Below are positions 1-64,000 of a stretch of 64,000 bases of DNA, piece by piece; position 1 is the first letter of the stretch; each line of letters opens with the position of its first letter. A program made the position numbers and the translations under genes. The notes beneath the pieces were generated by a model. That model worked only from the letters and a program-made list of their open reading frames with translations. It was not told the origin of the DNA and ran no database searches. Source of the stretch: Oscillospiraceae bacterium (GTDB lineage Bacteria > Bacillota > Clostridia > Oscillospirales > Oscillospiraceae); the NCBI GenBank assembly GCA_017412765.1, contig JAFPWN010000004.1:1-64000 (forward strand). The letters run 5' to 3'.

Positions 1-153
1 GATAAAATGCTTTATTAGATTTCCGAGGCAGAATTGCGCCAGACGAGGCGGCTTTCGCAGAGCATAATGGAAATATATGGTCAAGAAAGCCAACAAAGTA
101 TGGCACAATTCTGACCGGAAAGATTTAAATGATTTTATCGGTGCTTAGTATTA
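1..153. repeat. Palindromic repeat element, cut by the window edge
   Basis: The first 55 bases pair imperfectly with bases 83-139. GATAAAAT at 1-8 matches ATTTTATC at 132-139, and CAGAATTG matches CAATTCTG near 108. The right end is TTAGTATTA (145-153). The same TAATACTAA terminus ends the palindromic element at 60228-60391, so the two probably belong to one family of small non-autonomous elements. No reading frame is carried. The left terminus lies outside the window. Confidence 0.6.
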
Positions 154-158
154 CTTAT

Positions 159-626
159 TCAGTTCAGCACCGCGACGCCGATGTTGAGATACAGCGCAAA
201 GCCGCACCACAAGAGATACGGTATCATCAGCTTCGAGGCGAGGTTATCGTGCTTCATAAACTCAGCCATCGTCCAGATTATCATTATCACAAGCGCCACG
301 AGGCAGGCGACAGCCGCCCAATAAGCGTCGATCACGAAGAATATGACCGGCCAGAGGTAATTGAGCGCGAGCTGGAACGAAAAGATCGTCAGCACCGAGC
401 TTTGCTCGCGGCTTGAAGAGCACCTGATGAGCGCGCGCCACAGCGCGTAGCCCATAAGGGCGTAGAGAACAGTCCACACCACCGGAAACAGCCAGCCCGG
501 GGGACTGAGCGGCGGCTTTACAAAATCGTCGTAATTTCCCATCGTGCCGGTCAGCCATCCGATGAGCGCGCCGCCGAGCACCGGCAGACCTATGCACAGT
601 ATGAGCTTTTTAGTGTTATCCTTCAT
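159..626 (-). CDS. tspO: TspO/MBR family protein
   Basis: A 155-residue membrane protein with five hydrophobic segments. It has the family hallmarks PPLSPPGWLFPVVWTVLY (about residues 38-55) and the aromatic-rich LNYLWPVIFF segment. TspO proteins bind tetrapyrroles, sterols and similar ligands, but the role in anaerobic Firmicutes is not settled. The start is fixed by GGAGG six bases upstream. It lies 40 bp downstream of a PHP phosphatase on the same strand with no terminator between, so the two are probably co-transcribed. The stop codon lies 6 bp from the palindromic repeat. Confidence 0.93.
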   Translation of the reverse strand: MKDNTKKLILCIGLPVLGGALIGWLTGTMGNYDDFVKPPLSPPGWLFPVVWTVLYALMGYALWRALIRCSSSREQSSVLTIFSFQLALNYLWPVIFFVIDAYWAAVACLVALVIMIIWTMAEFMKHDNLASKLMIPYLLWCGFALYLNIGVAVLN

Positions 627-666
627 ATCGCGCCTCCTGCTCTGAGTATATGCAGGGGGCGCTGTT

Positions 667-1419
667 TTATACGTCTATCTTTTCGAGTACTGAAAGCCCG
701 AGGCGCTCTATCATCGCGTTTGCCTTCTCGAGCGCGGGTCTGTACCCGATCTGCGCGGGGTCGTGCGCGTCAACGCCGAGGATTATATCGTTTCCGACCT
801 TTTTCGCTTTGCGCCAGAAGCGCTCGTTCGGGTAGTGGCGATCCTCGTAAATGCCGAGAAGATTTATTTCGAGCGGGATACCGAGCCTTTTCGCGCATCT
901 GCATATCTCCTCCGCCTCCGCCTCGAACTCCGCGCCGGAATAGTTTATGAGGTCAGGGTGCGCGACGTAGAGAAACTCTCCGGACTCCATCGCCTCGACA
1001 ACGAGCCGCCTGTACTCGCGCAGGATATTAACGTCGTCCGTCGGTCTGCCGGAATACGGACCCTCGAACTCCGTGGTTGTGAAGTGCTGACCGAGGAGGA
1101 AATATTCTATGGGGTACTGCTCTTTTATCTTTACTATCTCCTCGAAATAGCGCGGGAAGTACTCGACCTCAAGGCCGACGTGAATGTCGATATCGCCGCG
1201 GTACTCGCGCTTTAAGTCGAGAACCGTTCTGCAGTAGCCGTCAAGCTCGTCCATCGTCATGCGTATGCGCGACTTCAGACCCTCGGGATAGGGAAACGGC
1301 GTGTGATCGGAAAAGCCCCATATCTTATAGCCCGCCTCTATCGCGCGCTCGACGTACTCGCGCTCTGTGCCGACGGCGTGGTGACAGCGATAGGTGTGTG
1401 AATGGTAGTTAGAAATCAT
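667..1419 (-). CDS. hisJ: Histidinol-phosphatase, PHP family
   Basis: A 250-residue PHP-domain phosphatase expected to hydrolyse L-histidinol phosphate. The metal-binding HSHT motif is at residues 6-9, followed by GFSDHTP, HVGLEVEY, GQHF and GVDAHDP. The ATG at 1419 is preferred because AGGAG sits seven bases upstream; the in-frame ATG at 1425 almost touches that site. It is divergent from the histidine operon, which ends in a second, dissimilar PHP phosphatase, so the histidinol-phosphate step has two candidate enzymes. This copy looks closest to the HisK/HisJ type. Substrate is inferred from family and position. Confidence 0.85.
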   Translation of the reverse strand: MISNYHSHTYRCHHAVGTEREYVERAIEAGYKIWGFSDHTPFPYPEGLKSRIRMTMDELDGYCRTVLDLKREYRGDIDIHVGLEVEYFPRYFEEIVKIKEQYPIEYFLLGQHFTTTEFEGPYSGRPTDDVNILREYRRLVVEAMESGEFLYVAHPDLINYSGAEFEAEAEEICRCAKRLGIPLEINLLGIYEDRHYPNERFWRKAKKVGNDIILGVDAHDPAQIGYRPALEKANAMIERLGLSVLEKIDV

Positions 1420-1442
1420 CTTCATTCTCCTTTGTTTATCAC

Positions 1443-1472
1443 ATTTTACCACTTTCGCCCCGCTTTTGGCAA
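1443..1472 (-). promoter_or_regulatory. Sigma-A promoter for the PHP phosphatase and tspO
   Basis: On the minus strand TTGCCA (1467-1472), an 18-bp spacer and TAAAAT (1443-1448) lie about 25 bp upstream of the start codon. Confidence 0.5.
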
Positions 1473-1492
1473 TACTTATGTTACATTGACGG

Positions 1493-1521
1493 TTGACATC
1501 AGTGCTTTAGCGTGATAACAT
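1493..1521 (+). promoter_or_regulatory. Sigma-A promoter of the histidine operon
   Basis: A perfect TTGACA (1493-1498), a 17-bp spacer and TAACAT (1516-1521). Repeated AGCA/TGCT words around the expected transcription start (TGCTTTAGC at 1503-1511, TAGCACATTAGCA at 1524-1536) could be a YerC operator. That is an inference from position only. Confidence 0.6.
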
Positions 1522-1550
1522 AATAGCACATTAGCAGTACGGAGGGAACT

Positions 1551-1835
1551 ATGTCGGTTTTTGAGGATGAGAACGTAAGCCTGCTTATCCGCGCCGTAAC
1601 GCGCATCGGCTCAGAGGAGGAGGCGCGCGATTTTTTGGAGGATATACTCACGAACAAGGAGATCATTTCGATCTCACAGCGCCTCACGGTGGCGAAAATG
1701 CTGCTTGCGGGCGAAAAATACGCGGATATTGAAAAAGCGACCGGCGCTTCGAGCGCGACCGTCGTGCGCGTGAACCAGTGCATACGCTACGGCGCGGGCG
1801 GTTACAGGTCTGTCATTGAAAAGCTGGGTGACTGA
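1551..1835 (+). CDS. yerC: YerC/YecD-type TrpR-related DNA-binding protein
   Basis: A 94-residue all-helical protein of the TrpR-like YerC family. It has the conserved EEARDFLEDILTNKEI region, then a helix-turn-helix (SQRLTVAKMLLAG, YADIEKATGASSATVVRVNQ). The start has GGAGG eight bases upstream. It is the first gene of the histidine operon and ends one base before the likely hisZG start. That position suggests an amino-acid-responsive repressor of the operon it heads, although the effector cannot be read from the sequence. Confidence 0.9.
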   Translation: MSVFEDENVSLLIRAVTRIGSEEEARDFLEDILTNKEIISISQRLTVAKMLLAGEKYADIEKATGASSATVVRVNQCIRYGAGGYRSVIEKLGD

Positions 1836-1836
1836 T

Positions 1837-3366
1837 ATGGAGATGAGCTACCTTTCAGGGGCTGAGCGCATAAGCCTCGCTCTGCGCTCGCTCTACGCGG
1901 CTTTCGGCTACGAAAAGTATAAAATGAGCCGCTTCGAGCCTTACGATTTTTACGCAGAAAACCGGAGCTTCGTCGCCGGGGACAATATCCTCACCTTCAC
2001 GGATACGAACGGCCGCCTGATGGCGATGAAGCCGGACGTCACGATGTCGATAGTCAAAAACTACCGCGGCGGCGAGGTCAGGGCGGTCTATAACGAGTCC
2101 GTCTACCGCGACGAGGGCGACCTCGGGGAATTCCGCGAGATAATGCAGATCGGCGTCGAGCGCATCGGAACCATCGACTTTGCCGCCGAGGAGGAAGTCC
2201 TGCGGCTTGCCAAGCTCTCTCTTGCTGAGCTGGGAGAGGGGTACATTCTCGATATAGGCTCGGCGTCGCTCGTTCTCGGGCTGATGGAGGAGACGGACGC
2301 GCCGGAGAGCGCGAAAAAAGCTCTGCTTGCGGCGGTAAACGGCAAAAACGCGGGACTGTGCGGCGCTCTGTGCGAAAAATACGCACTCCCGGACAGCGTC
2401 GGCGCGGCGTGGAAAACGCTCTGCGAGGTCTACGGCGGGGCGGGGGACGTGATACCGGCGCTCGCTTCGATCGCGCTGAACGATAAAATGGAGAGCGCCG
2501 CTGCGGAGCTTTCCGAGATCGCCGGCTCGCTCGGCGGGGTGAACGTGGACTTTTCGATCGTGACCGACCTAAGATACTACAACGGCGTTGTTTTCAAGGG
2601 CTATCTCAGAGGCTCGCACGCGCCGGTGCTGTCCGGCGGTAGATACGATAATCTCGTCCATTCGCTCGGCAAGAGCGCGGGAGCGATAGGCTTTGCGGTG
2701 TACCTCGATTCTCTCGGCGTTGAGAGCGGCGAGAGCGGCGCGATACGCGTCGCGCTCCCGAAGGGCAGGCTCGGTGAAAGGGTCTACGAGCTTTTTGAAT
2801 CGAGCGGCTTCGGCTGCCCCGAGATGCGCGAAAAGTCGCGCAGGCTCATATTTGAAAACGAGAGCGCCGGCGTGAGCTTCTTCTGGGCAAAGCCCTCGGA
2901 CGTGCCGATATACGTAGAGCGCGGCGCCGCCGATATCGGCGTTGCCGGCAGCGATATTTTAGAGGAGTACCGCCCGGACGTCTACGAGCTTCTTGACCTC
3001 GGTCTAGGAAAGTGCCGTATGTGCGTCGCGGCGCCGGAGAGCTTTAAGGACGATACCTCGCGCCCCCTGCGCGTTGCGACGAAATTTCCGAATATCGCGC
3101 GGCGCTACTATTCAGACCTCAGCCGCGAGATAGATATCATCCACCTCACAGGCTCCATCGAGCTTGCGCCGATAGTCGGACTCAGCGACGTCATCGTTGA
3201 CATAGTCGAGACCGGCGGCACGCTGCGCGAAAACGGACTGAAGCCGTTTGAAACGATAACAGATATTTCAGCTCGGCTCATAGCGAACAGAGCAAGCTAT
3301 AAATTCAGAACAAGCGCCGTACTGAAGCTCAAAAAAGCAGTAGAAACGGCGCTTTCGGAGGGTTAA
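1837..3366 (+). CDS. hisZG: Fused ATP phosphoribosyltransferase regulatory and catalytic subunits (HisZ-HisG)
   Basis: One uninterrupted 509-codon frame. Residues 1 to about 295 are HisZ, a histidyl-tRNA-synthetase-like regulatory subunit (LTFTDTNGRLMAMKPDVT, VYNESVYRDEG, then the motif-3-like GGRYDNLV and GAIGFAVYLDSL). After a linker of about ten residues, residues 302-509 are a complete short-form HisG: PKGRLGE, KPSDVPIYVERGAADIGVAG, TKFPNIARRYY and ELAPIVGLSDVIVDIVETGG. The enzyme joins ATP and PRPP, the first committed and feedback-controlled step of histidine synthesis. Short HisG normally needs separate HisZ, so the fusion fixes their ratio at one to one. ATG 1837 was chosen over TTG 1816; ribosome sites for both are weak. 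Confidence 0.92.
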   Translation: MEMSYLSGAERISLALRSLYAAFGYEKYKMSRFEPYDFYAENRSFVAGDNILTFTDTNGRLMAMKPDVTMSIVKNYRGGEVRAVYNESVYRDEGDLGEFREIMQIGVERIGTIDFAAEEEVLRLAKLSLAELGEGYILDIGSASLVLGLMEETDAPESAKKALLAAVNGKNAGLCGALCEKYALPDSVGAAWKTLCEVYGGAGDVIPALASIALNDKMESAAAELSEIAGSLGGVNVDFSIVTDLRYYNGVVFKGYLRGSHAPVLSGGRYDNLVHSLGKSAGAIGFAVYLDSLGVESGESGAIRVALPKGRLGERVYELFESSGFGCPEMREKSRRLIFENESAGVSFFWAKPSDVPIYVERGAADIGVAGSDILEEYRPDVYELLDLGLGKCRMCVAAPESFKDDTSRPLRVATKFPNIARRYYSDLSREIDIIHLTGSIELAPIVGLSDVIVDIVETGGTLRENGLKPFETITDISARLIANRASYKFRTSAVLKLKKAVETALSEG

Positions 3367-3368
3367 GC

Positions 3369-4643
3369 ATGATAAAGATCATGAAATACGGCGAGATACC
3401 GAACGCCGAGATATTCGACAGGGGCGAGGTCAGAACGAACGTCGAAAACGCGGTCGCGGAGATAATCGCGGACGTGCGAGAGCGCGGAGACGCGGCGCTT
3501 ATCTACTACGCCGAGCGCTTTGACGGCGGCGCGCCCGAGGCGCTGGAGGTCACGAAGGAGGAGATCGAGGCAGGGTATAACGCTGTCGATCCGAAGCTTA
3601 TCGCTGTTATGGAGGAGGCGGCGGAGAATATCCGCGCCTTCCACTCAAAGCAGGTGCGCTCGAGCTTCATAATCACGGAGGAGAACGGCAGAGTCCTCGG
3701 TCAGCGGGTAGTGCCGATAGAGAAGGTCGGACTGTACGTTCCGGGCGGCACCGCCGCGTATCCCTCGACCGTGCTGATGGACGCGATACCGGCGAAGATC
3801 GCCGGAGCGGGCGAGATAGTCATAGTCACGCCGGCGAAGGGAGGCAAAGTTCCGCCCGTTATCCTCGCCGCCGCGAAGATCGCAGGAGTTGATCGCATTT
3901 TCCGCACCGGCGGCGCGCAGGCGATAGCCGCGCTCGCCTACGGCACGGAGAGCGTTCCGAGAGTGGATAAGATCGTCGGCCCCGGCAACGCCTACGTCGC
4001 TGAGGCGAAAAAGCAGGTTTTCGGGCAGGTGAACATAGATATGATCGCCGGCCCGAGCGAGATCCTCGTGGTCGCGGACGGCAATTCGGACCCCGCGCAC
4101 CTCGCCGCCGATCTTCTGAGCCAGGCGGAGCACGACAGAATGGCGAGCGCGGTGCTCGTCACGGACAGCATCGAAGCTGCTGAGAAAACCGCAGAGGAGA
4201 TAGAAAAGCAGCTCAGTACCCTCCCGCGCGGGGATATTGCGCGCGAGAGCATAGATAAGCGCGGCAAGATCATAGTCTGCGGCGATATTCTCACCGCAGT
4301 CGAAGTCGCAAACGAGATCGCGCCGGAGCACCTTGAGCTTTGCGTGGACGATCCGTTCGCCCTGCTCGGCAGGGTAAAGAACGCCGGCAGCGTGTTTATG
4401 GGCAGAAACTGCCCCGAGGCGACGGGCGATTACTTCGCCGGCCCCAACCACACGCTTCCGACCGGCGGCACGGCGAGATTTTCAAGTCCGCTTTCCGTCG
4501 ATGATTTCGTAAAGAAGATACAGTATTCCTACTACACGCGCTCCGCCCTTTCCGAGGTTTATGAAAAGATCGCGGAGTTTGCGCGCGCCGAGGGGCTTGA
4601 GGCGCACGCGCGGAGCGTTGAGAGCCGCTTTGAGGGGGAGTAG
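3369..4643 (+). CDS. hisD: Histidinol dehydrogenase
   Basis: A 424-residue HisD that oxidises L-histidinol to L-histidine in two NAD-dependent steps, the end of the pathway. Visible motifs are PGGTAAYPSTVLM, the NAD-binding GPGNAYVAEAK, the zinc-ligand region LLSQAEHDRM, the catalytic APEHLEL (Glu-His pair) and GPNHTLPTGG. Length is normal. It starts two bases after the hisZG stop, so translation is probably coupled. Confidence 0.97.
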   Translation: MIKIMKYGEIPNAEIFDRGEVRTNVENAVAEIIADVRERGDAALIYYAERFDGGAPEALEVTKEEIEAGYNAVDPKLIAVMEEAAENIRAFHSKQVRSSFIITEENGRVLGQRVVPIEKVGLYVPGGTAAYPSTVLMDAIPAKIAGAGEIVIVTPAKGGKVPPVILAAAKIAGVDRIFRTGGAQAIAALAYGTESVPRVDKIVGPGNAYVAEAKKQVFGQVNIDMIAGPSEILVVADGNSDPAHLAADLLSQAEHDRMASAVLVTDSIEAAEKTAEEIEKQLSTLPRGDIARESIDKRGKIIVCGDILTAVEVANEIAPEHLELCVDDPFALLGRVKNAGSVFMGRNCPEATGDYFAGPNHTLPTGGTARFSSPLSVDDFVKKIQYSYYTRSALSEVYEKIAEFARAEGLEAHARSVESRFEGE

Positions 4644-4645
4644 AG

Positions 4646-5704
4646 ATGTCGGAATTCTTTTCTTCGCGCCTCTCCTCGCTCACTCCGTACACCCCGGGCG
4701 AGCAGCCGCGCGGGCGAAAATATATAAAGCTTAACACAAACGAGTCGCCGTTTCCCCCGTCTGAGGCGGTCATCGAGGCGATAGCTGACGAGGCAAAAAG
4801 CCTCAATCTCTACTCAGATCCCTCTCTCACTGAGCTGCGAGCCGCTCTTGCCGCGACCTATGGCGTTGCGCCGGAGAACGTAATCGCCTCGAACGGCTCG
4901 GACGAGGCGCTGAACTTCATCACGATGGCGTACGCCGACAAGGGCTTCGCCTTTCCCGATATAACCTACGGGTTTTACCCCGTTTTCTGCACGCTGAACC
5001 GCGTAAACTACCGCGAAATACCGCTTAAAGACGATTTTTCCGTAGACGTTGAGGCGTTTATGAGCGCGCCGGAGAACGTCATGATCGCAAATCCGAACGC
5101 TCCGACCGGCATTGCGCTGCCCCTTTCCGACGTTGAGCGGATCGTCAGCGCGGATCCGGGCAGGATCGTCGTCATCGACGAGGCCTACGTCGATTTCGGC
5201 GGCGAGAGCGCGGTGAAGCTCATCGGAAAATACCGGAATCTAATCGTCGTCGGCACGTTCTCGAAGTCGCGCTCCCTCGCCGGAGGCAGACTCGGCTTTG
5301 CGCTCGCCGCGCCGGAGCTTATAGCCGACCTCGACGCGATCAGATTTTCCACAAATCCCTATAACGTGAACCGCCTCACGCTGAGAGCCGGCGCCGCCGC
5401 CCTCAAAGACGCGGAGTATTATAAGAATAACGCGCTTACGATAATCGCTAACCGCGAGTACACGGCGGAACGGCTCAGGGAAATGGGCTTTGAGGCGCTG
5501 CCCTCGAAGGCAAATTTCCTGTTTATCCGCTCGGATAAGATCGAGGGCGCGGAGCTTTACGCGCGGCTCAGGGATCGCGGCGTGCTCGTGCGGCACTTCA
5601 CAAAGCCGAGGATTTCCTACTACAACCGCGTGACCATCGGCTCAAGGGCGGAGATGGACGCATTTCTTTCCGAAACGGAGGAGATTTTGAATGAGATACG
5701 CTGA
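4646..5704 (+). CDS. hisC: Histidinol-phosphate aminotransferase
   Basis: A 352-residue fold-type I PLP enzyme that transaminates imidazole-acetol phosphate to histidinol phosphate. The N-terminal substrate region is KLNTNESPFPPS. NPNAPTG and VIDEAYVDF bind the cofactor, and the PLP lysine is in GTFSKSRSLAGGRLGF. GGGGAG precedes the ATG. It starts two bases after hisD and its 3' end overlaps hisB by 14 bp. Confidence 0.96.
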   Translation: MSEFFSSRLSSLTPYTPGEQPRGRKYIKLNTNESPFPPSEAVIEAIADEAKSLNLYSDPSLTELRAALAATYGVAPENVIASNGSDEALNFITMAYADKGFAFPDITYGFYPVFCTLNRVNYREIPLKDDFSVDVEAFMSAPENVMIANPNAPTGIALPLSDVERIVSADPGRIVVIDEAYVDFGGESAVKLIGKYRNLIVVGTFSKSRSLAGGRLGFALAAPELIADLDAIRFSTNPYNVNRLTLRAGAAALKDAEYYKNNALTIIANREYTAERLREMGFEALPSKANFLFIRSDKIEGAELYARLRDRGVLVRHFTKPRISYYNRVTIGSRAEMDAFLSETEEILNEIR

Positions 5705-6278
5705 AATAAACCGCAGGACCGCCGAGACCGACATCGCGCTCACGCTGAACCTCGACGGCGCCGGAAGATCGGAGATCGACACCGGCTGCGGCTTTCTCGA
5801 CCACATGCTGACGCTCTTTGCGCGTCACGGCAGGTTTGACCTCACGGTAAAATGCGTGGGCGACACCTTCGTTGACTACCACCACACTGTCGAGGACGTC
5901 GGCATCGCGCTCGGCGCGGCGTTTTTTTCCGCGCTCGGCGACAAGGCGGGGATAAACCGCTACGGCAGTCTGATGCTGCCGATGGACGAGGCTCTCGTCG
6001 CCGTCGCGGTCGATATTTCGGGCCGCGCGATGCTCGTCTGCGCCCTCGACCTGCCGACGCAGAAGTGCGGCGACTTCGATACCGAGCTTGGCGAGGAGTT
6101 TTTCTGGGGCTTTGTCCGCAACGCGAATATTACGCTGCACGTCCGCAAGATGGCCGGCGCGAACTCTCACCACATCCTGGAGGCGGCGTTCAAGGGCTTC
6201 GGCAGGGCGATGCGCGAGGCGGTCAGGGTCGATGCTGAACTGATGGGCGAGATACCCAGCACGAAGGGCGCGCTATGA
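5691..6278 (+). CDS. hisB: Imidazoleglycerol-phosphate dehydratase
   Basis: A 195-residue monofunctional HisB that dehydrates imidazole-glycerol phosphate. The two metal-binding half-repeats are visible: GCGFLDHMLTLFARHG with DYHHTVEDVGIALG, then NSHHILEAAFKGFGRA. It lacks the phosphatase domain of the enterobacterial bifunctional HisB, which fits the separate PHP phosphatases nearby. It overlaps hisC by 14 bp and hisH by 4 bp. Confidence 0.97.
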   Translation: MRYAEINRRTAETDIALTLNLDGAGRSEIDTGCGFLDHMLTLFARHGRFDLTVKCVGDTFVDYHHTVEDVGIALGAAFFSALGDKAGINRYGSLMLPMDEALVAVAVDISGRAMLVCALDLPTQKCGDFDTELGEEFFWGFVRNANITLHVRKMAGANSHHILEAAFKGFGRAMREAVRVDAELMGEIPSTKGAL

Positions 6279-6889
6279 TAGCTATAATCGACTACGGAGT
6301 GGGAAATCTATTTTCCCTCAGAAGCTCCTTTGCCGCGATCGGGGAGAGCGCCGTCGTGACAAGCGACGAGCGCGTTATCGCCTCTGCGGAGAGGCTTATT
6401 CTCCCGGGCGTGGGCGCGTTCGGGGACGCGGCGGAGCTGCTGCACAGTACGGGTCTTGACGAGGTCGTAAAAAGTGAGTGCGAAAAGGGCAAGCCGCTCA
6501 TGGGTATCTGCCTCGGTATGCAGCTCCTATTCACCGAGGGACTTGAATACGGCTCGCACAGGGGTCTTGACCTCATTGGCGGCGTTGTCCGACCAATCGC
6601 GGAGCGCATCGAACCGGGGCTGAAGATACCGCACATCGGCTGGAACGCGCTTGAGATAAAACGTCCCGACCCGATACTCAAATACGTCGCCGGGGGCGAC
6701 TGCGTGTACTTCGTACACTCGTTTTTCGCCGACACCGAGCCGGAGTTTATTTCTTCGACCGCCGAATACGGCGGCACTCTCACGGCGTCCGTGCGCCGCG
6801 ATAATATCTGGGGCTGTCAGTTTCACCCGGAGAAGAGCGGCAGGGTGGGCCTAAACATTCTCAAAGCGTTTTCGGAGGTGCAGGCATGA
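6275..6889 (+). CDS. hisH: Imidazole glycerol phosphate synthase, glutaminase subunit
   Basis: A 204-residue class I glutamine amidotransferase that supplies ammonia to HisF. The nucleophile cysteine is in GICLGMQLLF (about residue 79), the catalytic histidine and glutamate in CQFHPEKSG. The N-terminal DYGVGNLFSL is typical. It overlaps both hisB and hisA by 4 bp (ATGA junctions). Confidence 0.97.
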   Translation: MIAIIDYGVGNLFSLRSSFAAIGESAVVTSDERVIASAERLILPGVGAFGDAAELLHSTGLDEVVKSECEKGKPLMGICLGMQLLFTEGLEYGSHRGLDLIGGVVRPIAERIEPGLKIPHIGWNALEIKRPDPILKYVAGGDCVYFVHSFFADTEPEFISSTAEYGGTLTASVRRDNIWGCQFHPEKSGRVGLNILKAFSEVQA

Positions 6890-7599
6890 TTATTCTACCC
6901 GCGATAGACCTTATCGGCGGCAAGTGTGTGCGCCTTTATAAGGGCGACTACGCGAATATGACCGTCTACTCCGACGATCCCGCGGCTATGGCTGCGTCCT
7001 TTGAGGAAAGGGGCGCGAAGTGGCTCCACTGCGTCGATCTCGAGGGCGCGCGCGACGGCGGAACGCCGAACTTCGACAGTGTGAAGGCGGCGATAGATGC
7101 GACTAGGCTGAAGGTCGAGATAGGCGGCGGCGTACGCGATATGAGAGTTGTCGAGCGCTATCTCAACGCCGGCGCCGAGCGCGTTATACTCGGCACGGCG
7201 GCGGTCTCGGACAAGGCTTTTCTCCGTGAAGCCGTGCGCGAGTTCGGAGACAGGATAGCCGTCGGCGCCGATCTGCGCGGCGGTTACGTCGCAATCAAGG
7301 GATGGATGGAGACCACCGTCACAAGCGGCGATTCGCTCGCCGCCGAGCTTATGGAGATCGGCGTAAGGACTCTTATCTGCACCGACATCTCGCGCGACGG
7401 CGCGATGCGCGGCACGAACCGCGCTCTCTACGGCGCCTTGAGCGCAAAGTACGATATGGATATAATCGCCTCCGGCGGCGTCAGCACTCTCGATGACGTG
7501 CTCGCCGTGAAGCAGGCGGGCGCGGCGGGCGCGATAATCGGCAAGGCGATCTACACCGGCGATATCGACCTGTCCGAAGCGATCGAGGTGTCCAAATGA
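6886..7599 (+). CDS. hisA: ProFAR isomerase
   Basis: A 237-residue (beta-alpha)8 barrel that isomerises ProFAR to PRFAR. It begins IILPAIDLIGGKCVRLYKGD with the catalytic Asp at position 8. The second half-barrel has CTDISRDGAMRGTN and the phosphate-binding IIASGGVST and GAIIGKAIYTG. The TSGDSL region before the second Asp is typical of HisA rather than the dual PriA enzyme. It overlaps hisF by 4 bp. Confidence 0.96.
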   Translation: MIILPAIDLIGGKCVRLYKGDYANMTVYSDDPAAMAASFEERGAKWLHCVDLEGARDGGTPNFDSVKAAIDATRLKVEIGGGVRDMRVVERYLNAGAERVILGTAAVSDKAFLREAVREFGDRIAVGADLRGGYVAIKGWMETTVTSGDSLAAELMEIGVRTLICTDISRDGAMRGTNRALYGALSAKYDMDIIASGGVSTLDDVLAVKQAGAAGAIIGKAIYTGDIDLSEAIEVSK

Positions 7600-8354
7600 T
7601 AACAAAACGTATAATCCCGTGCCTTGACGTGCGTGATGGAAGAGTCGTCAAGGGCGTGAATTTCAAGTCGCTCAGCGACGTGAGCGACCCCGTGGCGCTT
7701 GCGGAATACTACACTGAGTCCGGAGCTGACGAGCTCGTTTTCTATGACATTACGGCGTCATACGAGAACCGCGCGCTTTTTACGGACATACTCGCAAGAA
7801 CCGCCGAGCGCGTTTTCATACCGCTCACGGTCGGCGGAGGGATAAACTCCGTCGAGGACTTCGACCGCGTTCTCAAATGCGGCGCTGACAAGGTGAGCGT
7901 GAACTCCGGCGCGATAAGAAACCCCTGCCTCATACGCGAGGCGTCGAAGAAATACGGCGACCAGTGCGTCGTGCTGAGCGCGGATATAAAGCGCGTCGGG
8001 GGCGAGTTTCGCGTTTTCTCAAAGGGCGGGCGCGAGGATACCGGGCTTGAGGCGATAGCGTGGATCAAGCGCGGAGTTTCTCTCGGCGCGGGCGAGGTCG
8101 TAGTCAATTCCATCGACACGGACGGCGTGAAGGGCGGCTTCGACACAGAGCTTCTCCGGCTCGTCTGCGACGCTGTCAGCGTGCCGGTCATCGCCTCCGG
8201 CGGCGCCGGATGCGCTGAGGATTTCGTGAAGCTGTGGCGCGAGGTGCCGGACGTTGACGCGGGACTTGCCGCCTCAGTTTTCCACTTCGGAGAGGTAAAA
8301 ATTCCCGAGCTTAAGAACCTTCTTGCCGAAAACGGCATGTCAGTGAGGAGATAA
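7596..8354 (+). CDS. hisF: Imidazole glycerol phosphate synthase, cyclase subunit
   Basis: A 252-residue barrel that, with HisH, converts PRFAR to imidazole-glycerol phosphate and AICAR. Conserved segments are [39 protein letters not shown] and [15 protein letters not shown], with the phosphate site VIASGGAG. The two catalytic Asp residues (CLDV, SIDTDG) are present. The ATG overlaps the hisA stop. Confidence 0.97.
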
Positions 8355-8356
8355 CC

Positions 8357-9013
8357 ATGATAGATATAAACGAACTTAAATTCGATGAAAAGGGCCTGAT
8401 TCCGGCGATCGTAGTCGATTGCGATACAAAAGAGGTGCTTACTCTCGCGTATATGAACCGCGAGAGCTTAAAGATAACTCTCGAAAAGGGCCTTACCTGC
8501 TTCTGGAGCCGCTCGCGCGGCGAGCTCTGGCTCAAGGGCGCGACGAGCGGAAACTATCAGCACGTTGTTTCCGTCACCGCCGACTGCGACAAGGACGCGC
8601 TGAAAGTGCTCGTACGCAAGGACGGCCCCGCGTGCCACACCGGCGCGGACTCCTGCTTCTTTAACGAGGTCTATAAGTCCGAAACCGAGCAGGCGTTTTC
8701 AATCGGCAGCCTTATGGAGCTTATCGAGGGCAGAAAGACCGAGATGAAGGAGGGCAGCTACACAAGCTACCTTTTCGGGAAGGGCATCGACAAGATACTC
8801 AAAAAGGTGGGCGAGGAGTCCACCGAGGTCATAATCGCCGCAAAGGCGGGCGACCGCGCCGAGACGATCTACGAGGTCGCTGACCTGACGTATCACGTCA
8901 TGGTGATGATGATAGAGATGGGCATCAGCCTCGACGATATAATGGCGGAGCTGCGGAGCCGCCACGTGATAGACCGCAAGGTAAAGCAGGAGAAGATGAC
9001 CGGTGATAAGTAA
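8357..9013 (+). CDS. hisI: Phosphoribosyl-AMP cyclohydrolase / phosphoribosyl-ATP pyrophosphatase
   Basis: A 218-residue HisIE fusion catalysing steps two and three of the pathway. Residues 1 to about 112 are the cyclohydrolase ([40 protein letters not shown] with the metal-binding cysteines). Residues 115-215 are the MazG-like pyrophosphatase ([37 protein letters not shown]). Start is set by AGGAG nine bases upstream. The 3' end overlaps the next gene by 11 bp. Confidence 0.97.
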
Positions 9014-9794
9014 TATCCACACCCATACCTGCTTCTGCGACGGGCGCGACACTCCGGCAGAGATGGCGCAGAGGGCGTATGACCTCGGATTTGTCTCTCT
9101 CGGCTTCTCGGGGCACTCAGATACGGGCTTCGACCCTTGCGGTATGCGCGATTACGATTCGTACAGAGCCGCAGTCGCCGCCGAGAAGGAGCGCTGGCGC
9201 GGGAAAATGGAGATCTACTGCGGCATCGAGCAGGATTACTTCTCCGGCAGAGCCGAGGGGTGGGACTACGTCATCGGCTCCGTGCACTACGTTGAGCGCG
9301 GCGGCAAAAAGCTCGCCGTGGACTGGTCGCCGGAGGAGACTGACCGCATAATCCGCGAGGAGTACGGCGGAAGCGCCGATTCCTTTGCCGAGGATTACTA
9401 CGCGCTCGTCGGCACTCTCGCCGACGTCACAGGCTGCGATATAATCGGCCACTTCGATCTCATCACGAAGTTTGACGAGGGCGGAAAAGTCTTTTCCGGG
9501 AGAAGATACACGGAAGCCGCGATGGGCGCTCTCGAGGCGCTCATAAAGACCGGCGCGATTTTCGAGATCAATACCGGCGCGCTTGCAAGAGGGTACCGCA
9601 GAACGCCGTATCCCGCGCCGTGGATATTGCGCGAGCTTCACGCTAAAGGCGCGGAGATAATCATAACCTCCGACTGCCACAACAAGGATCATCTTGACTT
9701 CGGCTACGAAGCTGCGGTAAAATCAGCACGGGAGGCCGGCTACGACTCCGCGCTTATACTGCGGCGCGGGAAATTCGAGCGTGCCGGTTTTTGA
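9003..9794 (+). CDS. hisK: PHP-family histidinol-phosphatase closing the operon
   Basis: A 263-residue PHP phosphatase with the metal motifs HTHT (residues 5-8), [30 protein letters not shown] and TSDCHNKDH. It starts at GTG inside the end of hisI, with AGGAGAAG about six bases upstream. As the last gene of the operon it is the best candidate for histidinol-phosphate dephosphorylation, completing the set of pathway enzymes. It differs in sequence from the PHP protein at 667-1419. Confidence 0.88.
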
Positions 9795-9795
9795 G

Positions 9796-10344
9796 ATGAA
9801 GAAAGAAAAGACCGCCGTTATCGCGGCGATAATAGCGCTCCTTGCCGCGTCAGGCGTTGCGGTCACGAGCTTTACAGACCCCGCGCCGGATACGCGCTGT
9901 CTTGCGGATACGCCGACTCTCAACGAAAACGACGAGGACGGCGAAGCTGACGGCAAAGATGACGGGGACGAGGAAGAGGAGAAGAAAAGGGCGGCTCAGA
10001 AGCGGCGCTTCGGCTCATTCGGCGCTCTCGCCGCCGCGCTTCTCGTTGGAGCGTCGCTCGGCGCGATTCTGCGTTCGCACAGATTCCGGCTCGCGGTGCT
10101 TATTGCCGCGCTCGCGGTGCTTCTGGACTCGGCCGCGGCGATAATATTTCCCGAATACCGCGCGGTACACGGGTTTGTAATCGCCGCGCTGTGCGCGGTC
10201 TTCGCCGCAGCGGGGGCATTTCTGATGATAAGAAAAAGACCGGCAGAGTCTGTCCCTCAGCCGGATCCAGCGCCGCCGGAGGAGCCGGAAAGGCTCACGT
10301 TCATCGACTGCGGCGGTGAGTTTACGATAGAACTGAATAAATAA
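9796..10344 (+). CDS. Membrane protein of unknown function with an acidic loop
   Basis: A 182-residue protein I do not recognise. It has an N-terminal hydrophobic segment (about residues 7-25), then a very acidic stretch of Asp/Glu with Lys (about 43-67), three more membrane segments (about 74-92, 97-115, 121-142) and a proline-rich tail. ATG 9796 follows the hisK stop by one base; GTG 9781 is possible but overlaps hisK. No good ribosome site is visible, so translation may be coupled to hisK. The link to histidine synthesis is position only. Confidence 0.6.
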   Translation: MKKEKTAVIAAIIALLAASGVAVTSFTDPAPDTRCLADTPTLNENDEDGEADGKDDGDEEEEKKRAAQKRRFGSFGALAAALLVGASLGAILRSHRFRLAVLIAALAVLLDSAAAIIFPEYRAVHGFVIAALCAVFAAAGAFLMIRKRPAESVPQPDPAPPEEPERLTFIDCGGEFTIELNK

Positions 10345-10349
10345 GCTCA

Positions 10350-10500
10350 GGGGCTGTTGCAAAAAGCCCGTACTGTGTCATTGCGAGGCTCCGCAAGGAG
10401 CCGTGGGGTCCGTTTGCCTTAATAAACGGGTATTACGGATTCCCACGCCAGCGTGCGCGCTGGCTCGGAATGACACTTTTTGCTTTTTGCAACAGTCCCC
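10350..10500. repeat. Palindromic repeat element with TCATTGCGAG-type interior
   Basis: A 151-bp near-palindrome without a gene. The ends are inverted repeats: GGGGCTGTTGCAAAAAGC (10350-10367) against GCTTTTTGCAACAGTCCCC (10482-10500), differing by one base. The interior repeats the symmetry (TGTCATT near 10376, AATGACAC near 10469). Sequences of the TCATTGCGAGG type are common as dispersed intergenic repeats in many bacteria. It sits between two rightward genes and could fold as a long hairpin that limits read-through. Confidence 0.65.
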
Positions 10501-10541
10501 TTTTTTCGCTTTATCGGCATATACTGCACCGGGGTGATAAT

Positions 10542-11099
10542 ATGCCGTACTCAAACGAGATAGATGCTTCTCTCTTCGCTGACCCGAGCGTAAAGAATAA
10601 TCTCGACCTTGTAAACTACGTCACTCAGGCATTTGAAAACCGCTGGGGCTACGTCTGGGGCACGTTCGGGGAGATACTCACGCCGGAGCTTCTCAGCTAC
10701 AAGATAGCGCAGTACCCCGCCGGAGTCGGTGGGTACGCTGACTATATCCGCGCGCACTCTCTCGGAAAGCGCACCGCGGACTGCGCCGGACTTGTGAAGG
10801 GCTACGGATGGTATAACGCTCTTTCCGGCGCTTTCGACTACGGGTCAAACGGCGTTCCCGACCTCGGCGCGGACGCGATGTACCGGTGGTGCGTTTCCCG
10901 CGGCGCGGAGCACGGAAGAGGCTCCGCCATTCCCGAAATACCGGGGCTTATACTGTGGAAAAAGGGACACACGGCGGTCTATATCGGCGGCGGGTACTCA
11001 ATAGAGGCTGTCGGCACTCTGACCGGCATCGTCCGCAGCAGCGTCGAACTCAGAGGCTTTGCCGCGTGGTACAAAATGCCGTGGCTCAGGTACCGGTGA
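10542..11099 (+). CDS. NlpC/P60-type cell-wall peptidase, phage-endolysin-like
   Basis: A 185-residue protein with no signal peptide. The likely catalytic cysteine is in TADCAGLVKGYGWY (about residue 79) and the histidine in KKGHTAVYIGGGYSIEA (about 144). It would cleave peptidoglycan stem peptides. The start at 10542 follows GGGGTG; an upstream extension would run into the repeat and is rejected. No phage genes are nearby, and export without a signal peptide is unexplained. Confidence 0.75.
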   Translation: MPYSNEIDASLFADPSVKNNLDLVNYVTQAFENRWGYVWGTFGEILTPELLSYKIAQYPAGVGGYADYIRAHSLGKRTADCAGLVKGYGWYNALSGAFDYGSNGVPDLGADAMYRWCVSRGAEHGRGSAIPEIPGLILWKKGHTAVYIGGGYSIEAVGTLTGIVRSSVELRGFAAWYKMPWLRYR

Positions 11100-11139
11100 G
11101 GCTCTTTCGCTTTGTGGGGAAAAGAGATGATAAGGACAA

Positions 11140-11167
11140 AAAACGCGGAGGATCGCCTCCGCGTTTT
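11140..11167. terminator. Bidirectional intrinsic terminator
   Basis: A perfect 12-bp stem (AAAACGCGGAGG / CCTCCGCGTTTT) with a 4-base loop between two convergent genes. A and T tracts on its two sides let it work in both directions. Confidence 0.85.
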
Positions 11168-11172
11168 GAAAT

Positions 11173-12093
11173 TCAAAACCCCGGAACAAGGGCGCAGAGC
11201 GCGATGAGCCCTGGCAGGACTACTATGCTCAGGAGAGTGCATAGCGTTACCATCTGACAGCCGTAGCCGTAGTCGCCGCCGACGATATCGGAGTACGCCG
11301 CGACGTTCACGCCGATGGGCGCGGAGGCGACGATCAGCACCGCGTATTTCATGACGCTCTCGACGGGGAGAGGCCACAGAAAGAGGAACGTGACAGCCGG
11401 TATGAGCAGAAGTCTTACGGCGCTGAGCTTATATAGCTCCGCCTTTGTGAAAAGCTCGTGGAGCTTCGTCTGCGCGAGGTACACTCCGAGCACCATCATC
11501 GCAAGCGGAGAGTTTATCGAGGCTATACCCCGTATCGCGCCGGTGATTATCGGGTGTATTGACGAGGAGAGGTCAAATAAATAGATCACAAGCCCGAGTA
11601 CGGTCGCAATAAGTATCGTATTATTGACAAGGTCTTTGGGACGAAATTTCATCTTCTCGCCGGAGAGAATGCTCATGCCGTAGATGAACTGGAGATTGTT
11701 GTGCAGGGCGATGAACGCGACCGTCAGAAACAGCGCGCTCTCTCCGAACGAGGCGCTCACGAGCGGCGCGCCGAAGTAGCCGCAGTTGCAGAACGTGACG
11801 GCGAACAGCCCGAGCGGAAATTTTCCGTATGTCAGCCTGCCCGTGATGACCGCGATGGCGAGCGCGCCGAGGGCAAGAAGAGCGCTCAGACCGAGCTGGA
11901 CGGTCTTTTCCGGCGTGCGCTCCGTCAGAAAAGAGGACAGCACGATAGCCGGAATTATAGCGTAGACGAGCATATTGGAGAGGCTTTTCGTGCCCTCCTT
12001 CGTTATAAGCTTCATCCTGAAGAGCGTAAAGCCCATGACCATATATACCGCCATCGTGAGCGTCTGGCGGAGAACGATAAGTGCGAGTTCCAT
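11173..12093 (-). CDS. AEC-family (auxin efflux carrier-like) transporter
   Basis: A 306-residue membrane protein of about ten helices, of the family that moves organic acids or related compounds. Family signs are the N-terminal MGFTLFRMKLITKEG and the half-helix regions FCNCGYFGAPLV and SAPIGVNVAAYSDIVGG. ATG 12093 is preferred over 12099 because GGTGAT, the end of a consensus ribosome site, lies eight bases upstream. It is divergent from the sugar operon; the substrate is unknown. Confidence 0.85.
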   Translation of the reverse strand: MELALIVLRQTLTMAVYMVMGFTLFRMKLITKEGTKSLSNMLVYAIIPAIVLSSFLTERTPEKTVQLGLSALLALGALAIAVITGRLTYGKFPLGLFAVTFCNCGYFGAPLVSASFGESALFLTVAFIALHNNLQFIYGMSILSGEKMKFRPKDLVNNTILIATVLGLVIYLFDLSSSIHPIITGAIRGIASINSPLAMMVLGVYLAQTKLHELFTKAELYKLSAVRLLLIPAVTFLFLWPLPVESVMKYAVLIVASAPIGVNVAAYSDIVGGDYGYGCQMVTLCTLLSIVVLPGLIALCALVPGF

Positions 12094-12109
12094 TTTCATC
12101 ACCGGGTCA

Positions 12110-12137
12110 ATTTTACACCATTCGCAAAATAATGCAA
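12110..12137 (-). promoter_or_regulatory. Promoter for the AEC transporter
   Basis: On the minus strand TTGCAT (12132-12137), a 16-bp spacer and TAAAAT (12110-12115), about 17 bp upstream of the start codon. Confidence 0.45.
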
Positions 12138-12151
12138 TAGTGTATTTATGC

Positions 12152-12179
12152 TTGCAATATTCCATATTTAGTGTATAAT
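12152..12179 (+). promoter_or_regulatory. Promoter of the sugar-catabolic operon
   Basis: TTGCAA (12152-12157), a 16-bp spacer and a perfect TATAAT (12174-12179). The word TTGCAATAT over the -35 recurs upstream of uxuA at 21482-21490, so it may be part of a shared operator. Confidence 0.65.
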
Positions 12180-12251
12180 GAGGTAAAATGCCGAAAAGGC
12201 AGGGATTTGTACCCACCGAAATTGTGCATTAAAACGGAAAGGATGGGAACT

Positions 12252-13664
12252 ATGGACAACAGCTACATCTCCCGGACGAGCGGAATAAAGGCTAAGGACA
12301 AGATCGGCTATGCCCTCGGCGACCTTGCGAGCTGCCTCGTTTTCGGACTGACGCAGAGCCTTATGAACAAGTTCTACACAGACGTGCTTGAAATAAGCGT
12401 TCTCAGCGTTATGGTCATGACCATCATCGCCCGTATCTGGGACGGCATAAACGACCCGATATGGGGCCGCATCATCGACGGCGCGAAGGTATATCCGGAC
12501 GGAAGATACCGCCACTGGCTCAAGGTTTTCGCCGTTCCGACGGCGCTCGCCGCGGTGCTGATGTTCCTTGACGTGCGCGGCTTCTCATCGGGGATGAGGA
12601 TAGCGTGGATATACGTCACCTACATCCTTTTCGGAATGCTCTATACCTGCATAAACATACCCTACGGCTCGCTCGCGCAGGTCATAACCTCGGACGATAA
12701 GGAGCGCTCGTCGCTCTCCGTTTTCCGCTCCGTCGGCTCGACCTTCGGTGCGATGCCCGCCATGCTGCTCGCCTCCCTCTGCTACACCACGCTTGCCGAC
12801 GGAACGAAGGAGATGAGCCCGACTATCGTAATGGTCGGCGTTATCGTCATCGCCGCGCTCAGCGTTGTCGCCTATTTTGTGAGCTACGCGTGGACGAAGG
12901 AGAGAGTCAAGACCACTCCCGCGCCGAGAGAGAAGGGGCAGACCGCCAAGGTCGTCAAAACGCTGCTCAGGTCGCGCCCATTCATGGCGGTGTCGCTCGC
13001 CTCGATGCTCTTCCTTGCCGCGCAGATGTTCGGTCAGGGGTACAATACCTATCTTTTCCACCACTATTTCAACGCCCCGGGGCTTACGATGCTCCCGACG
13101 GTGTTCCAGTATCTGCCGGTCGCCGTCATAATGCTCTTTGCGACGAAGCTCGGCAATAAGTACGGCAGGAGAGAGGTCTGCTCCGCCGGTATGCTCCTCG
13201 CGGCGGTGTTCTACGTCGCGCTCTTTATCCTCGGACTCTTCGGCATAACGAGCGTCTGGCTCTATCTTGCCGCCTGCCTTATGAGCGGCGTCGGAACGGC
13301 GTTCATCTTCCTGCTTGTATGGGTGCTTGCGACCGACGCCATCGACTACAACAAGGTACACTACGGTCTGAACGACGAGGCGACGAGCTACGCCTTCTAT
13401 TCCTTCATGCGCAAGCTCGGAACGACCGTTGCGACGATACTCATAAACGTGCCGCTTCTCAGGATCGGCTACAACGGCTCAGCCCTCAAGACCGAGGGAC
13501 TCACTGCCGAAGCGCTCCAGACTATGTACAATTACTCCGTTGTGATCCCCGCGGTGCTCTTCCTGCTCGTATGGGTCATACTCCGCTTCGTTTATCCGCT
13601 CTCAAAGGATAAGATAGAGGAGCTTCAGGAGGAGAAGAACAGACTTTACAAGGGCGAGAAATGA
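12252..13664 (+). CDS. GPH-family glycoside/sugar:cation symporter
   Basis: A 470-residue, 12-helix major-facilitator protein of the glycoside-pentoside-hexuronide family. It shows KIGYALGDLASCLVFGL near the N-terminus, the loop-2 RIWDGINDPIWGRIIDG signature and the central DYNKVHYGLNDEATSYAFYSF. E. coli imports sulfoquinovose compounds with members of this family (YihO, YihP). As first gene of a six-gene operon containing a YihQ-like GH31 it most likely imports that enzyme's glycoside. The ATG at 12252 follows GGAAAGG. It overlaps the next gene by 4 bp. Confidence 0.88.
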   Translation: MDNSYISRTSGIKAKDKIGYALGDLASCLVFGLTQSLMNKFYTDVLEISVLSVMVMTIIARIWDGINDPIWGRIIDGAKVYPDGRYRHWLKVFAVPTALAAVLMFLDVRGFSSGMRIAWIYVTYILFGMLYTCINIPYGSLAQVITSDDKERSSLSVFRSVGSTFGAMPAMLLASLCYTTLADGTKEMSPTIVMVGVIVIAALSVVAYFVSYAWTKERVKTTPAPREKGQTAKVVKTLLRSRPFMAVSLASMLFLAAQMFGQGYNTYLFHHYFNAPGLTMLPTVFQYLPVAVIMLFATKLGNKYGRREVCSAGMLLAAVFYVALFILGLFGITSVWLYLAACLMSGVGTAFIFLLVWVLATDAIDYNKVHYGLNDEATSYAFYSFMRKLGTTVATILINVPLLRIGYNGSALKTEGLTAEALQTMYNYSVVIPAVLFLLVWVILRFVYPLSKDKIEELQEEKNRLYKGEK

Positions 13665-16126
13665 GAGATAACAAGGTTTTCATAGCGTTCGGCTTTCACG
13701 TCAACTGCTACCACTCATATCGCGGAGATACGCCGGACGCGCTCGGCTTCGGCGGCGATATACGCATTATCCGCCACATTCTCGACACGCTCGACGACAG
13801 AAACGCGAAGGGCATACCCGTTCGCGGAACGTGGGACTTTGAAAACGCCTATTCGCTTGAGAAGATACTCCCGGAGTACGCGCCGGATATAATCGAGCGC
13901 GTAAAGGCGCGCGGCGACGAGAATATCCTCATGGGCTACAATAACGGTGCGATGAGCGCGATGACCGACGACGAGCTTGAGACAAGCGTAAGCTGGGCGG
14001 TCACGAATCCGTACAGGTCCGGGCTTAAGGACGTTTTCGGAGACTGCGAGATGATAATCCGCCCGCAGGAGGTAATGTTCACGCCCACGCAGGTGCCGCT
14101 CTACAATAAGCTCGGCGTGAAGGCGATATGCCTCTATTACAGCTGCATCTCGTTCGACGCGTTCAGAACGCTCGTTCCGCCGCTTCCCGACGGGCAGGCG
14201 TTCAACCCGCTGACCTACACCTACGGCGGCGAGAGCATAACGATCATTCCGACCTACTCGCCGAACGATATTATGGACGCCGGCTCGCTGCGCGCGCTGT
14301 GCGCCGAGCTGCACCACAAGCAGGTCAAGGGCGAAATTGACCGCGACGTGTTCATCTTCCTCAATACCGACGCCGACAGCTTCCTCTGGGAGCCTATGGC
14401 TGTGCCGGCGCCTTTGCAGAAAATGCCGTGCTTCGGCGGCATAGGAGGATATATCGACGAGGTCGCTTCTCTTGACTTCGTGCGCTTCACGACCCCGGGA
14501 GAGTACCTCAGAACGCACGGGCCTGCCGGAGAAGTCACGTTCGGAGAGGACGTCGCGGACGGAAATCTCTCCGGCTACATGAGCTGGGCTGAAAAGCCCT
14601 TCAACCGCCTTATATGGACGCGCCTCGAGCGGGCGAGGAGCATGGCGCGGCTGTGTGAGCGCGACAGCCTTTCAAAAGGCTTCGAGTCGCGCGTGCGGCT
14701 TCTCAGCACCACGCATTTCGGGCTTGCTTCGCCCGTTATGAACGTAACGCGAGAGAGCAAGGCCCTCTCGCTCAGCGAAAAAATGCTCGGGGAGGAGGCT
14801 TCGAGCCTCCCGAAAACCGATACCCTCACCGCGATAGACCCCGCTGAGAGCGGACTTATAACCGCGCAGCTTGCCGTTGAGGACGGATACCTGCGAGATA
14901 TCACGAAGCTGCGGCTCGAAGCGGATAAGCTCGAAGCGTGGACGGCGGTGCCGATGGGCGAGTACCCCTCGGGCTGCATATCGTCAATTTACCTCGCCGC
15001 ACGGCTCTCGGAGGGCAGAAGGGAAGTGCCGCTGCGCTTTTCGCTCGGAAAGCCGCGCAGGGTTAAGCGCGGCGAAATAAAGAGCGGTTCCGTCGCCGTT
15101 GACCTTGACTCGCTGCCGTATCCCTCGGTCGCGTTAAGCGGCAGAAAGTGCGCTGACCTGCACAGCTGGATAAACTACGGCGGCGAGCGGCGCTATTTCT
15201 CCCACGCGAAGAAGTCCGCTCTGCCCCTCGCCGGCGACGGCTCCGGAGAGACGCTCTCGGGCGAGATACACCTTGACGGTGAAGTCGAGAGCGGCAGCTA
15301 CTCCTTTGAATTTTTCACGCTCCCGGGCGTTGACTGCGTTTTCGTGAAGTCGCGCGTGAAGTACCCGTACACCGCGGAAAACTATGAGATAAACTCGCAG
15401 GCGTCGTCCCTCGGGCGGTACTACGACCCGAAGTGGGTCGAAACCGCGCCCTTTGAGCTGACGATACCGGCACTCGATACATCGCGCGTTATAAAGCGCA
15501 GCTTTGCGGGAAGAGAGTCCGGGTACAATATTTCCGACTTCTGGGAGGCTTTCCCGGAGAACAGCAGCATCGCCTCGATAAATCATCAGCTCACGGGCGG
15601 CACGCTCTGCATAGCGGACGAGGAAAAGTCCGTCACCCTCGCCCACGCGAGGGGAGTGCTCGGCTCGATGGCGCACTGTCCGATGCGCCTCGTAACCGAG
15701 GGGGATCGGCGCGAGCTGAGCCTCAACCCGTTCGGAACGTATTTCGGCGCGCAGCGCCACTATCCGACGCGCGGAAACGGCAGCTCGATGGAGCTTTACC
15801 TCGCGGCGGCGCCGCAGGCAAGGAGCCTCGCTCCGGCATATAACGGCGCGGAGGAAACGGCAATCCAGGCGATCTTCGGCGCGGATAAAACCGGCGCTGC
15901 CGCGATTGCCGACGGCGCGGTCATCCTCGGGGAAGGCAGGATAAAGGCCTTTTCCGGCGACAACGTAAGGCTTCACGCCGCAGTCGGCAGTAAAATAGAC
16001 CCGCGCAGGCTCTCGAGCGTGACCTTCGGCGCGGGACTGATCGGTCTTGTGCGCCGATACACGGAAAACCTCATAAGAGCCGAAAGGCGCGCAAAAAAAC
16101 TGCTCAAGGAGGATGAAAAATGCTGA
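13661..16126 (+). CDS. Putative GH57/GH38-superfamily glycosidase of unknown specificity
   Basis: An 821-residue cytoplasmic protein (no signal peptide) that I cannot place in a described family. The first 330 or so residues read like the seven-stranded barrel of GH38/GH57 enzymes: IAFGFHVNCYHSYRGD at the start, IIRPQEVMFTPTQVPLYNK (a possible nucleophile Glu, comparable to the WLPE segment of GH57), FIFLNTDADSF and GYIDEV. Residues from about 400 look like beta-sandwich modules, as in the C-terminal half of GH38 enzymes. It sits between the symporter and the GH31 gene, overlapping them by 4 and 7 bp. Assignment to GH57 or GH38 is weak. Confidence 0.6.
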   Translation: MRDNKVFIAFGFHVNCYHSYRGDTPDALGFGGDIRIIRHILDTLDDRNAKGIPVRGTWDFENAYSLEKILPEYAPDIIERVKARGDENILMGYNNGAMSAMTDDELETSVSWAVTNPYRSGLKDVFGDCEMIIRPQEVMFTPTQVPLYNKLGVKAICLYYSCISFDAFRTLVPPLPDGQAFNPLTYTYGGESITIIPTYSPNDIMDAGSLRALCAELHHKQVKGEIDRDVFIFLNTDADSFLWEPMAVPAPLQKMPCFGGIGGYIDEVASLDFVRFTTPGEYLRTHGPAGEVTFGEDVADGNLSGYMSWAEKPFNRLIWTRLERARSMARLCERDSLSKGFESRVRLLSTTHFGLASPVMNVTRESKALSLSEKMLGEEASSLPKTDTLTAIDPAESGLITAQLAVEDGYLRDITKLRLEADKLEAWTAVPMGEYPSGCISSIYLAARLSEGRREVPLRFSLGKPRRVKRGEIKSGSVAVDLDSLPYPSVALSGRKCADLHSWINYGGERRYFSHAKKSALPLAGDGSGETLSGEIHLDGEVESGSYSFEFFTLPGVDCVFVKSRVKYPYTAENYEINSQASSLGRYYDPKWVETAPFELTIPALDTSRVIKRSFAGRESGYNISDFWEAFPENSSIASINHQLTGGTLCIADEEKSVTLAHARGVLGSMAHCPMRLVTEGDRRELSLNPFGTYFGAQRHYPTRGNGSSMELYLAAAPQARSLAPAYNGAEETAIQAIFGADKTGAAAIADGAVILGEGRIKAFSGDNVRLHAAVGSKIDPRRLSSVTFGAGLIGLVRRYTENLIRAERRAKKLLKEDEKC

Positions 16127-18138
16127 GCTTCGGAGAAAAAAACGGCGCTCTCACGCTCTCCGGCACCGGCGGCAGGCTCGTGCGCTTTACTGTCGGCAGG
16201 ACCCGCTTCTGGCTCGGGCGCGGCAAGGCGACCTATACGATGAGCCGCGGCAGATTCAAATTTTCCCAGCGCGTCAAAGAGAAGATAAAGGTCACGCTGA
16301 CGGAGTACAAGGTCACGAAAACCGGCGCTGAGCTTATCTTTATGTCCGATAACTGCCTTGTGTGGTGCCTTGTCGTGCTGAGAGTCGATCTTGACCGCCT
16401 CGACGTGCATTTCGAGCCGTCGAGCGGCTATAACCGCCTCTGGCTCAATATTCCCGCCAGACCCGATGAGCACGTCTACGGCTGCGGCGAGCGCTTCACG
16501 CGCTTCGACCTCAGAGGCGAAAAGGTCAAGATTTGGGTCGCGGAGCATATAAACATAGCGTCCATTCTCAAAAAGCTCGTCCGCAAGGGCGTCGGCATCG
16601 ACTCGCCGGACTTCAGGGACGATTTCGAGGAGTACGAAACCTACTACTCGCAGCCGACTTATATCTCGTCCTCGCGCTATTTCATGCACGCGGACACGAC
16701 CGGCTTCTGTCTCTTCGACTTCTCGAATCCCAATCACCACGCCTTCGAGTTCCGCGAGATACGCGACCTGCACTTCGGCTTTGCAGATAGCTTTTACGCG
16801 CTCGCCTCGAAGCTCTCGGACCTCCTCGGCCGCCAGCCGGCTATGCCTGAGTGGGCATACGACGGCGCGATACTCGGTATTCAGGGCGGCACCGATACCG
16901 TTCTCGAAAAGCTCCGGAGAGCCGACGAATACGGCACGAAAACCGCGGCCTTATGGTGTCAGGACTGGGAGGGGCGGCGCATAACGTCCTTCGGCAAGCA
17001 GCTCATGTGGAACTGGCGGTGGGATGAGGAGCTATACCCCGACCTGCCGGAGAAAATGCGCGAGCTGAAGGCGCGCGGCGTGCGCTTTCTCGGCTATATC
17101 AACACCTTCCTCGCAATCGAAAAGGATATGTACGAATACGCGCACGCGCACGGCTACTGCGTAAAGGACGCATACGGCGAGGATTACCTCGTGAAGATAA
17201 CGACGTTCCCGGCGGCTATGGTGGACCTCACGAATCCCGAGGCGTGCGAATGGCTCAAGGGGATAATCAAAAAGAATATGATAGACTTCGGACTTGACGG
17301 CTGGATGGCGGACTTCGGAGAGTATCTGCCGACGGACTGCGTGCTTTACAGCGGCGAGGACCCGGAGCTTGTTCACTGCACCTGGCCGGCGCGGTGGGCG
17401 AAATTAAACCGCGAGGCTATCGAGGAGGCGGGCAAAAAGAGCGAGGTTTTCTTCTTCACCCGAGCCGGACACACCGAAACCGTGAAGTATTCCACGATGA
17501 TGTGGAACGGCGACCAGCACGTTGACTGGTCGTGCGATTACGGTCTTGCCTCGGTCATTCCGGGGATGCTGAACCTCAATATGGTCGGCTTCGGACTAGT
17601 ACACAGCGACATCGGCGGCTACACGACCTTCCCGCCGCTGAAGCGCAGCGAGGAGCTTTTCATGCGCTGGGCTGAGATGTGCGCCTTTACGCCGCTCATG
17701 CGCGGTCACGAGGGCAACCGCCCCGACGACAACGCGCAGTTTGATGCGAGCGGGAAAACGCTGAGAGTCCACGCTCACCTGAGCCGCGCCCACGCGATGC
17801 TGAAGCCCTATCTCATCGCGCTCGACAGGCTCAATTCCGAGCGCGGAATACCCGTGACCCGCCCCGTATTCTACCAGTACGACGAGGCTCTTGCCTACAC
17901 CGAGGCGACGGAGTATCTTCTCGGCGGCGATATGCTCGTCGCGCCGGTCCTACGCGAGGGCGCGAAGAGCCGGTCTGTGTATCTGCCGCAGGATAAGTGG
18001 GTAAACCTGTGGACGGGCGAGGAGTACCGCCGCGGCACCTATGAAATAACATCGCAATTCGGATTTCCTCCCGTCTTTTACAGGCAGGATTCGGAATACA
18101 GAGAACTATTTGAACAGTTTAAGGAGTTAAAGCCATGA
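16120..18138 (+). CDS. GH31 alpha-glycosidase of the sulfoquinovosidase (YihQ) type
   Basis: A 672-residue GH31 enzyme closely resembling E. coli YihQ over its whole length. Nucleophile Asp398 is in GWMADFGEYLPTD and acid/base Asp465 in WNGDQHVDWS. Measured against YihQ the numbering offset is a constant 7: Gln255 (262), Gln281 (288), Trp297 (304) and Tyr501 (508) keep the sugar and sulfonate pocket. Position 294, which should be Arg301, is Gln (codon 16999-17001). The Arg contacts the sulfonate, so specificity may be altered. It has no signal peptide and would act in the cytoplasm on imported glycosides. AAGGAGG precedes the ATG. Confidence 0.88.
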   Translation: MLSFGEKNGALTLSGTGGRLVRFTVGRTRFWLGRGKATYTMSRGRFKFSQRVKEKIKVTLTEYKVTKTGAELIFMSDNCLVWCLVVLRVDLDRLDVHFEPSSGYNRLWLNIPARPDEHVYGCGERFTRFDLRGEKVKIWVAEHINIASILKKLVRKGVGIDSPDFRDDFEEYETYYSQPTYISSSRYFMHADTTGFCLFDFSNPNHHAFEFREIRDLHFGFADSFYALASKLSDLLGRQPAMPEWAYDGAILGIQGGTDTVLEKLRRADEYGTKTAALWCQDWEGRRITSFGKQLMWNWRWDEELYPDLPEKMRELKARGVRFLGYINTFLAIEKDMYEYAHAHGYCVKDAYGEDYLVKITTFPAAMVDLTNPEACEWLKGIIKKNMIDFGLDGWMADFGEYLPTDCVLYSGEDPELVHCTWPARWAKLNREAIEEAGKKSEVFFFTRAGHTETVKYSTMMWNGDQHVDWSCDYGLASVIPGMLNLNMVGFGLVHSDIGGYTTFPPLKRSEELFMRWAEMCAFTPLMRGHEGNRPDDNAQFDASGKTLRVHAHLSRAHAMLKPYLIALDRLNSERGIPVTRPVFYQYDEALAYTEATEYLLGGDMLVAPVLREGAKSRSVYLPQDKWVNLWTGEEYRRGTYEITSQFGFPPVFYRQDSEYRELFEQFKELKP

Positions 18139-18821
18139 AATACTTTCTTGACAGCGCTAAGATAGACGAAATAAAATACGCCTACAAGACCTTCGGCATC
18201 GACGGCGTGACCACAAATCCGCGCCACGTTATGGTCTCCGGCAAGCCGTTTCTGACGGTGATCCGCGAGCTTGCCGACTGGGTGCGCGAGGAGGGGCTTG
18301 AGGGCTATGAGCGCTTTCCGATCTCCGTAGAGGTAAACCCGCACCTTGACGACGCCGGCGAGATAATCTCAGAGGCTGAAAAAATCGCCGCAATGAGCGG
18401 GAATTTCGTCATAAAGATACCCTGCACCGCCGCCGGTATCGAGGCGGCGAAGGAGCTTGAAAAGAGGGGAGTGAGAACGAATCTCACGCTCGTTTTCTCC
18501 GCTTCGCAGGCGATCATCGCCGCAAAGAACGGCTCGAAATTCGTCTCTCCGTTTATCGGCTGGAAGGAGGATAACGGCGAGGACACCAAAGAGTACATCA
18601 AAAACATCGTGGATATCTACAAAAACTACGGCTGGTACGGCAGGACAGAGATAATCTGCGCCGCTGTGCGAAGCGCGAAGCAGATAGTGGACTGCGCGGT
18701 CGCGGGAGCGGATATCGTCACCGCCGGACTCGCCGTCTACGAGGCGAGCTTCAGGCACCCCTACACCCGCCAGGGACTTGAGACGTTCCGGAACGCGTGG
18801 GACAACACGGCGAAGGAGTAA
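18135..18821 (+). CDS. Transaldolase-family protein, candidate sulfofructose transaldolase
   Basis: A 228-residue short transaldolase (FSA/TalC size). The N-terminal FLDSAKIDEI, the Schiff-base Lys in FVIKIPCTAAG, TNLTLVFSASQAIIAAK and KFVSPFIG are family marks. It departs from ordinary transaldolases at GVTTNPRHV, where TTNPSL is usual; an added Arg there could bind an anionic C6 group. In transaldolase-type sulfoglycolysis this class splits 6-deoxy-6-sulfofructose to sulfolactaldehyde. It overlaps the GH31 gene by 4 bp. Specificity is inferred from the operon. Confidence 0.8.
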   Translation: MKYFLDSAKIDEIKYAYKTFGIDGVTTNPRHVMVSGKPFLTVIRELADWVREEGLEGYERFPISVEVNPHLDDAGEIISEAEKIAAMSGNFVIKIPCTAAGIEAAKELEKRGVRTNLTLVFSASQAIIAAKNGSKFVSPFIGWKEDNGEDTKEYIKNIVDIYKNYGWYGRTEIICAAVRSAKQIVDCAVAGADIVTAGLAVYEASFRHPYTRQGLETFRNAWDNTAKE

Positions 18822-18824
18822 AAG

Positions 18825-19676
18825 ATGAAGATAGGATTTATCGGTCTCGGCATTATGGGCGAGGCGATGTGCGCGAATATCGCAAAAAAGCACGATGATA
18901 CGGTTTTTTCCTACGACGTCGTGCCCGAAAAGAACGTACCCGGCACCGTGAGGCTCTCAAGCGCCCTTGAGGTCGCGGAAAAGAGCGACGTTATCATAAC
19001 AATGGTGCCGAAAAGTGAGCACAGCCGGGAGGTGTGCGAGGCGGTGCTGCCCGCGATGAGAAAAGGCAGGATCTACATAGATATGTCAACGATAGACCCC
19101 TCCGTTTCCGTCGAGCTGTCTGAGAAGGTCAAGGCGGCCGGCGCGCAGTTTGCCGACGCGCCCGTTGTAAAATCCCGCCCGGCAGCGGAGGCCGGCAAGC
19201 TCGGCATCTACGTCGGCTGCGATGAGGAGCTTTTCGAGGTCATCCGCCCCGTTCTCGGCTATATGGGCGAGAACATTATCAGAATGGGCGAAAACGGCAT
19301 GGGCCTTGTTATGAAGATATGCCACAACACCCTCGTCGCGGAGATACAGAACGGCGTGAACGAAACGCTCTGCCTTGCGCGCAGATACGGCGTTTCCGTT
19401 GATGATTTCAAGACCGCCATATCCTACGGCGGCGGACAGAACTTCTATCTCGACGGGCAGGCGGAGAACATAAAGAACCGCAACTGGAAAACAGCCTTCT
19501 CGCTCGAGAATATGAACAAAGACCTCGGCATCGCCGCCGGAATGAGCGAGGAAAAGGGCTTCAGAATGCCCGGCATGGAGAACGCAAGGCGCGTCTATGC
19601 CGAGGGCATGGAGGCGGGCATCGGCAGAGAGGACTTCCGCGCCACCTATAAAATCGTTTCGGGGGAGATGGAATGA
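18825..19676 (+). CDS. 3-hydroxyisobutyrate dehydrogenase-family reductase, candidate sulfolactaldehyde reductase
   Basis: A 283-residue beta-hydroxyacid dehydrogenase: Rossmann motif GFIGLGIMGEAM, catalytic Lys in GLVMKICHNTL (about residue 164) and NMNKDLGIAAG. In ordinary members DAPV is followed by SGG; here it is DAPVVKSRPAAEAG. YihU, the E. coli sulfolactaldehyde reductase, likewise departs from SGG at this point (GRT, with Arg123 on the sulfonate). A reductase here would turn the three-carbon product into a propanediol and reoxidise NADH. It starts three bases after the transaldolase and overlaps the isomerase gene by 4 bp. Confidence 0.8.
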   Translation: MKIGFIGLGIMGEAMCANIAKKHDDTVFSYDVVPEKNVPGTVRLSSALEVAEKSDVIITMVPKSEHSREVCEAVLPAMRKGRIYIDMSTIDPSVSVELSEKVKAAGAQFADAPVVKSRPAAEAGKLGIYVGCDEELFEVIRPVLGYMGENIIRMGENGMGLVMKICHNTLVAEIQNGVNETLCLARRYGVSVDDFKTAISYGGGQNFYLDGQAENIKNRNWKTAFSLENMNKDLGIAAGMSEEKGFRMPGMENARRVYAEGMEAGIGREDFRATYKIVSGEME

Positions 19677-20992
19677 TGAAAAACGCAAAGATAGGCGTTC
19701 TGTGCCTCGGGCGCTACACCTACGACGTCGCCGCCTCGCGCGGGATATACAAGGCCGCGATAGCCGACCTCAGGACTATTCCCGACATCGACTGGGAGAT
19801 AATCGAGGAGCCGGTCATCGAGAAGCCGGACGCGGAGAGCGCCGCGGCAAGGCTCAAAGCGGCGGGAGTAGACGCGGTCGCCGTCATCTCCGGCACCTTC
19901 CACCTCGGACACCTCGCGCTCATCATCGACCGCGCGGTTAAAAAGCCCGTTCTCCTATGGGCGTTCAACGAGCTGCCCTACGACGGCGGCAAGATCCGCC
20001 TCAACTCCGTCTGCGGCATGAATCTGAACGCATCGAACCTCTATAAATCCGGAAACGACTATTTCCTCTGCACCGTTTCCGACACGATAGACCGCGAGTG
20101 GGTGGACGCTGTACGCATGAAGGCGGCGATCGAGCACGCGCATATCGGCGTTGCCGGCTATCGCGCCGACGGATTTTTCAATCTCGACATCGACGAGCTT
20201 GACAACTTCCGCAAGACCGGCGTGCTTCTCGACCACTACGAGCTGTCGGATATGTTCTCCGCTGAGGTTTCCGAAGAGGAGATCGCCGGGCGCGAAAAGC
20301 AGGTGCGCGCGAAGTTCAGGTGCGGCGGCGTCACCGACGAGCAGGTTAGAAAGGTCGCGCGGCTGTGCGCCTCGACCGAGAAATTCCTCGATAAAAACAA
20401 GCTCGACGCTCTTGCGATACGCTGCTGGCCGGAGTACGCCAATAACTACGGCATCGCGCCCTGCGCCATGATGAGCTTACTCCAGTCCGACGGGCGCATA
20501 CTCTCCTGCGAGGGCGACGCCGAGGGCGCGGAGACGATGCTCGCGTGTCAGGCGGCGGGCTGCGAGACTCCGTATCTCGCCGACCTCAGCCAAGTCAATT
20601 TCGATGAGAACTACGCCCTTATGTGGCACTGCGGAGTCGCGCCCGTAAACCTCTGGGACGGAGAGTGCGACTGCACGCTCGACACGTATTTTGCCGGCGG
20701 CAGGGGAGTGACCGCGGGATTTGTAATGAAGAGCGGCAGGGTCAGCTTCGCGCGAATAGACACGGCAAGGGGCAAAACGCGCCTGTTTATCACAGAGGGC
20801 GTCGCCGAGCCGATGGAAAAGCAGCTCTCCGGCACCTACGCGAAGGTGCGCTTCGACTACCCCGTGCGCGACCTCATCGGCAGAGTCACCGAGACCGGCG
20901 TCGCGCACCACATCGTAATGTGCTACGGCGATTACGTGAACGTCTACCGCAAGCTTGCAAAAATAATGGGCTGGGAAATAATCGAACCCTGA
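19673..20992 (+). CDS. L-fucose/L-arabinose isomerase-superfamily sugar isomerase
   Basis: A 439-residue protein of the COG2407 type. The N-terminal domain begins KIGVLCLGRYTYDVA and includes VISGTFHLGHLALIID, LLWAFNELPYDGGKI and RLNSVCGMNLNAS. The C-terminal part carries LAIRCWPEYANNYGIAPC, ILSCEGDAEGAETM and the MWHCGVAPVNLW segment. Aldose-ketose isomerisation is the step needed between the GH31 hydrolase and the transaldolase, so it is a candidate sulfoquinovose (or other C6-modified glucose) isomerase. It begins with two adjacent ATG codons overlapping the reductase stop. Confidence 0.78.
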   Translation: MMKNAKIGVLCLGRYTYDVAASRGIYKAAIADLRTIPDIDWEIIEEPVIEKPDAESAAARLKAAGVDAVAVISGTFHLGHLALIIDRAVKKPVLLWAFNELPYDGGKIRLNSVCGMNLNASNLYKSGNDYFLCTVSDTIDREWVDAVRMKAAIEHAHIGVAGYRADGFFNLDIDELDNFRKTGVLLDHYELSDMFSAEVSEEEIAGREKQVRAKFRCGGVTDEQVRKVARLCASTEKFLDKNKLDALAIRCWPEYANNYGIAPCAMMSLLQSDGRILSCEGDAEGAETMLACQAAGCETPYLADLSQVNFDENYALMWHCGVAPVNLWDGECDCTLDTYFAGGRGVTAGFVMKSGRVSFARIDTARGKTRLFITEGVAEPMEKQLSGTYAKVRFDYPVRDLIGRVTETGVAHHIVMCYGDYVNVYRKLAKIMGWEIIEP

Positions 20993-21004
20993 AAGGAAAA
21001 AACA

Positions 21005-21472
21005 ATGGACATCAATCAGATTATTCAGGCACTCACATCCTCAGAGGCGCTCTCCGGCATCGCCGGCGCGGCATCGGTCGATCTTGAGGACGCGAAAAGC
21101 GTAATTGAAAACGCGGTTTCTCCTATGATAAGGGGCGCATTCGGCAGCGCCGATCTGTCGAAGCTGAAAACTCTCCTTGAGGGCTTCAGCGGATCCTTTG
21201 GCGACGCGGTAAAGAAAATAGACCTAAAGGAGGGCGCAAAGCTCCTCTCCGAGCTGCTCGGCAGTAAAGAGAGCGCCACGGTCAGCGAGATTTCAAGGGA
21301 GAGCGGGGTGGAGGAGGGCAAAACGAAAAATATCCTCTCCGCCGCGGCTCCGCTCGTGGCGAATATCCTCGGCACCGAGCTTAAGGACGGCGACATCGGC
21401 GCGCTCGCGGTGAGCCTTATGAAAAACATCAGCTTCACCGACCTGTTCGGCGGACTTTTCGGAATGAAATAA
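21005..21472 (+). CDS. DUF937-like protein
   Basis: A 155-residue helical protein resembling the DUF937 family (YidB-like). It has no signal peptide, low cysteine content and Gly/Ala/Ser-rich helices (GAFGSADLSKLKTLLEGFSGSFG, ending in TDLFGGLFG). It lies 12 bp after the isomerase with AGGAAAA before the ATG, so it may be co-transcribed, but nothing ties it to sugar metabolism. Function unknown. Confidence 0.7.
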   Translation: MDINQIIQALTSSEALSGIAGAASVDLEDAKSVIENAVSPMIRGAFGSADLSKLKTLLEGFSGSFGDAVKKIDLKEGAKLLSELLGSKESATVSEISRESGVEEGKTKNILSAAAPLVANILGTELKDGDIGALAVSLMKNISFTDLFGGLFGMK

Positions 21473-21508
21473 CCGCAACATTTGCAATATGCGCAACAAA
21501 TTAGACTA

Positions 21509-21537
21509 TTGAAAAAAACAAGCCGCGAGCTTATAAT
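21509..21537 (+). promoter_or_regulatory. Promoter of the uxuA operon with possible operator upstream
   Basis: TTGAAA (21509-21514), a 17-bp spacer and a perfect TATAAT (21532-21537). Just upstream, TTGCAATATGCGCAA (21482-21496) is an imperfect inverted repeat that could bind a hexuronate repressor. Confidence 0.7.
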
Positions 21538-21577
21538 TTAATCACAATAAAAAATAAAGTACGGGAGGAAAAACACA

Positions 21578-22669
21578 ATGCAAATGGGATTCCGCTGGTA
21601 CAGCGAGGGCAACGATAAGATCACCCTTTCCGACATCCGCCAGATACCCGGCGTCAGCACCATAGTCTGGGCGCTCCACGATAAGATGCCCGGCGAGGTA
21701 TGGCAGCCGGAGGAGATCGGGAAGGTCGTCTCCGAGATCCGCGCCGCCGGCTTCAACGCCGACGTCGTTGAGAGCGTAAACGTGCACGACGACATCAAGA
21801 TCGGTCTTCCGACCCGCGATTTGTACATCGAGAACTACAAACAGACTATCCGCAATCTCGCGCCCTTCGGCGTAAAGGTCATCTGCTACAACTTCATGCC
21901 GATCTTCGACTGGACGAGAAGCGACCTTTTCCATCCCGTCGGCGACGGCTCCACCGCGCTCTACTATCAGAAGGATATGATCCAGGACGATCCCAAGGAG
22001 ATGGCGGACTACGTCATGAGCTTCACCGAGAAGTATCACATGACCTTCCCCGGCTGGGAGCCTGAGAGAATGGCGCACCTTGACGAGCTTTTTGAGAAGT
22101 ACAGGGACGTCGATCACGAGAAGCTCTGGGCAAACTTCAAGTACTTCCTCGAGGCGATCATGCCGACCTGCCGCGAGTGTGACATCAAGATGGCGGTACA
22201 TATGGACGATCCACCCTGGGACATCTTCGGACTCCCGCGCCTGCTTACGAACGCCGAGAACATCGACCGCTTCCTCAGTATGGTCGACGATCCCTACAAC
22301 TGCCTCACGCTCTGCTCCGGCTCTCTTAACGCCGACCCGGCAAACAACGTCGCCGAGATCGTCCGCAAGCACTGCGACCGCATCGCCTTCGCGCACATCC
22401 GCAACGTAAAGCACTTCCCGAACGGCGACTTCTCCGAGGCGAGCCACCGCGACTGCGACGGCGACACCGGCATTCTCGACATTCTCCGCGCGTATCACGA
22501 CTGCGGCTACGAGGGATATATCCGCCCCGACCACGGCAGACACCTCTGGGACGAGAAGCCCGGCAACGTCCGCCCCGGCTACGGCCTTTATGACAGAGCG
22601 CTCGGCATCATGTATATGCTCGGCGCATGGGATATGATGGACAAAGAATCTGAAAAGGAGTGCAAATAA
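21578..22669 (+). CDS. uxuA: Mannonate dehydratase
   Basis: A 363-residue UxuA converting D-mannonate to 2-keto-3-deoxygluconate with a divalent metal. Recognised by VWALHDKMPGEVW, CYNFMPIFDWTR, the metal-binding AVHMDDPPWDIFGLPR, TLCSGSLNAD and the C-terminal YIRPDHGRHLW. GGAGG lies upstream of the ATG. It heads the hexuronate cluster; codon choice is strongly biased to C-ending codons, suggesting high expression when induced. Confidence 0.97.
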   Translation: MQMGFRWYSEGNDKITLSDIRQIPGVSTIVWALHDKMPGEVWQPEEIGKVVSEIRAAGFNADVVESVNVHDDIKIGLPTRDLYIENYKQTIRNLAPFGVKVICYNFMPIFDWTRSDLFHPVGDGSTALYYQKDMIQDDPKEMADYVMSFTEKYHMTFPGWEPERMAHLDELFEKYRDVDHEKLWANFKYFLEAIMPTCRECDIKMAVHMDDPPWDIFGLPRLLTNAENIDRFLSMVDDPYNCLTLCSGSLNADPANNVAEIVRKHCDRIAFAHIRNVKHFPNGDFSEASHRDCDGDTGILDILRAYHDCGYEGYIRPDHGRHLWDEKPGNVRPGYGLYDRALGIMYMLGAWDMMDKESEKECK

Positions 22670-22670
22670 A

Positions 22671-23525
22671 ATGGAAAAGAACGTACTTAACACCGATCTT
22701 ACCGGCAAGGTTGCCGTTGTCACCGGAGCGGGCGGAGTCCTCTGCTCCATGTTCGCAAAGGTCCTCGCGCGCGCCGGCGCGAAGGTCGCTCTTCTCGACC
22801 TCAACGAGGAGGCGGCTCAGAAGTACGCCGATGAGATCACAGCCGAGGGCGGCTGCGCCAAGGCGTATAAGTGCAACGTGCTCGAGAAGGAGAGCTGCTA
22901 TGCCGTAGCCGACGCCGTTGAGGCTGACCTCGGCAAGTGCGACATTCTCCTTAACGGCGCCGGCGGAAACAATCCCCGCGCCACCACCGACAAGGAGTAT
23001 TTTGAGCTTGGCGACATCGAGGCCGACACCAAGAGCTTCTTTGACCTCGATAAGAGCGGCGTTGAATTCGTATTCAACCTCAACTTCATCGGAACTCTTC
23101 TCCCGACTCAGGCGTTTGCCCGCCAGATGGTCGGCAGAGAGGGCTGCAACATCCTGAACGTCAGCTCCATGAACGCCTACACTCCGCTCACGAAGATCCC
23201 CGCGTACTCCGGAGCGAAGGCGGCAATCTCCAACTTCACACAGTGGCTCGCCGTCCACTTCTCCAAGGTCGGCATCCGCGTGAACGCGATCGCGCCCGGC
23301 TTCTTCTCCACAAAGCAGAATGCCGCGCTCCTCTTCAACCCTGACGGAACTCCGACCGCCCGCACCGGCAAGATCCTTGCCGCGACCCCGATGGGCCGCT
23401 TCGGCAACTCCGATACCGAGCTCAACGGCGCCGTTCTCTTCCTCCTCAACAACGAGGCGGCTGGCTTCATCACCGGCGTGACTATCCCCATCGACGGCGG
23501 CTTCTCCGCTTATTCCGGCGTATAA
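22671..23525 (+). CDS. uxuB: D-mannonate oxidoreductase (fructuronate reductase), SDR type
   Basis: A 284-residue short-chain dehydrogenase with the NAD motif TGAGGVLCSMFAK near residue 18, NGAGGNNP, the catalytic SSMNAYTPLTKIPAYSGAK (Ser, Tyr, Lys) and the C-terminal GVTIPIDGGFSAYSGV typical of the YjmF/UxuB type. It would reduce fructuronate to mannonate, the step just before UxuA. It starts one base after uxuA with AAAAGGAG upstream. Paralogous SDR functions are possible, but context is strong. Confidence 0.92.
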   Translation: MEKNVLNTDLTGKVAVVTGAGGVLCSMFAKVLARAGAKVALLDLNEEAAQKYADEITAEGGCAKAYKCNVLEKESCYAVADAVEADLGKCDILLNGAGGNNPRATTDKEYFELGDIEADTKSFFDLDKSGVEFVFNLNFIGTLLPTQAFARQMVGREGCNILNVSSMNAYTPLTKIPAYSGAKAAISNFTQWLAVHFSKVGIRVNAIAPGFFSTKQNAALLFNPDGTPTARTGKILAATPMGRFGNSDTELNGAVLFLLNNEAAGFITGVTIPIDGGFSAYSGV

Positions 23526-23536
23526 TTCGACAATAG

Positions 23537-23577
23537 ATCACGGGCAGAAATATTTTCTGTCCGTGATTGCTATTTTT
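23537..23577 (+). terminator. Intrinsic terminator after uxuB
   Basis: A 14-bp stem (23537-23550 with 23554-23567, one G-T pair) with a 3-base loop, followed by TGCTATTTTTA. Confidence 0.85.
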
Positions 23578-23593
23578 ATATCCGTTTTTACGG

Positions 23594-23622
23594 TTTACAG
23601 ATTTTTTTGTATATGTTACACT
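23594..23622 (+). promoter_or_regulatory. Promoter of eda-kdgK-uxaC
   Basis: TTTACA (23594-23599), a 17-bp spacer and TACACT (23617-23622), placed after the uxuB terminator. Confidence 0.5.
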
Positions 23623-23664
23623 AAATCAGTATGAAAATATATATATTTTGGAGGCGAATTACCA

Positions 23665-24303
23665 ATGACTGAGATGATGCTCAAACTCAAAAAAATCGGC
23701 ATAATCCCCGTAGTCGTTCTCGACAACGCCGACGACGCGATCCCTCTCGCCGAGGCGCTCATCAAGGGCGGACTTCCGTGCGCTGAGGTGACCTTCCGTA
23801 CCGCGGCGGCAGAGGAGAGTATCCGCAGAATGGCAAAGGCTTTTCCCGAGATGATCGTCGGTGCCGGCACCGTTCTCACCACCGAGCAGGCTGACAGAGC
23901 TATCGACGCCGGCTCCAAGTTCATCGTAAGCCCCGGCTTCAATCCCAGAGTTACAAAATACGTTCTTGACAAGGGCGTTCCGATGACTCCCGGCATCTGT
24001 ACTCCCAGTGAGGCGGAGGGCGCGATGGAGCTCGGACTTGACGCCGTCAAGTTCTTCCCGGCGGAGCCGTCCGGCGGCCTTAAGATGATAAAGGCTATGG
24101 CGGCGCCTTACGTCGGCCTCAACTTCATGCCCACTGGCGGCATCTCTCCCGAGAACGTCCGCGACTATCTCAAGTACGACCGCATCATCTGCTGCGGCGG
24201 CAGCTGGATGGTCAAGGGCGACCTCATCAGGGCCGGCAAGTTCGATGAAATCGAGAAGCTCGTAAAAGAAGCTTCTGATATTGTTAAAGAAATTAGGGGG
24301 TAA
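23665..24303 (+). CDS. eda: 2-keto-3-deoxy-6-phosphogluconate aldolase
   Basis: A 212-residue KDPG aldolase that splits KDPG into pyruvate and glyceraldehyde 3-phosphate. The Schiff-base Lys is in LDAVKFFPAE (about residue 131), the general-base Glu in CAEVTFRTAAAEE, and GAGTVLT and MPTGGIS bind phosphate. GGAGG lies upstream. It has its own promoter and precedes kdgK by 5 bp. Confidence 0.96.
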   Translation: MTEMMLKLKKIGIIPVVVLDNADDAIPLAEALIKGGLPCAEVTFRTAAAEESIRRMAKAFPEMIVGAGTVLTTEQADRAIDAGSKFIVSPGFNPRVTKYVLDKGVPMTPGICTPSEAEGAMELGLDAVKFFPAEPSGGLKMIKAMAAPYVGLNFMPTGGISPENVRDYLKYDRIICCGGSWMVKGDLIRAGKFDEIEKLVKEASDIVKEIRG

Positions 24304-24308
24304 TTAAA

Positions 24309-25334
24309 ATGAGAGTAGTAACATTTGGCGAACTGATGGTAAGACTTCAGCCCTACAACTATGAGCGTTTCGTTCAGGCCGATCATCTCGAGTTCACCTT
24401 CGGCGGCGGCGAGGCAAACGTAGCCGTATCCCTCGCAAACTACGGCGCTGACGCCGCGTTCGTAACGAAGCTTCCCGCGCACGCGATCGGCCAGGCTGCC
24501 GTCAACTCTCTTCGCCGCTACGGCGTAGACACCAGCATGATCGTCCGCGGCGGCGACCGTGTGGGTATCTACTACAACGAGAAGGGCGCTTCCCAGCGTC
24601 CGAGCGTCTGCATCTATGACCGCGCTCATTCCGCAATTCAGGAGTCCGATCCCTCCGACTTCGACTGGGACAAGATCTTCGAGGGCGCCGACTGGTTCCA
24701 CTTCACCGGCATCACCCCGGCACTGGGCCCCAACATGGTCAAGGCCTGCGTAGAGGCGTGCAAGGCAGCCAAGGCCCGCGGCGTCAAGATCTCCTGCGAC
24801 CTTAACTATCGCGGCAAGCTCTGGACGAGAGCCCAGGCGCGCGAGGCTATGACCGAGCTCTGCCAGTACGTTGACGTCTGCATCTCCAACGAGGAGGACG
24901 CGAAGGACGTATTCGGCATCGAGGCCGAGGCTACCGACATCACCGCCGGTTCTCTCAACCGCGAGGGCTACAAGTCCGTCGCCCGTCAGCTTGCCGAGAA
25001 GTTCGGCTTCGAGAAGGTTGCCATCACCCTCCGCGAGAGCCACAGCGCATTCGATAACGACTGGTCCGCTATGCTCTACGACGTACAGAGCGGCGAGTAC
25101 TGCTTCTCCAAGAAGTATCACCTCCACATCATCGACCGTATCGGCGGCGGCGACAGCTTCGGCGGCGGTCTTATCTACGCTCTTCTCTCCGGCAAGGACA
25201 CCCAGGGCGCCGTTGAGTTCGCGGTCGCGGCTTCCGCTCTGAAGCACTCCATCGAGGGCGACTACAACTTCGCCACCATTGCCGAGGTCGAGAAGCTCGC
25301 CGGCGGCGACGGCTCCGGCAGAGTCCAGAGGTAA
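24309..25334 (+). CDS. kdgK: 2-keto-3-deoxygluconate kinase
   Basis: A 341-residue PfkB-family sugar kinase. TFGELMVRLQP starts the protein, FTFGGGEANVAVSLA binds substrate, and IIDRIGGGDSFGGGLIYAL is the ATP/anion-hole signature with the catalytic Asp. It phosphorylates 2-keto-3-deoxygluconate made by UxuA to feed Eda. RBS GGGGG precedes the ATG. Very regular, highly expressed codon usage. Confidence 0.95.
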   Translation: MRVVTFGELMVRLQPYNYERFVQADHLEFTFGGGEANVAVSLANYGADAAFVTKLPAHAIGQAAVNSLRRYGVDTSMIVRGGDRVGIYYNEKGASQRPSVCIYDRAHSAIQESDPSDFDWDKIFEGADWFHFTGITPALGPNMVKACVEACKAAKARGVKISCDLNYRGKLWTRAQAREAMTELCQYVDVCISNEEDAKDVFGIEAEATDITAGSLNREGYKSVARQLAEKFGFEKVAITLRESHSAFDNDWSAMLYDVQSGEYCFSKKYHLHIIDRIGGGDSFGGGLIYALLSGKDTQGAVEFAVAASALKHSIEGDYNFATIAEVEKLAGGDGSGRVQR

Positions 25335-25338
25335 CTTC

Positions 25339-26772
25339 ATGAAGGAATTTATGGATAAGGACTTTGTCCTTACTAACGACACCGCAAAGCATCTTTTCCA
25401 CGATTACGCGGAGAATATGCCTATCGTCGATTACCACTGCCATATCTCACCGAAGGAGATCTATGAGGACAGGCGCTTCGACAACCTCGTTGAGGTCTGG
25501 CTCGGCGGTCACAATCCCGACGGCACCTACTTCGGAGACCACTACAAGTGGCGCGTAATGCGCTCCAACGGCGTGCCCGAGGAGTACATCACCGGCGACA
25601 AGCCCGCTTACGAGCGCTTCCTCAAGTTCGTCGAGAGCCTTGAGATGGCTATCGGCAACCCGATGTACCACTGGTGCAACATGGAGCTTCGCCAGTTCTT
25701 CGGCTACACGAAGCCCCTCACAGTCGAGAACGCTGAGGAGTGCTGGAATTACTGCAACGAGAAGCTCCGCACCGATCCGAACCTCACCGTTCGCGGCATC
25801 ATCGCCAAGGCGAAGGTCGCAATGGTCGGCACCACCGACGATCCCATCGACTCCCTTGAGTGGCACGAGAAGATCGCGGCGGATCCCTCCATCACCGTCA
25901 AGGTATGCCCGTCCTTCCGCCCCGACAAGGCTATAAACATCACAAAGCCCGGCTTCACCGATTACATGGCGAAGCTTGCCGCCTCCGTCGGCAAGGAGAA
26001 GCTCCAGAACTTTGAAGAGGTCTGCGCCGCTCTTACCGAGAGACTTGAGTTCTTCGCAAAGATGGGCTGCCGCGCCTCCGACCACGGCCTTGACTACATC
26101 CCGTTCCAGAAGTGCTGCCCGAAGTGCGCCGACAAGGCGTATCAGAAGGCTATGGCAGGCGAGGAGCTCACCGTTGAAGAGGCTGAGAAGTATCAGACCC
26201 AGCTCCTTCTCCACCTCGGCAGAGAGTATCACCGCCTCGGCATCGCCATGCAGCTCCACTATTCCTGCAAGCGCAACAACAACGAGCGTATGTATGAGCT
26301 TCTCGGCCCCGATACCGGCTTCGATATGGTCGCGCAGAACACCTGTGGCGGCGCGATCGCGGACTTCCTCAGCGCGCTTGACAAGACCGGCGAGTGCCCC
26401 AAGACCATCATCTATTCGCTCAACTCCGCCGACTTCGATCAGATCGGCACCCTTATCGGCTGCTTCCAGTCCGACGAGGTTCCCGGCAAGATTCAGCACG
26501 GCTCCGCATGGTGGTTCAACGACACCAAGACCGGAATGCAGGCTCAGATGACGAGCCTTGCCAACCTCGGACTTCTCGGAAACTTCGTCGGTATGCTCAC
26601 CGACTCCCGTTCGTTCCTCAGCTACGCGCGCCACGATTACTTCCGCAGGATCCTCTGCGACCTCATCGGCAAGTGGGTCGAGAACGGCGAGTATCCGAAT
26701 ATCGACGCTTCCCTCAAGAAGATCGTCGAGGGCGTTTGCTACAATAACGCCGTCAGATATTTCAATCTGTGA
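25339..26772 (+). CDS. uxaC: Uronate isomerase
   Basis: A 477-residue amidohydrolase-fold isomerase converting glucuronate to fructuronate and galacturonate to tagaturonate. Metal ligands appear in IVDYHCHISPKEI (about residues 27-39); YHWCNMELRQFFGY, GTTDDPIDSLEWH, RASDHGLD and the late LTDSRSFLSYARHDYFRRI are typical. ATG 25339, with GAGGT upstream, gives the normal length. No taga/altronate genes (uxaA, uxaB) are present, so only the glucuronate branch is complete here. Confidence 0.97.
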   Translation: MKEFMDKDFVLTNDTAKHLFHDYAENMPIVDYHCHISPKEIYEDRRFDNLVEVWLGGHNPDGTYFGDHYKWRVMRSNGVPEEYITGDKPAYERFLKFVESLEMAIGNPMYHWCNMELRQFFGYTKPLTVENAEECWNYCNEKLRTDPNLTVRGIIAKAKVAMVGTTDDPIDSLEWHEKIAADPSITVKVCPSFRPDKAINITKPGFTDYMAKLAASVGKEKLQNFEEVCAALTERLEFFAKMGCRASDHGLDYIPFQKCCPKCADKAYQKAMAGEELTVEEAEKYQTQLLLHLGREYHRLGIAMQLHYSCKRNNNERMYELLGPDTGFDMVAQNTCGGAIADFLSALDKTGECPKTIIYSLNSADFDQIGTLIGCFQSDEVPGKIQHGSAWWFNDTKTGMQAQMTSLANLGLLGNFVGMLTDSRSFLSYARHDYFRRILCDLIGKWVENGEYPNIDASLKKIVEGVCYNNAVRYFNL

Positions 26773-26785
26773 TTTTTCCGCAATT

Positions 26786-26808
26786 AAGAGCCTTTCCTTC
26801 GGGAAAGG
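26786..26808 (+). terminator. Left half of an interrupted uxaC terminator
   Basis: AAGA followed by GCCTTTCCTTCGGGAAAGG. The matching CTCTT arm extension and T-tract that should follow are found only after the second copy at 26970-26998, so the original terminator was split by the 161-bp element. Confidence 0.7.
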
Positions 26809-26969
26809 ATCGATGCGTAGACAAAGTCTCCGCATCGAACAAATTTGCTCTCACAGAGAGCAAATTCGGCGCCTGAGGGCGGGTTATGCGACGTGAAGGG
26901 GCCTCTTGGCCGGCCCCTTCACAGATCCCCGCCTCCTTTATTTTACGCGGTATTTTGTCTGCAATCTTT
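26809..26969. repeat. 161-bp hairpin-rich element, copy 1, inserted in a terminator
   Basis: Closely matches 63298-63458, which is also 161 bp. It contains three hairpins: CGATGCG/CGCATCG (26811-26837), a GCTCTC/GAGAGC stem around 26846-26866, and GTGAAGGGGCC/GGCCCCTTCAC (26893-26922). The tail has GCCTCCTTTA, resembling the 16S rRNA 3' end, and ends near TTTTGTCT. A 19-bp piece of terminator hairpin is repeated directly on both sides (26790-26808, 26970-26988). No frame is carried, so a mobile, non-autonomous element is inferred. Confidence 0.75.
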
Positions 26970-26998
26970 GCCTTTCCTTCGGGAAAGGCTCTTTTTTT
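26970..26998 (+). terminator. Right copy of the uxaC terminator
   Basis: A GCCTTTCC-TTCG-GGAAAGGC hairpin followed by TCTTTTTTT. It is still a complete intrinsic terminator despite the insertion. Confidence 0.85.
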
Positions 26999-27000
26999 AC

Positions 27001-27029
27001 TTGTACTGCGGAAAGTCTTGTGCTATACT
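27001..27029 (+). promoter_or_regulatory. Promoter of tldD-tldE-plsY
   Basis: TTGTAC (27001-27006), a 17-bp spacer and TATACT (27024-27029) with an extended -10 (TGC). Confidence 0.7.
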
Positions 27030-27061
27030 GCATTAAAATGGCAATATATGGGGTGATAAAT

Positions 27062-28492
27062 TTGAAAGCAAAATTTTCGCAGTATCTCGCCTCGATCGCG
27101 CCGGAGCTTAAAAGGCTCGTTGCGATTTTAGGGGAGAGCTACGATTACGTCAGCGTTCTTTCGACCGACTCAAAGGGCATCAGCCTCACGATCTCACAGC
27201 GCGCGAAGAACGTAACGACGCAGAACATTACGACAGAGCGCGGAAGCGTTGTGCGTGTGTACAAAAACGGTCTCTACTCGGAGTACGCGTTCAACTGCTT
27301 CGACTCGGCGGAAAAGCTCGCGGAAAGGGCAAAAGCGGCGCTCGATTCTCAGCTTGCGCTCCTGAAGCTCACCGGCTCAAAGGTCTACGATACCGCGAAG
27401 CTCGACGATTCGCCGATGGAGCTGTTCGTTGAAAAGGACGCGGAGATACTGCCTGAGGAGTGTGACGCCGGAGAGTTCATAAACCTATTCACCGAGCTTT
27501 CGGACGAGGGCATGAAGACCATACCCGGCGCGCTCGACGTTATGGTGCGCGCAAGCGGCACGCATATTAACAAGATGTTCCTGACCGCCAACCGCGACCT
27601 CAGACAGAGCTACTCTTACGTCGAGGGCTCCGCAGCTTCCTACGCTCCGGGCAAGGACGGGGATATGAAATTTACTCACGTCGGCGTTTCCGGCTGCGGC
27701 GGCATGGAGCTGCTCTATGGGCTGAGGGAGAAGATAAAGACACTGCCCGGCGTCATGGCTGACCTCGTCGCCTCGGAAAAGATCGTTCCGGGCGAGTACG
27801 AGATCATCACCGACCCGACGGTCACGGGACTTATCGCGCACGAGGCGTTCGGTCACGGCGTCGAGATGGATATGTTCGTCAAGAACCGCGCGCTCGGCAA
27901 GGACTATATCGACAAGCGCGTCGGCAGCGACAAGGTCACGATGCACGAGGGCGCGAGATGCGATGAGAGCGTCACCGCCTTCGCCTTTGACGACGAGGGA
28001 ACCCTCGCCGGCGACGTTATCGAGATCGACCGCGGCATACTCAGAACGGGCATCTGCGACGCGCTGAGCGCTCTGAGGCTCGGCGTCGCGCCGACCGGCA
28101 ACGGCAAGCGCCAGAGCTACGATCACAAGGTCTACACCCGCATGACGAACACCGTTTTCGACTCCGGCGACGACAAGCTCGAGGATATGATAAAGAGCAT
28201 AGACCACGGCTACCTCCTGCGCGGAATGCAGAGCGGTATGGAGGATCCGAAGCACTGGGGCATACAGTGCATAATCGAGCGCGGCTATGAGATAAAGAAC
28301 GGCGCGCTCACCGGCGTATGCGTTTCGCCGGTTGTTATGACGGGCTACGTTCCCGACCTCCTGGGCGGCGTTTCCATGGCTACGGGCGACAGAGTCGTCG
28401 AGGGCAACGGCGCCTGCGGCAAGGGGTACAAGGAATGGGTCAAGGTCGCGGACGGCGGCCCCTATCTTAAGACGAAAGCGAGGCTCGGCTGA
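27062..28492 (+). CDS. tldD: Metalloprotease TldD
   Basis: A 476-residue TldD. The zinc motif HEAFGHGVE (HExxxH, about residue 260) marks the active subunit. SYSYVEGSAASYAPG and the C-terminal MATGDRVVEGNGACGKG are also typical. TldD pairs with TldE to cleave peptides (known in microcin B17 maturation and CcdA turnover). The TTG start at 27062 is chosen because GGGGTGAT lies at proper distance and the promoter start would fall near 27036, leaving no leader for ATG 27038. It overlaps tldE by one base. Confidence 0.93.
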   Translation: MKAKFSQYLASIAPELKRLVAILGESYDYVSVLSTDSKGISLTISQRAKNVTTQNITTERGSVVRVYKNGLYSEYAFNCFDSAEKLAERAKAALDSQLALLKLTGSKVYDTAKLDDSPMELFVEKDAEILPEECDAGEFINLFTELSDEGMKTIPGALDVMVRASGTHINKMFLTANRDLRQSYSYVEGSAASYAPGKDGDMKFTHVGVSGCGGMELLYGLREKIKTLPGVMADLVASEKIVPGEYEIITDPTVTGLIAHEAFGHGVEMDMFVKNRALGKDYIDKRVGSDKVTMHEGARCDESVTAFAFDDEGTLAGDVIEIDRGILRTGICDALSALRLGVAPTGNGKRQSYDHKVYTRMTNTVFDSGDDKLEDMIKSIDHGYLLRGMQSGMEDPKHWGIQCIIERGYEIKNGALTGVCVSPVVMTGYVPDLLGGVSMATGDRVVEGNGACGKGYKEWVKVADGGPYLKTKARLG

Positions 28493-29769
28493 TGCTTGAA
28501 ACACTGAAAAAAACTCTCGCCTCCCTCGGCGCTGACGGCTGGGAGCTGACCGAGAACAAAACGAGCCGCTGGGAGTTCTACTTCATCCGCCACTCTCTCG
28601 ATCAGAACCGCGCGGCGGAGACCGTAAATTACTCCGTCAAGGTCTATAAGAAGCTCGAGGGCGGCCTCCTTGGCTCCGCCTCGTGCGAGATAAATCCCAC
28701 CGACACCGCCGCGGAGGTCGAGAAGAAGCTCTCCGACCTTCTTGAGCGCGCGAGCCTCGTCAAAAACCCGGAGTACAGCCTCGTCAGCGAAAAAATCACC
28801 CTTCCCGACAAGACGGAGAGGGTGGACGTTCAGAAGATTGCGCGCGACTTTATCGAGGCGGTCGCCTCCGTTCCCGAGACTGAGAGCGAGGATATCAACT
28901 CCTACGAGATCTTCGTGAGCGAGATCACTCGCCATACGCTCAACTCCAACGGCGTCGAGTACACCGCGGTTTACCCCGCGAGTATGCTCGAGATAGTAGT
29001 CAACGCCCGCAGAGAGGGCCACGAGATCGAGCTGTACCGCCAGTTCAACTCCGGCTCCTGCGACAAGGAGAAGGTGCGCGCCGACGTCCTCGCCGCCATG
29101 CGCACCGGCCGCGACAGGCTCTCCGCCGAGCCGACCCCGCGCGTTGAGAATATCGACGTCGTGCTCTCGACCGAGGACGCGGTGAGCGTTTTTGAGTATT
29201 TCACGATGAACGCGAACGTGCAGGCAAAATACCGCCGCATTTCCCCCTTTGAAAAGGGCAGACCCGTCTGCGACTGGCAGGGCGGCGACAGGATCTCCGT
29301 CCGCGCGGTGCGCGAGCTTGACAATTCCTCGCGCAACTTCCCGGTAGACGCGGAGGGCAGCGTTATCGAGGAGCGCGATATAATAAAGGACGGCGTTCTC
29401 TGCGACTTCTGGGGTCAGCGTCAGTTTTCACAGTACCTCGGCATTGAGAAAAACTCCGTCATCTCGAACTTCGTATTTGAGGGCGGCTCCGCGCTCTCGG
29501 AGGAGCTCAGAAGCGGCGACTATATCGAGCTTGTCGAATTCAGCGACTTCCAGGTCGATTCGATGGGCGGCGACGTCGCGGGAGAGATACGCCTCGGCTA
29601 TCTCCATAAGGACGGCGAAACGAAGATAATCACCGGCGGTTCGGTCTCCGGCAGTATGCTAGAGGCGGCGCCGACAATGAAGTATTCGCGGGAAACGGCG
29701 CAGTACGATAATATCGTCATTCCCGCGGTCGTAAGGCTCGGAAACCTCAGGATCACCGGCGTAAAATAA
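28492..29769 (+). CDS. tldE: TldE/PmbA-family partner of TldD
   Basis: A 425-residue PmbA/TldE protein, the non-catalytic partner: it lacks the HExxxH motif. Recognised by the C-terminal GGSVSGSMLEAAPTMKYS and DFQVDSMGGDVAGEIRLGYL. The TGATG junction couples it to tldD. No modified-peptide precursor gene is visible nearby, so the substrate is unknown. Confidence 0.92.
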   Translation: MLETLKKTLASLGADGWELTENKTSRWEFYFIRHSLDQNRAAETVNYSVKVYKKLEGGLLGSASCEINPTDTAAEVEKKLSDLLERASLVKNPEYSLVSEKITLPDKTERVDVQKIARDFIEAVASVPETESEDINSYEIFVSEITRHTLNSNGVEYTAVYPASMLEIVVNARREGHEIELYRQFNSGSCDKEKVRADVLAAMRTGRDRLSAEPTPRVENIDVVLSTEDAVSVFEYFTMNANVQAKYRRISPFEKGRPVCDWQGGDRISVRAVRELDNSSRNFPVDAEGSVIEERDIIKDGVLCDFWGQRQFSQYLGIEKNSVISNFVFEGGSALSEELRSGDYIELVEFSDFQVDSMGGDVAGEIRLGYLHKDGETKIITGGSVSGSMLEAAPTMKYSRETAQYDNIVIPAVVRLGNLRITGVK

Positions 29770-29787
29770 GAGACAGAAGGCAGAAAA

Positions 29788-30396
29788 ATGGAAGTTCTGA
29801 AATACGTGATCGTCGCTGTCGTGGGCTATATTCTCGGCTCCGTCAGCATTTCGATAATCCTCTCCAAGCTCGCTATGGGCAGCGATATCCGCGAAAAGGG
29901 CAGCGGCAACGCCGGCGCGACGAATATGGCGCGCAACTTCGGCATGAAGGCGGGCTTTGTCACTCTCGGCGGCGATATGCTCAAGGCGATCCTTGCGATG
30001 GCGCTCGGCTGGCTGCTGCTCGGCAGGGAGATGGGCGTTATGGTCGGCGGTCTTGCCTCCATGCTCGGACACTGCTTCCCGGTGTTCTATAAGTTCAAGG
30101 GCGGCAAGGGCGTTTCCGTGCTCGCCGCTATCGCGCTTATGATCGACTGGCGCGTGACCGCTCTCGGACTTGCGATGTTCCTGATCGTAGCTTTTGCCAC
30201 GAAAAAGGTCTCCGCAGGCTCGATCACCGCTGCCGTGACCGTACCGGTCTGCACCGCGCTATTTAACCTCGGCACTCCGCTGCTGATACTTGCGATCGTC
30301 GGCGGCGCGACCGTAATAATCCAGCACCGCGCGAATATCGGCAGGCTCATCCGCGGCGAGGAGCCGGACTTCAAGCCCGCGCATAAGGATAAATAA
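29788..30396 (+). CDS. plsY: Acyl-phosphate:glycerol-3-phosphate acyltransferase
   Basis: A 202-residue membrane protein that makes 1-acyl-glycerol-3-phosphate from acyl-phosphate. It carries the three conserved motifs: KGSGNAGATNMARNFG, GHCFPVFYKFKGGKGVS and FNLGTPLL. Five membrane segments and normal length. It lies 18 bp after tldE and is followed by a terminator. Confidence 0.96.
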   Translation: MEVLKYVIVAVVGYILGSVSISIILSKLAMGSDIREKGSGNAGATNMARNFGMKAGFVTLGGDMLKAILAMALGWLLLGREMGVMVGGLASMLGHCFPVFYKFKGGKGVSVLAAIALMIDWRVTALGLAMFLIVAFATKKVSAGSITAAVTVPVCTALFNLGTPLLILAIVGGATVIIQHRANIGRLIRGEEPDFKPAHKDK

Positions 30397-30402
30397 AAAT
30401 AT

Positions 30403-30429
30403 CAGGCGCTTCCGTCGGGAAGCGCCTTG
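30403..30429. terminator. Bidirectional terminator between plsY and the hydrolase
   Basis: The stem CAGGCGCTTCC / GGAAGCGCCTTG with loop GTCG lies between convergent genes, with A-rich and T-rich flanks. Confidence 0.85.
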
Positions 30430-30431
30430 AT

Positions 30432-31361
30432 TTATATCTTGCTTTCGATAAACTTCAGAATGTCGTCCATTACCTCATCGCGGTTCAGCTCGTTCAGAAG
30501 CTCGTGGCGGCAGTCGGGGTAGAGCTTTAGGGTCACGTCCTTCATGCCGGCGGACTTCCACATCTCGACCGCCTTCTTCGGGCCGGCGCCGTTCTCACCG
30601 ACGGGGTCCTTGTCGCCGGAGATGAAGAACACCGGCAGGGACTTGTTCATTTTTGCGATATTCTCAGGCTTGGAGATGAACTCTATGCCGGTCATCATAT
30701 CGCGGAAGAGCCCGGCAGTCGCGGCAAAGCCGCAGTTCGGGTCCTTTATGTAGGCGTCAACTACCGCGTTGTCGCGCGTGAGCCAGTCGAAATCCGTGCG
30801 CCTCGGCTCAAACTCCTTGTTGTAAGAGCCGAACGCCATGTCGTTCAGCATCTTGGAGCGGCGCGAGGAGCCGCGTGTGCGGCAGGTGAGGATAGCCGCG
30901 GTCTTTCCGGCGGTGACGAGCGCGGGAGCCTGCTGACCGGTGCCGCAGATTATCGCGGCGTCGAGGTCGCCGGGGTACTTAATCAGATAAGTCCTTGCAA
31001 CAAACGAGCCCATGCTGTGACCGAAAAGGATATACGGCAGGTCTGGAAACTCCTTCTTCATCATATCGTGGAGCTTTTTGACGTCGCCAACGACGAGATC
31101 CCAGCCGTCGCTCTCGGCAAACCAGCCCTGCTCGTCGATGCGCTTATAGCTCTTGCCGTGACCGAGGTGGTCGTTGGCTACGGCGACAAAGCCGTGGTCA
31201 GCGAGAAAGGTCATGAACCCGTCGTATCTCTCACAGTGCTCGGCAACGCCGTGGGCTATCTGCACGACGCCGCGCGGGGCGGTGTCAGGGTCGAAGCGGC
31301 GGACGTTTATATCTGTCTTTCCGTTTGTCGAAGTGAAGGTAAAACTGCTGAACTTGGGCAT
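30432..31361 (-). CDS. Alpha/beta hydrolase, monoacylglycerol lipase/lysophospholipase-like
   Basis: A 309-residue serine hydrolase. The oxyanion region is QIAHGVAEHCERYDGF, the nucleophile elbow FGHSMGSF (about residue 124), the acid Asp in SGDKDPVGENG and the His in DCRHELLNE. It resembles PldB/YtpA-type lysophospholipases. ATG 31361 has GGAGGTG six bases upstream. It is divergent from glpK, and release of glycerol from monoacylglycerol would fit that neighbour, but this is inference. Confidence 0.85.
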   Translation of the reverse strand: MPKFSSFTFTSTNGKTDINVRRFDPDTAPRGVVQIAHGVAEHCERYDGFMTFLADHGFVAVANDHLGHGKSYKRIDEQGWFAESDGWDLVVGDVKKLHDMMKKEFPDLPYILFGHSMGSFVARTYLIKYPGDLDAAIICGTGQQAPALVTAGKTAAILTCRTRGSSRRSKMLNDMAFGSYNKEFEPRRTDFDWLTRDNAVVDAYIKDPNCGFAATAGLFRDMMTGIEFISKPENIAKMNKSLPVFFISGDKDPVGENGAGPKKAVEMWKSAGMKDVTLKLYPDCRHELLNELNRDEVMDDILKFIESKI

Positions 31362-31394
31362 CTGAGACACCTCCGAATATTTTATAACAAGATT

Positions 31395-31423
31395 ATTATA
31401 GGCGCAAAACAGCGAAAGGTCAA
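31395..31423 (-). promoter_or_regulatory. Promoter of the hydrolase
   Basis: On the minus strand TTGACC (31418-31423), a 17-bp spacer and TATAAT (31395-31400). Confidence 0.7.
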
Positions 31424-31442
31424 TAGTTTGCACAAATAATAC

Positions 31443-31470
31443 TTGAAAAAACTATCTAAAATGATATAAT
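31443..31470 (+). promoter_or_regulatory. Promoter of the glpK operon
   Basis: TTGAAA (31443-31448), a 16-bp spacer and TATAAT (31465-31470) with an extended -10 (TGA). Transcription should begin near 31477, leaving a leader of about 84 bases. Confidence 0.7.
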
Positions 31471-31494
31471 ATAGACAAAAGTTCATATTATATC

Positions 31495-31519
31495 GCATAT
31501 CGCATTGGGGGCGATATGC
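31495..31519 (+). promoter_or_regulatory. Hairpin in the glpK leader
   Basis: A perfect 9-bp stem GCATATCGC / GCGATATGC with loop ATTGGGG. No T-tract follows, so it is not a terminator; it could stabilise the mRNA or be a protein-binding site. Confidence 0.5.
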
Positions 31520-31560
31520 AGTGATTTATAATAATTTGCGCCGTGAGGCAGGAGGCGTCT

Positions 31561-33072
31561 ATGGCAGAGAAAAAATACATAATCGCGATGGATCAGGGAA
31601 CTACCAGCTCCCGCGCCATTCTTTTCAATAAGCAGGGCGAGATAAAGAGCGTCGTGCAGCGCGAGTTTCGCCAGATATTTCCTCAGCCCGGCTGGGTCGA
31701 GCACGACCCGATGGAGATATGGTCAACTCAGATGGGCGTCACGATGGAGGCGATGCAGCGCCTTGACGCGAAGCCGGAGGAGATCGCCGCCATCGGAATA
31801 ACGAATCAGCGTGAAACGACGATACTGTGGGAGACTGCCACCGGCAGACCTGTTTACAACGCGATCGTATGGCAGTGCCGCAGGACGTCGGACATGATCG
31901 AGGAGATGAAGAACGCCGGCTGGACGGAAAGGATCCGCGAAAAGACCGGACTTGTGCCGGACGCGTACTTCTCCGCGAGCAAGATCGCGTGGATATTCGA
32001 CCACGTTCCCGGCTCGCGCGAGAGAGCGAGAAGGGGCGAGATAAAGTTCGGAACGGTCGATTCCTGGCTTATCTGGAACCTCACGAACGGCGCCGTTCAC
32101 GCGACCGACTACACGAACGCCTCGAGAACGATGCTCTTCGATATAAAAAAGCTCGACTGGGACGATGAGATCCTCGGTTATTTCGACATTCCGCGCGAGA
32201 TACTGCCCGAGGTACACCCTTCGAGCTACGTCTACGGCACGACCGAAAAGTTCGGCGGGATTATCCCGGTCGCCGGCGTCGCCGGCGATCAGCAGGCGGC
32301 GCTGTTCGGTCAGTGCGGCTTCGAGCCGGGCGGCGTCAAGAGCACCTACGGCACCGGCGGATTCATGCTGATGAACACCGGCGACAACAAGATAGTATCT
32401 AAAAAGGGCCTGCTGACGACCCTCGCCGCGAGCGGCGGCGAAAGACCGCAGTACGCCCTTGAGGGAAGCGTTTTTATCGCGGGCGCGGCGATACAGTGGC
32501 TGCGCGACGAGATGAGAATGATCCGCTCCTCGCCGCAGTCCGAAACATACTGCAACGCGGTCGAGGACTCTAACGGAATGTATATAGTTCCGGCGTTTTC
32601 CGGCATGGGCGCGCCTTACTGGCAGCAGTACGCGCGCGGTACGATAGTCGGTCTTACGCGCGGCGTGTCAAAGGATCACTTCGTCCGCGCGACGGTGGAA
32701 TCCCTCGCTTATCAGACAAACGATCTGCTCGCCGCGATGAAGGACGAGTCCGGGCTGAGCCTTTCCGTCCTCAAGGTGGACGGCGGCGCGAGCGCGAATG
32801 ATTTTCTCATGCAGTTCCAGTCCGATATTTCCGACGTGCGGATCGAGCGCCCGAGCTGCATCGAAACGACCGCCCTCGGCGCGGCGTATCTCGCGGGACT
32901 TGCCGTAGGGTACTGGAGGGACACCGACGAGGTGCGCTTAAACTGGCAGTGCGGAAAGGTCTTTGAGCCGGCCATCGAGCCGGAAAAGCGCAAAAAACTG
33001 CTGAAAGGCTGGAAAAAAGCCGTAAAATGCGCGATTTACTTTGCTCTTGAGGAGGAAGACGAAGGTGAATGA
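31561..33072 (+). CDS. glpK: Glycerol kinase
   Basis: A 503-residue FGGY kinase that phosphorylates glycerol. Motifs are [13 protein letters not shown] at the N-terminus, [11 protein letters not shown], the substrate loop [12 protein letters not shown], and [16 protein letters not shown] near the C-terminus. ATG 31561 follows AGGAGG at five bases; an upstream GTG at 31543 is rejected. It heads a glycerol operon and overlaps the next gene by 8 bp. Confidence 0.97.
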
Positions 33073-34489
33073 ATTTGACGTCGCCGTGATCGGCGCAGGC
33101 GTTACAGGCTCGGCTATCGCGCGTTATCTCGCGCGATATGATCTGAAAACCGTTGTGCTCGAAAAGGAGGAGGATGTTTCCTCCGGCACTACGAAGGCAA
33201 ACTCCGGCATCGTCCACGCGGGCTTTGACGCCGCGCCGGGCAGTATGATGGCGAAGATGAACGTCAGGGGCTGCGCGATGATAAAGGAGCTGTCGAAGAC
33301 CCTTGATTTTCCGTACAGAAACAACGGCTCTATGGTGCTGTGCTTCGACGAGGCTGAGATGCCGAATCTCAAGGCGCTCTATGAGCGAGGCATAACCAAC
33401 GGCGTGGAGGAGCTGAAGATCCTCACCGGCGACGAGGCGAGAAAAATGGAGCCTGCGATCTCGGAGGCTGTCGTAGCCGCGCTCTGGGCGCCGACGGCGG
33501 GCATCGTCTGCCCGTTCAACCTCTGCATCGCTCTCGCCGAGAATGCCGCGGACAACGGCGTGGAGTTTAAGTTCCTCACCGAGGTCGAAAATATCGAAAA
33601 GACCGCGGGGGGCTTCAGAGTTTCCACAAATAATGGAGAAATAACGGCGAAGACCGTAGTAAACGCAGCGGGTGTGTACGCGGATAAGATTCACAATATG
33701 GTTTCCGCCGATAAGCTCACGATCACGCCCCGCCGCGGCGAGTACGTCCTTATGGACAAGGAGGTCGGTTCTCTCGTCAGCGCGACGATATTCCAGCTTC
33801 CCGGCAAGCTCGGCAAGGGCGTTCTCGTCACCCCGACGGCGCACGGCAATCTTCTCGTCGGGCCGAACGCTCAGGACCTCGACGATAAAGAGGACACCGA
33901 AACGACGCAGGCGGGCATGGACGATATTAAAAAGCGCGCGCTTCTGAGCGTTCCCGGCGTGCCGTACAACAAGATGATAACCTCTTTTGCCGGACTTCGC
34001 GCGCACGAGGCGAGGCACGATTTTATCCTCGGCGAGGTTTCCGACTGCGAGGGCTTCTTCGACGCCGCCGGCATAGAATCGCCCGGACTTACGAGCGCGC
34101 CGGCGATCGGTGAGTATATGGCGGATATGATAGCCGAAAAGCTCGGCGCACGTCAAAAAGCGGACTTCAACCCGAATCGCAGGGGCTTTATCGAGGTCGC
34201 AAAGCTTCCGCGCGAGGAGCGCGCGAGACTCATCAAGGAGCGCCCCGAGTACGGCCGCATAGTCTGCCGCTGTGAGAACATATCCGAGGGAGAGATACTC
34301 GACGCAATCAACCGCACCCTCGGCGCAAGATCGCTCGACGGCGTAAAGCGCAGAGTAAGGCAGGGAATGGGCCGCTGTCAGGCGGGCTTCTGCACTCCGA
34401 GGACTATGGAGCTTCTCGCAAGAGGGCTGGGTATCCCCATGACCGAGGTCAGAAAGAACAGACCCGGCTCAGAGCTTTTAAAGGGGTGA
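33065..34489 (+). CDS. glpA: FAD-dependent glycerol-3-phosphate dehydrogenase-like protein with BFD-type [2Fe-2S] domain
   Basis: A 474-residue flavoprotein. FAD-binding [17 protein letters not shown] lies at the start, and [14 protein letters not shown] and [13 protein letters not shown] occur in the DAO-type domain. The C-terminal hundred residues have cysteines CRCENIS and [10 protein letters not shown], a bacterioferritin-associated-ferredoxin-like cluster site. It should oxidise glycerol 3-phosphate to DHAP. The GTG start at 33065 overlaps glpK and is served by GAGGAGG. Confidence 0.88.
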
Positions 34490-34494
34490 TAGGA

Positions 34495-35751
34495 ATGGAC
34501 AGACACGATCTTATAATAATCGGCGGCGGCCCCGCGGGACTTGCCGCTGCGATAAGCGCGAGAGAAAACGGCATTGAGGATATCCTTATCCTCGAGCGCG
34601 ACGTGCGCCTCGGCGGAATACTGAATCAGTGCATACACAACGGCTTCGGTCTGCACACCTTCAAGGAGGAGCTGACAGGTCCCGAGTACGCGGAGAGATA
34701 CGCAAAGCGCGTTATCGAGGCGGGTATCCCTTATAAGCTCAACACTATCTGCGCCGATATCTCTCCGGATAGAGAGGTCACCTACGTCAACGCCGAGGAG
34801 GGCTGCGTAACGGTAAAGGCGGGCGCCGTTATCCTTGCCATGGGCTGCCGCGAGCGCCCGCGCGGTGCGCTCGGACTTCCGGGCTTCCGTCAGGCGGGAG
34901 TTTACACCGCGGGAACGGCTCAGCGCCTTATGAATATCGAGGGCTATATGGTCGGCAGGGAGGTCGTTATCCTCGGCTCGGGCGATATAGGACTGATCAT
35001 GGCGCGAAGAATGACGCTCGAGGGCGCGAAGGTCAAGGTCGTCGCGGAGCTTATGCCTTATTCCGGCGGCCTCAAGCGCAATATAGTCCAGTGCCTCGAC
35101 GATTTCGGCATACCGCTTCGCCTCAGCCACACCGTAACGCGAGTTCACGGCAAGGAGAGGGTGGAGGGCGTTACCATCTCCGAGGTCGGACCGGACAGAC
35201 GCCCGATACCCGGAACGGAGGAGTTCTACTCCTGCGATACGCTGCTTCTGAGCTGCGGACTTCTGCCGGAAAACGAGCTGTCTAAATCCGCCGGAGTGCG
35301 CCTCAGCCGCGTGACCGGCGGCGCCGAGGTCAACGAGAGTCTTGAAACGAGCGTTCCCGGCGTATTCTCCTGCGGCAACGTCCTGCACGTCCACGACCTT
35401 GTCGATTACGTCTCCGAGGAGGCGTCGCGCGCCGGAAAGAACGCCGCCGCGTTCATAAAAGCCGGAGGAGTGCGCGAGAGAGGCAGAGCTATCGCCCTCA
35501 AGGGCGAGGGCGGCGTGAGATACACCGTTCCGCAGTTTATCGACCGCGCAAATATGGAGGATAAGCTCACCGTGCGCTTCCGCGTCGGTGACGTTTACAA
35601 GGGAAAGAGCCTCGCCGTCTATTACGACGGAAAAGAGGTCAGAAGAGTCAAAAAGCGCGTTATGGCGCCGGGAGAAATGGAGGAGCTCGTTATCATGAAG
35701 TCGAGCCTCCCCGAGAATACCGAAGAAATAATCATCAGGGTGGAGGATTGA
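34495..35751 (+). CDS. FAD/NAD(P)-binding oxidoreductase of the glycerol-3-phosphate dehydrogenase module
   Basis: A 418-residue pyridine-nucleotide-disulfide-oxidoreductase-like protein: FAD motif IIIGGGPAGLAAAISA at the start, second nucleotide site VVILGSGDIGLIMARR (about residue 160) and VPGVFSCGNVLHVHD. In Firmicutes such proteins accompany GlpA-like and DUF1667 proteins, probably passing electrons from the flavoprotein to NAD. GGGGTGATAGGA precedes the ATG, six bases after the glpA-like stop. Confidence 0.87.
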   Translation: MDRHDLIIIGGGPAGLAAAISARENGIEDILILERDVRLGGILNQCIHNGFGLHTFKEELTGPEYAERYAKRVIEAGIPYKLNTICADISPDREVTYVNAEEGCVTVKAGAVILAMGCRERPRGALGLPGFRQAGVYTAGTAQRLMNIEGYMVGREVVILGSGDIGLIMARRMTLEGAKVKVVAELMPYSGGLKRNIVQCLDDFGIPLRLSHTVTRVHGKERVEGVTISEVGPDRRPIPGTEEFYSCDTLLLSCGLLPENELSKSAGVRLSRVTGGAEVNESLETSVPGVFSCGNVLHVHDLVDYVSEEASRAGKNAAAFIKAGGVRERGRAIALKGEGGVRYTVPQFIDRANMEDKLTVRFRVGDVYKGKSLAVYYDGKEVRRVKKRVMAPGEMEELVIMKSSLPENTEEIIIRVED

Positions 35752-35752
35752 A

Positions 35753-36109
35753 ATGGAAATACATGAACTGACCTGCATCCGCTGCCCGATAGGCTGCCAG
35801 CTGACCGTCACGGTGGACGGCGAGAGCGTAAAGGTCGAGGGCAACAACTGCCCGCGCGGCGCTGAGTACGGCGCCAAGGAGGTCACAAATCCCACGCGCA
35901 CCGTTACAAGCTCAGTGCGCGTTCGCGGCGGCGAGCTTCCGCTCGTGTCCGTAAAGACCGCGACCGACGTTCCGAAGGACAGGATATTTGCCGTTATGGA
36001 GGAGATACACGCTCTCACGGTCGATGCGCCCGTCCACACCGGCGACGTTCTCATACACTCCGTTGCCGGCACAGACAGCGACGTAGTAGCAACGAAAACT
36101 GTAATGTAA
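35753..36109 (+). CDS. DUF1667 cysteine-rich protein
   Basis: A 118-residue DUF1667 protein, the third member of the anaerobic glycerol-3-phosphate dehydrogenase module. Four cysteines in CIRCPIGC and NNCPRGAEYG could hold an iron-sulfur cluster. It starts one base after the preceding stop and is followed by a terminator, ending the glpK operon. Its biochemical role is not established as far as I know. Confidence 0.9.
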   Translation: MEIHELTCIRCPIGCQLTVTVDGESVKVEGNNCPRGAEYGAKEVTNPTRTVTSSVRVRGGELPLVSVKTATDVPKDRIFAVMEEIHALTVDAPVHTGDVLIHSVAGTDSDVVATKTVM

Positions 36110-36117
36110 TGACAAAA

Positions 36118-36146
36118 AGGACGGCATTTTTTTGCCGTCCTATATT
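36118..36146 (+). terminator. Terminator of the glpK operon
   Basis: AGGACGGCA / TGCCGTCCT around a T-rich loop, followed by ATATTATTT. Confidence 0.8.
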
Positions 36147-36151
36147 ATTTC

Positions 36152-36198
36152 TTGACATATAAATCCCGAGAGCATATAATTATAATGAACCTGTTCAT
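36152..36198 (+). promoter_or_regulatory. Consensus promoter with TetR-type operator
   Basis: Perfect TTGACA (36152-36157), 17-bp spacer, perfect TATAAT (36175-36180). An inverted repeat ATGAAC-CT-GTTCAT (36185-36198) covers the expected transcription start, a usual place for autorepression by a TetR protein, which is the next gene. Confidence 0.8.
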
Positions 36199-36219
36199 AA
36201 AAAGGACGGATAAGAAATA

Positions 36220-36738
36220 ATGCCGAAGATAATCCCTGAGCTTCGCGAGGCGCTCATCAACGCCGCGAGAAGCCGCATATTGAATAATGAATCGCACGAT
36301 TTGACGATACGTGAGGTCGCGCGCGACTGCGAAACCGCGGTCGGAACGGTTTATAACTACTTTTCGTCGAAGGACGAGCTGCTCGCCGCCGTTATGCTTG
36401 AGGACTGGCTCAAGGTCATCGGGCGCATCGACAGCGCCTTTGGCGAGAGCGAGAGCTTCGACGAGGGCGTTCGCGGTATCGACGCCGCTCTGCGCGGCTT
36501 CGTAGAGACGTATCGGCCGACGTGGAAAAGCTATGCCGGCGGCTACGGAGTCATAAGCGAGTACCATCCCCGGCTCATCGTTCAGATAGAGAGCGCCGTG
36601 AAGCGCCTTGCCGTCAGACACTCGCGCGCATTTACCGAGGACGAGATAACCGTCGTCGCCGAAATGCTGCTCGTTATTTCCCAGCGCACACCCGCGGAGC
36701 TTGAAAAGGCTCTGCCGATAATAAGAAAAATTATTTGA
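36220..36738 (+). CDS. TetR-family transcriptional regulator
   Basis: A 172-residue regulator with the helix-turn-helix SHDLTIREVARDCETAVGTV then YNYFSSKDELLAAV (about residues 26-58) and a ligand-binding C-terminal domain. The promoter in front is a full consensus with an operator-like palindrome, so it probably represses itself and the four genes behind it. Its 3' end nearly abuts the flavin-binding protein gene. The effector is unknown; a lipid or sterol is possible given the operon. Confidence 0.88.
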   Translation: MPKIIPELREALINAARSRILNNESHDLTIREVARDCETAVGTVYNYFSSKDELLAAVMLEDWLKVIGRIDSAFGESESFDEGVRGIDAALRGFVETYRPTWKSYAGGYGVISEYHPRLIVQIESAVKRLAVRHSRAFTEDEITVVAEMLLVISQRTPAELEKALPIIRKII

Positions 36739-36752
36739 AAGAAGGAATTGAA

Positions 36753-37679
36753 TTGTCCAGCTTCAAAGATTTAAGAATAGTCGATAACTTCTATCAGACG
36801 AGCGCCTATTACCCGATGCCTACGGTGCTCATCAGCACGCTGACGCCGGAAGGAAAGACCTCGGTCGGCCCTTACAGCCTCATCGCGCCGTACTACGTTG
36901 CGGGCAAGGAGTATTACGCAATGCTCCTCAACTGCCGCAACAACTCCAACACCGCTCAGCACCTTCTGGAGAACGGCAAGTGCGCCATCAACTTCATCAC
37001 CGATTCCCGCAAGTATTTCAAGGAGGCCGTCCGCCTCGGCTGGCCCGGCGACACGCCCGAGGAGAAGATGAAGGACTTCAAGTTCACGCTTGAGGAGGGC
37101 CTTCGCGCGGAGGAGAACAAGTCCGAGAAGTTCCCTCAGGTCATCAGCGAGGCTTATCAGGTTTTCGAGTGCACGTGGATGCGCTCTCTCGACGGCGCGG
37201 ACGACTGCAAGCCCGGCGAGATGAACGGCTACCCCGGCCCGTATCACGACTTCAACGGCATAACGAGCCAGTTCGGCGCGCACTTCATCCTCAGAATCGA
37301 CAAGATACTCATGAAGGAAAAGCAGTATAACGGCATCATAAACGGCGTTACAGCGTGGGATTTCCCGCGCGTGCCGGTCGATTACGGCTACCGCGACTCC
37401 AAGAACTTCTGGTACACGAAGTTCCGCAGACCTATCCCCGAGCTTCTTCCCATGCGCCAGACGACCGTCCAGAGCGTAAAGTACGCCGCCGACCGCATCG
37501 ACGACAAGATCAAATTCACCGACGAGGCGTGCGCGAAGCTCGTCAAGGTGCCGCGCATCTTCCTGCCGACAGCGCTCAAGGGCTGCGTCCAGTGGGCCAG
37601 GGAAAACGGCGTTGAGCTTATCACCGCCGAGCATATGGATATCATAAACGACAAGCGTTCCAAGGAAAAAAACAAATAA
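36753..37679 (+). CDS. Flavin reductase-like (FMN-binding split-barrel) protein
   Basis: A 308-residue protein of the flavin reductase-like DIM6/NTAB type, longer than usual. PTVLISTLTPEGKTSVGPYS and NCRNNSNTAQHLLENGKCAINF form the FMN-binding core. A C-terminal extension of about 120 residues is not recognised. The TTG at 36753 is preferred because AAGGA lies eight bases upstream; TTG 36735 overlaps the tetR stop. It could be an oxidoreductase or an FMN-dependent hydrolase-like protein. Confidence 0.75.
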   Translation: MSSFKDLRIVDNFYQTSAYYPMPTVLISTLTPEGKTSVGPYSLIAPYYVAGKEYYAMLLNCRNNSNTAQHLLENGKCAINFITDSRKYFKEAVRLGWPGDTPEEKMKDFKFTLEEGLRAEENKSEKFPQVISEAYQVFECTWMRSLDGADDCKPGEMNGYPGPYHDFNGITSQFGAHFILRIDKILMKEKQYNGIINGVTAWDFPRVPVDYGYRDSKNFWYTKFRRPIPELLPMRQTTVQSVKYAADRIDDKIKFTDEACAKLVKVPRIFLPTALKGCVQWARENGVELITAEHMDIINDKRSKEKNK

Positions 37680-37692
37680 GGAGGATATAAAA

Positions 37693-38550
37693 ATGAAAGT
37701 TTTACTTGCAGGCGCGTTCGGAAATCTCGGAGGAGAGATCCTCAAAAGCCTTGTAGCGAAGGGACACGAAGTTGTCGCCGCCGACCTCAAGGAGCGTCCC
37801 ATTGAGGGCACAGAGGGAAAGTATAAGTTCGTATCCATCGACGCCACGAACCCCGCGACCCTCAAGGGTATCTGCGACGGCGTTGAGGTAGTCATCACCA
37901 CTATGGGACTTACCGGCGCTTCCACTAAGTTCACCTCCTACGATATCGACCAGCGCGGCAACCTCAATCTCTACGAGGAGGCAAAGCGCGCCGGAGTCAA
38001 AAAGTTCAACTATATCTCCGTCATCTCCTGCGACGAGCCGGGCGCCGAGAAGGTGCCGATGCTCCACGCGAAGTACCTCGTTGAGCAGGAGATCAAAAAG
38101 CAGCCGATGGACTGGGTCATCTACCGCCCGACCGGATATTTCTACGATATCTGCAAGGTCTTCAAGCCCTACGTCGATAAGGGTGAGATGCAGCTCCTGA
38201 AGGGCTACGGCGGAGTCAAGGCGAACGTCGTTGACTGCCCGGACTTTGCGAATTTCATCGTTGAGCATATGTGCGACAAGAACGTTACATATAACGTCGG
38301 CGGCAAGGAGACCTATACCTACCTCGAGATGGCGGAGATGTGCTTTGCCGCGGCCGGCAAGCCGACCAAGATAAAGTGGGCGCCCATCTGGCTTTTCGGC
38401 ATTCTCGCAAACCTCCCGAAGATCAGAAAAGAGGGCAAGCACGATATAATCCTCTTCTCCCGCTGGACTCTCAGCCACGACCTCGTCGGAGACACCATGA
38501 TAGGCGACAAGAGCTTCAAGAAATACATCAAGGACTACTTCGGAAAGTGA
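37693..38550 (+). CDS. NmrA/atypical SDR NAD(P)-binding protein
   Basis: A 285-residue protein with N-terminal LLAGAFGNLGGEILKSL (Rossmann), DATNPATLKGICDGVEVVI, FNYISVISCDEPGAEKVPM and YRPTGYFYDI. Atypical SDRs of this type bind NAD(P) and act as reductases, epimerases or regulators. GGAGG precedes the ATG by seven bases. Together with the next gene it suggests reduction of a hydrophobic substrate. Confidence 0.82.
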   Translation: MKVLLAGAFGNLGGEILKSLVAKGHEVVAADLKERPIEGTEGKYKFVSIDATNPATLKGICDGVEVVITTMGLTGASTKFTSYDIDQRGNLNLYEEAKRAGVKKFNYISVISCDEPGAEKVPMLHAKYLVEQEIKKQPMDWVIYRPTGYFYDICKVFKPYVDKGEMQLLKGYGGVKANVVDCPDFANFIVEHMCDKNVTYNVGGKETYTYLEMAEMCFAAAGKPTKIKWAPIWLFGILANLPKIRKEGKHDIILFSRWTLSHDLVGDTMIGDKSFKKYIKDYFGK

Positions 38551-38561
38551 GGTAAGGAAAT

Positions 38562-39359
38562 ATGTATTGGAACCTCCTGTGGATCGTTTTCGTAGTCTGC
38601 CTTGCGGCGTGCTGCGTAGGATTTAAGAAGTTCGTATGGTTCATGTCCATCGGCTACGGCTTTGCCGTTGCCGCCGGCGCTGTCGCCATCGGCATTATCT
38701 TCGCCGTCGTCGGCGGACTTAATATCTGGACTGTCATCATGCTCGTTCTGTTTGTCATCTACGGCATCCGCCTCGGCGGCTTTCTGCTCGTCCGCGAGCT
38801 GAAGAACGCCAACTACCGCAAGACCCTCGCGGACGCTACCAAGACCGAGAAGCCCATTCCCGTTTTCGTTCTCTTCTTCATGTGGATCTTCCTCGCTGCG
38901 CTCTACACTATCCAGCTCAGCCCCGTATTCTACCGCATCGCCAACGGCGCGCAGGACGTCATAGTGCCGATCATCGGCATCGTTATCAGCGTCTGCGGCA
39001 TTATCCTCGAGGCGCTCAGCGACAAGCAGAAGTCTGAGCAGAAAGCGAAGAATCCGAATATGGCGGCTATGGACGGACTTTTCAAGCTTGTCCGCTGCCC
39101 CAACTACCTCGGTGAGATAACCTTCTGGACCGGCGTCTTCGTCGGCTCCGTGACCGCGCTTCAGGGCTGGGGACAGTGGCTCTTCGCCATTCTCGCGTGG
39201 GTGTCCATCATCATCATTATGTTCAACGGCGCCCAGCGCCTTGAGGCCCGTCAGAACAAGAACTACGGCAAGGATAAGAAGTATCAGGAGTACATAAAGA
39301 AAACTCCGCTTATTATCCCGTTCATTCCACTCTATACATTACAGAAAAAGGAGAAATAA
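38562..39359 (+). CDS. DUF1295 / steroid 5-alpha-reductase-fold membrane protein
   Basis: A 265-residue protein with six to seven membrane helices. The C-terminal half has LVRCPNYLGEITFWTGVFVG and ARQNKNYGKDKKYQEYIKKT, the signature of DUF1295, related to steroid 5-alpha-reductases and isoprenylcysteine methyltransferases. It could reduce an enone or a double bond of a sterol, bile-acid or fatty-chain substrate using NADPH. It lies 12 bp after the SDR. The substrate cannot be read from sequence. Confidence 0.85.
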   Translation: MYWNLLWIVFVVCLAACCVGFKKFVWFMSIGYGFAVAAGAVAIGIIFAVVGGLNIWTVIMLVLFVIYGIRLGGFLLVRELKNANYRKTLADATKTEKPIPVFVLFFMWIFLAALYTIQLSPVFYRIANGAQDVIVPIIGIVISVCGIILEALSDKQKSEQKAKNPNMAAMDGLFKLVRCPNYLGEITFWTGVFVGSVTALQGWGQWLFAILAWVSIIIIMFNGAQRLEARQNKNYGKDKKYQEYIKKTPLIIPFIPLYTLQKKEK

Positions 39360-39361
39360 AG

Positions 39362-40021
39362 ATGACTCCGATTCTCGCAATAGTTGACTATATTCCCGTA
39401 ATTATGTTCGGCGTTACCGGAATAATAATTATGCGGGATCTGTACAACAAGTGCTCCAAGGGCGCGTTCGCGCTTATCTCCGCGGGCAATATTATGGTTC
39501 TGTGGGCAGGCGCCTACAAGGCGACGTGGAAGCTTCTCTATACTCTGAACGTTGCCGACTTTTACAGAATGAATCAGCAGTTTCTGCCGATGCAGGCCGC
39601 GGGCTTTCTGCTCATGGGTCTCGGACTCGTATCGGCGACCTTTCTCAGGCAGGGCAAGGGCAAGCAGTATTCCGTTCTCCTGCTCCCGATGCTCGCAAAG
39701 ATAATTGCCGACGAGGGCGGTCCCGAGCCTCAGGCCGGCGCGATGTTCTTCATCGTTTTCATGGTGCTCGGACTTCTCGGCGTCTGCGCCGCGCTCAGCG
39801 TCATCGCCGCGAGAATGAAAAAGCCGATCTCGATAGTCTTTTTTGTCGTGAGCTTCATTCTTCTGCTTGCGATGGGCTATCTCGGAAGCCGCGAATTCGG
39901 CAGCGACCCCGTTATGAACTGGGTGGAGGAGTCCATCAACATCGCCGCGCAGATCTGCCTGCTCGCCGGAGTTGTGATCCTCGACAAGTCCGGTCTTAAA
40001 GACCGCGATAGCCTTAAGTAA
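39362..40021 (+). CDS. Hypothetical integral membrane protein
   Basis: A 219-residue protein with about six hydrophobic segments that I do not recognise. It begins two bases after the reductase-fold gene and ends the operon before a terminator. Charged residues are confined to short loops, and MNWVEESINIAAQ lies before the last helix. It may form a complex with, or supply lipid substrate to, the preceding protein. Confidence 0.7.
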   Translation: MTPILAIVDYIPVIMFGVTGIIIMRDLYNKCSKGAFALISAGNIMVLWAGAYKATWKLLYTLNVADFYRMNQQFLPMQAAGFLLMGLGLVSATFLRQGKGKQYSVLLLPMLAKIIADEGGPEPQAGAMFFIVFMVLGLLGVCAALSVIAARMKKPISIVFFVVSFILLLAMGYLGSREFGSDPVMNWVEESINIAAQICLLAGVVILDKSGLKDRDSLK

Positions 40022-40043
40022 TTTACAATTTAACATGGAAAAT

Positions 40044-40075
40044 GGCGGTTTCAACAATTTGAAGCCGCCTTTTTT
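40044..40075 (+). terminator. Terminator of the tetR-headed operon
   Basis: An 11-bp stem GGCGGTTTCAA / TTGAAGCCGCC with a 4-base loop (40055-40058), followed by six T. Confidence 0.88.
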
Positions 40076-40088
40076 GTGCGTTTTGTGA

Positions 40089-40117
40089 TTGAAATATGGA
40101 CAAAACGGTGGTATAAT
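40089..40117 (+). promoter_or_regulatory. Promoter of the gtrA operon
   Basis: TTGAAA (40089-40094), 17-bp spacer, TATAAT (40112-40117). Confidence 0.7.
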
Positions 40118-40164
40118 AAATCATTCGAGCAAAGCCGATACTTCTTAGTGTGAGGGTACGACGA

Positions 40165-40701
40165 ATGAAACGCTTTCTGAAAAAATATTTTGATGTGAAG
40201 CTGCTGAAATTTTTTCTTTTCGGGCTTCTCAACAACGTTCTCGGCGCTGTCATAATCTACTCTCTATACAATCTCGCGGGGTTCAACTACTGGTTCGCAT
40301 CCGCGACGAATTACGTTATTATCGGCATTTTCAGCTACTTTGTAAACAAAAAAGTAACCTTTAAGGTCAAGGCGGACAAGCTTATGCCGGTGCGCTTTGC
40401 CCTGAATATCGCCTGCTGCTATCTCATCGGCTACTCTGTTGCGCAGCCGGTCGTGAGGCTGCTTCTGACAAACGCCGGCGAGTGGCTGCGCGATCACGTT
40501 TCCATCGCCGTCGGGATAGGGCTTTACAGCGTTCTCAATTACTTCGGTCAGCGGCTGTTCGTATTCCGCGCTGATAAGCAGGAATCCATCGACGTATATG
40601 AGGACGAGGTGCTCGACGAGGTAATGGACGGGCTCGACGAGATGTTCGACGCGAGCGAGGCGGAAAAGGAAGAAACTGACGAAACCCCGGAGGAAAAATA
40701 A
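40165..40701 (+). CDS. GtrA-family membrane protein
   Basis: A 178-residue protein with four membrane helices in the GtrA pattern: FFLFGLLNNVLGAVIIYSL, NYVIIGIFSYFVNKKVTF and NYFGQRLFVF. GtrA proteins are thought to help move polyprenyl-linked sugars or modify surface glycans. The last 45 residues form an acidic tail rich in Asp and Glu. ATG 40165 is preferred over GTG 40150, which overlaps the ribosome site GAGGG. Confidence 0.88.
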   Translation: MKRFLKKYFDVKLLKFFLFGLLNNVLGAVIIYSLYNLAGFNYWFASATNYVIIGIFSYFVNKKVTFKVKADKLMPVRFALNIACCYLIGYSVAQPVVRLLLTNAGEWLRDHVSIAVGIGLYSVLNYFGQRLFVFRADKQESIDVYEDEVLDEVMDGLDEMFDASEAEKEETDETPEEK

Positions 40702-40919
40702 TGTTTAAGGTCACTAAAGAAACTACTATGGGCGAAATGCTCAATCACGACGTCGGTATCGCTTATCTCCTTATGGAGTCCGGAATGCACTGCGTAGGCT
40801 GCCCGAGCTCCATCGGCGAGAGCCTTGAGGAGGCTTGCATGGTACACGGCATCGACGTTGACGACGTTCTCGAGGCGATAAACGACTATCTTGACGCAAA
40901 GCAGTACGAGGGTCAGTAA
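40701..40919 (+). CDS. DUF1858 domain protein
   Basis: A 72-residue single DUF1858 domain. GEMLNHDVGIAYLLMESGMHCVGCPSSIGESLEEAC carries the characteristic CVGCP pair. Such domains occur with hybrid-cluster and iron-sulfur proteins and probably bind a redox or metal group. It overlaps gtrA by one base and abuts the TtcA-like gene with no gap, suggesting a functional pair. Confidence 0.9.
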   Translation: MFKVTKETTMGEMLNHDVGIAYLLMESGMHCVGCPSSIGESLEEACMVHGIDVDDVLEAINDYLDAKQYEGQ

Positions 40920-41756
40920 TTGGGCAGAGAGCTTGCTGAACACGAGATAATCGAGCGCAGTATAATAAAAAAATACCGCAAGGAGATCTGGAACCCCTTT
41001 ACCTACGCCGTTAAGAAATACGAGCTTATCCGCGAGGGCGACTCTATCGCCGTCTGTATATCCGGCGGCAAGGACAGTATGCTGCTCGCAAAGCTAATGC
41101 AGGAGATCCACGCCCACGGCGGCGTGCCGTTCACGCTGAAATTCATCGTAATGGACCCCGGCTACAATCCCGCAAACCGCGCGAAGATAGAGGGAAATCT
41201 CGCAAAGCTCAATATCGACGCCGAGATTTTTACTTCCGATATCTTCGATATAGCGAATAACGCCGGCGGCAATCCGTGCTATCTCTGCGCGAGGATGCGC
41301 CGCGGTACGCTCTACGCGAAGGCGCGCGAAATAGGCTGCACGAAGATCGCGCTCGGGCACCATTTCAACGACGTTATCGAAACCACCGTTATGGGAATGT
41401 TCTTCGGCGCGCAGATACAGGCGATGCTGCCGAAGCTGCACTCCACTAATTTTCCCGGCATGGAGCTGATCCGCCCGATGTACTGCATCCACGAGGAGGA
41501 TATCCTTGCCTGGTGCCGGTATAACGGTCTCAGCTTCATCCAGTGCGCCTGCCGCTTTACCGAGCACGCGGCGAAGGACGAGACGGTAAGCAAGCGCAAG
41601 GAGGTCAAAGAGCTTCTGCGCTTTCTAAAAAAGGACAATCCCGATATAGAAAAGAGCATATTCAACTCCATCCACACCGTTTCTCTTGACACGATGGTGG
41701 GATGGAAAACAAAGGGCGAGGAACATACTTTCTTGGAGCATTATTATGATACTTAG
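40920..41756 (+). CDS. TtcA-like PP-loop ATPase, tRNA thiolation family
   Basis: A 278-residue protein with the PP-loop SGGKDS (about residues 50-55) and cysteines CYLC (about 118-121) plus CACRFTEH (about 209), matching the [4Fe-4S] ligands of TtcA, which thiolates cytidine 32 of tRNA. LGHHFNDVIETTVMGMFFG is the typical later motif. The TTG start directly follows the DUF1858 stop and is served by GAGGGT. In Firmicutes this family may serve another tRNA or sulfur-transfer role. Confidence 0.82.
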   Translation: MGRELAEHEIIERSIIKKYRKEIWNPFTYAVKKYELIREGDSIAVCISGGKDSMLLAKLMQEIHAHGGVPFTLKFIVMDPGYNPANRAKIEGNLAKLNIDAEIFTSDIFDIANNAGGNPCYLCARMRRGTLYAKAREIGCTKIALGHHFNDVIETTVMGMFFGAQIQAMLPKLHSTNFPGMELIRPMYCIHEEDILAWCRYNGLSFIQCACRFTEHAAKDETVSKRKEVKELLRFLKKDNPDIEKSIFNSIHTVSLDTMVGWKTKGEEHTFLEHYYDT

Positions 41757-41768
41757 AGAGGTAGAACT

Positions 41769-42683
41769 ATGAAGACTACGCTTGTTATCATGGCAGCAGG
41801 TCTCGGCTCCCGCTTCGGCGAGGGCATCAAGCAGCTTACCCCGGTCGGCGCAAACGGCGAGATCATAATGGATTACTCCATTCACGACGCCGTAGAGGCC
41901 GGCTTTGAGCGCATTATTTTCGTTATTCGCCGCGATATTGAAAAGGAATTCCGCGAGGCGATCGGCGAGCGCATCGAAAAGGTCTGCGACCGCCTTGGCG
42001 TTACCGTTGACTGCGCTTTTCAGGCGCTTGACGATCTGCCGGAGGGCTTTTCGCTTCCCGAGGGCAGAAAGAAGCCCTGGGGCACCTGCCACGCCGTTCT
42101 CGCGTGCCGCGACCTCATAGACAGCCCGTTCGCCGTCATAAACGCCGACGATTACTACGGCAAGGAGGCGTTCAGACTCGTTCACGGCTTCCTGAAGAAC
42201 GCCGAGTCTGCGTCCGAGCTGTGCATGGCGGGCTACATACTCAAGAACACGCTCTCAGAGTCCGGCGGCGTCACGCGCGGAGTATGCAAGGTCGATCAGA
42301 CCGGCCGCCTGAAGCGCATCGACGAGACGCGCCACATCGAAAAGACCGCCGAGGGCGCGAGAGCCGACGGAGTTGACCTCGACCCGGATAGCATAGTCTC
42401 GATGAATATGTTCGGGCTTCCGCTCCAGTTTATGGAAGCGCTCGAGAGAGGCTTCGGCGATTTTCTCAGTCAGATGGCCGATCCGATGACGAGCGAATTT
42501 CTCATTCCGATCTTCGTAAACCGTCTGCTCCTTGACGGTAAGATCACCGTAAAGGTTCTCGAAACTCACGATAAGTGGTTCGGTATGACCTATAAGGAGG
42601 ACACCGAGGGCGTGCGCGAGGCGTTCCGCGAGTACGTCGAAAAGGGCGTCTATTCCTCAGACCTCTTTTCCGATCTTCAATAA
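41769..42683 (+). CDS. Sugar-nucleotide pyrophosphorylase-like nucleotidyltransferase
   Basis: A 304-residue GT-A fold protein: nucleotide-binding VIMAAGLGSRFGEGIKQLTP (Lys at residue 21), AVINADDYYGKEAF with the metal-binding Asp pair, and WFGMTYKEDTEGVREAF at the end. It would transfer a nucleotidyl group to a sugar or alcohol phosphate; the exact sugar is not readable. It lies 12 bp after the TtcA-like gene with RBS GAGAGG. Confidence 0.85.
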   Translation: MKTTLVIMAAGLGSRFGEGIKQLTPVGANGEIIMDYSIHDAVEAGFERIIFVIRRDIEKEFREAIGERIEKVCDRLGVTVDCAFQALDDLPEGFSLPEGRKKPWGTCHAVLACRDLIDSPFAVINADDYYGKEAFRLVHGFLKNAESASELCMAGYILKNTLSESGGVTRGVCKVDQTGRLKRIDETRHIEKTAEGARADGVDLDPDSIVSMNMFGLPLQFMEALERGFGDFLSQMADPMTSEFLIPIFVNRLLLDGKITVKVLETHDKWFGMTYKEDTEGVREAFREYVEKGVYSSDLFSDLQ

Positions 42684-42685
42684 AT

Positions 42686-43387
42686 CTACGAGAGAAGCTC
42701 CTCGCTGCGGAGCTTCTCTTTTAATTTTCCGAGCGCCCGCTTTTCTATGCGCGAGACGTAGGAGCGCGAGATCTTCAGCTTATCCGCGATCTCGCGCTGA
42801 GTGATGGGCTTGACGCCGCCTAGCCCGTAGCGCAGGGTGATTATCTCCTTTTCGCGCTCGTCGAGCAGCGCGTCCACGCCCTCGCGCATAGCTCTCAGCG
42901 CCTCGTCGCCGGCGAGAGCCTCGACGATATCGTCCTCAACGCTCACAACGTCGATTATCGAGAGCGTGCCGCCCTCTGGGTCGGAGTCGAGCGTATCGGA
43001 TAGCGAAACGTCACCGGCTGACTTTTTAAGCGACCGGAAGTGCATCAGTATCTCGTTTTCGATGCACCGCGAGGCGTAGGTCGCAAGGCGCACGCCCTTA
43101 GACGGCTTGTAGGTGGAAATGCCCTTGATAAGCCCGATCGTGCCGATGGAAATGAGATCGTCCTGATCCGACTGCGAAACGTAGTATTTCTTTATTATGT
43201 GCGCCACGAGCCTGAGGTTGTGCTCGATGAGCGTGTTTCGCGCGTGAATATCTCCGCCGACGGCGCGCCGGACGTACTCATCCTCCTCAGTCTGACTCAG
43301 GGGCTTCGGAAACGCGCTCTCCGAGCCTGTGAGCCGGAGCATGAGAAAAGGGAAGGACATGATGAGGGCAATAAAAGAATGGAGCAT
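42686..43387 (-). CDS. sigK: Sporulation sigma factor sigma-K
   Basis: A 233-residue sigma factor for late mother-cell genes. Regions 2 (NTLIEHNLRLVAHIIKKYY, DDLISIGTIGLIKGI, RLATYASRCIENEILMHFR) and 4 (TQREIADKLKISRSYVSRIEKR) are intact, so no skin-type element interrupts it. ATG 43387 gives 31 residues through AFPKPLS, the same as B. subtilis pro-sigma-K, including a hydrophobic pro-sequence for SpoIVFB cleavage. An in-frame ATG at 43417 with its own AAGG is possible. A perfect hairpin spans the start (43381-43415). Confidence 0.95.
   Translation of the reverse strand: MLHSFIALIMSFPFLMLRLTGSESAFPKPLSQTEEDEYVRRAVGGDIHARNTLIEHNLRLVAHIIKKYYVSQSDQDDLISIGTIGLIKGISTYKPSKGVRLATYASRCIENEILMHFRSLKKSAGDVSLSDTLDSDPEGGTLSIIDVVSVEDDIVEALAGDEALRAMREGVDALLDEREKEIITLRYGLGGVKPITQREIADKLKISRSYVSRIEKRALGKLKEKLRSEELLS
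42691..42724 (+). terminator. Terminator overlapping the 3' end of sigK
   Basis: An 11-bp perfect stem AGAGAAGCTCC / GGAGCTTCTCT with a 7-base loop and TTTTAATTTT after it. On the other strand the same bases encode the last residues of sigma-K. Confidence 0.85.
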
Positions 43388-43415
43388 AACAACACCGCCT
43401 TTTTCGTTATGCTCC
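43381..43415 (-). promoter_or_regulatory. Hairpin covering the sigK start codon
   Basis: On the sigK mRNA GGAGCATAAC pairs perfectly with GTTATGCTCC over a 15-base loop. The start ATG is in the 3' arm and the GGCGGTG ribosome site in the loop. A T-rich stretch (TTCTTTTATT) follows, so it could also act as a terminator for the ymdB operon. Confidence 0.6.
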
Positions 43416-43430
43416 ATTATATTTTTCCTT

Positions 43431-44210
43431 TTATTCAGTTATTCTTACCGCTTCGACAGACAGGCATTTTCCGGTTTTCTCGTCTATCTCAAATATCGCG
43501 CCCTCCATTTTTCGCGCGCCGGATGCCGGCATATACTGCTGGCGGCGCGGCTCGCCGAGAAAGCGCGAGATGCTCTGCTCCGGTTTCACGCCGAGTATGC
43601 TCAGCGCCGGACCGGTCATTCCGAGGTCTGTTATGAAGCCCGTGCCGTGAGGCAGTACAGCCGCGTCCGAGGTCTGAACGTGGGTATGCGTGCCCCAGAC
43701 CGCGCTCACCCTGCCGTCAAGGTACCACGCGAGAGCCGCCTTTTCGCTCGTCGCCTCCGCGTGCATATCCACAAGCACGATCCTCGCCGGGTTCTCCTTT
43801 ATCAGCTTATCCGCGCGGAAAAACGGATTTTCGCTCTGCAGATCCATTCCGACCCTGCCGATGAGGTTAATGACAAGCACCTCGCCGAACGGCGCGTCGT
43901 AGACTCTGTGACCCGTTCCGCTCGAGAGAGGGGAGAGATTGTCGGGCCGGAGTATGTAGCGGTTATCGTCGAGATATGGGATTATGTTCTGGCGCGAGAA
44001 GGTGTGGTTGCCGAGGGTTATGACGTCCGCCCCCGCGTCGAAGATCGCGTCCGCCTGCACCGGCGTTATGCCGACGACCGAGGCGTTCTCGCCGTTAACT
44101 ACGGTGAACGCGATGTTTTTCAGCTTTTTGAAGGCCCTCAGCTTTTTAGAGAGAAAATCGAGGCCGTTTTCACCGAAAACGTCGCCGATCGCAAGTATAT
44201 TTACTGACAT
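43431..44210 (-). CDS. ymdB: YmdB-family metallophosphoesterase
   Basis: A 259-residue YmdB/DR1281-type phosphoesterase. Dinuclear metal ligands occur in AIGDVFGENG, VVNGENAS, TLGNHTFS, VDMHAEATSEK and GTHTHVQTSD. In Bacillus, YmdB hydrolyses 2',3'-cAMP and affects biofilm and sporulation decisions. It follows dagK by nine bases and precedes sigK by 43. Confidence 0.94.
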   Translation of the reverse strand: MSVNILAIGDVFGENGLDFLSKKLRAFKKLKNIAFTVVNGENASVVGITPVQADAIFDAGADVITLGNHTFSRQNIIPYLDDNRYILRPDNLSPLSSGTGHRVYDAPFGEVLVINLIGRVGMDLQSENPFFRADKLIKENPARIVLVDMHAEATSEKAALAWYLDGRVSAVWGTHTHVQTSDAAVLPHGTGFITDLGMTGPALSILGVKPEQSISRFLGEPRRQQYMPASGARKMEGAIFEIDEKTGKCLSVEAVRITE

Positions 44211-44219
44211 AACTCCTCC

Positions 44220-45104
44220 TCAGATCAAGAGCTTGAGAGCCTTTTGATGGTTTTCTATGCTGACCGCGTCGTGCTTTCCGCCGTCCTCGCCGTCCACCGT
44301 CCACGCGACCGGCTCGGAAAAGGCGATCGTGAGGCTGTGAGTGTGAAGAAGCACCGTGTTGTCGGTGTTGAAGGTCTTGGTGAGCACGTCGGAGATGACG
44401 AGGTTGAGGTCAACGATATCCTTCGGCATACGGATGAGCAGCACCTCAAAAAGCCCGTCGTCGAGAGCTACGTCCTCGATCGGAAGCTCGATAACGCCCG
44501 CAACGCGGGTCGAGTTGACTATCGCGCCGAATATGAAATCGTCCTCGATCTCGCCATCGTCGTATTTTACCTTCGCGTGAACGCTCTGCACGTTCTGAAT
44601 GGAGCCGAGCGCGTGGGCGATATAGGCGAGGTAGCCCCAGTTGTTTTTGTCCTCCTGCGGCGTGACGTAGCTTATCTCGGTAAAAGCGCCGAAGGCTGAA
44701 ACGTAGCCGAAGCAGCGGCCGTTTATCTCGCCTACGTCAACGATACGGATATTGTCGCCGGCAACGTGCGCGATCACCTCCTCGGTCGTGCGCGGCAGGG
44801 AGAAGGAGGAAGCCATATCGTTCGTCGTTCCGAGCGGAATATACCCGACTACGGGGCGCTTTTCTTCTGACAGGCGCATTATGCCGTTCAGCACCTCGCT
44901 CAGCGTTCCGTCGCCGCCGTTGCAGACTATTTTATCGAAGTCCGCGCCGTATTTATGCGCAAACTCAGTCGCGTCGCCGGTCTTTTCGGTGACCATTACC
45001 GTAAGAGGACTGCCGCCCCTGCCGAGCGCCTCGACTATGGAAAGCAGATAGTTTTTGATAAGTCCCTTGCCCGAAACGGGGTTGACTATAAGAAGAGTTT
45101 TCAT
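44220..45104 (-). CDS. Diacylglycerol/lipid kinase, DagK/YegS family
   Basis: A 294-residue lipid kinase: NPVSGKGL at the N-terminus, VCNGGDGTLSEVLNG (catalytic GGDGT, about residues 63-67), IPLGTTNDMASSF and VDGEDGGKH near the end. It recycles diacylglycerol or phosphorylates a related lipid. It overlaps mtaB by 4 bp, so the two are translationally coupled. Confidence 0.93.
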   Translation of the reverse strand: MKTLLIVNPVSGKGLIKNYLLSIVEALGRGGSPLTVMVTEKTGDATEFAHKYGADFDKIVCNGGDGTLSEVLNGIMRLSEEKRPVVGYIPLGTTNDMASSFSLPRTTEEVIAHVAGDNIRIVDVGEINGRCFGYVSAFGAFTEISYVTPQEDKNNWGYLAYIAHALGSIQNVQSVHAKVKYDDGEIEDDFIFGAIVNSTRVAGVIELPIEDVALDDGLFEVLLIRMPKDIVDLNLVISDVLTKTFNTDNTVLLHTHSLTIAFSEPVAWTVDGEDGGKHDAVSIENHQKALKLLI

Positions 45105-46375
45105 TGGATCGTTCCTTTCAGACTGTCGCCCTCAACAGAGTCGATGAGAACATTCTTGACGGTGTTTCTCAGATTTATTCCCTCGGCGCGGCAGAGAAGA
45201 TAGTTTGTCGTGTGTCCCTGCCATACGCCGTTTTCCTCGGTTTCAAAGAGCACCGGCAGCATTTTGCCGACCTGAGAGCGGAGAAAATCCCGCTGCATAC
45301 GCTTTGCGACTGCGATAGCCTCGCGCGCACGCGCCTGCTTCACGCGCTTTTCGACCTGACAGTCCATCGCGTCCGCCTTCGTTCCCCTGCGGCGCGAGTA
45401 GGGGAAAACGTGCATTGCAGAGAAGGCGCATTTTTCGATAAATGCCAGCGTTTCGGCGTGGTCGGAGTCTGTTTCGCCCGGGAAGCCGGTTATGAGGTCG
45501 CAGGTAATTCCGCAGTTCGGAAAGTACCGGCGCAGAAGCTCCGCCGCCTCGTAAAACCGCGCGGTGCCGTACTTGCGGTTCATATTTTTCAGCGTTTTAT
45601 CACAGCCGGACTGGAGCGAGAGATGGAAGTGGTCGCAGACGTTGCCGCAATCGCGCAGGCGAGAGGCGAAGTCCTCGGTGACGACCGTCGGCTCGAGGGA
45701 GCCGAGCCGGATACGGCACTCCGGTGCGGAGGAGGCTATGGCGCATACGGCGTCGGTAAGCGTCGGACTGCCGTCGAGATCCTTGCCGTAGGAGGCAATC
45801 TCGATGCCGGTGAGAACGATCTCTCTGTACCCGGCAAGAGCGAGCTTTTTCGCCTCGTCCGCGCACGCCTCGAGCGGCAGGGAGCGCACTCTACCGCGCG
45901 CGTATGGGATAATGCAGTAGGTGCAGAAGTTAACGCACCCGTCCTCGATTTTCAGCAGCGCCCTCGTGCGCTCTCCTGCGGCGCCGGAGGGAAGCGGCTC
46001 AAACTGCCTGCGCGCAAAGGAATCGTCCACGGAAAAAGCCTTGGATTTTGAGAGTATCGCCTCGACGAAGCTCTTTTTGTCACCTGAGCCGTAGAGCACG
46101 TCGATGCCGAGCTTTTCGGCGTTCTCCGGCTCGGTCTGGCTCCAGCAGCCGCAGACGGCGGTGACGGCGCCCGGCGCGAGCGCCTTGAAGCGCGAGATTT
46201 CCTGCCGCGACTTGCGAACTGCCTCGGCGGTCACGGCGCAGGTGTTGACGATTATGACGTCGCAGCCCTCGGCTGACTCGACGATCTCGTTTCCCCGCTC
46301 GCGCAGCATAGTCGCTATCGCCTGAGATTCGAACTGATTTACCTTGCAGCCGAGTGTGTGAATAAATATCTTCAT
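45101..46375 (-). CDS. mtaB: tRNA (t6A37)-C2 methylthiotransferase
   Basis: A 424-residue radical SAM methylthiotransferase converting t6A to ms2t6A at tRNA position 37. It has the N-terminal MTTase domain (HTLGCKVNQFESQ, VNTCAVT, VCGCWSQ), the radical SAM cluster CVNFCTYC (about residues 147-154), ITGFPGETDSDH and a C-terminal TRAM-like part. Length matches MtaB (YqeV). It is first in the leftward mtaB-dagK-ymdB operon. Confidence 0.94.
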   Translation of the reverse strand: MKIFIHTLGCKVNQFESQAIATMLRERGNEIVESAEGCDVIIVNTCAVTAEAVRKSRQEISRFKALAPGAVTAVCGCWSQTEPENAEKLGIDVLYGSGDKKSFVEAILSKSKAFSVDDSFARRQFEPLPSGAAGERTRALLKIEDGCVNFCTYCIIPYARGRVRSLPLEACADEAKKLALAGYREIVLTGIEIASYGKDLDGSPTLTDAVCAIASSAPECRIRLGSLEPTVVTEDFASRLRDCGNVCDHFHLSLQSGCDKTLKNMNRKYGTARFYEAAELLRRYFPNCGITCDLITGFPGETDSDHAETLAFIEKCAFSAMHVFPYSRRRGTKADAMDCQVEKRVKQARAREAIAVAKRMQRDFLRSQVGKMLPVLFETEENGVWQGHTTNYLLCRAEGINLRNTVKNVLIDSVEGDSLKGTIQ

Positions 46376-46377
46376 GC

Positions 46378-46439
46378 TTGTAATCCACCGGAAAAGTAGT
46401 ATAATATCGTATTATACTATAAAACGTAAGGACTTTCAA
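46378..46439. promoter_or_regulatory. Palindromic divergent promoter of mtaB and the cysteine desulfurase gene
   Basis: Rightward: TTGTAA (46378-46383), 16 bp, TATAAT (46400-46405). Leftward: TTGAAA (46434-46439 on the minus strand), 17 bp, TATAAT (46411-46416). Both -10 elements lie inside one perfect 9-bp inverted repeat, AGTATAATA-TCG-TATTATACT (46398-46418). Confidence 0.75.
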
Positions 46440-46442
46440 GAG

Positions 46443-47573
46443 ATGATATATTTCGATAACGCCGCAACGACAAAGCCCTGTCCCGAGGCGGTCGCCGCGA
46501 TGACCGAGGCGATGACGGAAAACTACGGAAACCCGTCTGCCGGGTATTTTCTCGGCAGAGAGGCGGCTAAAAGGCTGAAGGACGCGCGCGAATCAGTCGC
46601 AAGAGCAATGGGCGCGAGGAGCGAGGAGGTGTTTTTCACCTCCGGCGGCACAGAAAGCGATAACTGGGCTATGCGCGGCGCGGCAAAGCTCATGCGCCAC
46701 AAGGGAAAGCACATAATAACGTCCAAAACCGAGCATGAGGCGATCCTCAAAACCGCCGAGGCGCTCAAGGGCGAGGGGTATGATGTGACGTATCTCGACC
46801 CCGACGGAGATGGCAGAATAAGCGCCGAGAGCGTCAGAAACGCTCTGCGCGACGATACGATCCTCGTCAGCGTTATGCTCGTAAACAACGAGACCGGCGC
46901 CGTTGACCCGATACGCGAGATCGCGGACGTTCTCAAGGGGAGCGGCGCGCTTCTGCACACCGACGCTGTTCAGGCGTTTCTGAAGGTGCCGTTTTCGGCG
47001 CGCACGCTCGGCGCGGATCTCATCAGCGTTTCGAGCCATAAGATCCACGGGCCTAAGGGCGCGGGAGCGCTCTATATCCGCTCGGGACTGAGGCTTCCTC
47101 CTCTCCTCACGGGCGGCGAGCAGGAGGCTTCGCGCAGACCGGGAACGGAGGCGACCCCGGCTTATTTCGCCTTCGGCGCCGCAGCGGAGGCGGGCAGAAA
47201 AACGATGGCGCAGGATATTGAAAGAACGCTCGAAGTCAAAAATCACACGCTTGACGAGATCAGAAGCAGACTTCCCGGCGTTATAGTCCTTGGCGCGTCC
47301 GACGCGCCGCATATACTCAATATTTCGCTTCCCGGCTACAGGAGCGAGGTGCTGATGAACTTCCTCGAGGCGGAGGGTATATGCGTGTCGAAGTCCTCAG
47401 CCTGCCGCAGAGGAGCGCGCAGTCACGTCCTTGAGGCGATGCGCCTCAGAAGCGACGTTATCGACGGCGCTATCCGCCTGAGCTTTTCGCAGTACAACAC
47501 CCTGTCCGAGGGCGAGCGCTTTGCCGAGGTGCTTGCCGCCGCGGCTGAAAGATTGAGAACGGTGAAAAGATGA
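46443..47573 (+). CDS. Cysteine desulfurase (NifS/IscS family)
   Basis: A 376-residue PLP enzyme that takes sulfur from cysteine. DNAATTKPCPEA starts it, FTSGGTESDNWAM and VNNETGAVDPI bind the cofactor, the PLP Lys is in SVSSHKIHGPKGAGAL and the catalytic Cys in CVSKSSACRRGARSH. ATG 46443 has AAGGA upstream; longer starts run through the promoter. Divergent from mtaB, it could supply sulfur for tRNA thiolation or clusters. It overlaps the barnase gene by 4 bp. Confidence 0.93.
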   Translation: MIYFDNAATTKPCPEAVAAMTEAMTENYGNPSAGYFLGREAAKRLKDARESVARAMGARSEEVFFTSGGTESDNWAMRGAAKLMRHKGKHIITSKTEHEAILKTAEALKGEGYDVTYLDPDGDGRISAESVRNALRDDTILVSVMLVNNETGAVDPIREIADVLKGSGALLHTDAVQAFLKVPFSARTLGADLISVSSHKIHGPKGAGALYIRSGLRLPPLLTGGEQEASRRPGTEATPAYFAFGAAAEAGRKTMAQDIERTLEVKNHTLDEIRSRLPGVIVLGASDAPHILNISLPGYRSEVLMNFLEAEGICVSKSSACRRGARSHVLEAMRLRSDVIDGAIRLSFSQYNTLSEGERFAEVLAAAAERLRTVKR

Positions 47574-48043
47574 AAAGAAAGCTCGCGCTTATTCTCGCGC
47601 TCATACTTGTACTCTCGCTCGCCTCGTGCGTTTCTTTGGCGCCGTCTCAGGAGCCGCCGAAAACCGACCTCAACGTACTTCCGGCTGAGGAAACGCCGGC
47701 GCCTGCGATCGACGAAAACGGCTCTTACGACGGTAAAGACGACGTCGCGCTGTATATCCACACCTACGGCCGACTTCCGGCGAACTTTATTACGAAGAAG
47801 GAGGCGCGCTCTCTCGGCTGGGAGGGCGGCAGCGTAGAGAAATACGCGCCCGGCAAGTGCATCGGGGGCGACTATTTCGGAAATTACGAGGGCGCTCTGC
47901 CGGACGGCGATTACCGCGAGTGCGATATAAACACGCTCGGGAAGTCCTCGCGCGGCGCGGAGAGGATAATCTACGCGACCGACGGGCGGATATACTACAC
48001 CGGCGACCATTACGAAAGCTTTGAACTATTGTACGGAGGCTGA
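47570..48043 (+). CDS. Barnase-family ribonuclease lipoprotein
   Basis: A 157-residue protein with a lipoprotein signal (LASC, Cys20), a Pro/Glu linker to about residue 50 and a barnase domain. Equivalents of the barnase residues are Lys76 (ITKKEA, K27), Glu117 (RECDIN, E73), Arg128 and Arg132 (R83, R87), His147 and Tyr148 (GDHYESF, H102, Y103), so it should be an active RNase. Unlike secreted barnase it would be tethered outside the membrane. It overlaps the desulfurase gene by 4 bp; barstar follows after one base. Confidence 0.92.
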   Translation: MKRKLALILALILVLSLASCVSLAPSQEPPKTDLNVLPAEETPAPAIDENGSYDGKDDVALYIHTYGRLPANFITKKEARSLGWEGGSVEKYAPGKCIGGDYFGNYEGALPDGDYRECDINTLGKSSRGAERIIYATDGRIYYTGDHYESFELLYGG

Positions 48044-48044
48044 G

Positions 48045-48305
48045 ATGAGAGAGATAACGCTTGACTTTACAGACTGCGCGCTCAGATACGAGCTGCACCT
48101 CGAGCTGAGGCGCGCGCTCGGGGCTCCGGAGTGGTACGGCATGAATCTCGACGCGCTGAACGATATCGTCGGAGAAATAGGCGAGCCGACGAAGATAACC
48201 GTCCTCGGCGCAGGACACCTGCGCGATTTCTTCGGGCGGTACGGTGAAACGCTTGTGAAAATTCTCGAGAGCAACGGGAATATTTCGGTCTCCGAGCTTT
48301 CGTGA
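48045..48305 (+). CDS. Barstar-family ribonuclease inhibitor
   Basis: An 86-residue barstar: TLDFTDCALRYELHLELRRALGAPEWYGMNLDALNDIVGEI. The YGMNLDALND segment supplies the acidic residues that plug the barnase active site. GGAGG lies five bases before the ATG. It is cytoplasmic, protecting the cell from any barnase that fails to be exported. Confidence 0.94.
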   Translation: MREITLDFTDCALRYELHLELRRALGAPEWYGMNLDALNDIVGEIGEPTKITVLGAGHLRDFFGRYGETLVKILESNGNISVSELS

Positions 48306-48314
48306 GGGATAAAT

Positions 48315-48632
48315 ATGGCTTCGAGCAGGGAATATCTCGATTTTGTTCTCGACGAGCTTTCGGAGCTTGACGGGATAACGCACCGCGCGATGATGGGTGA
48401 GTTTATAATTTATTACCGCGGCAGGATAGCAGGCGCAGTCTGCGACGACCGCTTTCTCGTTAAGATAACGAAGTTTTCAAGGGCGATGATGCCGGAGGCG
48501 TGCGAGGAAGCGCCTTATGAGGGCGCAAAGCCGATGCTGCTTGTCGATAATATCGAGGACAGAGCGTTTCTCCGCGAGCTTATAGAAGGAATGTACCCGG
48601 AGCTTCCGGAGAAGAAGCAAAAGCGCCGATAA
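48315..48632 (+). CDS. TfoX N-terminal domain protein
   Basis: A 105-residue TfoX/Sxy N-terminal domain (LSELDGITHRAMMGEFIIYYRGRIAGAVCDDRFLVKITK). Full-length TfoX regulates competence in Gammaproteobacteria; isolated N-domains are common in Firmicutes with unknown function. It lies nine bases after barstar and ends the operon before a terminator. Confidence 0.88.
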   Translation: MASSREYLDFVLDELSELDGITHRAMMGEFIIYYRGRIAGAVCDDRFLVKITKFSRAMMPEACEEAPYEGAKPMLLVDNIEDRAFLRELIEGMYPELPEKKQKRR

Positions 48633-48637
48633 AATAA

Positions 48638-48680
48638 AATACTCCGTATCCGAACAAAAAAAGGGTACGGGGTATTTTTT
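48638..48680 (+). terminator. Terminator of the desulfurase-barnase operon
   Basis: A 14-bp stem (48638-48651 with 48663-48676, two G-T pairs) with an A-rich loop and a run of T. Confidence 0.85.
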
Positions 48681-48749
48681 CTGTATGACCATAGACTGTT
48701 TTTAATCGGCTAGAAATCTACTATACCGTTCAGGCGTTACTATCATTAA

Positions 48750-48781
48750 GGCAGGAAGAAATCAGCTGATTCCTTCCTGCC
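48750..48781 (-). terminator. Hairpin terminator of the metF-metH operon
   Basis: A 16-bp inverted repeat with one mismatch and almost no loop (48750-48765 with 48766-48781), 26 bp after the metH stop. The T-tract on the minus strand is weak. Confidence 0.6.
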
Positions 48782-48806
48782 CGTGACACTGAGCGAAAAC
48801 ATTCTC

Positions 48807-51137
48807 TTATTTTCCGAATACCTTTTCGGCAATCCTCGCGCTGTCGGCGGCGTCCTTCGCGTAGAAGTCCGCGCCGACCATTTTCGCGTATTCCTCGGTG
48901 AGCACCGCTCCGCCGACCATGATTTTGCACGCGCAGCCGGCTTCGCGCAGCGCCGTCACCGTTTCCTCCATCGCCTTGACGGTGGTGGTCATCAGCGCGG
49001 AGAGTCCGACGAGCTTCGCACCGCTCTTTTTCGCCTCCTCCGCGACAGTCTCCGGCGGCACGTCGCGCCCGAGGTCGATGACCCGGTAGCCGTAGTTCTG
49101 GAGGAGCATTTTGACGATGTTTTTTCCGATGTCGTGTATATCGCCCTTGACGGTGGCGAGGATTATCGTGCCCTTGTCCGTGACAGAGCCCGTTTCGGCG
49201 CGCGCGCGGATTACCTCAAAGCCGAGCTTTACGGTCTCGGCGCTGCTCATGAGCTGGGGGAGGAAGAACTCGCCCCTGTCAAACCTCTCGCCGGCGGCGT
49301 TTATCGCCGGAATGAGGCGGCCGTTTATTACGTCCATCGCGCTCTCGCGCTCGAGAAGCGCGCGCACCGCGTCCTCTATGAGAAGCTTTCTGCCGCTCAG
49401 CACTATGTCCGTAATATCGTGCGCACTCTCTTCAGCTTCGGACTTCGGCGCTGATATATTCGCGTATTTCCCGATAAACGCTCCGGCGCGCTCGTCCTCG
49501 CAGCTCAGCACCCTGTGCGCCGCTACGATGTCCATATATCTCTCGCTCATCGGGTTTATAATCGCAAGGTCAAGACCGCTTGCGAGCGCCTCCGCGAGAA
49601 ACGCGGAGTTTATAATCTCCCTTGCCGGCAGACCGAAGCTCACGTTGCTCACGCCGAGAACGGTCTTAAGCCCGAGCTTTTCCCGTACGAGCCGAACTGC
49701 GCGCAGAGTTTCGCGCGCGAGAGACTGATTTGTTGAGACCGTCATAACGAGGCAATCGACGATGATATCCTCGCGCGGGATACCCTCGCTCAGACAGCGC
49801 GAGAGTATATTCTCCGCGATCGCGAGGCGGCCCTCCGCCGTTTCGGGAATACCGTTTTCGTCGAGCGTGAGCGCTACTACGGCGGCGCCGTATTTTTTTG
49901 CGATGGGAAGTATCGCGGACAGACTCTCCTCGGAGCCGTTTACGGAGTTTATTATCGGCTTGCCTGAGTAAACGCGGCAGGCGAGCTCGACTGCGGCGGG
50001 GTCGGAGGAATCTATCTGCAGGGGAGCGTCGCACACCGCCTGAAGCTCGCATACAAGCTCTGATAAGACCGCGCGCTCGTCGATCTCGGGAAGTCCCGCG
50101 TTTACGTCGAGAATATCGGCGCCGGCCTCGGTCTGGTCGATGGCTTCATTGATTATATAGTCGTAGCTCCGGTTGCGAAGCGCCTCTTTTACGCGCTTTT
50201 TGCCGGTCGGATTTATGCGCTCACCGATGACGGCAATATCGCGCTCACCCAAAACTACGCTCTTTCTGTGGCTTGTAAAGGCGGTATAATGGGAAATATC
50301 GCGCTCTTTCGGTACTTTTCCGGCTAAAACGCCCTTCAGCGCGCTTATATGCTCCGGCGTGGTGCCGCAGCAGCCGCCGAGAATGGCGGCACCCATATCG
50401 GCAAGCTCGCCCATAAGAGCGGCAAACTCCTCAGCGCCCACGCGGTAAACCGTCTTGCCGTCCTCGATGACGGGCAGACCGGCGTTCGGCTGTACGATAA
50501 CGGGGCATTTCGCCCATTTTAGTATCTCCGCGACGAGCGGCTTTACCTCCTTTGGACCGAGAGAGCAGTTAAGTCCGACCGCGTCGACGCCGAGCGCGGA
50601 GAGCGCAATCGCGGCGGTTTTCGGGTCGGTGCCGAGAAACGTGCGCCCGTCGGAGGAGAAGGTCATAGTCGCGTAGACGGGGAGGGAGCTGTTTTCCTTG
50701 ACGGCGAGGATCGCCGCCTTCGCCTCGCTGAGATCGCTCATCGTTTCAACGAGGGCAAGATCCGCTCCCGCCTCGAAGCCCGCGATGACGACCTCTCTGA
50801 AAAGCTCGTAAGCCTCGTCGAAGCTCATCGCGCCGAGCGGCTTCAGAAGCGCGCCGGTCGGGCCGATGTCGAGCGCAACGCGCTTCGCGCCGGCTTCCTT
50901 TGCTATCCTTATTCCCGCGGCGACCGCCTCGCGCACGCCGTCACCGAGCTTGCGGCGGTTTGCGCCGAAGGTGTTTGCGGTGATGATATCCGCTCCGGCG
51001 AGGACGTAATCGCGGTGTACCGCCATGACCGTCGCCGGGTCTGTGAGATTCAGCGTTTCGGGGATTGTGCCGGGCTTCATGCCGCGCTTCTGCAGCTCAG
51101 TACCCATGCCGCCGTCGAAGATAATGAACTTATCCAC
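48807..51137 (-). CDS. metH: Cobalamin-dependent methionine synthase without activation domain
   Basis: A 776-residue MetH. Residues 1 to about 285 bind homocysteine with zinc cysteines in GLNCSLG and GGCCGTTP. About 300-560 bind methyltetrahydrofolate (GERINPTGKK, DVNAGLPEIDE). About 570-776 are the cobalamin cap and Rossmann domain with DIHDIGKNIVKMLL, whose His ligates cobalt. The AdoMet activation domain is missing and encoded separately just upstream. The GTG at 51137 follows GGGAGG and gives the expected start VDKFIIFDGGMGTEL. Confidence 0.96.
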   Translation of the reverse strand: MDKFIIFDGGMGTELQKRGMKPGTIPETLNLTDPATVMAVHRDYVLAGADIITANTFGANRRKLGDGVREAVAAGIRIAKEAGAKRVALDIGPTGALLKPLGAMSFDEAYELFREVVIAGFEAGADLALVETMSDLSEAKAAILAVKENSSLPVYATMTFSSDGRTFLGTDPKTAAIALSALGVDAVGLNCSLGPKEVKPLVAEILKWAKCPVIVQPNAGLPVIEDGKTVYRVGAEEFAALMGELADMGAAILGGCCGTTPEHISALKGVLAGKVPKERDISHYTAFTSHRKSVVLGERDIAVIGERINPTGKKRVKEALRNRSYDYIINEAIDQTEAGADILDVNAGLPEIDERAVLSELVCELQAVCDAPLQIDSSDPAAVELACRVYSGKPIINSVNGSEESLSAILPIAKKYGAAVVALTLDENGIPETAEGRLAIAENILSRCLSEGIPREDIIVDCLVMTVSTNQSLARETLRAVRLVREKLGLKTVLGVSNVSFGLPAREIINSAFLAEALASGLDLAIINPMSERYMDIVAAHRVLSCEDERAGAFIGKYANISAPKSEAEESAHDITDIVLSGRKLLIEDAVRALLERESAMDVINGRLIPAINAAGERFDRGEFFLPQLMSSAETVKLGFEVIRARAETGSVTDKGTIILATVKGDIHDIGKNIVKMLLQNYGYRVIDLGRDVPPETVAEEAKKSGAKLVGLSALMTTTVKAMEETVTALREAGCACKIMVGGAVLTEEYAKMVGADFYAKDAADSARIAEKVFGK

Positions 51138-51801
51138 AGTGATCGCCTCCCTTGCGAAATTCGCACCAATCGCGCATCGAGCATACCGCGCAGCTGACTC
51201 TCTCATCCGGCTTGTCCTCGTACAGCCCGATAACGCCCGTTACGCTCTTGCGCGGGAGCATAAGACATCCGTCCGTCAGCGTTATGCCGAGCCGCTCCTC
51301 GGCTCTCAGAAGCCGCAGAACGTCGCGCTGCTGCGTCAGAGGAAAGTCGCCGTAGCCTGGCGAGTACCGCCCGCCGACCGCAAGCCCTCTTTTCTCCGCG
51401 CTCTCGTTTATCTCCGCCTGCGCGCGGTTTGAAACGTCCTCAATGAGTGAGACCGAGGCGGCGTTGAAAACTACGGCGTCCGCGATAGAGCGCGCCTCAA
51501 GACGCATCGAGAGTCTGTCGCAGTCGTGACCGAGGGTCGCGGCGCAGAGATATAGCTCCCTCGCGCCTGTAAGATGCGCCCTGAGGTCGCCGCCGCGCAG
51601 TATAACGTCGGCGCCGAGAAGCCGCACGCCGTCGGAGGTAAATTCAAACCCGAACCGCTCGTAGGTGTATTTCGGCTTTGCGGTACTGAGGCAGAGCGCG
51701 GTCATTCTGTCAAGCCTGTCAAGCGTTTCGAGGTCTATTTCCTGCCCGCGGTAACCGAGATAGCGGAGAGTCTCCGCGCGGTCTATCTTATATTCTTCCA
51801 T
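51130..51801 (-). CDS. Methionine synthase activation protein (stand-alone AdoMet-binding domain)
   Basis: A 223-residue protein equivalent to the C-terminal reactivation domain of MetH. RYSPGYGDFPLTQQ matches the AdoMet-binding RxxxGYG motif, and it ends with the cysteine cluster CAVCSMRDWCEFRKGG. It should support reductive methylation of oxidised cob(II)alamin on MetH. It overlaps metF by 14 bp and metH by 8 bp, keeping the parts in one operon. Confidence 0.92.
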   Translation of the reverse strand: MEEYKIDRAETLRYLGYRGQEIDLETLDRLDRMTALCLSTAKPKYTYERFGFEFTSDGVRLLGADVILRGGDLRAHLTGARELYLCAATLGHDCDRLSMRLEARSIADAVVFNAASVSLIEDVSNRAQAEINESAEKRGLAVGGRYSPGYGDFPLTQQRDVLRLLRAEERLGITLTDGCLMLPRKSVTGVIGLYEDKPDERVSCAVCSMRDWCEFRKGGDHCG

Positions 51802-52660
51802 TTACGTTTTCCATGATATATTTTGCCACGGAGGGCTTGTTCATCGTGTAGAGATGTATGCCGTCGGCGGCGCCGGAGGCGATAAGCTCGTCTATCTGGC
51901 GCACTGTGCGCTCAAGGCTCGCGCGTATGAGCGACTCGGGATCAGATTCGTATTTATAGAGCATTTTCACAACGTCTGAGGGCAGGGAGGCTCCGCAGAG
52001 AAAGATCATCCGCGTGACCTGACTTTTGCCCATTATCGGCATGATTCCGGCGTCAACCGGCAGAGTTACGCCCTTTGCGCGGGCTTTTTCGATGAAATCG
52101 TAGAACGAGCTGTTCGAGAAGAACAGCTGACTTATGAGAAACTCCGCGCCCGCGTCCTGCTTTTCCCTGAGGTGCGCGATGTCCTCGTCGAGATCGAGGC
52201 ATTCAACGTGACCCTCGGGGTAGCAGCCGGCTCCGATGCAGATACCGTCGTTGCGCGGGTCGGAGCGCAGGTATTCGATAAGCTCCGCGCCGAAGCGGAA
52301 ATCGGTCGAAGCGCAGCCCTCGCGCCGGTCGCCCCTGAGAGCGAGCATGTTTGTGATACCGGCAGAGCGGATCGACTCCGCCGCCGCGTCTACCTCGGCG
52401 CGCGTGGAGTTTACGCAGGTGATGTGCGCCGCGCTCGCGATGCCGAACTCGCGCTCGGTTATGCGGCATAGCTCGCTTGTCTTGTTCTCGCTGCCGGAAG
52501 AGCCGCCGGCGGAGCAGGTGACGGATATATAAGCCGGTTTTGTGTCCGCGAGCGAGGTAAGAACGCTTCGAACGTCCGACTCCGCAAGCTCGCCCTTCGG
52601 CGGGAATATCTCAAAGGATATGGGAACGGCGCCTTTTCTGTATATTTCGGAAATCTTCAT
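51788..52660 (-). CDS. metF: 5,10-methylenetetrahydrofolate reductase
   Basis: A 290-residue MTHFR that makes methyl-THF for MetH. FEIFPPKGE carries the catalytic Glu, then SVTCSAGGSS, LALRGDRR, CYPEGH and FLISQLFF, all typical. In acetogen-like anaerobes this flavoprotein may use ferredoxin or partner proteins; none is encoded here. It precedes the activation protein and metH, forming a methionine operon. Confidence 0.96.
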   Translation of the reverse strand: MKISEIYRKGAVPISFEIFPPKGELAESDVRSVLTSLADTKPAYISVTCSAGGSSGSENKTSELCRITEREFGIASAAHITCVNSTRAEVDAAAESIRSAGITNMLALRGDRREGCASTDFRFGAELIEYLRSDPRNDGICIGAGCYPEGHVECLDLDEDIAHLREKQDAGAEFLISQLFFSNSSFYDFIEKARAKGVTLPVDAGIMPIMGKSQVTRMIFLCGASLPSDVVKMLYKYESDPESLIRASLERTVRQIDELIASGAADGIHLYTMNKPSVAKYIMENVNGRI

Positions 52661-52662
52661 TT

Positions 52663-53814
52663 TTACCAGCCTCCGACGGTGTTTTCTATATCCTCGCGCG
52701 AGCCAATAATGCTGCCCTGCACCATTTTGTCGCTGCCGCCGCCCTTAACAGTGAATTTCCGGCGGACAGAATCGAGCTTTTCCCTGAGAGCGACGCTCTC
52801 TGAGGCAATGATGAACTTGTAACCCGCCTCGTCCGAGCCGGTGAAAACTGCCGCGACCCGTTCGAACCGCGGCGCGACGCCCTTTATTATTCTCAGCATA
52901 TCCTCCTGCGGAAGAGAATCGAAAAATCTTATAAAGCTCCCGCGCTCAGCCGAAGCGGTACTTATAAGCTCATCGAGCGCTTTCAGCTCGAAGCCGCGCA
53001 GCCTGTAGGCGAGAGAGTCGCGCTCAGCGAGAATACGCTCCGCCGCCGATGAAATATCCTCGACCCTGGAAGAGAGAAGATTTGAGATCCTGAGCGCCTC
53101 GCGCTCCTTTGTGAGATAGTCCGCGAGCGCTGCTTTGCCGGCGAGCATCCTTATCCGCACGCCGTCCTTTCGCCGCTGTGACTCATAAATGCGAACCAAT
53201 CCGATCTCGCCCGTCTCATTGACGTGCGGCGCGCAGCAGGCGCAGAGATCGACGCCCTCGATCTCAACGAGCCGCACGTTTTCCGTAAGAGAGAGCTTTG
53301 AGCGGTAGGCGTAGCGGCGTAGCTCGTCCGGGGAGGGGAAGAAGGTCGAGATTTTGCGGTTCTGCCAGATTATCCCGTTTGCCGCAAGCTCTATCTCACC
53401 CAGCTCCTCGGGGGTGACGAAGCCGCTGAAATCGACTATCATGCCGTCCGCTCCGAGGTGAAAGCCGGTGTTCTCGAATCCGAAGCGGTTGTGTATAAGA
53501 CCGCTGACGATGTGCTCGGCGGAGTGGCTCTGCATATTCTGAAAGCGCTTACCCCAGTCGAGCGCGCCGTGAACGCACGCGCCGGCTGACAGGGGAGAGG
53601 CGCAGTAGTGGATTATTCTCCCGCCGACCTCCTGAACGTCAAGCACCTCGGCATCTCCGAGAGTGCCGGTATCGGCGCACTGACCGCCGCCCTCCGGGAA
53701 AAACGCGGTGCGCGTAAGCTCGACGGCAAAACGCCCGCCGGAAGGCTCGCAGGATAAGACTTCCGCGTCGAACTCGCGGATGTGGCTGTCTGAATAGTAT
53801 AGCTTCTCTGTCAT
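52663..53814 (-). CDS. Alanyl-tRNA editing protein, AlaX-L type
   Basis: A 383-residue stand-alone editing protein related to the editing and C-terminal domains of AlaRS. FFPEGGGQCADTG begins the editing domain; zinc ligands are HSAEH (about residues 95-99) and CACCAPH (about 191-197). The C-terminal 150 residues look like coiled coil plus DHHA1. It would hydrolyse Ser-tRNA(Ala). It lies two bases upstream of metF and about 20 bases downstream of the tRNA-Gln terminator, with no clear promoter of its own. Confidence 0.88.
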   Translation of the reverse strand: MTEKLYYSDSHIREFDAEVLSCEPSGGRFAVELTRTAFFPEGGGQCADTGTLGDAEVLDVQEVGGRIIHYCASPLSAGACVHGALDWGKRFQNMQSHSAEHIVSGLIHNRFGFENTGFHLGADGMIVDFSGFVTPEELGEIELAANGIIWQNRKISTFFPSPDELRRYAYRSKLSLTENVRLVEIEGVDLCACCAPHVNETGEIGLVRIYESQRRKDGVRIRMLAGKAALADYLTKEREALRISNLLSSRVEDISSAAERILAERDSLAYRLRGFELKALDELISTASAERGSFIRFFDSLPQEDMLRIIKGVAPRFERVAAVFTGSDEAGYKFIIASESVALREKLDSVRRKFTVKGGGSDKMVQGSIIGSREDIENTVGGW

Positions 53815-53834
53815 AATTTCACGACCTTATGAAA

Positions 53835-53868
53835 AAAGCTCTGAAACCCGATAAGATTTCAGAGCTTT
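53835..53868 (-). terminator. Terminator between tRNA-Gln and alaX
   Basis: The stem AAAGCTCTGAAA / TTTCAGAGCTTT is followed on the minus strand by a run of T (53832-53837). It ends the tRNA transcript or attenuates read-through into alaX. Confidence 0.82.
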
Positions 53869-53872
53869 TATT

Positions 53873-53946
53873 TGGCAGCGGGAGAAGGATTCGAACCCTC
53901 ACATACGGAGTCAGAGTCCGCTGTGCTACCTTTACACAATCCCGCT
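53873..53946 (-). tRNA. tRNA-Gln (anticodon CUG)
   Basis: Read on the minus strand the cloverleaf is complete: acceptor stem AGCGGGA / TCCCGCT, D-arm with AAAGGTAGC, anticodon stem GCGGA / TCCGT around loop CTCTGAC (anticodon bases at 53912-53914), T-arm with GGTTCGAATCC, discriminator G and an encoded CCA. The CUG anticodon reads CAG codons. Confidence 0.95.
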
Positions 53947-54020
53947 ACGAACAGAAAGCATTATATCACGCTTTAGAAAAATGTCAATACCTTTTTGTAA
54001 TTTTTTCTCATATAAATTCC

Positions 54021-54049
54021 TTGACATAATGCGCAAAATTTCATAAAAT
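54021..54049 (+). promoter_or_regulatory. Promoter of mgtE
   Basis: Perfect TTGACA (54021-54026), 17-bp spacer, TAAAAT (54044-54049). Transcription from near 54056 gives a leader of about 185 bases. Confidence 0.78.
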
Positions 54050-54055
54050 ATTATG

Positions 54056-54241
54056 GTACGATATTATGAATGTAAAGGGGGTCAGACCTTAATGGACGCA
54101 GGCAGTACCGGCGGCACAGCGGATCGAGAACGGGTGCCGTTATCTGGCTTTCTCGTTTTTCCTGCGATTCATTTTGCAGGCTGACGCCCGTTTTCTCTCG
54201 CTCGACCGATACTTTAATTATTAAAGAAACGGAGTGAGAAG
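54056..54241 (+). ncRNA. Structured mgtE leader, candidate metal-sensing riboswitch
   Basis: The leader can form GGTC/GACC (54080-54088) and a CGGCAC/GTGCCG stem (54112-54117 with 54134-54139). That stem is incompatible with a terminator-like hairpin CGAGAA/TTCTCG (54125-54130 with 54150-54155) followed by TTTTT. A further CCTGC/GCAGG hairpin follows. Mutually exclusive stems ending in a T-tract are the usual layout of a transcriptional riboswitch. It lacks M-box sequence hallmarks. A NiCo-type or another metal-sensing RNA is possible but not shown. Confidence 0.45.
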
Positions 54242-55618
54242 ATGACTGAAATAACCCAGACCTTTGAACAGACCATCGAGGCGCTGATCGACGCCAAAAA
54301 GTACGCGACGATACGCGACGTTTTGACGACTCTTCGCCCCGCTGACATCGCAATTATTCTTGAATCCGTCGATAATGCGAAGCTCCCGCTCGTTTTCCGC
54401 CTTCTTCCGAAGGAGCTGGCGGCTGAGGCTTTCGTTGAGATGGAATCCGACCAGCAGGAGGTGCTGATCCGCAGCTTCTCCGACGCTGAGCTTAAAGAGG
54501 TCGTTGACGAGTTATACGTTGACGACGCTGTTGACATCGTTGAGGAAATGCCGGCGAACGTTGTCAGCAGGATCCTGCGCCAGGCGGATCCCGATATGCG
54601 CAAGATGATAAACGAGATCCTCAAATACCCCGAGGACTCCGCCGGAAGCATAATGACGACCGAGTACGTCGAGCTTCGCCCGGATATGTCGGCGGACGAC
54701 GCGATAAAGCGCATACGCCGCACCGGAATCGACAAGGAAACGATCTACACCTGCTACGTCACCGACAAGGACAGAAGGCTCATCGGCGCTATCACGCTCA
54801 AGACACTGCTTCTGAGCGACGATGAAACGCTCGTCTCCGATATCATGCGCGAGGACGCCGTTTGCGTCAACACGCTCGAGGACCAGGAGGAGGCGGCGAA
54901 GGCTCTCAGTAAGTATGACCTCCAGGCGATACCGGTAGTCGATCAGGAGAGCCGCCTCGTCGGAATAATCACCATCGACGACGCTATCGACGTCATCGAG
55001 GAGGAGACGACCGAGGATATCGAAAAGATGGCGGCTATCATGCCGACCGACAAGCCGTATCTGAAGATGACCCCTGTTGAGATATGGAAATCCCGTATTC
55101 CGTGGCTTATGCTCCTCATGGTTTCCGCGACGTTCACGGGGATGATAATTTCGTCCTTTGAAACCGCGCTCGCGGCGCAGGCGGCGCTGACCGCCTTTAT
55201 CCCGATGCTGATGGACACCGGCGGAAACTCCGGCTCGCAGGCCTCCGTAACCGTTATCCGCTCGCTCTCCATAGGCGATATCGAGTTTTCTGATATCTTC
55301 CAGGTAATATGGAAAGAGCTTCGCGTAGCCATACTCTGCGCGCTGACGCTGGCGGTAGTTTCCTTTGCGAAGATACAGCTCATCGACGTGCTGCTTCTCG
55401 GGCATACCTCGGTGACGATAGGCGTTACGCTCGTCGTGTGCCTGACCCTCGCGCTCACCATTATCGCAGCAAAGTTTGTTGGCTGCACGCTGCCTCTTCT
55501 CGCAAAAAAGCTCGGCTTTGACCCCGCCGTAATGGCAAGCCCGTTTATAACCACAATCGTTGACGCGCTTTCACTTCTTATCTATTTCGCATTCGCATCC
55601 GTTATTCTGAAAATCTGA
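54242..55618 (+). CDS. mgtE: MgtE-family magnesium transporter
   Basis: A 458-residue MgtE. Residues 1 to about 130 are the helical MgtE-N domain (LRPADIAIILE), about 131-255 hold two CBS domains (DSAGSIMTTEYVELRPDMS, ALSKYDLQAIPVVDQESRLVG), then a connecting helix and five membrane helices with MDTGGNSGSQASVTVIRSL lining the pore. It conducts Mg2+, with some members taking Co2+. GGAG precedes the ATG. A regulated leader lies upstream. Confidence 0.96.
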   Translation: MTEITQTFEQTIEALIDAKKYATIRDVLTTLRPADIAIILESVDNAKLPLVFRLLPKELAAEAFVEMESDQQEVLIRSFSDAELKEVVDELYVDDAVDIVEEMPANVVSRILRQADPDMRKMINEILKYPEDSAGSIMTTEYVELRPDMSADDAIKRIRRTGIDKETIYTCYVTDKDRRLIGAITLKTLLLSDDETLVSDIMREDAVCVNTLEDQEEAAKALSKYDLQAIPVVDQESRLVGIITIDDAIDVIEEETTEDIEKMAAIMPTDKPYLKMTPVEIWKSRIPWLMLLMVSATFTGMIISSFETALAAQAALTAFIPMLMDTGGNSGSQASVTVIRSLSIGDIEFSDIFQVIWKELRVAILCALTLAVVSFAKIQLIDVLLLGHTSVTIGVTLVVCLTLALTIIAAKFVGCTLPLLAKKLGFDPAVMASPFITTIVDALSLLIYFAFASVILKI

Positions 55619-55651
55619 GTAGTTAAAGACGCATTTGCAGGAGAATATGCA

Positions 55652-57622
55652 ATGGAAAGCAATGGACGCAACACAGAGCACGCTCGCCCCATAGTCGGAC
55701 TTATGACCGGCAGCTTCCACACCGACTATTCCCGTACCATAGCACAGAGTATTTCCGACGCCCTCGGAAGAGAAAAGATAGAGCTTGTGCTGTTTCAGGG
55801 GCTTGACGCGGCGAGGTTTTTAAACGCCGAGTGCTCTGTTGACGACGGCTTTGACAGCCACTATTATTCGCTTTTTGAATACTCGAAATTTCTCGACCTT
55901 GACGCGCTCGTCATATCCTTCGGAACGATCTCCGCGATTAAAGATCCTGTTTCGCTCGAAAGCTTCGTGTCAAGGCTGCCCAAGGTGCCGATTATCCTGC
56001 TTGAGGATGAGACGCGCCTGCCGAACTCGACCTTTATAACAATCGATAATTACATCGGCATGAAGAGCTGCGTCGAGCATCTTATTCTGGATCATCATTA
56101 CTCGAATATCCTCTTTCTCGCGGGACCGAAGGGTATACACGACGCTGAGATGCGCAAGCAGGCGTATCTTGACACTATGCGCGCTCACGGGCTCGAGGTA
56201 AAGCCCGATATGATAGTTCACGGCAACTTCACCGACCACGTTGAGCCGGAGCTGGAAACGCTGCTCAGCGCTTATCCGAAGCCGGACGCGATCGTCTGCG
56301 CCAACGATGAGATGGCGGAGTGCGCTTACAGAGTTCTTCGTTCGCGCGGACTTCAGCCGGGAAAGGACGTCGGCGTTACGGGCTTTGACGATAACAGCGC
56401 GGCGGCCTATATGGACCCGCCGCTCACGAGCGTGCGCCAGAACTGCGAAAAGGTCGCGGACGAGGTAGTGAGGCTCGTAAACTGCTATCTGCGCGGCGAG
56501 CATCCCGAGCCGGTGTATCTTCCTGCGGAGCTTGTTTTACGCAATTCCTGCGGCTGTGACGCCGAGATGGAGAACGCAGTTATCAGAAAGCAGAAAAAGG
56601 CTCAGCTCGACCGCAGAAAAATAAAGCAGCTCATGAATGAGAACATGATCTGCTCGCTTATGCTGCGCAATCTTCTGAAGGAAAATATCACCGTTCACGA
56701 TTTTTTCCACAATCTCGCTGCCGTACTCGCGTCGTTCGGTACCGAAAAATCCTTAATTGCGCTCCTGCCGGAGCCTATGGACGTAAGCAAATGCGATAAG
56801 CTCTTTCTGCCCGATGAGCTTAGAGTACATATGCTCATGAACGAGGGCGACATCAAGACCTTCTCGCGCAGGGAGGCGCCGCTTCTCCGCGCCTTTGAAC
56901 CGGGCGATTACAGCCACGATCCCGATCCGAACAACACCCCGAAGGCTGTTTTTCCGCTCTTTTACGGCAATATCCACTACGGCGTGTTCATAGCCTCCGT
57001 CAAGCAGGCGGATCTAATATTCTACTATTCCGTATCTCTCGAGATCGGTACGGGACTCAGATACCTGTATATGGCGCTTGCCGAGCAGGAGGCGCGCAAG
57101 GCGCTCGAGGAAAAGAATCAGATCCTCGACTTCTCCGCCACGCACGATCTTCTGACGGGACTTCTTAACCGCGCCGGAGTTATGAACAAGGTATATAATT
57201 TCGTCCGCAGCGAGGCTGAGGGAACGCGATTTGTAGCAATAATGGCGGATATAGACCACCTCAAGCAGATAAACGATACCTTCGGTCACAGCGGAGGAGA
57301 CAGGTCGATCGAGTCCGCGGCGAAGATACTGAATTGCGTACTGCCTGAGCATTCTCCGATCGGCAGAGCCGGCGGCGACGAGTTCTTCGCCCTTTTCAAG
57401 TGCGACAAGACGCACGACGAAGAGTGGTTTAAGGCTGCGATAAAGAATACCTGCGCCGAATTCAACGCAGAAAGCGAGCTTCCGTTCTACGTTGAGCTGT
57501 CCGTCGGCTGCGCTGTGTTCGACAGGGAAACGGCTTCCGATATCCCGACCCACATAAAAACCGCCGACGTCGATCTGTACAAGGCGAAAAAGCTTCGCCG
57601 GCCGAGCGTAGTAAAGGAATAA
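55652..57622 (+). CDS. Periplasmic-binding-protein-like sensor with GGDEF diguanylate cyclase domain
   Basis: A 656-residue soluble protein. Residues 12 to about 310 resemble the ligand domain of LacI-family regulators (VGLMTGSFHTDYSRTIAQSI, AIVCANDEMAECAYRVLRSRG, VGVTGFDDNSAAAYMDPPLTSV), but there is no HTH before it. A cysteine-containing linker and a GAF-like middle region follow. Residues from about 485 form a GGDEF domain with DIDHLKQINDTFGHSGGD and an intact GGDEF at 574-578. The RxxD inhibitory site is absent. It probably makes c-di-GMP in response to a small ligand. Confidence 0.88.
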   Translation: MESNGRNTEHARPIVGLMTGSFHTDYSRTIAQSISDALGREKIELVLFQGLDAARFLNAECSVDDGFDSHYYSLFEYSKFLDLDALVISFGTISAIKDPVSLESFVSRLPKVPIILLEDETRLPNSTFITIDNYIGMKSCVEHLILDHHYSNILFLAGPKGIHDAEMRKQAYLDTMRAHGLEVKPDMIVHGNFTDHVEPELETLLSAYPKPDAIVCANDEMAECAYRVLRSRGLQPGKDVGVTGFDDNSAAAYMDPPLTSVRQNCEKVADEVVRLVNCYLRGEHPEPVYLPAELVLRNSCGCDAEMENAVIRKQKKAQLDRRKIKQLMNENMICSLMLRNLLKENITVHDFFHNLAAVLASFGTEKSLIALLPEPMDVSKCDKLFLPDELRVHMLMNEGDIKTFSRREAPLLRAFEPGDYSHDPDPNNTPKAVFPLFYGNIHYGVFIASVKQADLIFYYSVSLEIGTGLRYLYMALAEQEARKALEEKNQILDFSATHDLLTGLLNRAGVMNKVYNFVRSEAEGTRFVAIMADIDHLKQINDTFGHSGGDRSIESAAKILNCVLPEHSPIGRAGGDEFFALFKCDKTHDEEWFKAAIKNTCAEFNAESELPFYVELSVGCAVFDRETASDIPTHIKTADVDLYKAKKLRRPSVVKE

Positions 57623-57627
57623 AAATA

Positions 57628-57656
57628 TCGGACTGTCTTTTTATAAGACAGTCCGA
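57628..57656. terminator. Bidirectional terminator
   Basis: A 12-bp perfect stem (TCGGACTGTCTT / AAGACAGTCCGA) with loop TTTAT, between convergent genes and flanked by A and T tracts. Confidence 0.88.
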
Positions 57657-57662
57657 ATTATT

Positions 57663-58331
57663 TTACGCAACTCTTCTGCCGCTGAGGAAGCGATCCTCCC
57701 AATACTGAACGGCCATATTCTGGAGCTTTGTCGGGGTCTTTGAATTGTTGCAGGCGATAAACTGATCGTCGCCGACGTAGATGCCGACAAATCCCGCGCT
57801 GCCGCCGATCTCGTTCGAGAACACTACGATGTCGCCGGGTAAAAGAGCGCTTCTTGCGACCTCCTCGCCGGCGGAGGCTATCTCGGAGCTTCTGCGCGGT
57901 ATCTTGACGCCGTTTTCCTTGCAGACGTAGTAGACGAAGCCGGAGTTGTCGAAGGTATCGGGGCCTTGTCCGCCGGACTCATACTCGGTGCCGATAAGCT
58001 CTTTAGCGAGAGCGACTATCTTCTCAGCCGTGGTGCTCGCAGCAGCGGGCTGCGGCTCGGGTTCAGGTTCAGGTTCCGGCTCGGGCTCGGGTTGAGGCTC
58101 AGGCTCCGGCTCCGGCTCGGGCAGGGGCGGGATCTCCGGCTCCGGCAGAGGCTCAGGGTTCGATTCGGGCTGAGGTTCCGGCAGGGGCGCGGGCTCGACT
58201 TCCTGGGCAGGTGCAGCCTCGTCGGTTTTGGTGTTCTCCTGAGGCGCTTCTTCCTTCGCCTTGCAGCCGGCAAATAGCGCGGCGAGCATAAGCGCGGCAA
58301 GAGTGAGCGCCAGTATTCTTCTGTATTTCAT
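57663..58331 (-). CDS. Degenerate NlpC/P60 lipoprotein (probable pseudoenzyme)
   Basis: A 222-residue protein: lipoprotein signal (FAGC, Cys23), a Pro-Glu repeat spacer (about 47-95), then an NlpC/P60 domain. The nucleophile motif FDCSGF reads FDNSGF (Asn129), and the histidine before VGIYVG is Phe181. The third polar position, usually in FIHA, is Ala-Cys here. The fold is otherwise well kept ([32 protein letters not shown]). It is probably a surface-anchored wall-binding or regulatory protein rather than a hydrolase. GGAGG supports the start. Confidence 0.88.
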
Positions 58332-58361
58332 TGTGTTCCTCCAAAATCTTTATATATCGCA

Positions 58362-58413
58362 ATTATACCACCGAAAATATTTTTTGCAACAGCTTTAGGG
58401 CTGTGATATACTT
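58362..58413. promoter_or_regulatory. Divergent promoters sharing one -35 hexamer
   Basis: The self-complementary TTGCAA at 58385-58390 lies 17 bp from TATACT (58408-58413, rightward, extended -10) and 17 bp from TATAAT on the minus strand (58362-58367). The two promoters cannot be occupied together. Confidence 0.7.
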
Positions 58414-58431
58414 ATCGTGAGAGGTGAGAGC

Positions 58432-59397
58432 ATGAGAAAAGTTGTGATCCTTGCTACCGGCGGCACTATCGCCGGAGTGGGCAGGAGGGGAAAAAGCCTC
58501 GGTTATACCTCGGGAGCGCTCTCGGCTGACGATCTCATCGCCGCCGTACCGGAGATAGCCTCGGTCGCGCCGGTCGAAACAGTCCAGGTCTGCAACCTAA
58601 ACTCCGACGATATAAGCGACGCGATCTGGCTCGACCTCGCGCGCAGGATAAACGCCCTCTCGAGAGATGACGGCGTTGCCGGCTTCGTCGTTACCCACGG
58701 CACCGACACACTCGAGGAAACCGCGTATTTTCTCAATCTCACCGTAAAGACGCGCAAGCCGGTCGTGCTTACCGGCTCCATGCGCCCATCGACCTCGATC
58801 TCACCCGACGGGCCGATGAATCTATACGAAGCGGTCTGCACTGCCTCGTCGAAAAACGCCTGCAACCGCGGCGTTATGGCTGTGTTCTCCGACAGGATAT
58901 ACTCCGCGCGCTCAGTTACGAAAACGAACACCTATCACGTCATGGCGATCTCCGCCGGACAGACGGGCGCTATCGGCGTCGTGCGCGACGGCGAGGTGTA
59001 TCTCTCCGACTGGCCGGACAGAGCGCACACCTGCGATACGGAGTTTGACGTCGGGGAGCTTCAATCGCTTCCTAAGGTCGGCATCTGCTACTTTGCGGTC
59101 GATTCCGATCCGGACGTGCTGAGGTATATGGCTGAGAGAAGCGAGGGCATCGTAGTCGCGGGCGCGGGGGCGGGGGAGTTCAGCCGCGCCTATCTCGAGG
59201 TCATCGACTCGCTTTCAGTTCCCGTTGTCGTCAGCTCCCGCGTTAATGACAGCCTCATAACGCAGGACACGCTTATCAGCAGGAGCGCGATCGCCTCAGA
59301 TTCGCTCTCGCCGCAGAAGGCGGCGATACTTCTGAGGCTCGGGCTTACGGTCACGCGCGACAAGGACAGACTGCGCGGGATGTTCAGAAAGTACTGA
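58432..59397 (+). CDS. L-asparaginase
   Basis: A 321-residue asparaginase. The two threonine motifs are ATGGTIAG (about residues 8-15) and THGTDTLEETAYFL (about 84-97), with GSMRPSTSISPDG next. No signal peptide is seen, so it is probably cytoplasmic, though the sequence resembles the type II/AnsA-AnsB family. ATG 58432 follows AGAGGTGAG; GTG 58417 overlaps the ribosome site. A hydrolase follows after nine bases. Confidence 0.92.
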   Translation: MRKVVILATGGTIAGVGRRGKSLGYTSGALSADDLIAAVPEIASVAPVETVQVCNLNSDDISDAIWLDLARRINALSRDDGVAGFVVTHGTDTLEETAYFLNLTVKTRKPVVLTGSMRPSTSISPDGPMNLYEAVCTASSKNACNRGVMAVFSDRIYSARSVTKTNTYHVMAISAGQTGAIGVVRDGEVYLSDWPDRAHTCDTEFDVGELQSLPKVGICYFAVDSDPDVLRYMAERSEGIVVAGAGAGEFSRAYLEVIDSLSVPVVVSSRVNDSLITQDTLISRSAIASDSLSPQKAAILLRLGLTVTRDKDRLRGMFRKY

Positions 59398-59406
59398 GAG
59401 GTCAAT

Positions 59407-60198
59407 ATGAAAAATATAGGATCAGGCACAGCCTGCGGCATGGATTACGCCGCGTTCGGAACGGGCGGCAGGGCGGTCATCGTGCTCCCCGGACTGTCAG
59501 ACGGACTTGCGACGGTGCGCGGAAAGGCGCTCGCGCTTTTGCCGCCGTATCTTCCGTATCTCAAAAAGCACTGCGTGTATATGTTCAGCCGCAGGAACGA
59601 TCTGAAGATCGGCGATGCCATCGACGATATGGCGCGCTGTCAGCTCCGCGCTCTTGACGAGCTGAAGGTCGAAAGATTCTCCGTTCTCGGTGTGTCCGAG
59701 GGCGGTATGATAGCCGCCTCTCTCGCGCTTATCGCGCCGGAGAGGATGGAAAGGCTCGTTCTTGCCGTCAGCGCGGCGGGGGTGAACGATACTCTGCGCG
59801 ATAATATCGCGCGGTGGCTCGATTTTGCAGATCGCGGCGACCACGGCGCGCTCATGCGCGACACGGCGGAGAGAAGCTACTCCGAGGGGTATCTTAAGGC
59901 GCTGCGGAAAACCTATCCGCTGCTCGGACTTATCGGCAAGCCAAAGAGCTACGACCGGTTCAGAGCCAACTGCGAGGCGATACTCGGCTTTGAAAAGCGC
60001 GAGAAGCTCGGAAATATAAGCTGCCCGACGCTCGTTATCGGCGGAGGAAGGGATAAGATAGTCGGCGCGGACGCGGCGCCGGAGCTTCACGCACTCATAC
60101 CGGGCAGCGAGCTGTTTATTTACCCGGACCTCGGTCACGGTCTTTATGAGGAATCCGGCGACTTCTACAAGCGTGCTTTTGATTTTATAGACAAATAA
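59407..60198 (+). CDS. Alpha/beta hydrolase
   Basis: A 263-residue hydrolase: nucleophile elbow GVSEGG (about residues 96-101), acid Asp in IGGGRDKIVGADAA and His in DLGHGLYEE. A short cap domain lies between about 125 and 190. Substrate unknown. It is probably co-transcribed with the asparaginase gene (RBS GAGAGG). Confidence 0.85.
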   Translation: MKNIGSGTACGMDYAAFGTGGRAVIVLPGLSDGLATVRGKALALLPPYLPYLKKHCVYMFSRRNDLKIGDAIDDMARCQLRALDELKVERFSVLGVSEGGMIAASLALIAPERMERLVLAVSAAGVNDTLRDNIARWLDFADRGDHGALMRDTAERSYSEGYLKALRKTYPLLGLIGKPKSYDRFRANCEAILGFEKREKLGNISCPTLVIGGGRDKIVGADAAPELHALIPGSELFIYPDLGHGLYEESGDFYKRAFDFIDK

Positions 60199-60222
60199 TG
60201 CGCCCCCGAACGGAGGCGCATT
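60196..60222 (+). terminator. Terminator after the asparaginase operon
   Basis: AATGCGCC pairs with GGCGCATT around a ten-base loop, with TTTAG following. Confidence 0.75.
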
Positions 60223-60227
60223 TAGTA

Positions 60228-60391
60228 TTATACTAATCCCTGATTAAAAGCTTTAACCGAGCGCGCAGAATTTTTAGCGTCATACAAGGCGTCCGGTGCA
60301 GACAATACTTTGTGTATTATCAAGCCGGATAACGAAGTATGACGCGAAAAGGGCAAGCGCGAATTGAAGATTTTGATTAGGGGTTAGTATT
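60228..60391. repeat. Palindromic repeat element with TACTAA termini
   Basis: A 164-bp near-palindrome without a gene. Ends TATACTAATCCCT (left) and AGGGGTTAGTATTA (right) are inverted; inner arms include GCGTCATAC (60277-60285) and GTATGACGC (60338-60346), and the centre folds on CAATAC/GTATTATC. The whole can form one long hairpin. The terminus matches that of the element at 1-153. Its right end overlaps the stop codon of the LUD gene. Confidence 0.68.
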
Positions 60392-61019
60392 AAAACCCGA
60401 GAACGTCGTTTACGAGAATAAGATGAATCCTGTCCTTATGGCGGGAGAAGCGCGTAATAAGGAACTGACAGCATATCGTGTCCGGACTTTTGCAGTCGGC
60501 GCAGGCGCCGGTCACGGAGCAGGGGGTGGAAAGCCCGAAGCGCTGAGCGTTTATCGGCGCGGCGACGTTTCTCGCGCGCTTCATCGCTGAGTCGAGGTCG
60601 GGCGTTATCTTGTTCATGCCGACGATAAATACGACCTTTTTCGGCCCCTGAGCTATCGCGGATACCCGGTTTGCGTTGCCGTCGATGTTCACGAGGATGC
60701 CGTCCTCGGTGACGGCGTTGCAGCCGGAGAGGAAAACGTCCGCGTCGTAGGCGGCGAGCATTGCCGCGCGCTTGTCCGTAATGGCGTCGCGGTCGATGAA
60801 ATTGTAGTTTCCGCTCTTTATCGCCTCGACGAGTCCTATCTCGTGGGCGCTCGCCGCGCCGCCCATCGTAACGCTCGAGCCCTCCGGAATAAGTGAGAGG
60901 GCGATTTTCAGCGCCTCGTCTTTACTCTCCGCCCAATAGCCGGTCATGTTGCGCGTTCCGAGACCCTTTATAACCTTTTTTGCGAGAAGGGTGTTCCTTT
61001 TAGTTACGTTTTCGTTCAT
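60390..61019 (-). CDS. LUD-domain protein (lactate-utilisation family)
   Basis: A 209-residue LUD/LutC-like protein (SSVTMGGAASAHEIGL, FLSGCNAVTEDGILVNIDG, VFIVGMNKITPD) ending with cysteines GACADCKSPDTICC. Family members take part in lactate or glycolate oxidation, but the other Lut proteins are not here. ATG 61019 follows AAGGAGG at perfect spacing. The stop TAA is within the palindromic repeat, so the last codons may have been altered by its insertion. Confidence 0.88.
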   Translation of the reverse strand: MNENVTKRNTLLAKKVIKGLGTRNMTGYWAESKDEALKIALSLIPEGSSVTMGGAASAHEIGLVEAIKSGNYNFIDRDAITDKRAAMLAAYDADVFLSGCNAVTEDGILVNIDGNANRVSAIAQGPKKVVFIVGMNKITPDLDSAMKRARNVAAPINAQRFGLSTPCSVTGACADCKSPDTICCQFLITRFSRHKDRIHLILVNDVLGF

Positions 61020-61091
61020 GCCGCACCTCCTTTTTTTACTAATTTTATGTGTTTTGTCATATAAAGTCAACAGAAAATAAGTAAATTCTCC

Positions 61092-61120
61092 TTGAAATAG
61101 ATGAAAAATAATGGTAATAT
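61092..61120 (+). promoter_or_regulatory. Promoter of the 91-residue protein gene
   Basis: TTGAAA (61092-61097), 17-bp spacer, TAATAT (61115-61120). Confidence 0.6.
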
Positions 61121-61171
61121 ATTTATAACAATTAAATCATTATTAAATCATTCCGGGAGAAACAGATAAAT

Positions 61172-61447
61172 ATGATATTTGTAGCAAGTCTTGTCCGCAA
61201 CGGTGTTCTCGGCGGCAGTCTGACGGTCGATGATTCTGCCGTAACCTACAGAACAGGAAAGCTCACAGTTCCCCAAAAGCTCAGAAATCTGCGTATTCCT
61301 TTCAGCGAGATCGCTTCCTATGAAACGAGCGTTGCTAAAACTATCCTGCGGCTTAAAAGCGGGGAAAGCTATACCTTTATCGTTTTCAGAAACGGCAAAT
61401 TAGCATCGCTGCTTTCCGAAAAGGGCGTTGTCGGTCATATAAAATAA
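61172..61447 (+). CDS. Small protein, possibly PH/GRAM-like
   Basis: A 91-residue protein I do not recognise. Alternating beta strands (SLTVDDSAVTYRTG, IPFSEIASYETS, TILRLKSGESYTFIVF) and a short C-terminal helix (GKLASLLSEKG) resemble bacterial PH- or GRAM-like domains. It has its own promoter and terminator. GGAG lies 13 bases from the ATG, rather far. Confidence 0.7.
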   Translation: MIFVASLVRNGVLGGSLTVDDSAVTYRTGKLTVPQKLRNLRIPFSEIASYETSVAKTILRLKSGESYTFIVFRNGKLASLLSEKGVVGHIK

Positions 61448-61451
61448 TTCC

Positions 61452-61477
61452 ACTCCGGTTTTATACCGGAGTTTTTT
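61452..61477 (+). terminator. Intrinsic terminator
   Basis: ACTCCGGT / ACCGGAGT with a 5-base loop and six T. Confidence 0.88.
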
Positions 61478-61478
61478 C

Positions 61479-61507
61479 TTGTATATTTTCCCAATTTGTG
61501 GCATAAT
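61479..61507 (+). promoter_or_regulatory. Promoter of the flavodoxin-like reductase operon
   Basis: TTGTAT (61479-61484), 17-bp spacer, CATAAT (61502-61507) with an extended -10 (TGG). It begins in the T-tract of the preceding terminator. Confidence 0.6.
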
Positions 61508-61536
61508 CTCAGTAGACTTTGACAGGAGGCATAATT

Positions 61537-62166
61537 ATGAAAGTGCTGCTTATAAACGGAAGCCCGAAGAAGAACGGCTGCACGGCAAGAGCGCTCGAGG
61601 AGGTAGAAAAGACCCTCAATGAGGAGGGGATAGACACCGAGCTTGTACATATCGGAAAGAGCGCGATCCGCGGCTGCGCGGCGTGCGGCGCCTGCGAAAA
61701 GCTCGGCAGATGCGTATATAACGACGACCTTGTCAATGAGCTTGCCCCGAAGCTTGAGGCGGCGGACGGGCTGATCGTCGGCTCGCCTGTTTATTACGGC
61801 TCGGCTAACGGCTCGCTCATCGCGCTGATGGACAGACTTTTCTATTCTACGTCTTTTTCAAAGCGCATGAAGGTCGGCGCCGCGGTAGTTTCGTGCCGCA
61901 GGGGCGGCAATACCGCGACCTTTGACATACTCAATAAATACTTCACTATAAGCGAAATGCCCGTCGTTTCGAGCCATTACTGGAACATGGTGCACGGCTT
62001 TACGCGCGAGGACGTTGAAAAAGACCTCGAGGGACTTCAGACCATGCGTACTCTCGGCAGAAACGCCGCGTTTCTCATTCGCGCGATAGCCGCCGAAAAG
62101 GAGAAAAACGGGCTTCCGAAATCTGAGGAAAAGCGTGAGTTCACCTCTTTCCCGGACGGTCTGTAA
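61537..62166 (+). CDS. NADPH-dependent FMN reductase/flavodoxin-like protein
   Basis: A 209-residue flavodoxin-fold protein of the iron-sulfur flavoprotein/WrbA-like class. FMN phosphate loop VLLINGSPKKNGCTARAL, cysteine cluster GCAACGACEKLGRC (about residues 46-59), then GSPVYYGSANGSLIALMDR. The CxxCxxC spacing could hold an Fe-S cluster as in Isf proteins. ATG 61537 follows AGGAGG. An esterase gene follows after ten bases. Confidence 0.88.
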   Translation: MKVLLINGSPKKNGCTARALEEVEKTLNEEGIDTELVHIGKSAIRGCAACGACEKLGRCVYNDDLVNELAPKLEAADGLIVGSPVYYGSANGSLIALMDRLFYSTSFSKRMKVGAAVVSCRRGGNTATFDILNKYFTISEMPVVSSHYWNMVHGFTREDVEKDLEGLQTMRTLGRNAAFLIRAIAAEKEKNGLPKSEEKREFTSFPDGL

Positions 62167-62176
62167 GGAGAAGCGT

Positions 62177-63010
62177 ATGTACATCTCCCTTGAAAAGCCC
62201 GAGGACGTCAACGCCGAGATCGTGAGAATAAAGACCTCGGATAAGAAAAGCATACCCGTTATCATCGTAACTCCGCAGGAGCGGAGGGAGGGAGCGCCTG
62301 CTGTCCTCTGGATCCACGGCGGCGGATATTTCTCCGGAATGAAGGAGATGGTCTATATGTCGCGCGCGCTCGATCTCGTGCGCGAGCTCGGCGCGGTCGT
62401 TGTTTCGCCGGGATATACGCTCTCTTTCGTGAAGCCCTATCCTGCCGCCGTCGAGGACTGCTACGCCGCTCTCAAATGGCTCGACCTCAATGCTTCGCGC
62501 TTCGGCGCCGACGGAAATACGATCGTCGTAGGCGGCGAGAGCGCGGGAGGCGGACTTGCCGCCGCGGTGTGCCTGATGGCGCGCGACCGGGGAGAGGTGA
62601 AGGTCGCGCTTCAGCTGCCGCTCTATCCGATGATAGACAACCTCGACACCGGATCATCTGCGAATAATCACGGCAGACTGTGGAACACGCGCCGCAATCA
62701 CTTCGGCTGGAGGCTTTATCTGCGCAAAAACGCAAAAGGCGATGTCGAGCCTTACGCCGCGCCCGCGAGAGCGCGCGATTACCGTGATCTTCCGCCGTGC
62801 TATACCTTTATCGGCACAGGCGAGCCGTTTTATGCAGAAACTCTCAAATATGTCCATGATCTGAACGCCGCAGGAGTTCACGCCGAGGCTGACGAATACG
62901 AAACAGACGTTCATTCGTTCGATATGCTATATCCCAAGCTTGAGATCAGCAAAAGAGCGCGGGAGCGGTTTATTGAGCGAGTGAGCGCGATACTCTCTGA
63001 AAGGAATTGA
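62177..63010 (+). CDS. Alpha/beta hydrolase, HSL-type esterase
   Basis: A 277-residue esterase of the hormone-sensitive-lipase group: oxyanion motif LWIHGGGYF (about residues 44-52), nucleophile GGESAGGGLAAAV (about 119-131), acid region near FIGTGEPFYAE and His in DVHSFDM. It would hydrolyse short acyl or acetyl esters. AAGGAG precedes the ATG at 62177 by six bases. It overlaps no gene; the next starts two bases after its stop. Confidence 0.88.
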   Translation: MYISLEKPEDVNAEIVRIKTSDKKSIPVIIVTPQERREGAPAVLWIHGGGYFSGMKEMVYMSRALDLVRELGAVVVSPGYTLSFVKPYPAAVEDCYAALKWLDLNASRFGADGNTIVVGGESAGGGLAAAVCLMARDRGEVKVALQLPLYPMIDNLDTGSSANNHGRLWNTRRNHFGWRLYLRKNAKGDVEPYAAPARARDYRDLPPCYTFIGTGEPFYAETLKYVHDLNAAGVHAEADEYETDVHSFDMLYPKLEISKRARERFIERVSAILSERN

Positions 63011-63012
63011 AA

Positions 63013-63285
63013 ATGCACCCGTATTTTGAAAAGCTCTCACCGCATGAGATAAATAAATCAACGATCCTGACAGGCTCGATCGGCGCCGCCTTCGACGACT
63101 TCCGCTATCGCATAAAGCCCGACACGAAGGAGGGCAGGGTTTACTGCGCGACGTACTCCGTTCTGTCCTACGAAAAAGCGCGGGACGTTGAGGAGCGCGA
63201 ATACGCCTACGATGAGGCGGGAGTAGAAGAAATGAAGCTCTGGCTTCAGGAACAATATGAAAAATACCTAAAAAGCCGCGAGTGA
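63013..63285 (+). CDS. Small hypothetical protein
   Basis: A 90-residue protein of unknown function. The middle reads FDDFRYRIKPDTKEGRVYCATYSVLSYE, followed by an acidic helix (ARDVEEREYAYDEAGVEEMKLWLQEQYEKYL). Probably soluble and co-transcribed with the esterase. ATG 63013 has AAGGAA upstream. Its last four codons and stop (KSRE) lie in the terminator hairpin that was duplicated by the adjacent element. Confidence 0.75.
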   Translation: MHPYFEKLSPHEINKSTILTGSIGAAFDDFRYRIKPDTKEGRVYCATYSVLSYEKARDVEEREYAYDEAGVEEMKLWLQEQYEKYLKSRE

Positions 63286-63297
63286 TCGCGGCTTTCA
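63273..63297 (+). terminator. Terminator hairpin overlapping a stop codon, left copy
   Basis: AAGCCGCGA / TCGCGGCTT with loop GTGA that contains the TGA stop of the preceding gene. The identical 25 bp recur at 63459-63483. Confidence 0.75.
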
Positions 63298-63458
63298 ATG
63301 CGTCGACAAAGTCTCCGCATCGAACATATTTTGCGCTCTCTGAGCGCAAAATATGACGCCTGCGGGCCTGTTTGCGACGTGAAGGGGCCTCTCGGCCGGC
63401 CCCTTCACAGATCCCCGCCTCCTTTATCCAACGCTTTTTCCTTTTTGTCTACAGTCTG
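63298..63458. repeat. 161-bp hairpin-rich element, copy 2, flanked by duplicated terminators
   Basis: Same length and layout as 26809-26969: ATGCG/CGCAT hairpin with GACAAAGTCTC, a second hairpin GCGCTC/GAGCGC whose bases differ from copy 1 on both arms so pairing is kept, the shared GTGAAGGGGCC/GGCCCCTTCAC hairpin (63379-63408), GCCTCCTTTAT and an end near TTTTTGTCT. It is bracketed by 25-bp direct repeats made of the local terminator. Confidence 0.75.
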
Positions 63459-63483
63459 AAGCCGCGAGTGATCGCGGCTTTCA
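63459..63483 (+). terminator. Terminator hairpin, right copy
   Basis: Exact duplicate of 63273-63297, immediately after the 161-bp element. The T-tract is short (TTTCAG), so it is weaker than most terminators here. Confidence 0.65.
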
Positions 63484-63565
63484 GACCGCCTTAAATAGTG
63501 CGTTTGTATTATCTGCACACTGAATGACAAAAATGTAGAAAAAACCGCGAATGCCGCGGAAAACC

Positions 63566-63594
63566 TTGATTTTTCGTGGTCTCTGGCTTATAAT
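63566..63594 (+). promoter_or_regulatory. Promoter of the membrane sensor gene
   Basis: TTGATT (63566-63571), 17-bp spacer, TATAAT (63589-63594). Transcription would start near 63601. Confidence 0.65.
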
Positions 63595-63600
63595 ATCTCG

Positions 63601-63720
63601 TATGATGGTCATAATCTGGCAATAATACTGTAATTTAGCCCACAGGCTTTTTATTCCCGCTATCATGGGCTTTTTCTGCGCGTTTATGACAATGCGCGCA
63701 TTTGTTCGGAGGTGCATAAA
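63601..63720 (+). promoter_or_regulatory. Leader with terminator-like stems before the sensor gene
   Basis: A 120-base leader that can form AGCC-CACA-GGCT followed by TTTTTA, or instead AGCCC (63638-63642) with GGGCT (63667-63671) followed by TTTTTC. A TGCGCG/CGCGCA hairpin then precedes GGAGGTG. The two options share bases, which suggests a regulatory leader, but I recognise no riboswitch class. Confidence 0.4.
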
Positions 63721-64000
63721 ATGGAGCACGAAAAAAATAAAATTGACTCAGGTCTGTCCCTGCGTGCGACGTTTATTGCAATGTTTATCATCACGATCTC
63801 AATCGCGGCGGTACTGCTCGGATTAACTTACAGGACGCTGAGATCTTTCCACGCACTTTCAGACGCGACAGAGACGTATATCGTTCTTGAGGACGCCGCG
63901 GAGGATCTTCTCTCCGCTTCCGATTATCTGACGGAGGAGGCGCAGTGCTTCGCCGTTTTGGGCGATATCAAGCACCTCGATAATTACATCAACGAATCGG
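63721..64000 (+). CDS. N-terminal part of a membrane sensor protein
   Basis: The frame is open at the window end (93 codons visible). A short charged N-terminus is followed by one membrane helix (about residues 17-36, ATFIAMFIITISIAAVLLGL), then an extracellular helical region (LRSFHALSDATETYIVLEDA, SASDYLTEEAQCFAVLGD) of the four-helix-bundle kind found in chemoreceptors, histidine kinases and diguanylate cyclases. GGAGGTG lies six bases before the ATG. The output domain is beyond the window. Confidence 0.8.
   Translation, partial: MEHEKNKIDSGLSLRATFIAMFIITISIAAVLLGLTYRTLRSFHALSDATETYIVLEDAAEDLLSASDYLTEEAQCFAVLGDIKHLDNYINES

Follow-up and report, generated by a model that had tools for sequence, protein, structure and literature searches.

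A doubled terminator behind uxaC

What is the gene-less DNA that separates two copies of one terminator hairpin behind uxaC, and what determined how much of the target was duplicated? In the window (the whole stretch of 64,000 nucleotides analyzed here), the 19-bp sequence GCCTTTCCTTCGGGAAAGG forms a direct repeat, at 26790-26808 and again at 26970-26988. AAGA lies to the left of the left copy only, and CTCTTTTTTT to the right of the right copy only. The preliminary description had recognized both this doubled terminator and its split arm extensions, and had read them as a 19-bp duplication around a 161-bp insert. The repeat and the insert are real, but their boundary is likelier to lie one base further on: the A at 26809 has probably arisen from C by mutation, in which case the original duplicated unit was GCCTTTCCTTCGGGAAAGGC (20 bp) and the insert spans 26810-26969 (160 bp). 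The features of this site, and of a second site in the window, are as follows.

26786-26789, forward strand: AAGA, the outer extension of the hairpin arm in the original uxaC terminator, present only on the left (from sequence)
26790-26809, forward strand: left copy of the duplicated terminator hairpin, GCCTTTCCTTCGGGAAAGG plus A, the A probably being a mutated C (from the direct repeat)
26810-26969, forward strand: MITE copy 1, 160 bp, diverged, gene-less (from about 64 left ends genome-wide)
26810-26825, forward strand: left terminal inverted repeat of MITE copy 1, TCGATGCGTAGACAAA (from comparison with other copies and with IS ends)
26954-26969, reverse strand: right terminal inverted repeat, degenerate in MITE copy 1; the consensus is TCAGACTGTAGACAAA on the minus strand
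26970-26989, forward strand: right copy of the duplicated hairpin, GCCTTTCCTTCGGGAAAGGC (from the direct repeat)
26990-26998, forward strand: TCTTTTTTT, arm extension plus T-tract from the original terminator, present only on the right (from sequence)
63273-63294, forward strand: left hairpin copy at MITE copy 2, AAGCCGCGAGTGATCGCGGCTT
63295-63459, forward strand: MITE copy 2, 165 bp, near consensus
63460-63481, forward strand: right hairpin copy at MITE copy 2, AAGCCGCGAGTGATCGCGGCTT

The gene upstream of copy 1 is uxaC, encoding glucuronate isomerase (NF002794, 585 bits), as had been proposed; the gene downstream resembles TldD proteases, with a score under the curated cut-off. There is no gene inside 26810-26969, in agreement with the earlier reading, and the open reading frames that cross the insert are only mechanical extensions. 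An Rfam search of the 64-kb window returned a single match, a tRNA, and no RNA family matching the MITE.

At the corresponding uxaC site, the sister species G003 has one terminator hairpin, of different sequence, and no MITE. An unrelated short repeat with palindromic ends, TAATACTAACCCC...GGGGTTAGTATTA, lies at this G003 terminator (L124, about 1040-1290) and at a second G003 site (L142), and is possibly another MITE family.

A high-copy family in the source genome

We searched the source genome (2.28 Mb in 74 contigs) with the window insert and found 40 related places, 83-91% identical except for the insert itself. Searches with the core of the MITE gave about 64 left ends and 59 right ends (the latter count including some ends of the partner IS described below), and none in the reversed control. 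Given related places and core matches throughout the genome and none in the control, the window insert is a real repeated element and not a chance sequence. In all, the genome holds about 65 copies of a gene-less element of ~160-166 bp. Their consensus runs TCAATGCGTCGACAAAG ... TTTGTCTACAGTCTGA, with a typical length of 164-166 bp and a GTMGACAAA core at both ends.

Many contigs break off inside MITE copies, as expected for a high-copy repeat. An assembly artefact is ruled out: a large number of copies are internal to contigs and have unique flanks, and a second genome shares some of the sites. The family is short, non-coding and multi-copy, with terminal inverted repeats common to an IS, target duplications and empty sites, all of which define a MITE. 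The earlier suggestion that the insert is a mobile element is thus borne out by its copy number, its terminal inverted repeats and its target duplications.

One copy (L052, on contig C40 around 25941-26097) lies between two GAATACGATTGCAGATCGTATTC copies, beside a tRNA-like 3' half comprising the T-arm and acceptor end. This half lies downstream of a tRNA cluster, and ARAGORN called no tRNA there.

Whole-hairpin duplications and empty sites

When the copies were compared side by side, most were found between two copies of one terminator-like hairpin that differs from locus to locus. We scored duplication by ungapped comparison of the two flanks. At a threshold of 16, a clear whole-hairpin duplication flanked 38 of the 51 MITE copies in which both flanks were readable, as the preliminary description would have it; true duplicated pairs scored 16-31, while none of 442 mismatched flank pairs scored above 12. 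The duplications were direct in 34 cases, and the other 4 scored better inverted.

In three copies (L010, L011 and L021), the loop of the second hairpin is reversed relative to the first. Their sequences read as one hairpin having been flipped during or after insertion, and simple gap repair does not account for the reversal.

The remaining 13 of the 51 copies include truncated or rearranged ones and a few at non-hairpin sites. At a minority of copies, one hairpin has been lost. Four copies (L027, L031, L046 and L057) occupy A/T-rich non-hairpin sites with duplications of 6-9 bp. Hairpins are therefore preferred but not obligatory, given four or five such insertions, and the short duplications seem to reflect a second, ordinary insertion mode of the enzyme. 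The proposal that the element targets terminators is supported, with one refinement: most copies do lie in terminator-like hairpins, but the target appears to be the hairpin rather than termination as such.

We compared the flanks of the source-genome copies with about 1.2 Mb of G003, which belongs to the same genus (flanks mostly 74-97% identical) and itself has this MITE in dozens of copies. Nine orthologous sites (L006, L008, L009, L013, L022, L053, L058, L067 and L074) are empty in G003 and have a single hairpin there, where the source genome has the element and two hairpins; such empty sites had been anticipated by the preliminary description. At three further sites (L045, L047 and L050), the MITE is present in both genomes.

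The possibility that the hairpin is part of the element is ruled out, as each locus has its own hairpin and empty sites have just one. A related account holds that the element deletes or replaces hairpins, and that those beside it either were brought in by the element or arose through gene conversion afterwards. In staphylococci, IS1272, which belongs to the family of the partner IS, does replace hairpins, and in a few copies (L070, L225 and L290) the left and right hairpins are unlike. Nevertheless, the flanking hairpin is locus-specific and is the same as the one hairpin at the empty site. It is therefore host DNA that was duplicated, and we give the replacement account almost no weight.

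A likely IS1182-family partner

A likely autonomous partner with ends of this type, also foreseen in the preliminary description, was found in the source genome. Seven contig ends carry a longer element with TCAGACTGTAGACAAA at both of its ends, set in terminator hairpins, and three pairs of IS junctions (C41 with C42, C52 with C49, and C51 with C39) have the same hairpin on both sides. The right MITE end is identical to both IS ends; the left MITE end is an imperfect match, and the two elements share little beyond the terminal 16 bp.

Only the two ends of this IS are assembled in the source genome, its middle being unassembled; they code for the N- and C-termini of a transposase and contain no stops. 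Full-length relatives from the genus (L092 in genome G029 and L100 in genome G024) have one open reading frame of 532-537 aa, matching ends and whole-hairpin duplications. The transposase of L092 belongs to the IS1182 family (NF033551, 436 bits against a cut-off of 270; PF13751 and PF05598 domains), and it is on these genus relatives that the assignment of the incompletely assembled source-genome IS to the family was made. From its ends and its targets, this IS1182-family element is likely to be the MITE's autonomous partner and source of transposase.

The end of contig C68 and the start of contig C43 (L072 and L021) share the same left flank and hairpin, which leads into the IS in C68 and into the MITE in C43. 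This points to polymorphism at the site within the sampled population.

With an alignment of four transposases as query, we collected 80 related loci from species genomes, together with four plasmid loci. Of the 59 IS copies with both ends placed, in Bacillota and on one Vibrio plasmid, 52 lie in a whole-hairpin duplication of 20-38 bp; the fraction is approximate, as the end motif misplaced or missed some IS ends (e.g. L218, whose duplication is visible), and it counts loci rather than independent lineages, some genomes giving many copies. Among the hosts are Bacillus and its relatives, Lysinibacillus, Streptococcus, Lactococcus, Tetragenococcus, Lachnospiraceae, an Acholeplasmataceae bacterium and Acetoanaerobium, besides the Vibrio plasmid. 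Several of the copies without a duplication have unlike hairpins at left and right, the pattern expected from recombination between copies. ISCfr1 (28% identity) and a divergent genus member (L305) had no hairpin-sized duplication when examined, so the behavior looks restricted to a clade.

Duplication length follows the hairpin

We next consider what sets the length of the duplication. A fixed stagger predicts that the distances from the hairpin center to the left and right cuts are anticorrelated, while cutting at the feet of the hairpin predicts that these half-lengths are equal and co-vary. We compared the two distances directly, in place of a pairing test based on boundaries, which the terminal TC/GA of the element blurs. 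For the MITE, the cuts were equidistant from the hairpin center within 1 nt in 34 of 38 copies, with half-lengths from 10 to 16.5 nt that were strongly correlated (r = 0.97 for the 34 symmetric copies; 0.46 for all 38). The asymmetric exceptions (L033, L034, L062 and L074) have hairpins that are unlike on the two sides. The MITE boundary lay 0-2 nt from the foot of the stem in nearly all copies. For the IS, with duplications of 20-38 bp, left and right distances were equal within 1 nt in 49 of 50 copies (r = 0.99).

The hairpin is thus centered in the duplication, whose length is set by hairpin size and not by a fixed stagger; in MITE and IS copies alike, the test rules out a duplication of fixed length. 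A structure-blind transposase with a fixed stagger of ~25 bp could still be imagined if only insertions in terminators survived selection, the hairpin duplication being a by-product. Duplication lengths do cluster around 25 bp, and intergenic terminators are tolerant sites. But the duplications span 19 to 38 bp, the cuts of both elements are symmetric about the hairpin center where anticorrelated half-lengths would be expected, and selection for harmless sites would not place cuts within 2 nt of the stem foot. We consider this explanation very improbable.

A folded core shared across genera

MITE relatives in five other genera of the host's family keep a folded core, and those in genomes G080, G093 and G258 likewise lie within duplicated hairpins. 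We aligned the core from 16 sequences of six genera (window 63294-63457, L112, L113, L119 and others). In the alignment, 98% of cells were paired, compared with 35-47% in slid controls. Changes on both sides, i.e. compensatory ones, were seen in 11 of 35 pairs, and the unpaired stretches were conserved too. The folded core may either be a functional RNA in 3' UTRs or reflect a fold that is needed for transposition.

These data bear on the idea that the MITE is mainly a host-adapted RNA element, whose core acts in 3' UTRs (e.g. on mRNA stability) and whose spread was favored by benefit and not only by transposition. Retention of the same fold in other genera, with its paired changes and its excess of pairing over the slid controls, speaks in its favor. 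Against this, most of the sites compared are not common to the sister species (three are filled in both, nine are empty), the MITE has no Rfam match, and the fold could serve transposition equally well. A mainly adaptive RNA is therefore unlikely, though less so than the other alternatives above.

A model for insertion at hairpin feet

What can be read from sequence comparison is a MITE family with shared ends, whole-hairpin duplications, single-hairpin empty sites, and a hairpin that is centered in a duplication of variable length. The reading that we favor, and hold to be very probable, is a MITE of the IS1182 family inserted by a structure-reading DDE transposase that cuts at both feet of a hairpin. 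The transposase would recognize a DNA hairpin, usually an intrinsic terminator, presumably in extruded form, either as a cruciform or in single-stranded DNA during replication. DDE strand transfer would then attach both 3' ends of the element at the hairpin's two 5' feet. The cuts would thus be staggered by the length of the hairpin, and gap repair would leave one complete hairpin on each side. For the MITE, transposase would be supplied in trans by the IS1182-family partner.

The downstream hairpin copy keeps the T-tract, which is lost from the upstream copy; T-tracts here are often weak. The downstream hairpin may thereby maintain termination, with the element becoming part of the 3' UTR, and it is plausible that insertion leaves termination working. 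This would make terminators a low-cost niche, as the target is copied and not broken, and may explain about 65 copies of one MITE in a 2.3-Mb genome.

We also think it fairly probable, with less assurance than for the MITE itself, that a whole clade of IS1182-family DDE transposases measures its target by DNA structure. By cutting the two 5' feet of an extruded hairpin, its members would let the target set the duplication length and would copy the terminator, and the MITEs riding on them would have colonized terminators and become structured 3' UTR RNAs. Because the duplication length follows the target hairpin, the proposal that a transposase can read extruded hairpins inside living cells becomes open to direct test, and dozens of natural insertions supply the data. 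Such insertions could even serve as a natural map of the hairpins that extrude in vivo.

Comparison with known systems

Group IIC introns also prefer intrinsic terminators. Such an intron is ruled out here: there is no intron RNA in the Rfam search and no reverse transcriptase or other open reading frame, and terminal inverted repeats and a target duplication are present. REP/BIME elements are short, palindromic, high-copy, intergenic and tied to hairpins, and some insertion sequences target them. Unlike these, the hairpins that flank our element are host terminators, different at each locus and duplicated by the insertion. The element resembles other bacterial MITEs in being short, gene-less and high-copy, with terminal inverted repeats common to an autonomous element and a target duplication. 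In most of them, however, the duplication is short and fixed, whereas here it comprises the whole target hairpin and varies with it. For most DDE elements, duplication length is fixed by the enzyme.

Direct repeats listed in ISfinder for the IS1182 family range from 0 to 60 bp, and hairpin-sized duplication may account for part of this range. The partner transposase matches the model and domains of this family (NF033551; PF13751 and PF05598), in which hairpin-sized duplication was seen here in one clade only. Our searches of the open-access literature on IS1182 turned up no previous account of either hairpin-sized duplication or a MITE of this kind. What appears from our sequence data to be new is an IS1182-family MITE with a structure-set target duplication; hairpin targeting was already established for the family member IS1272.

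According to a review, as cited in PMC5678879 and PMC4923244, some IS1182 members target palindromes. The closest parallels are IS1272 and TnSha1 of staphylococci, which likewise have an IS1182-family transposase and 16-bp ends and target inverted repeats or terminator hairpins without a sequence consensus (PMC5678879, PMC4923244). IS1272 deletes or replaces the hairpin and leaves no duplication (PMC5678879, PMC4923244), whereas here the whole hairpin is duplicated; our sites did not exhibit hairpin loss of this type, the hairpin being single when empty and double when filled. Duplication of the whole stem-loop was drawn by Wan et al. only as hypothetical pathway b of their model (PMC5678879), and the arrangement which that pathway predicts is the one found here, with the stem-loop duplicated in full and the length of the duplication following the hairpin (r = 0.99, 20-38 bp).
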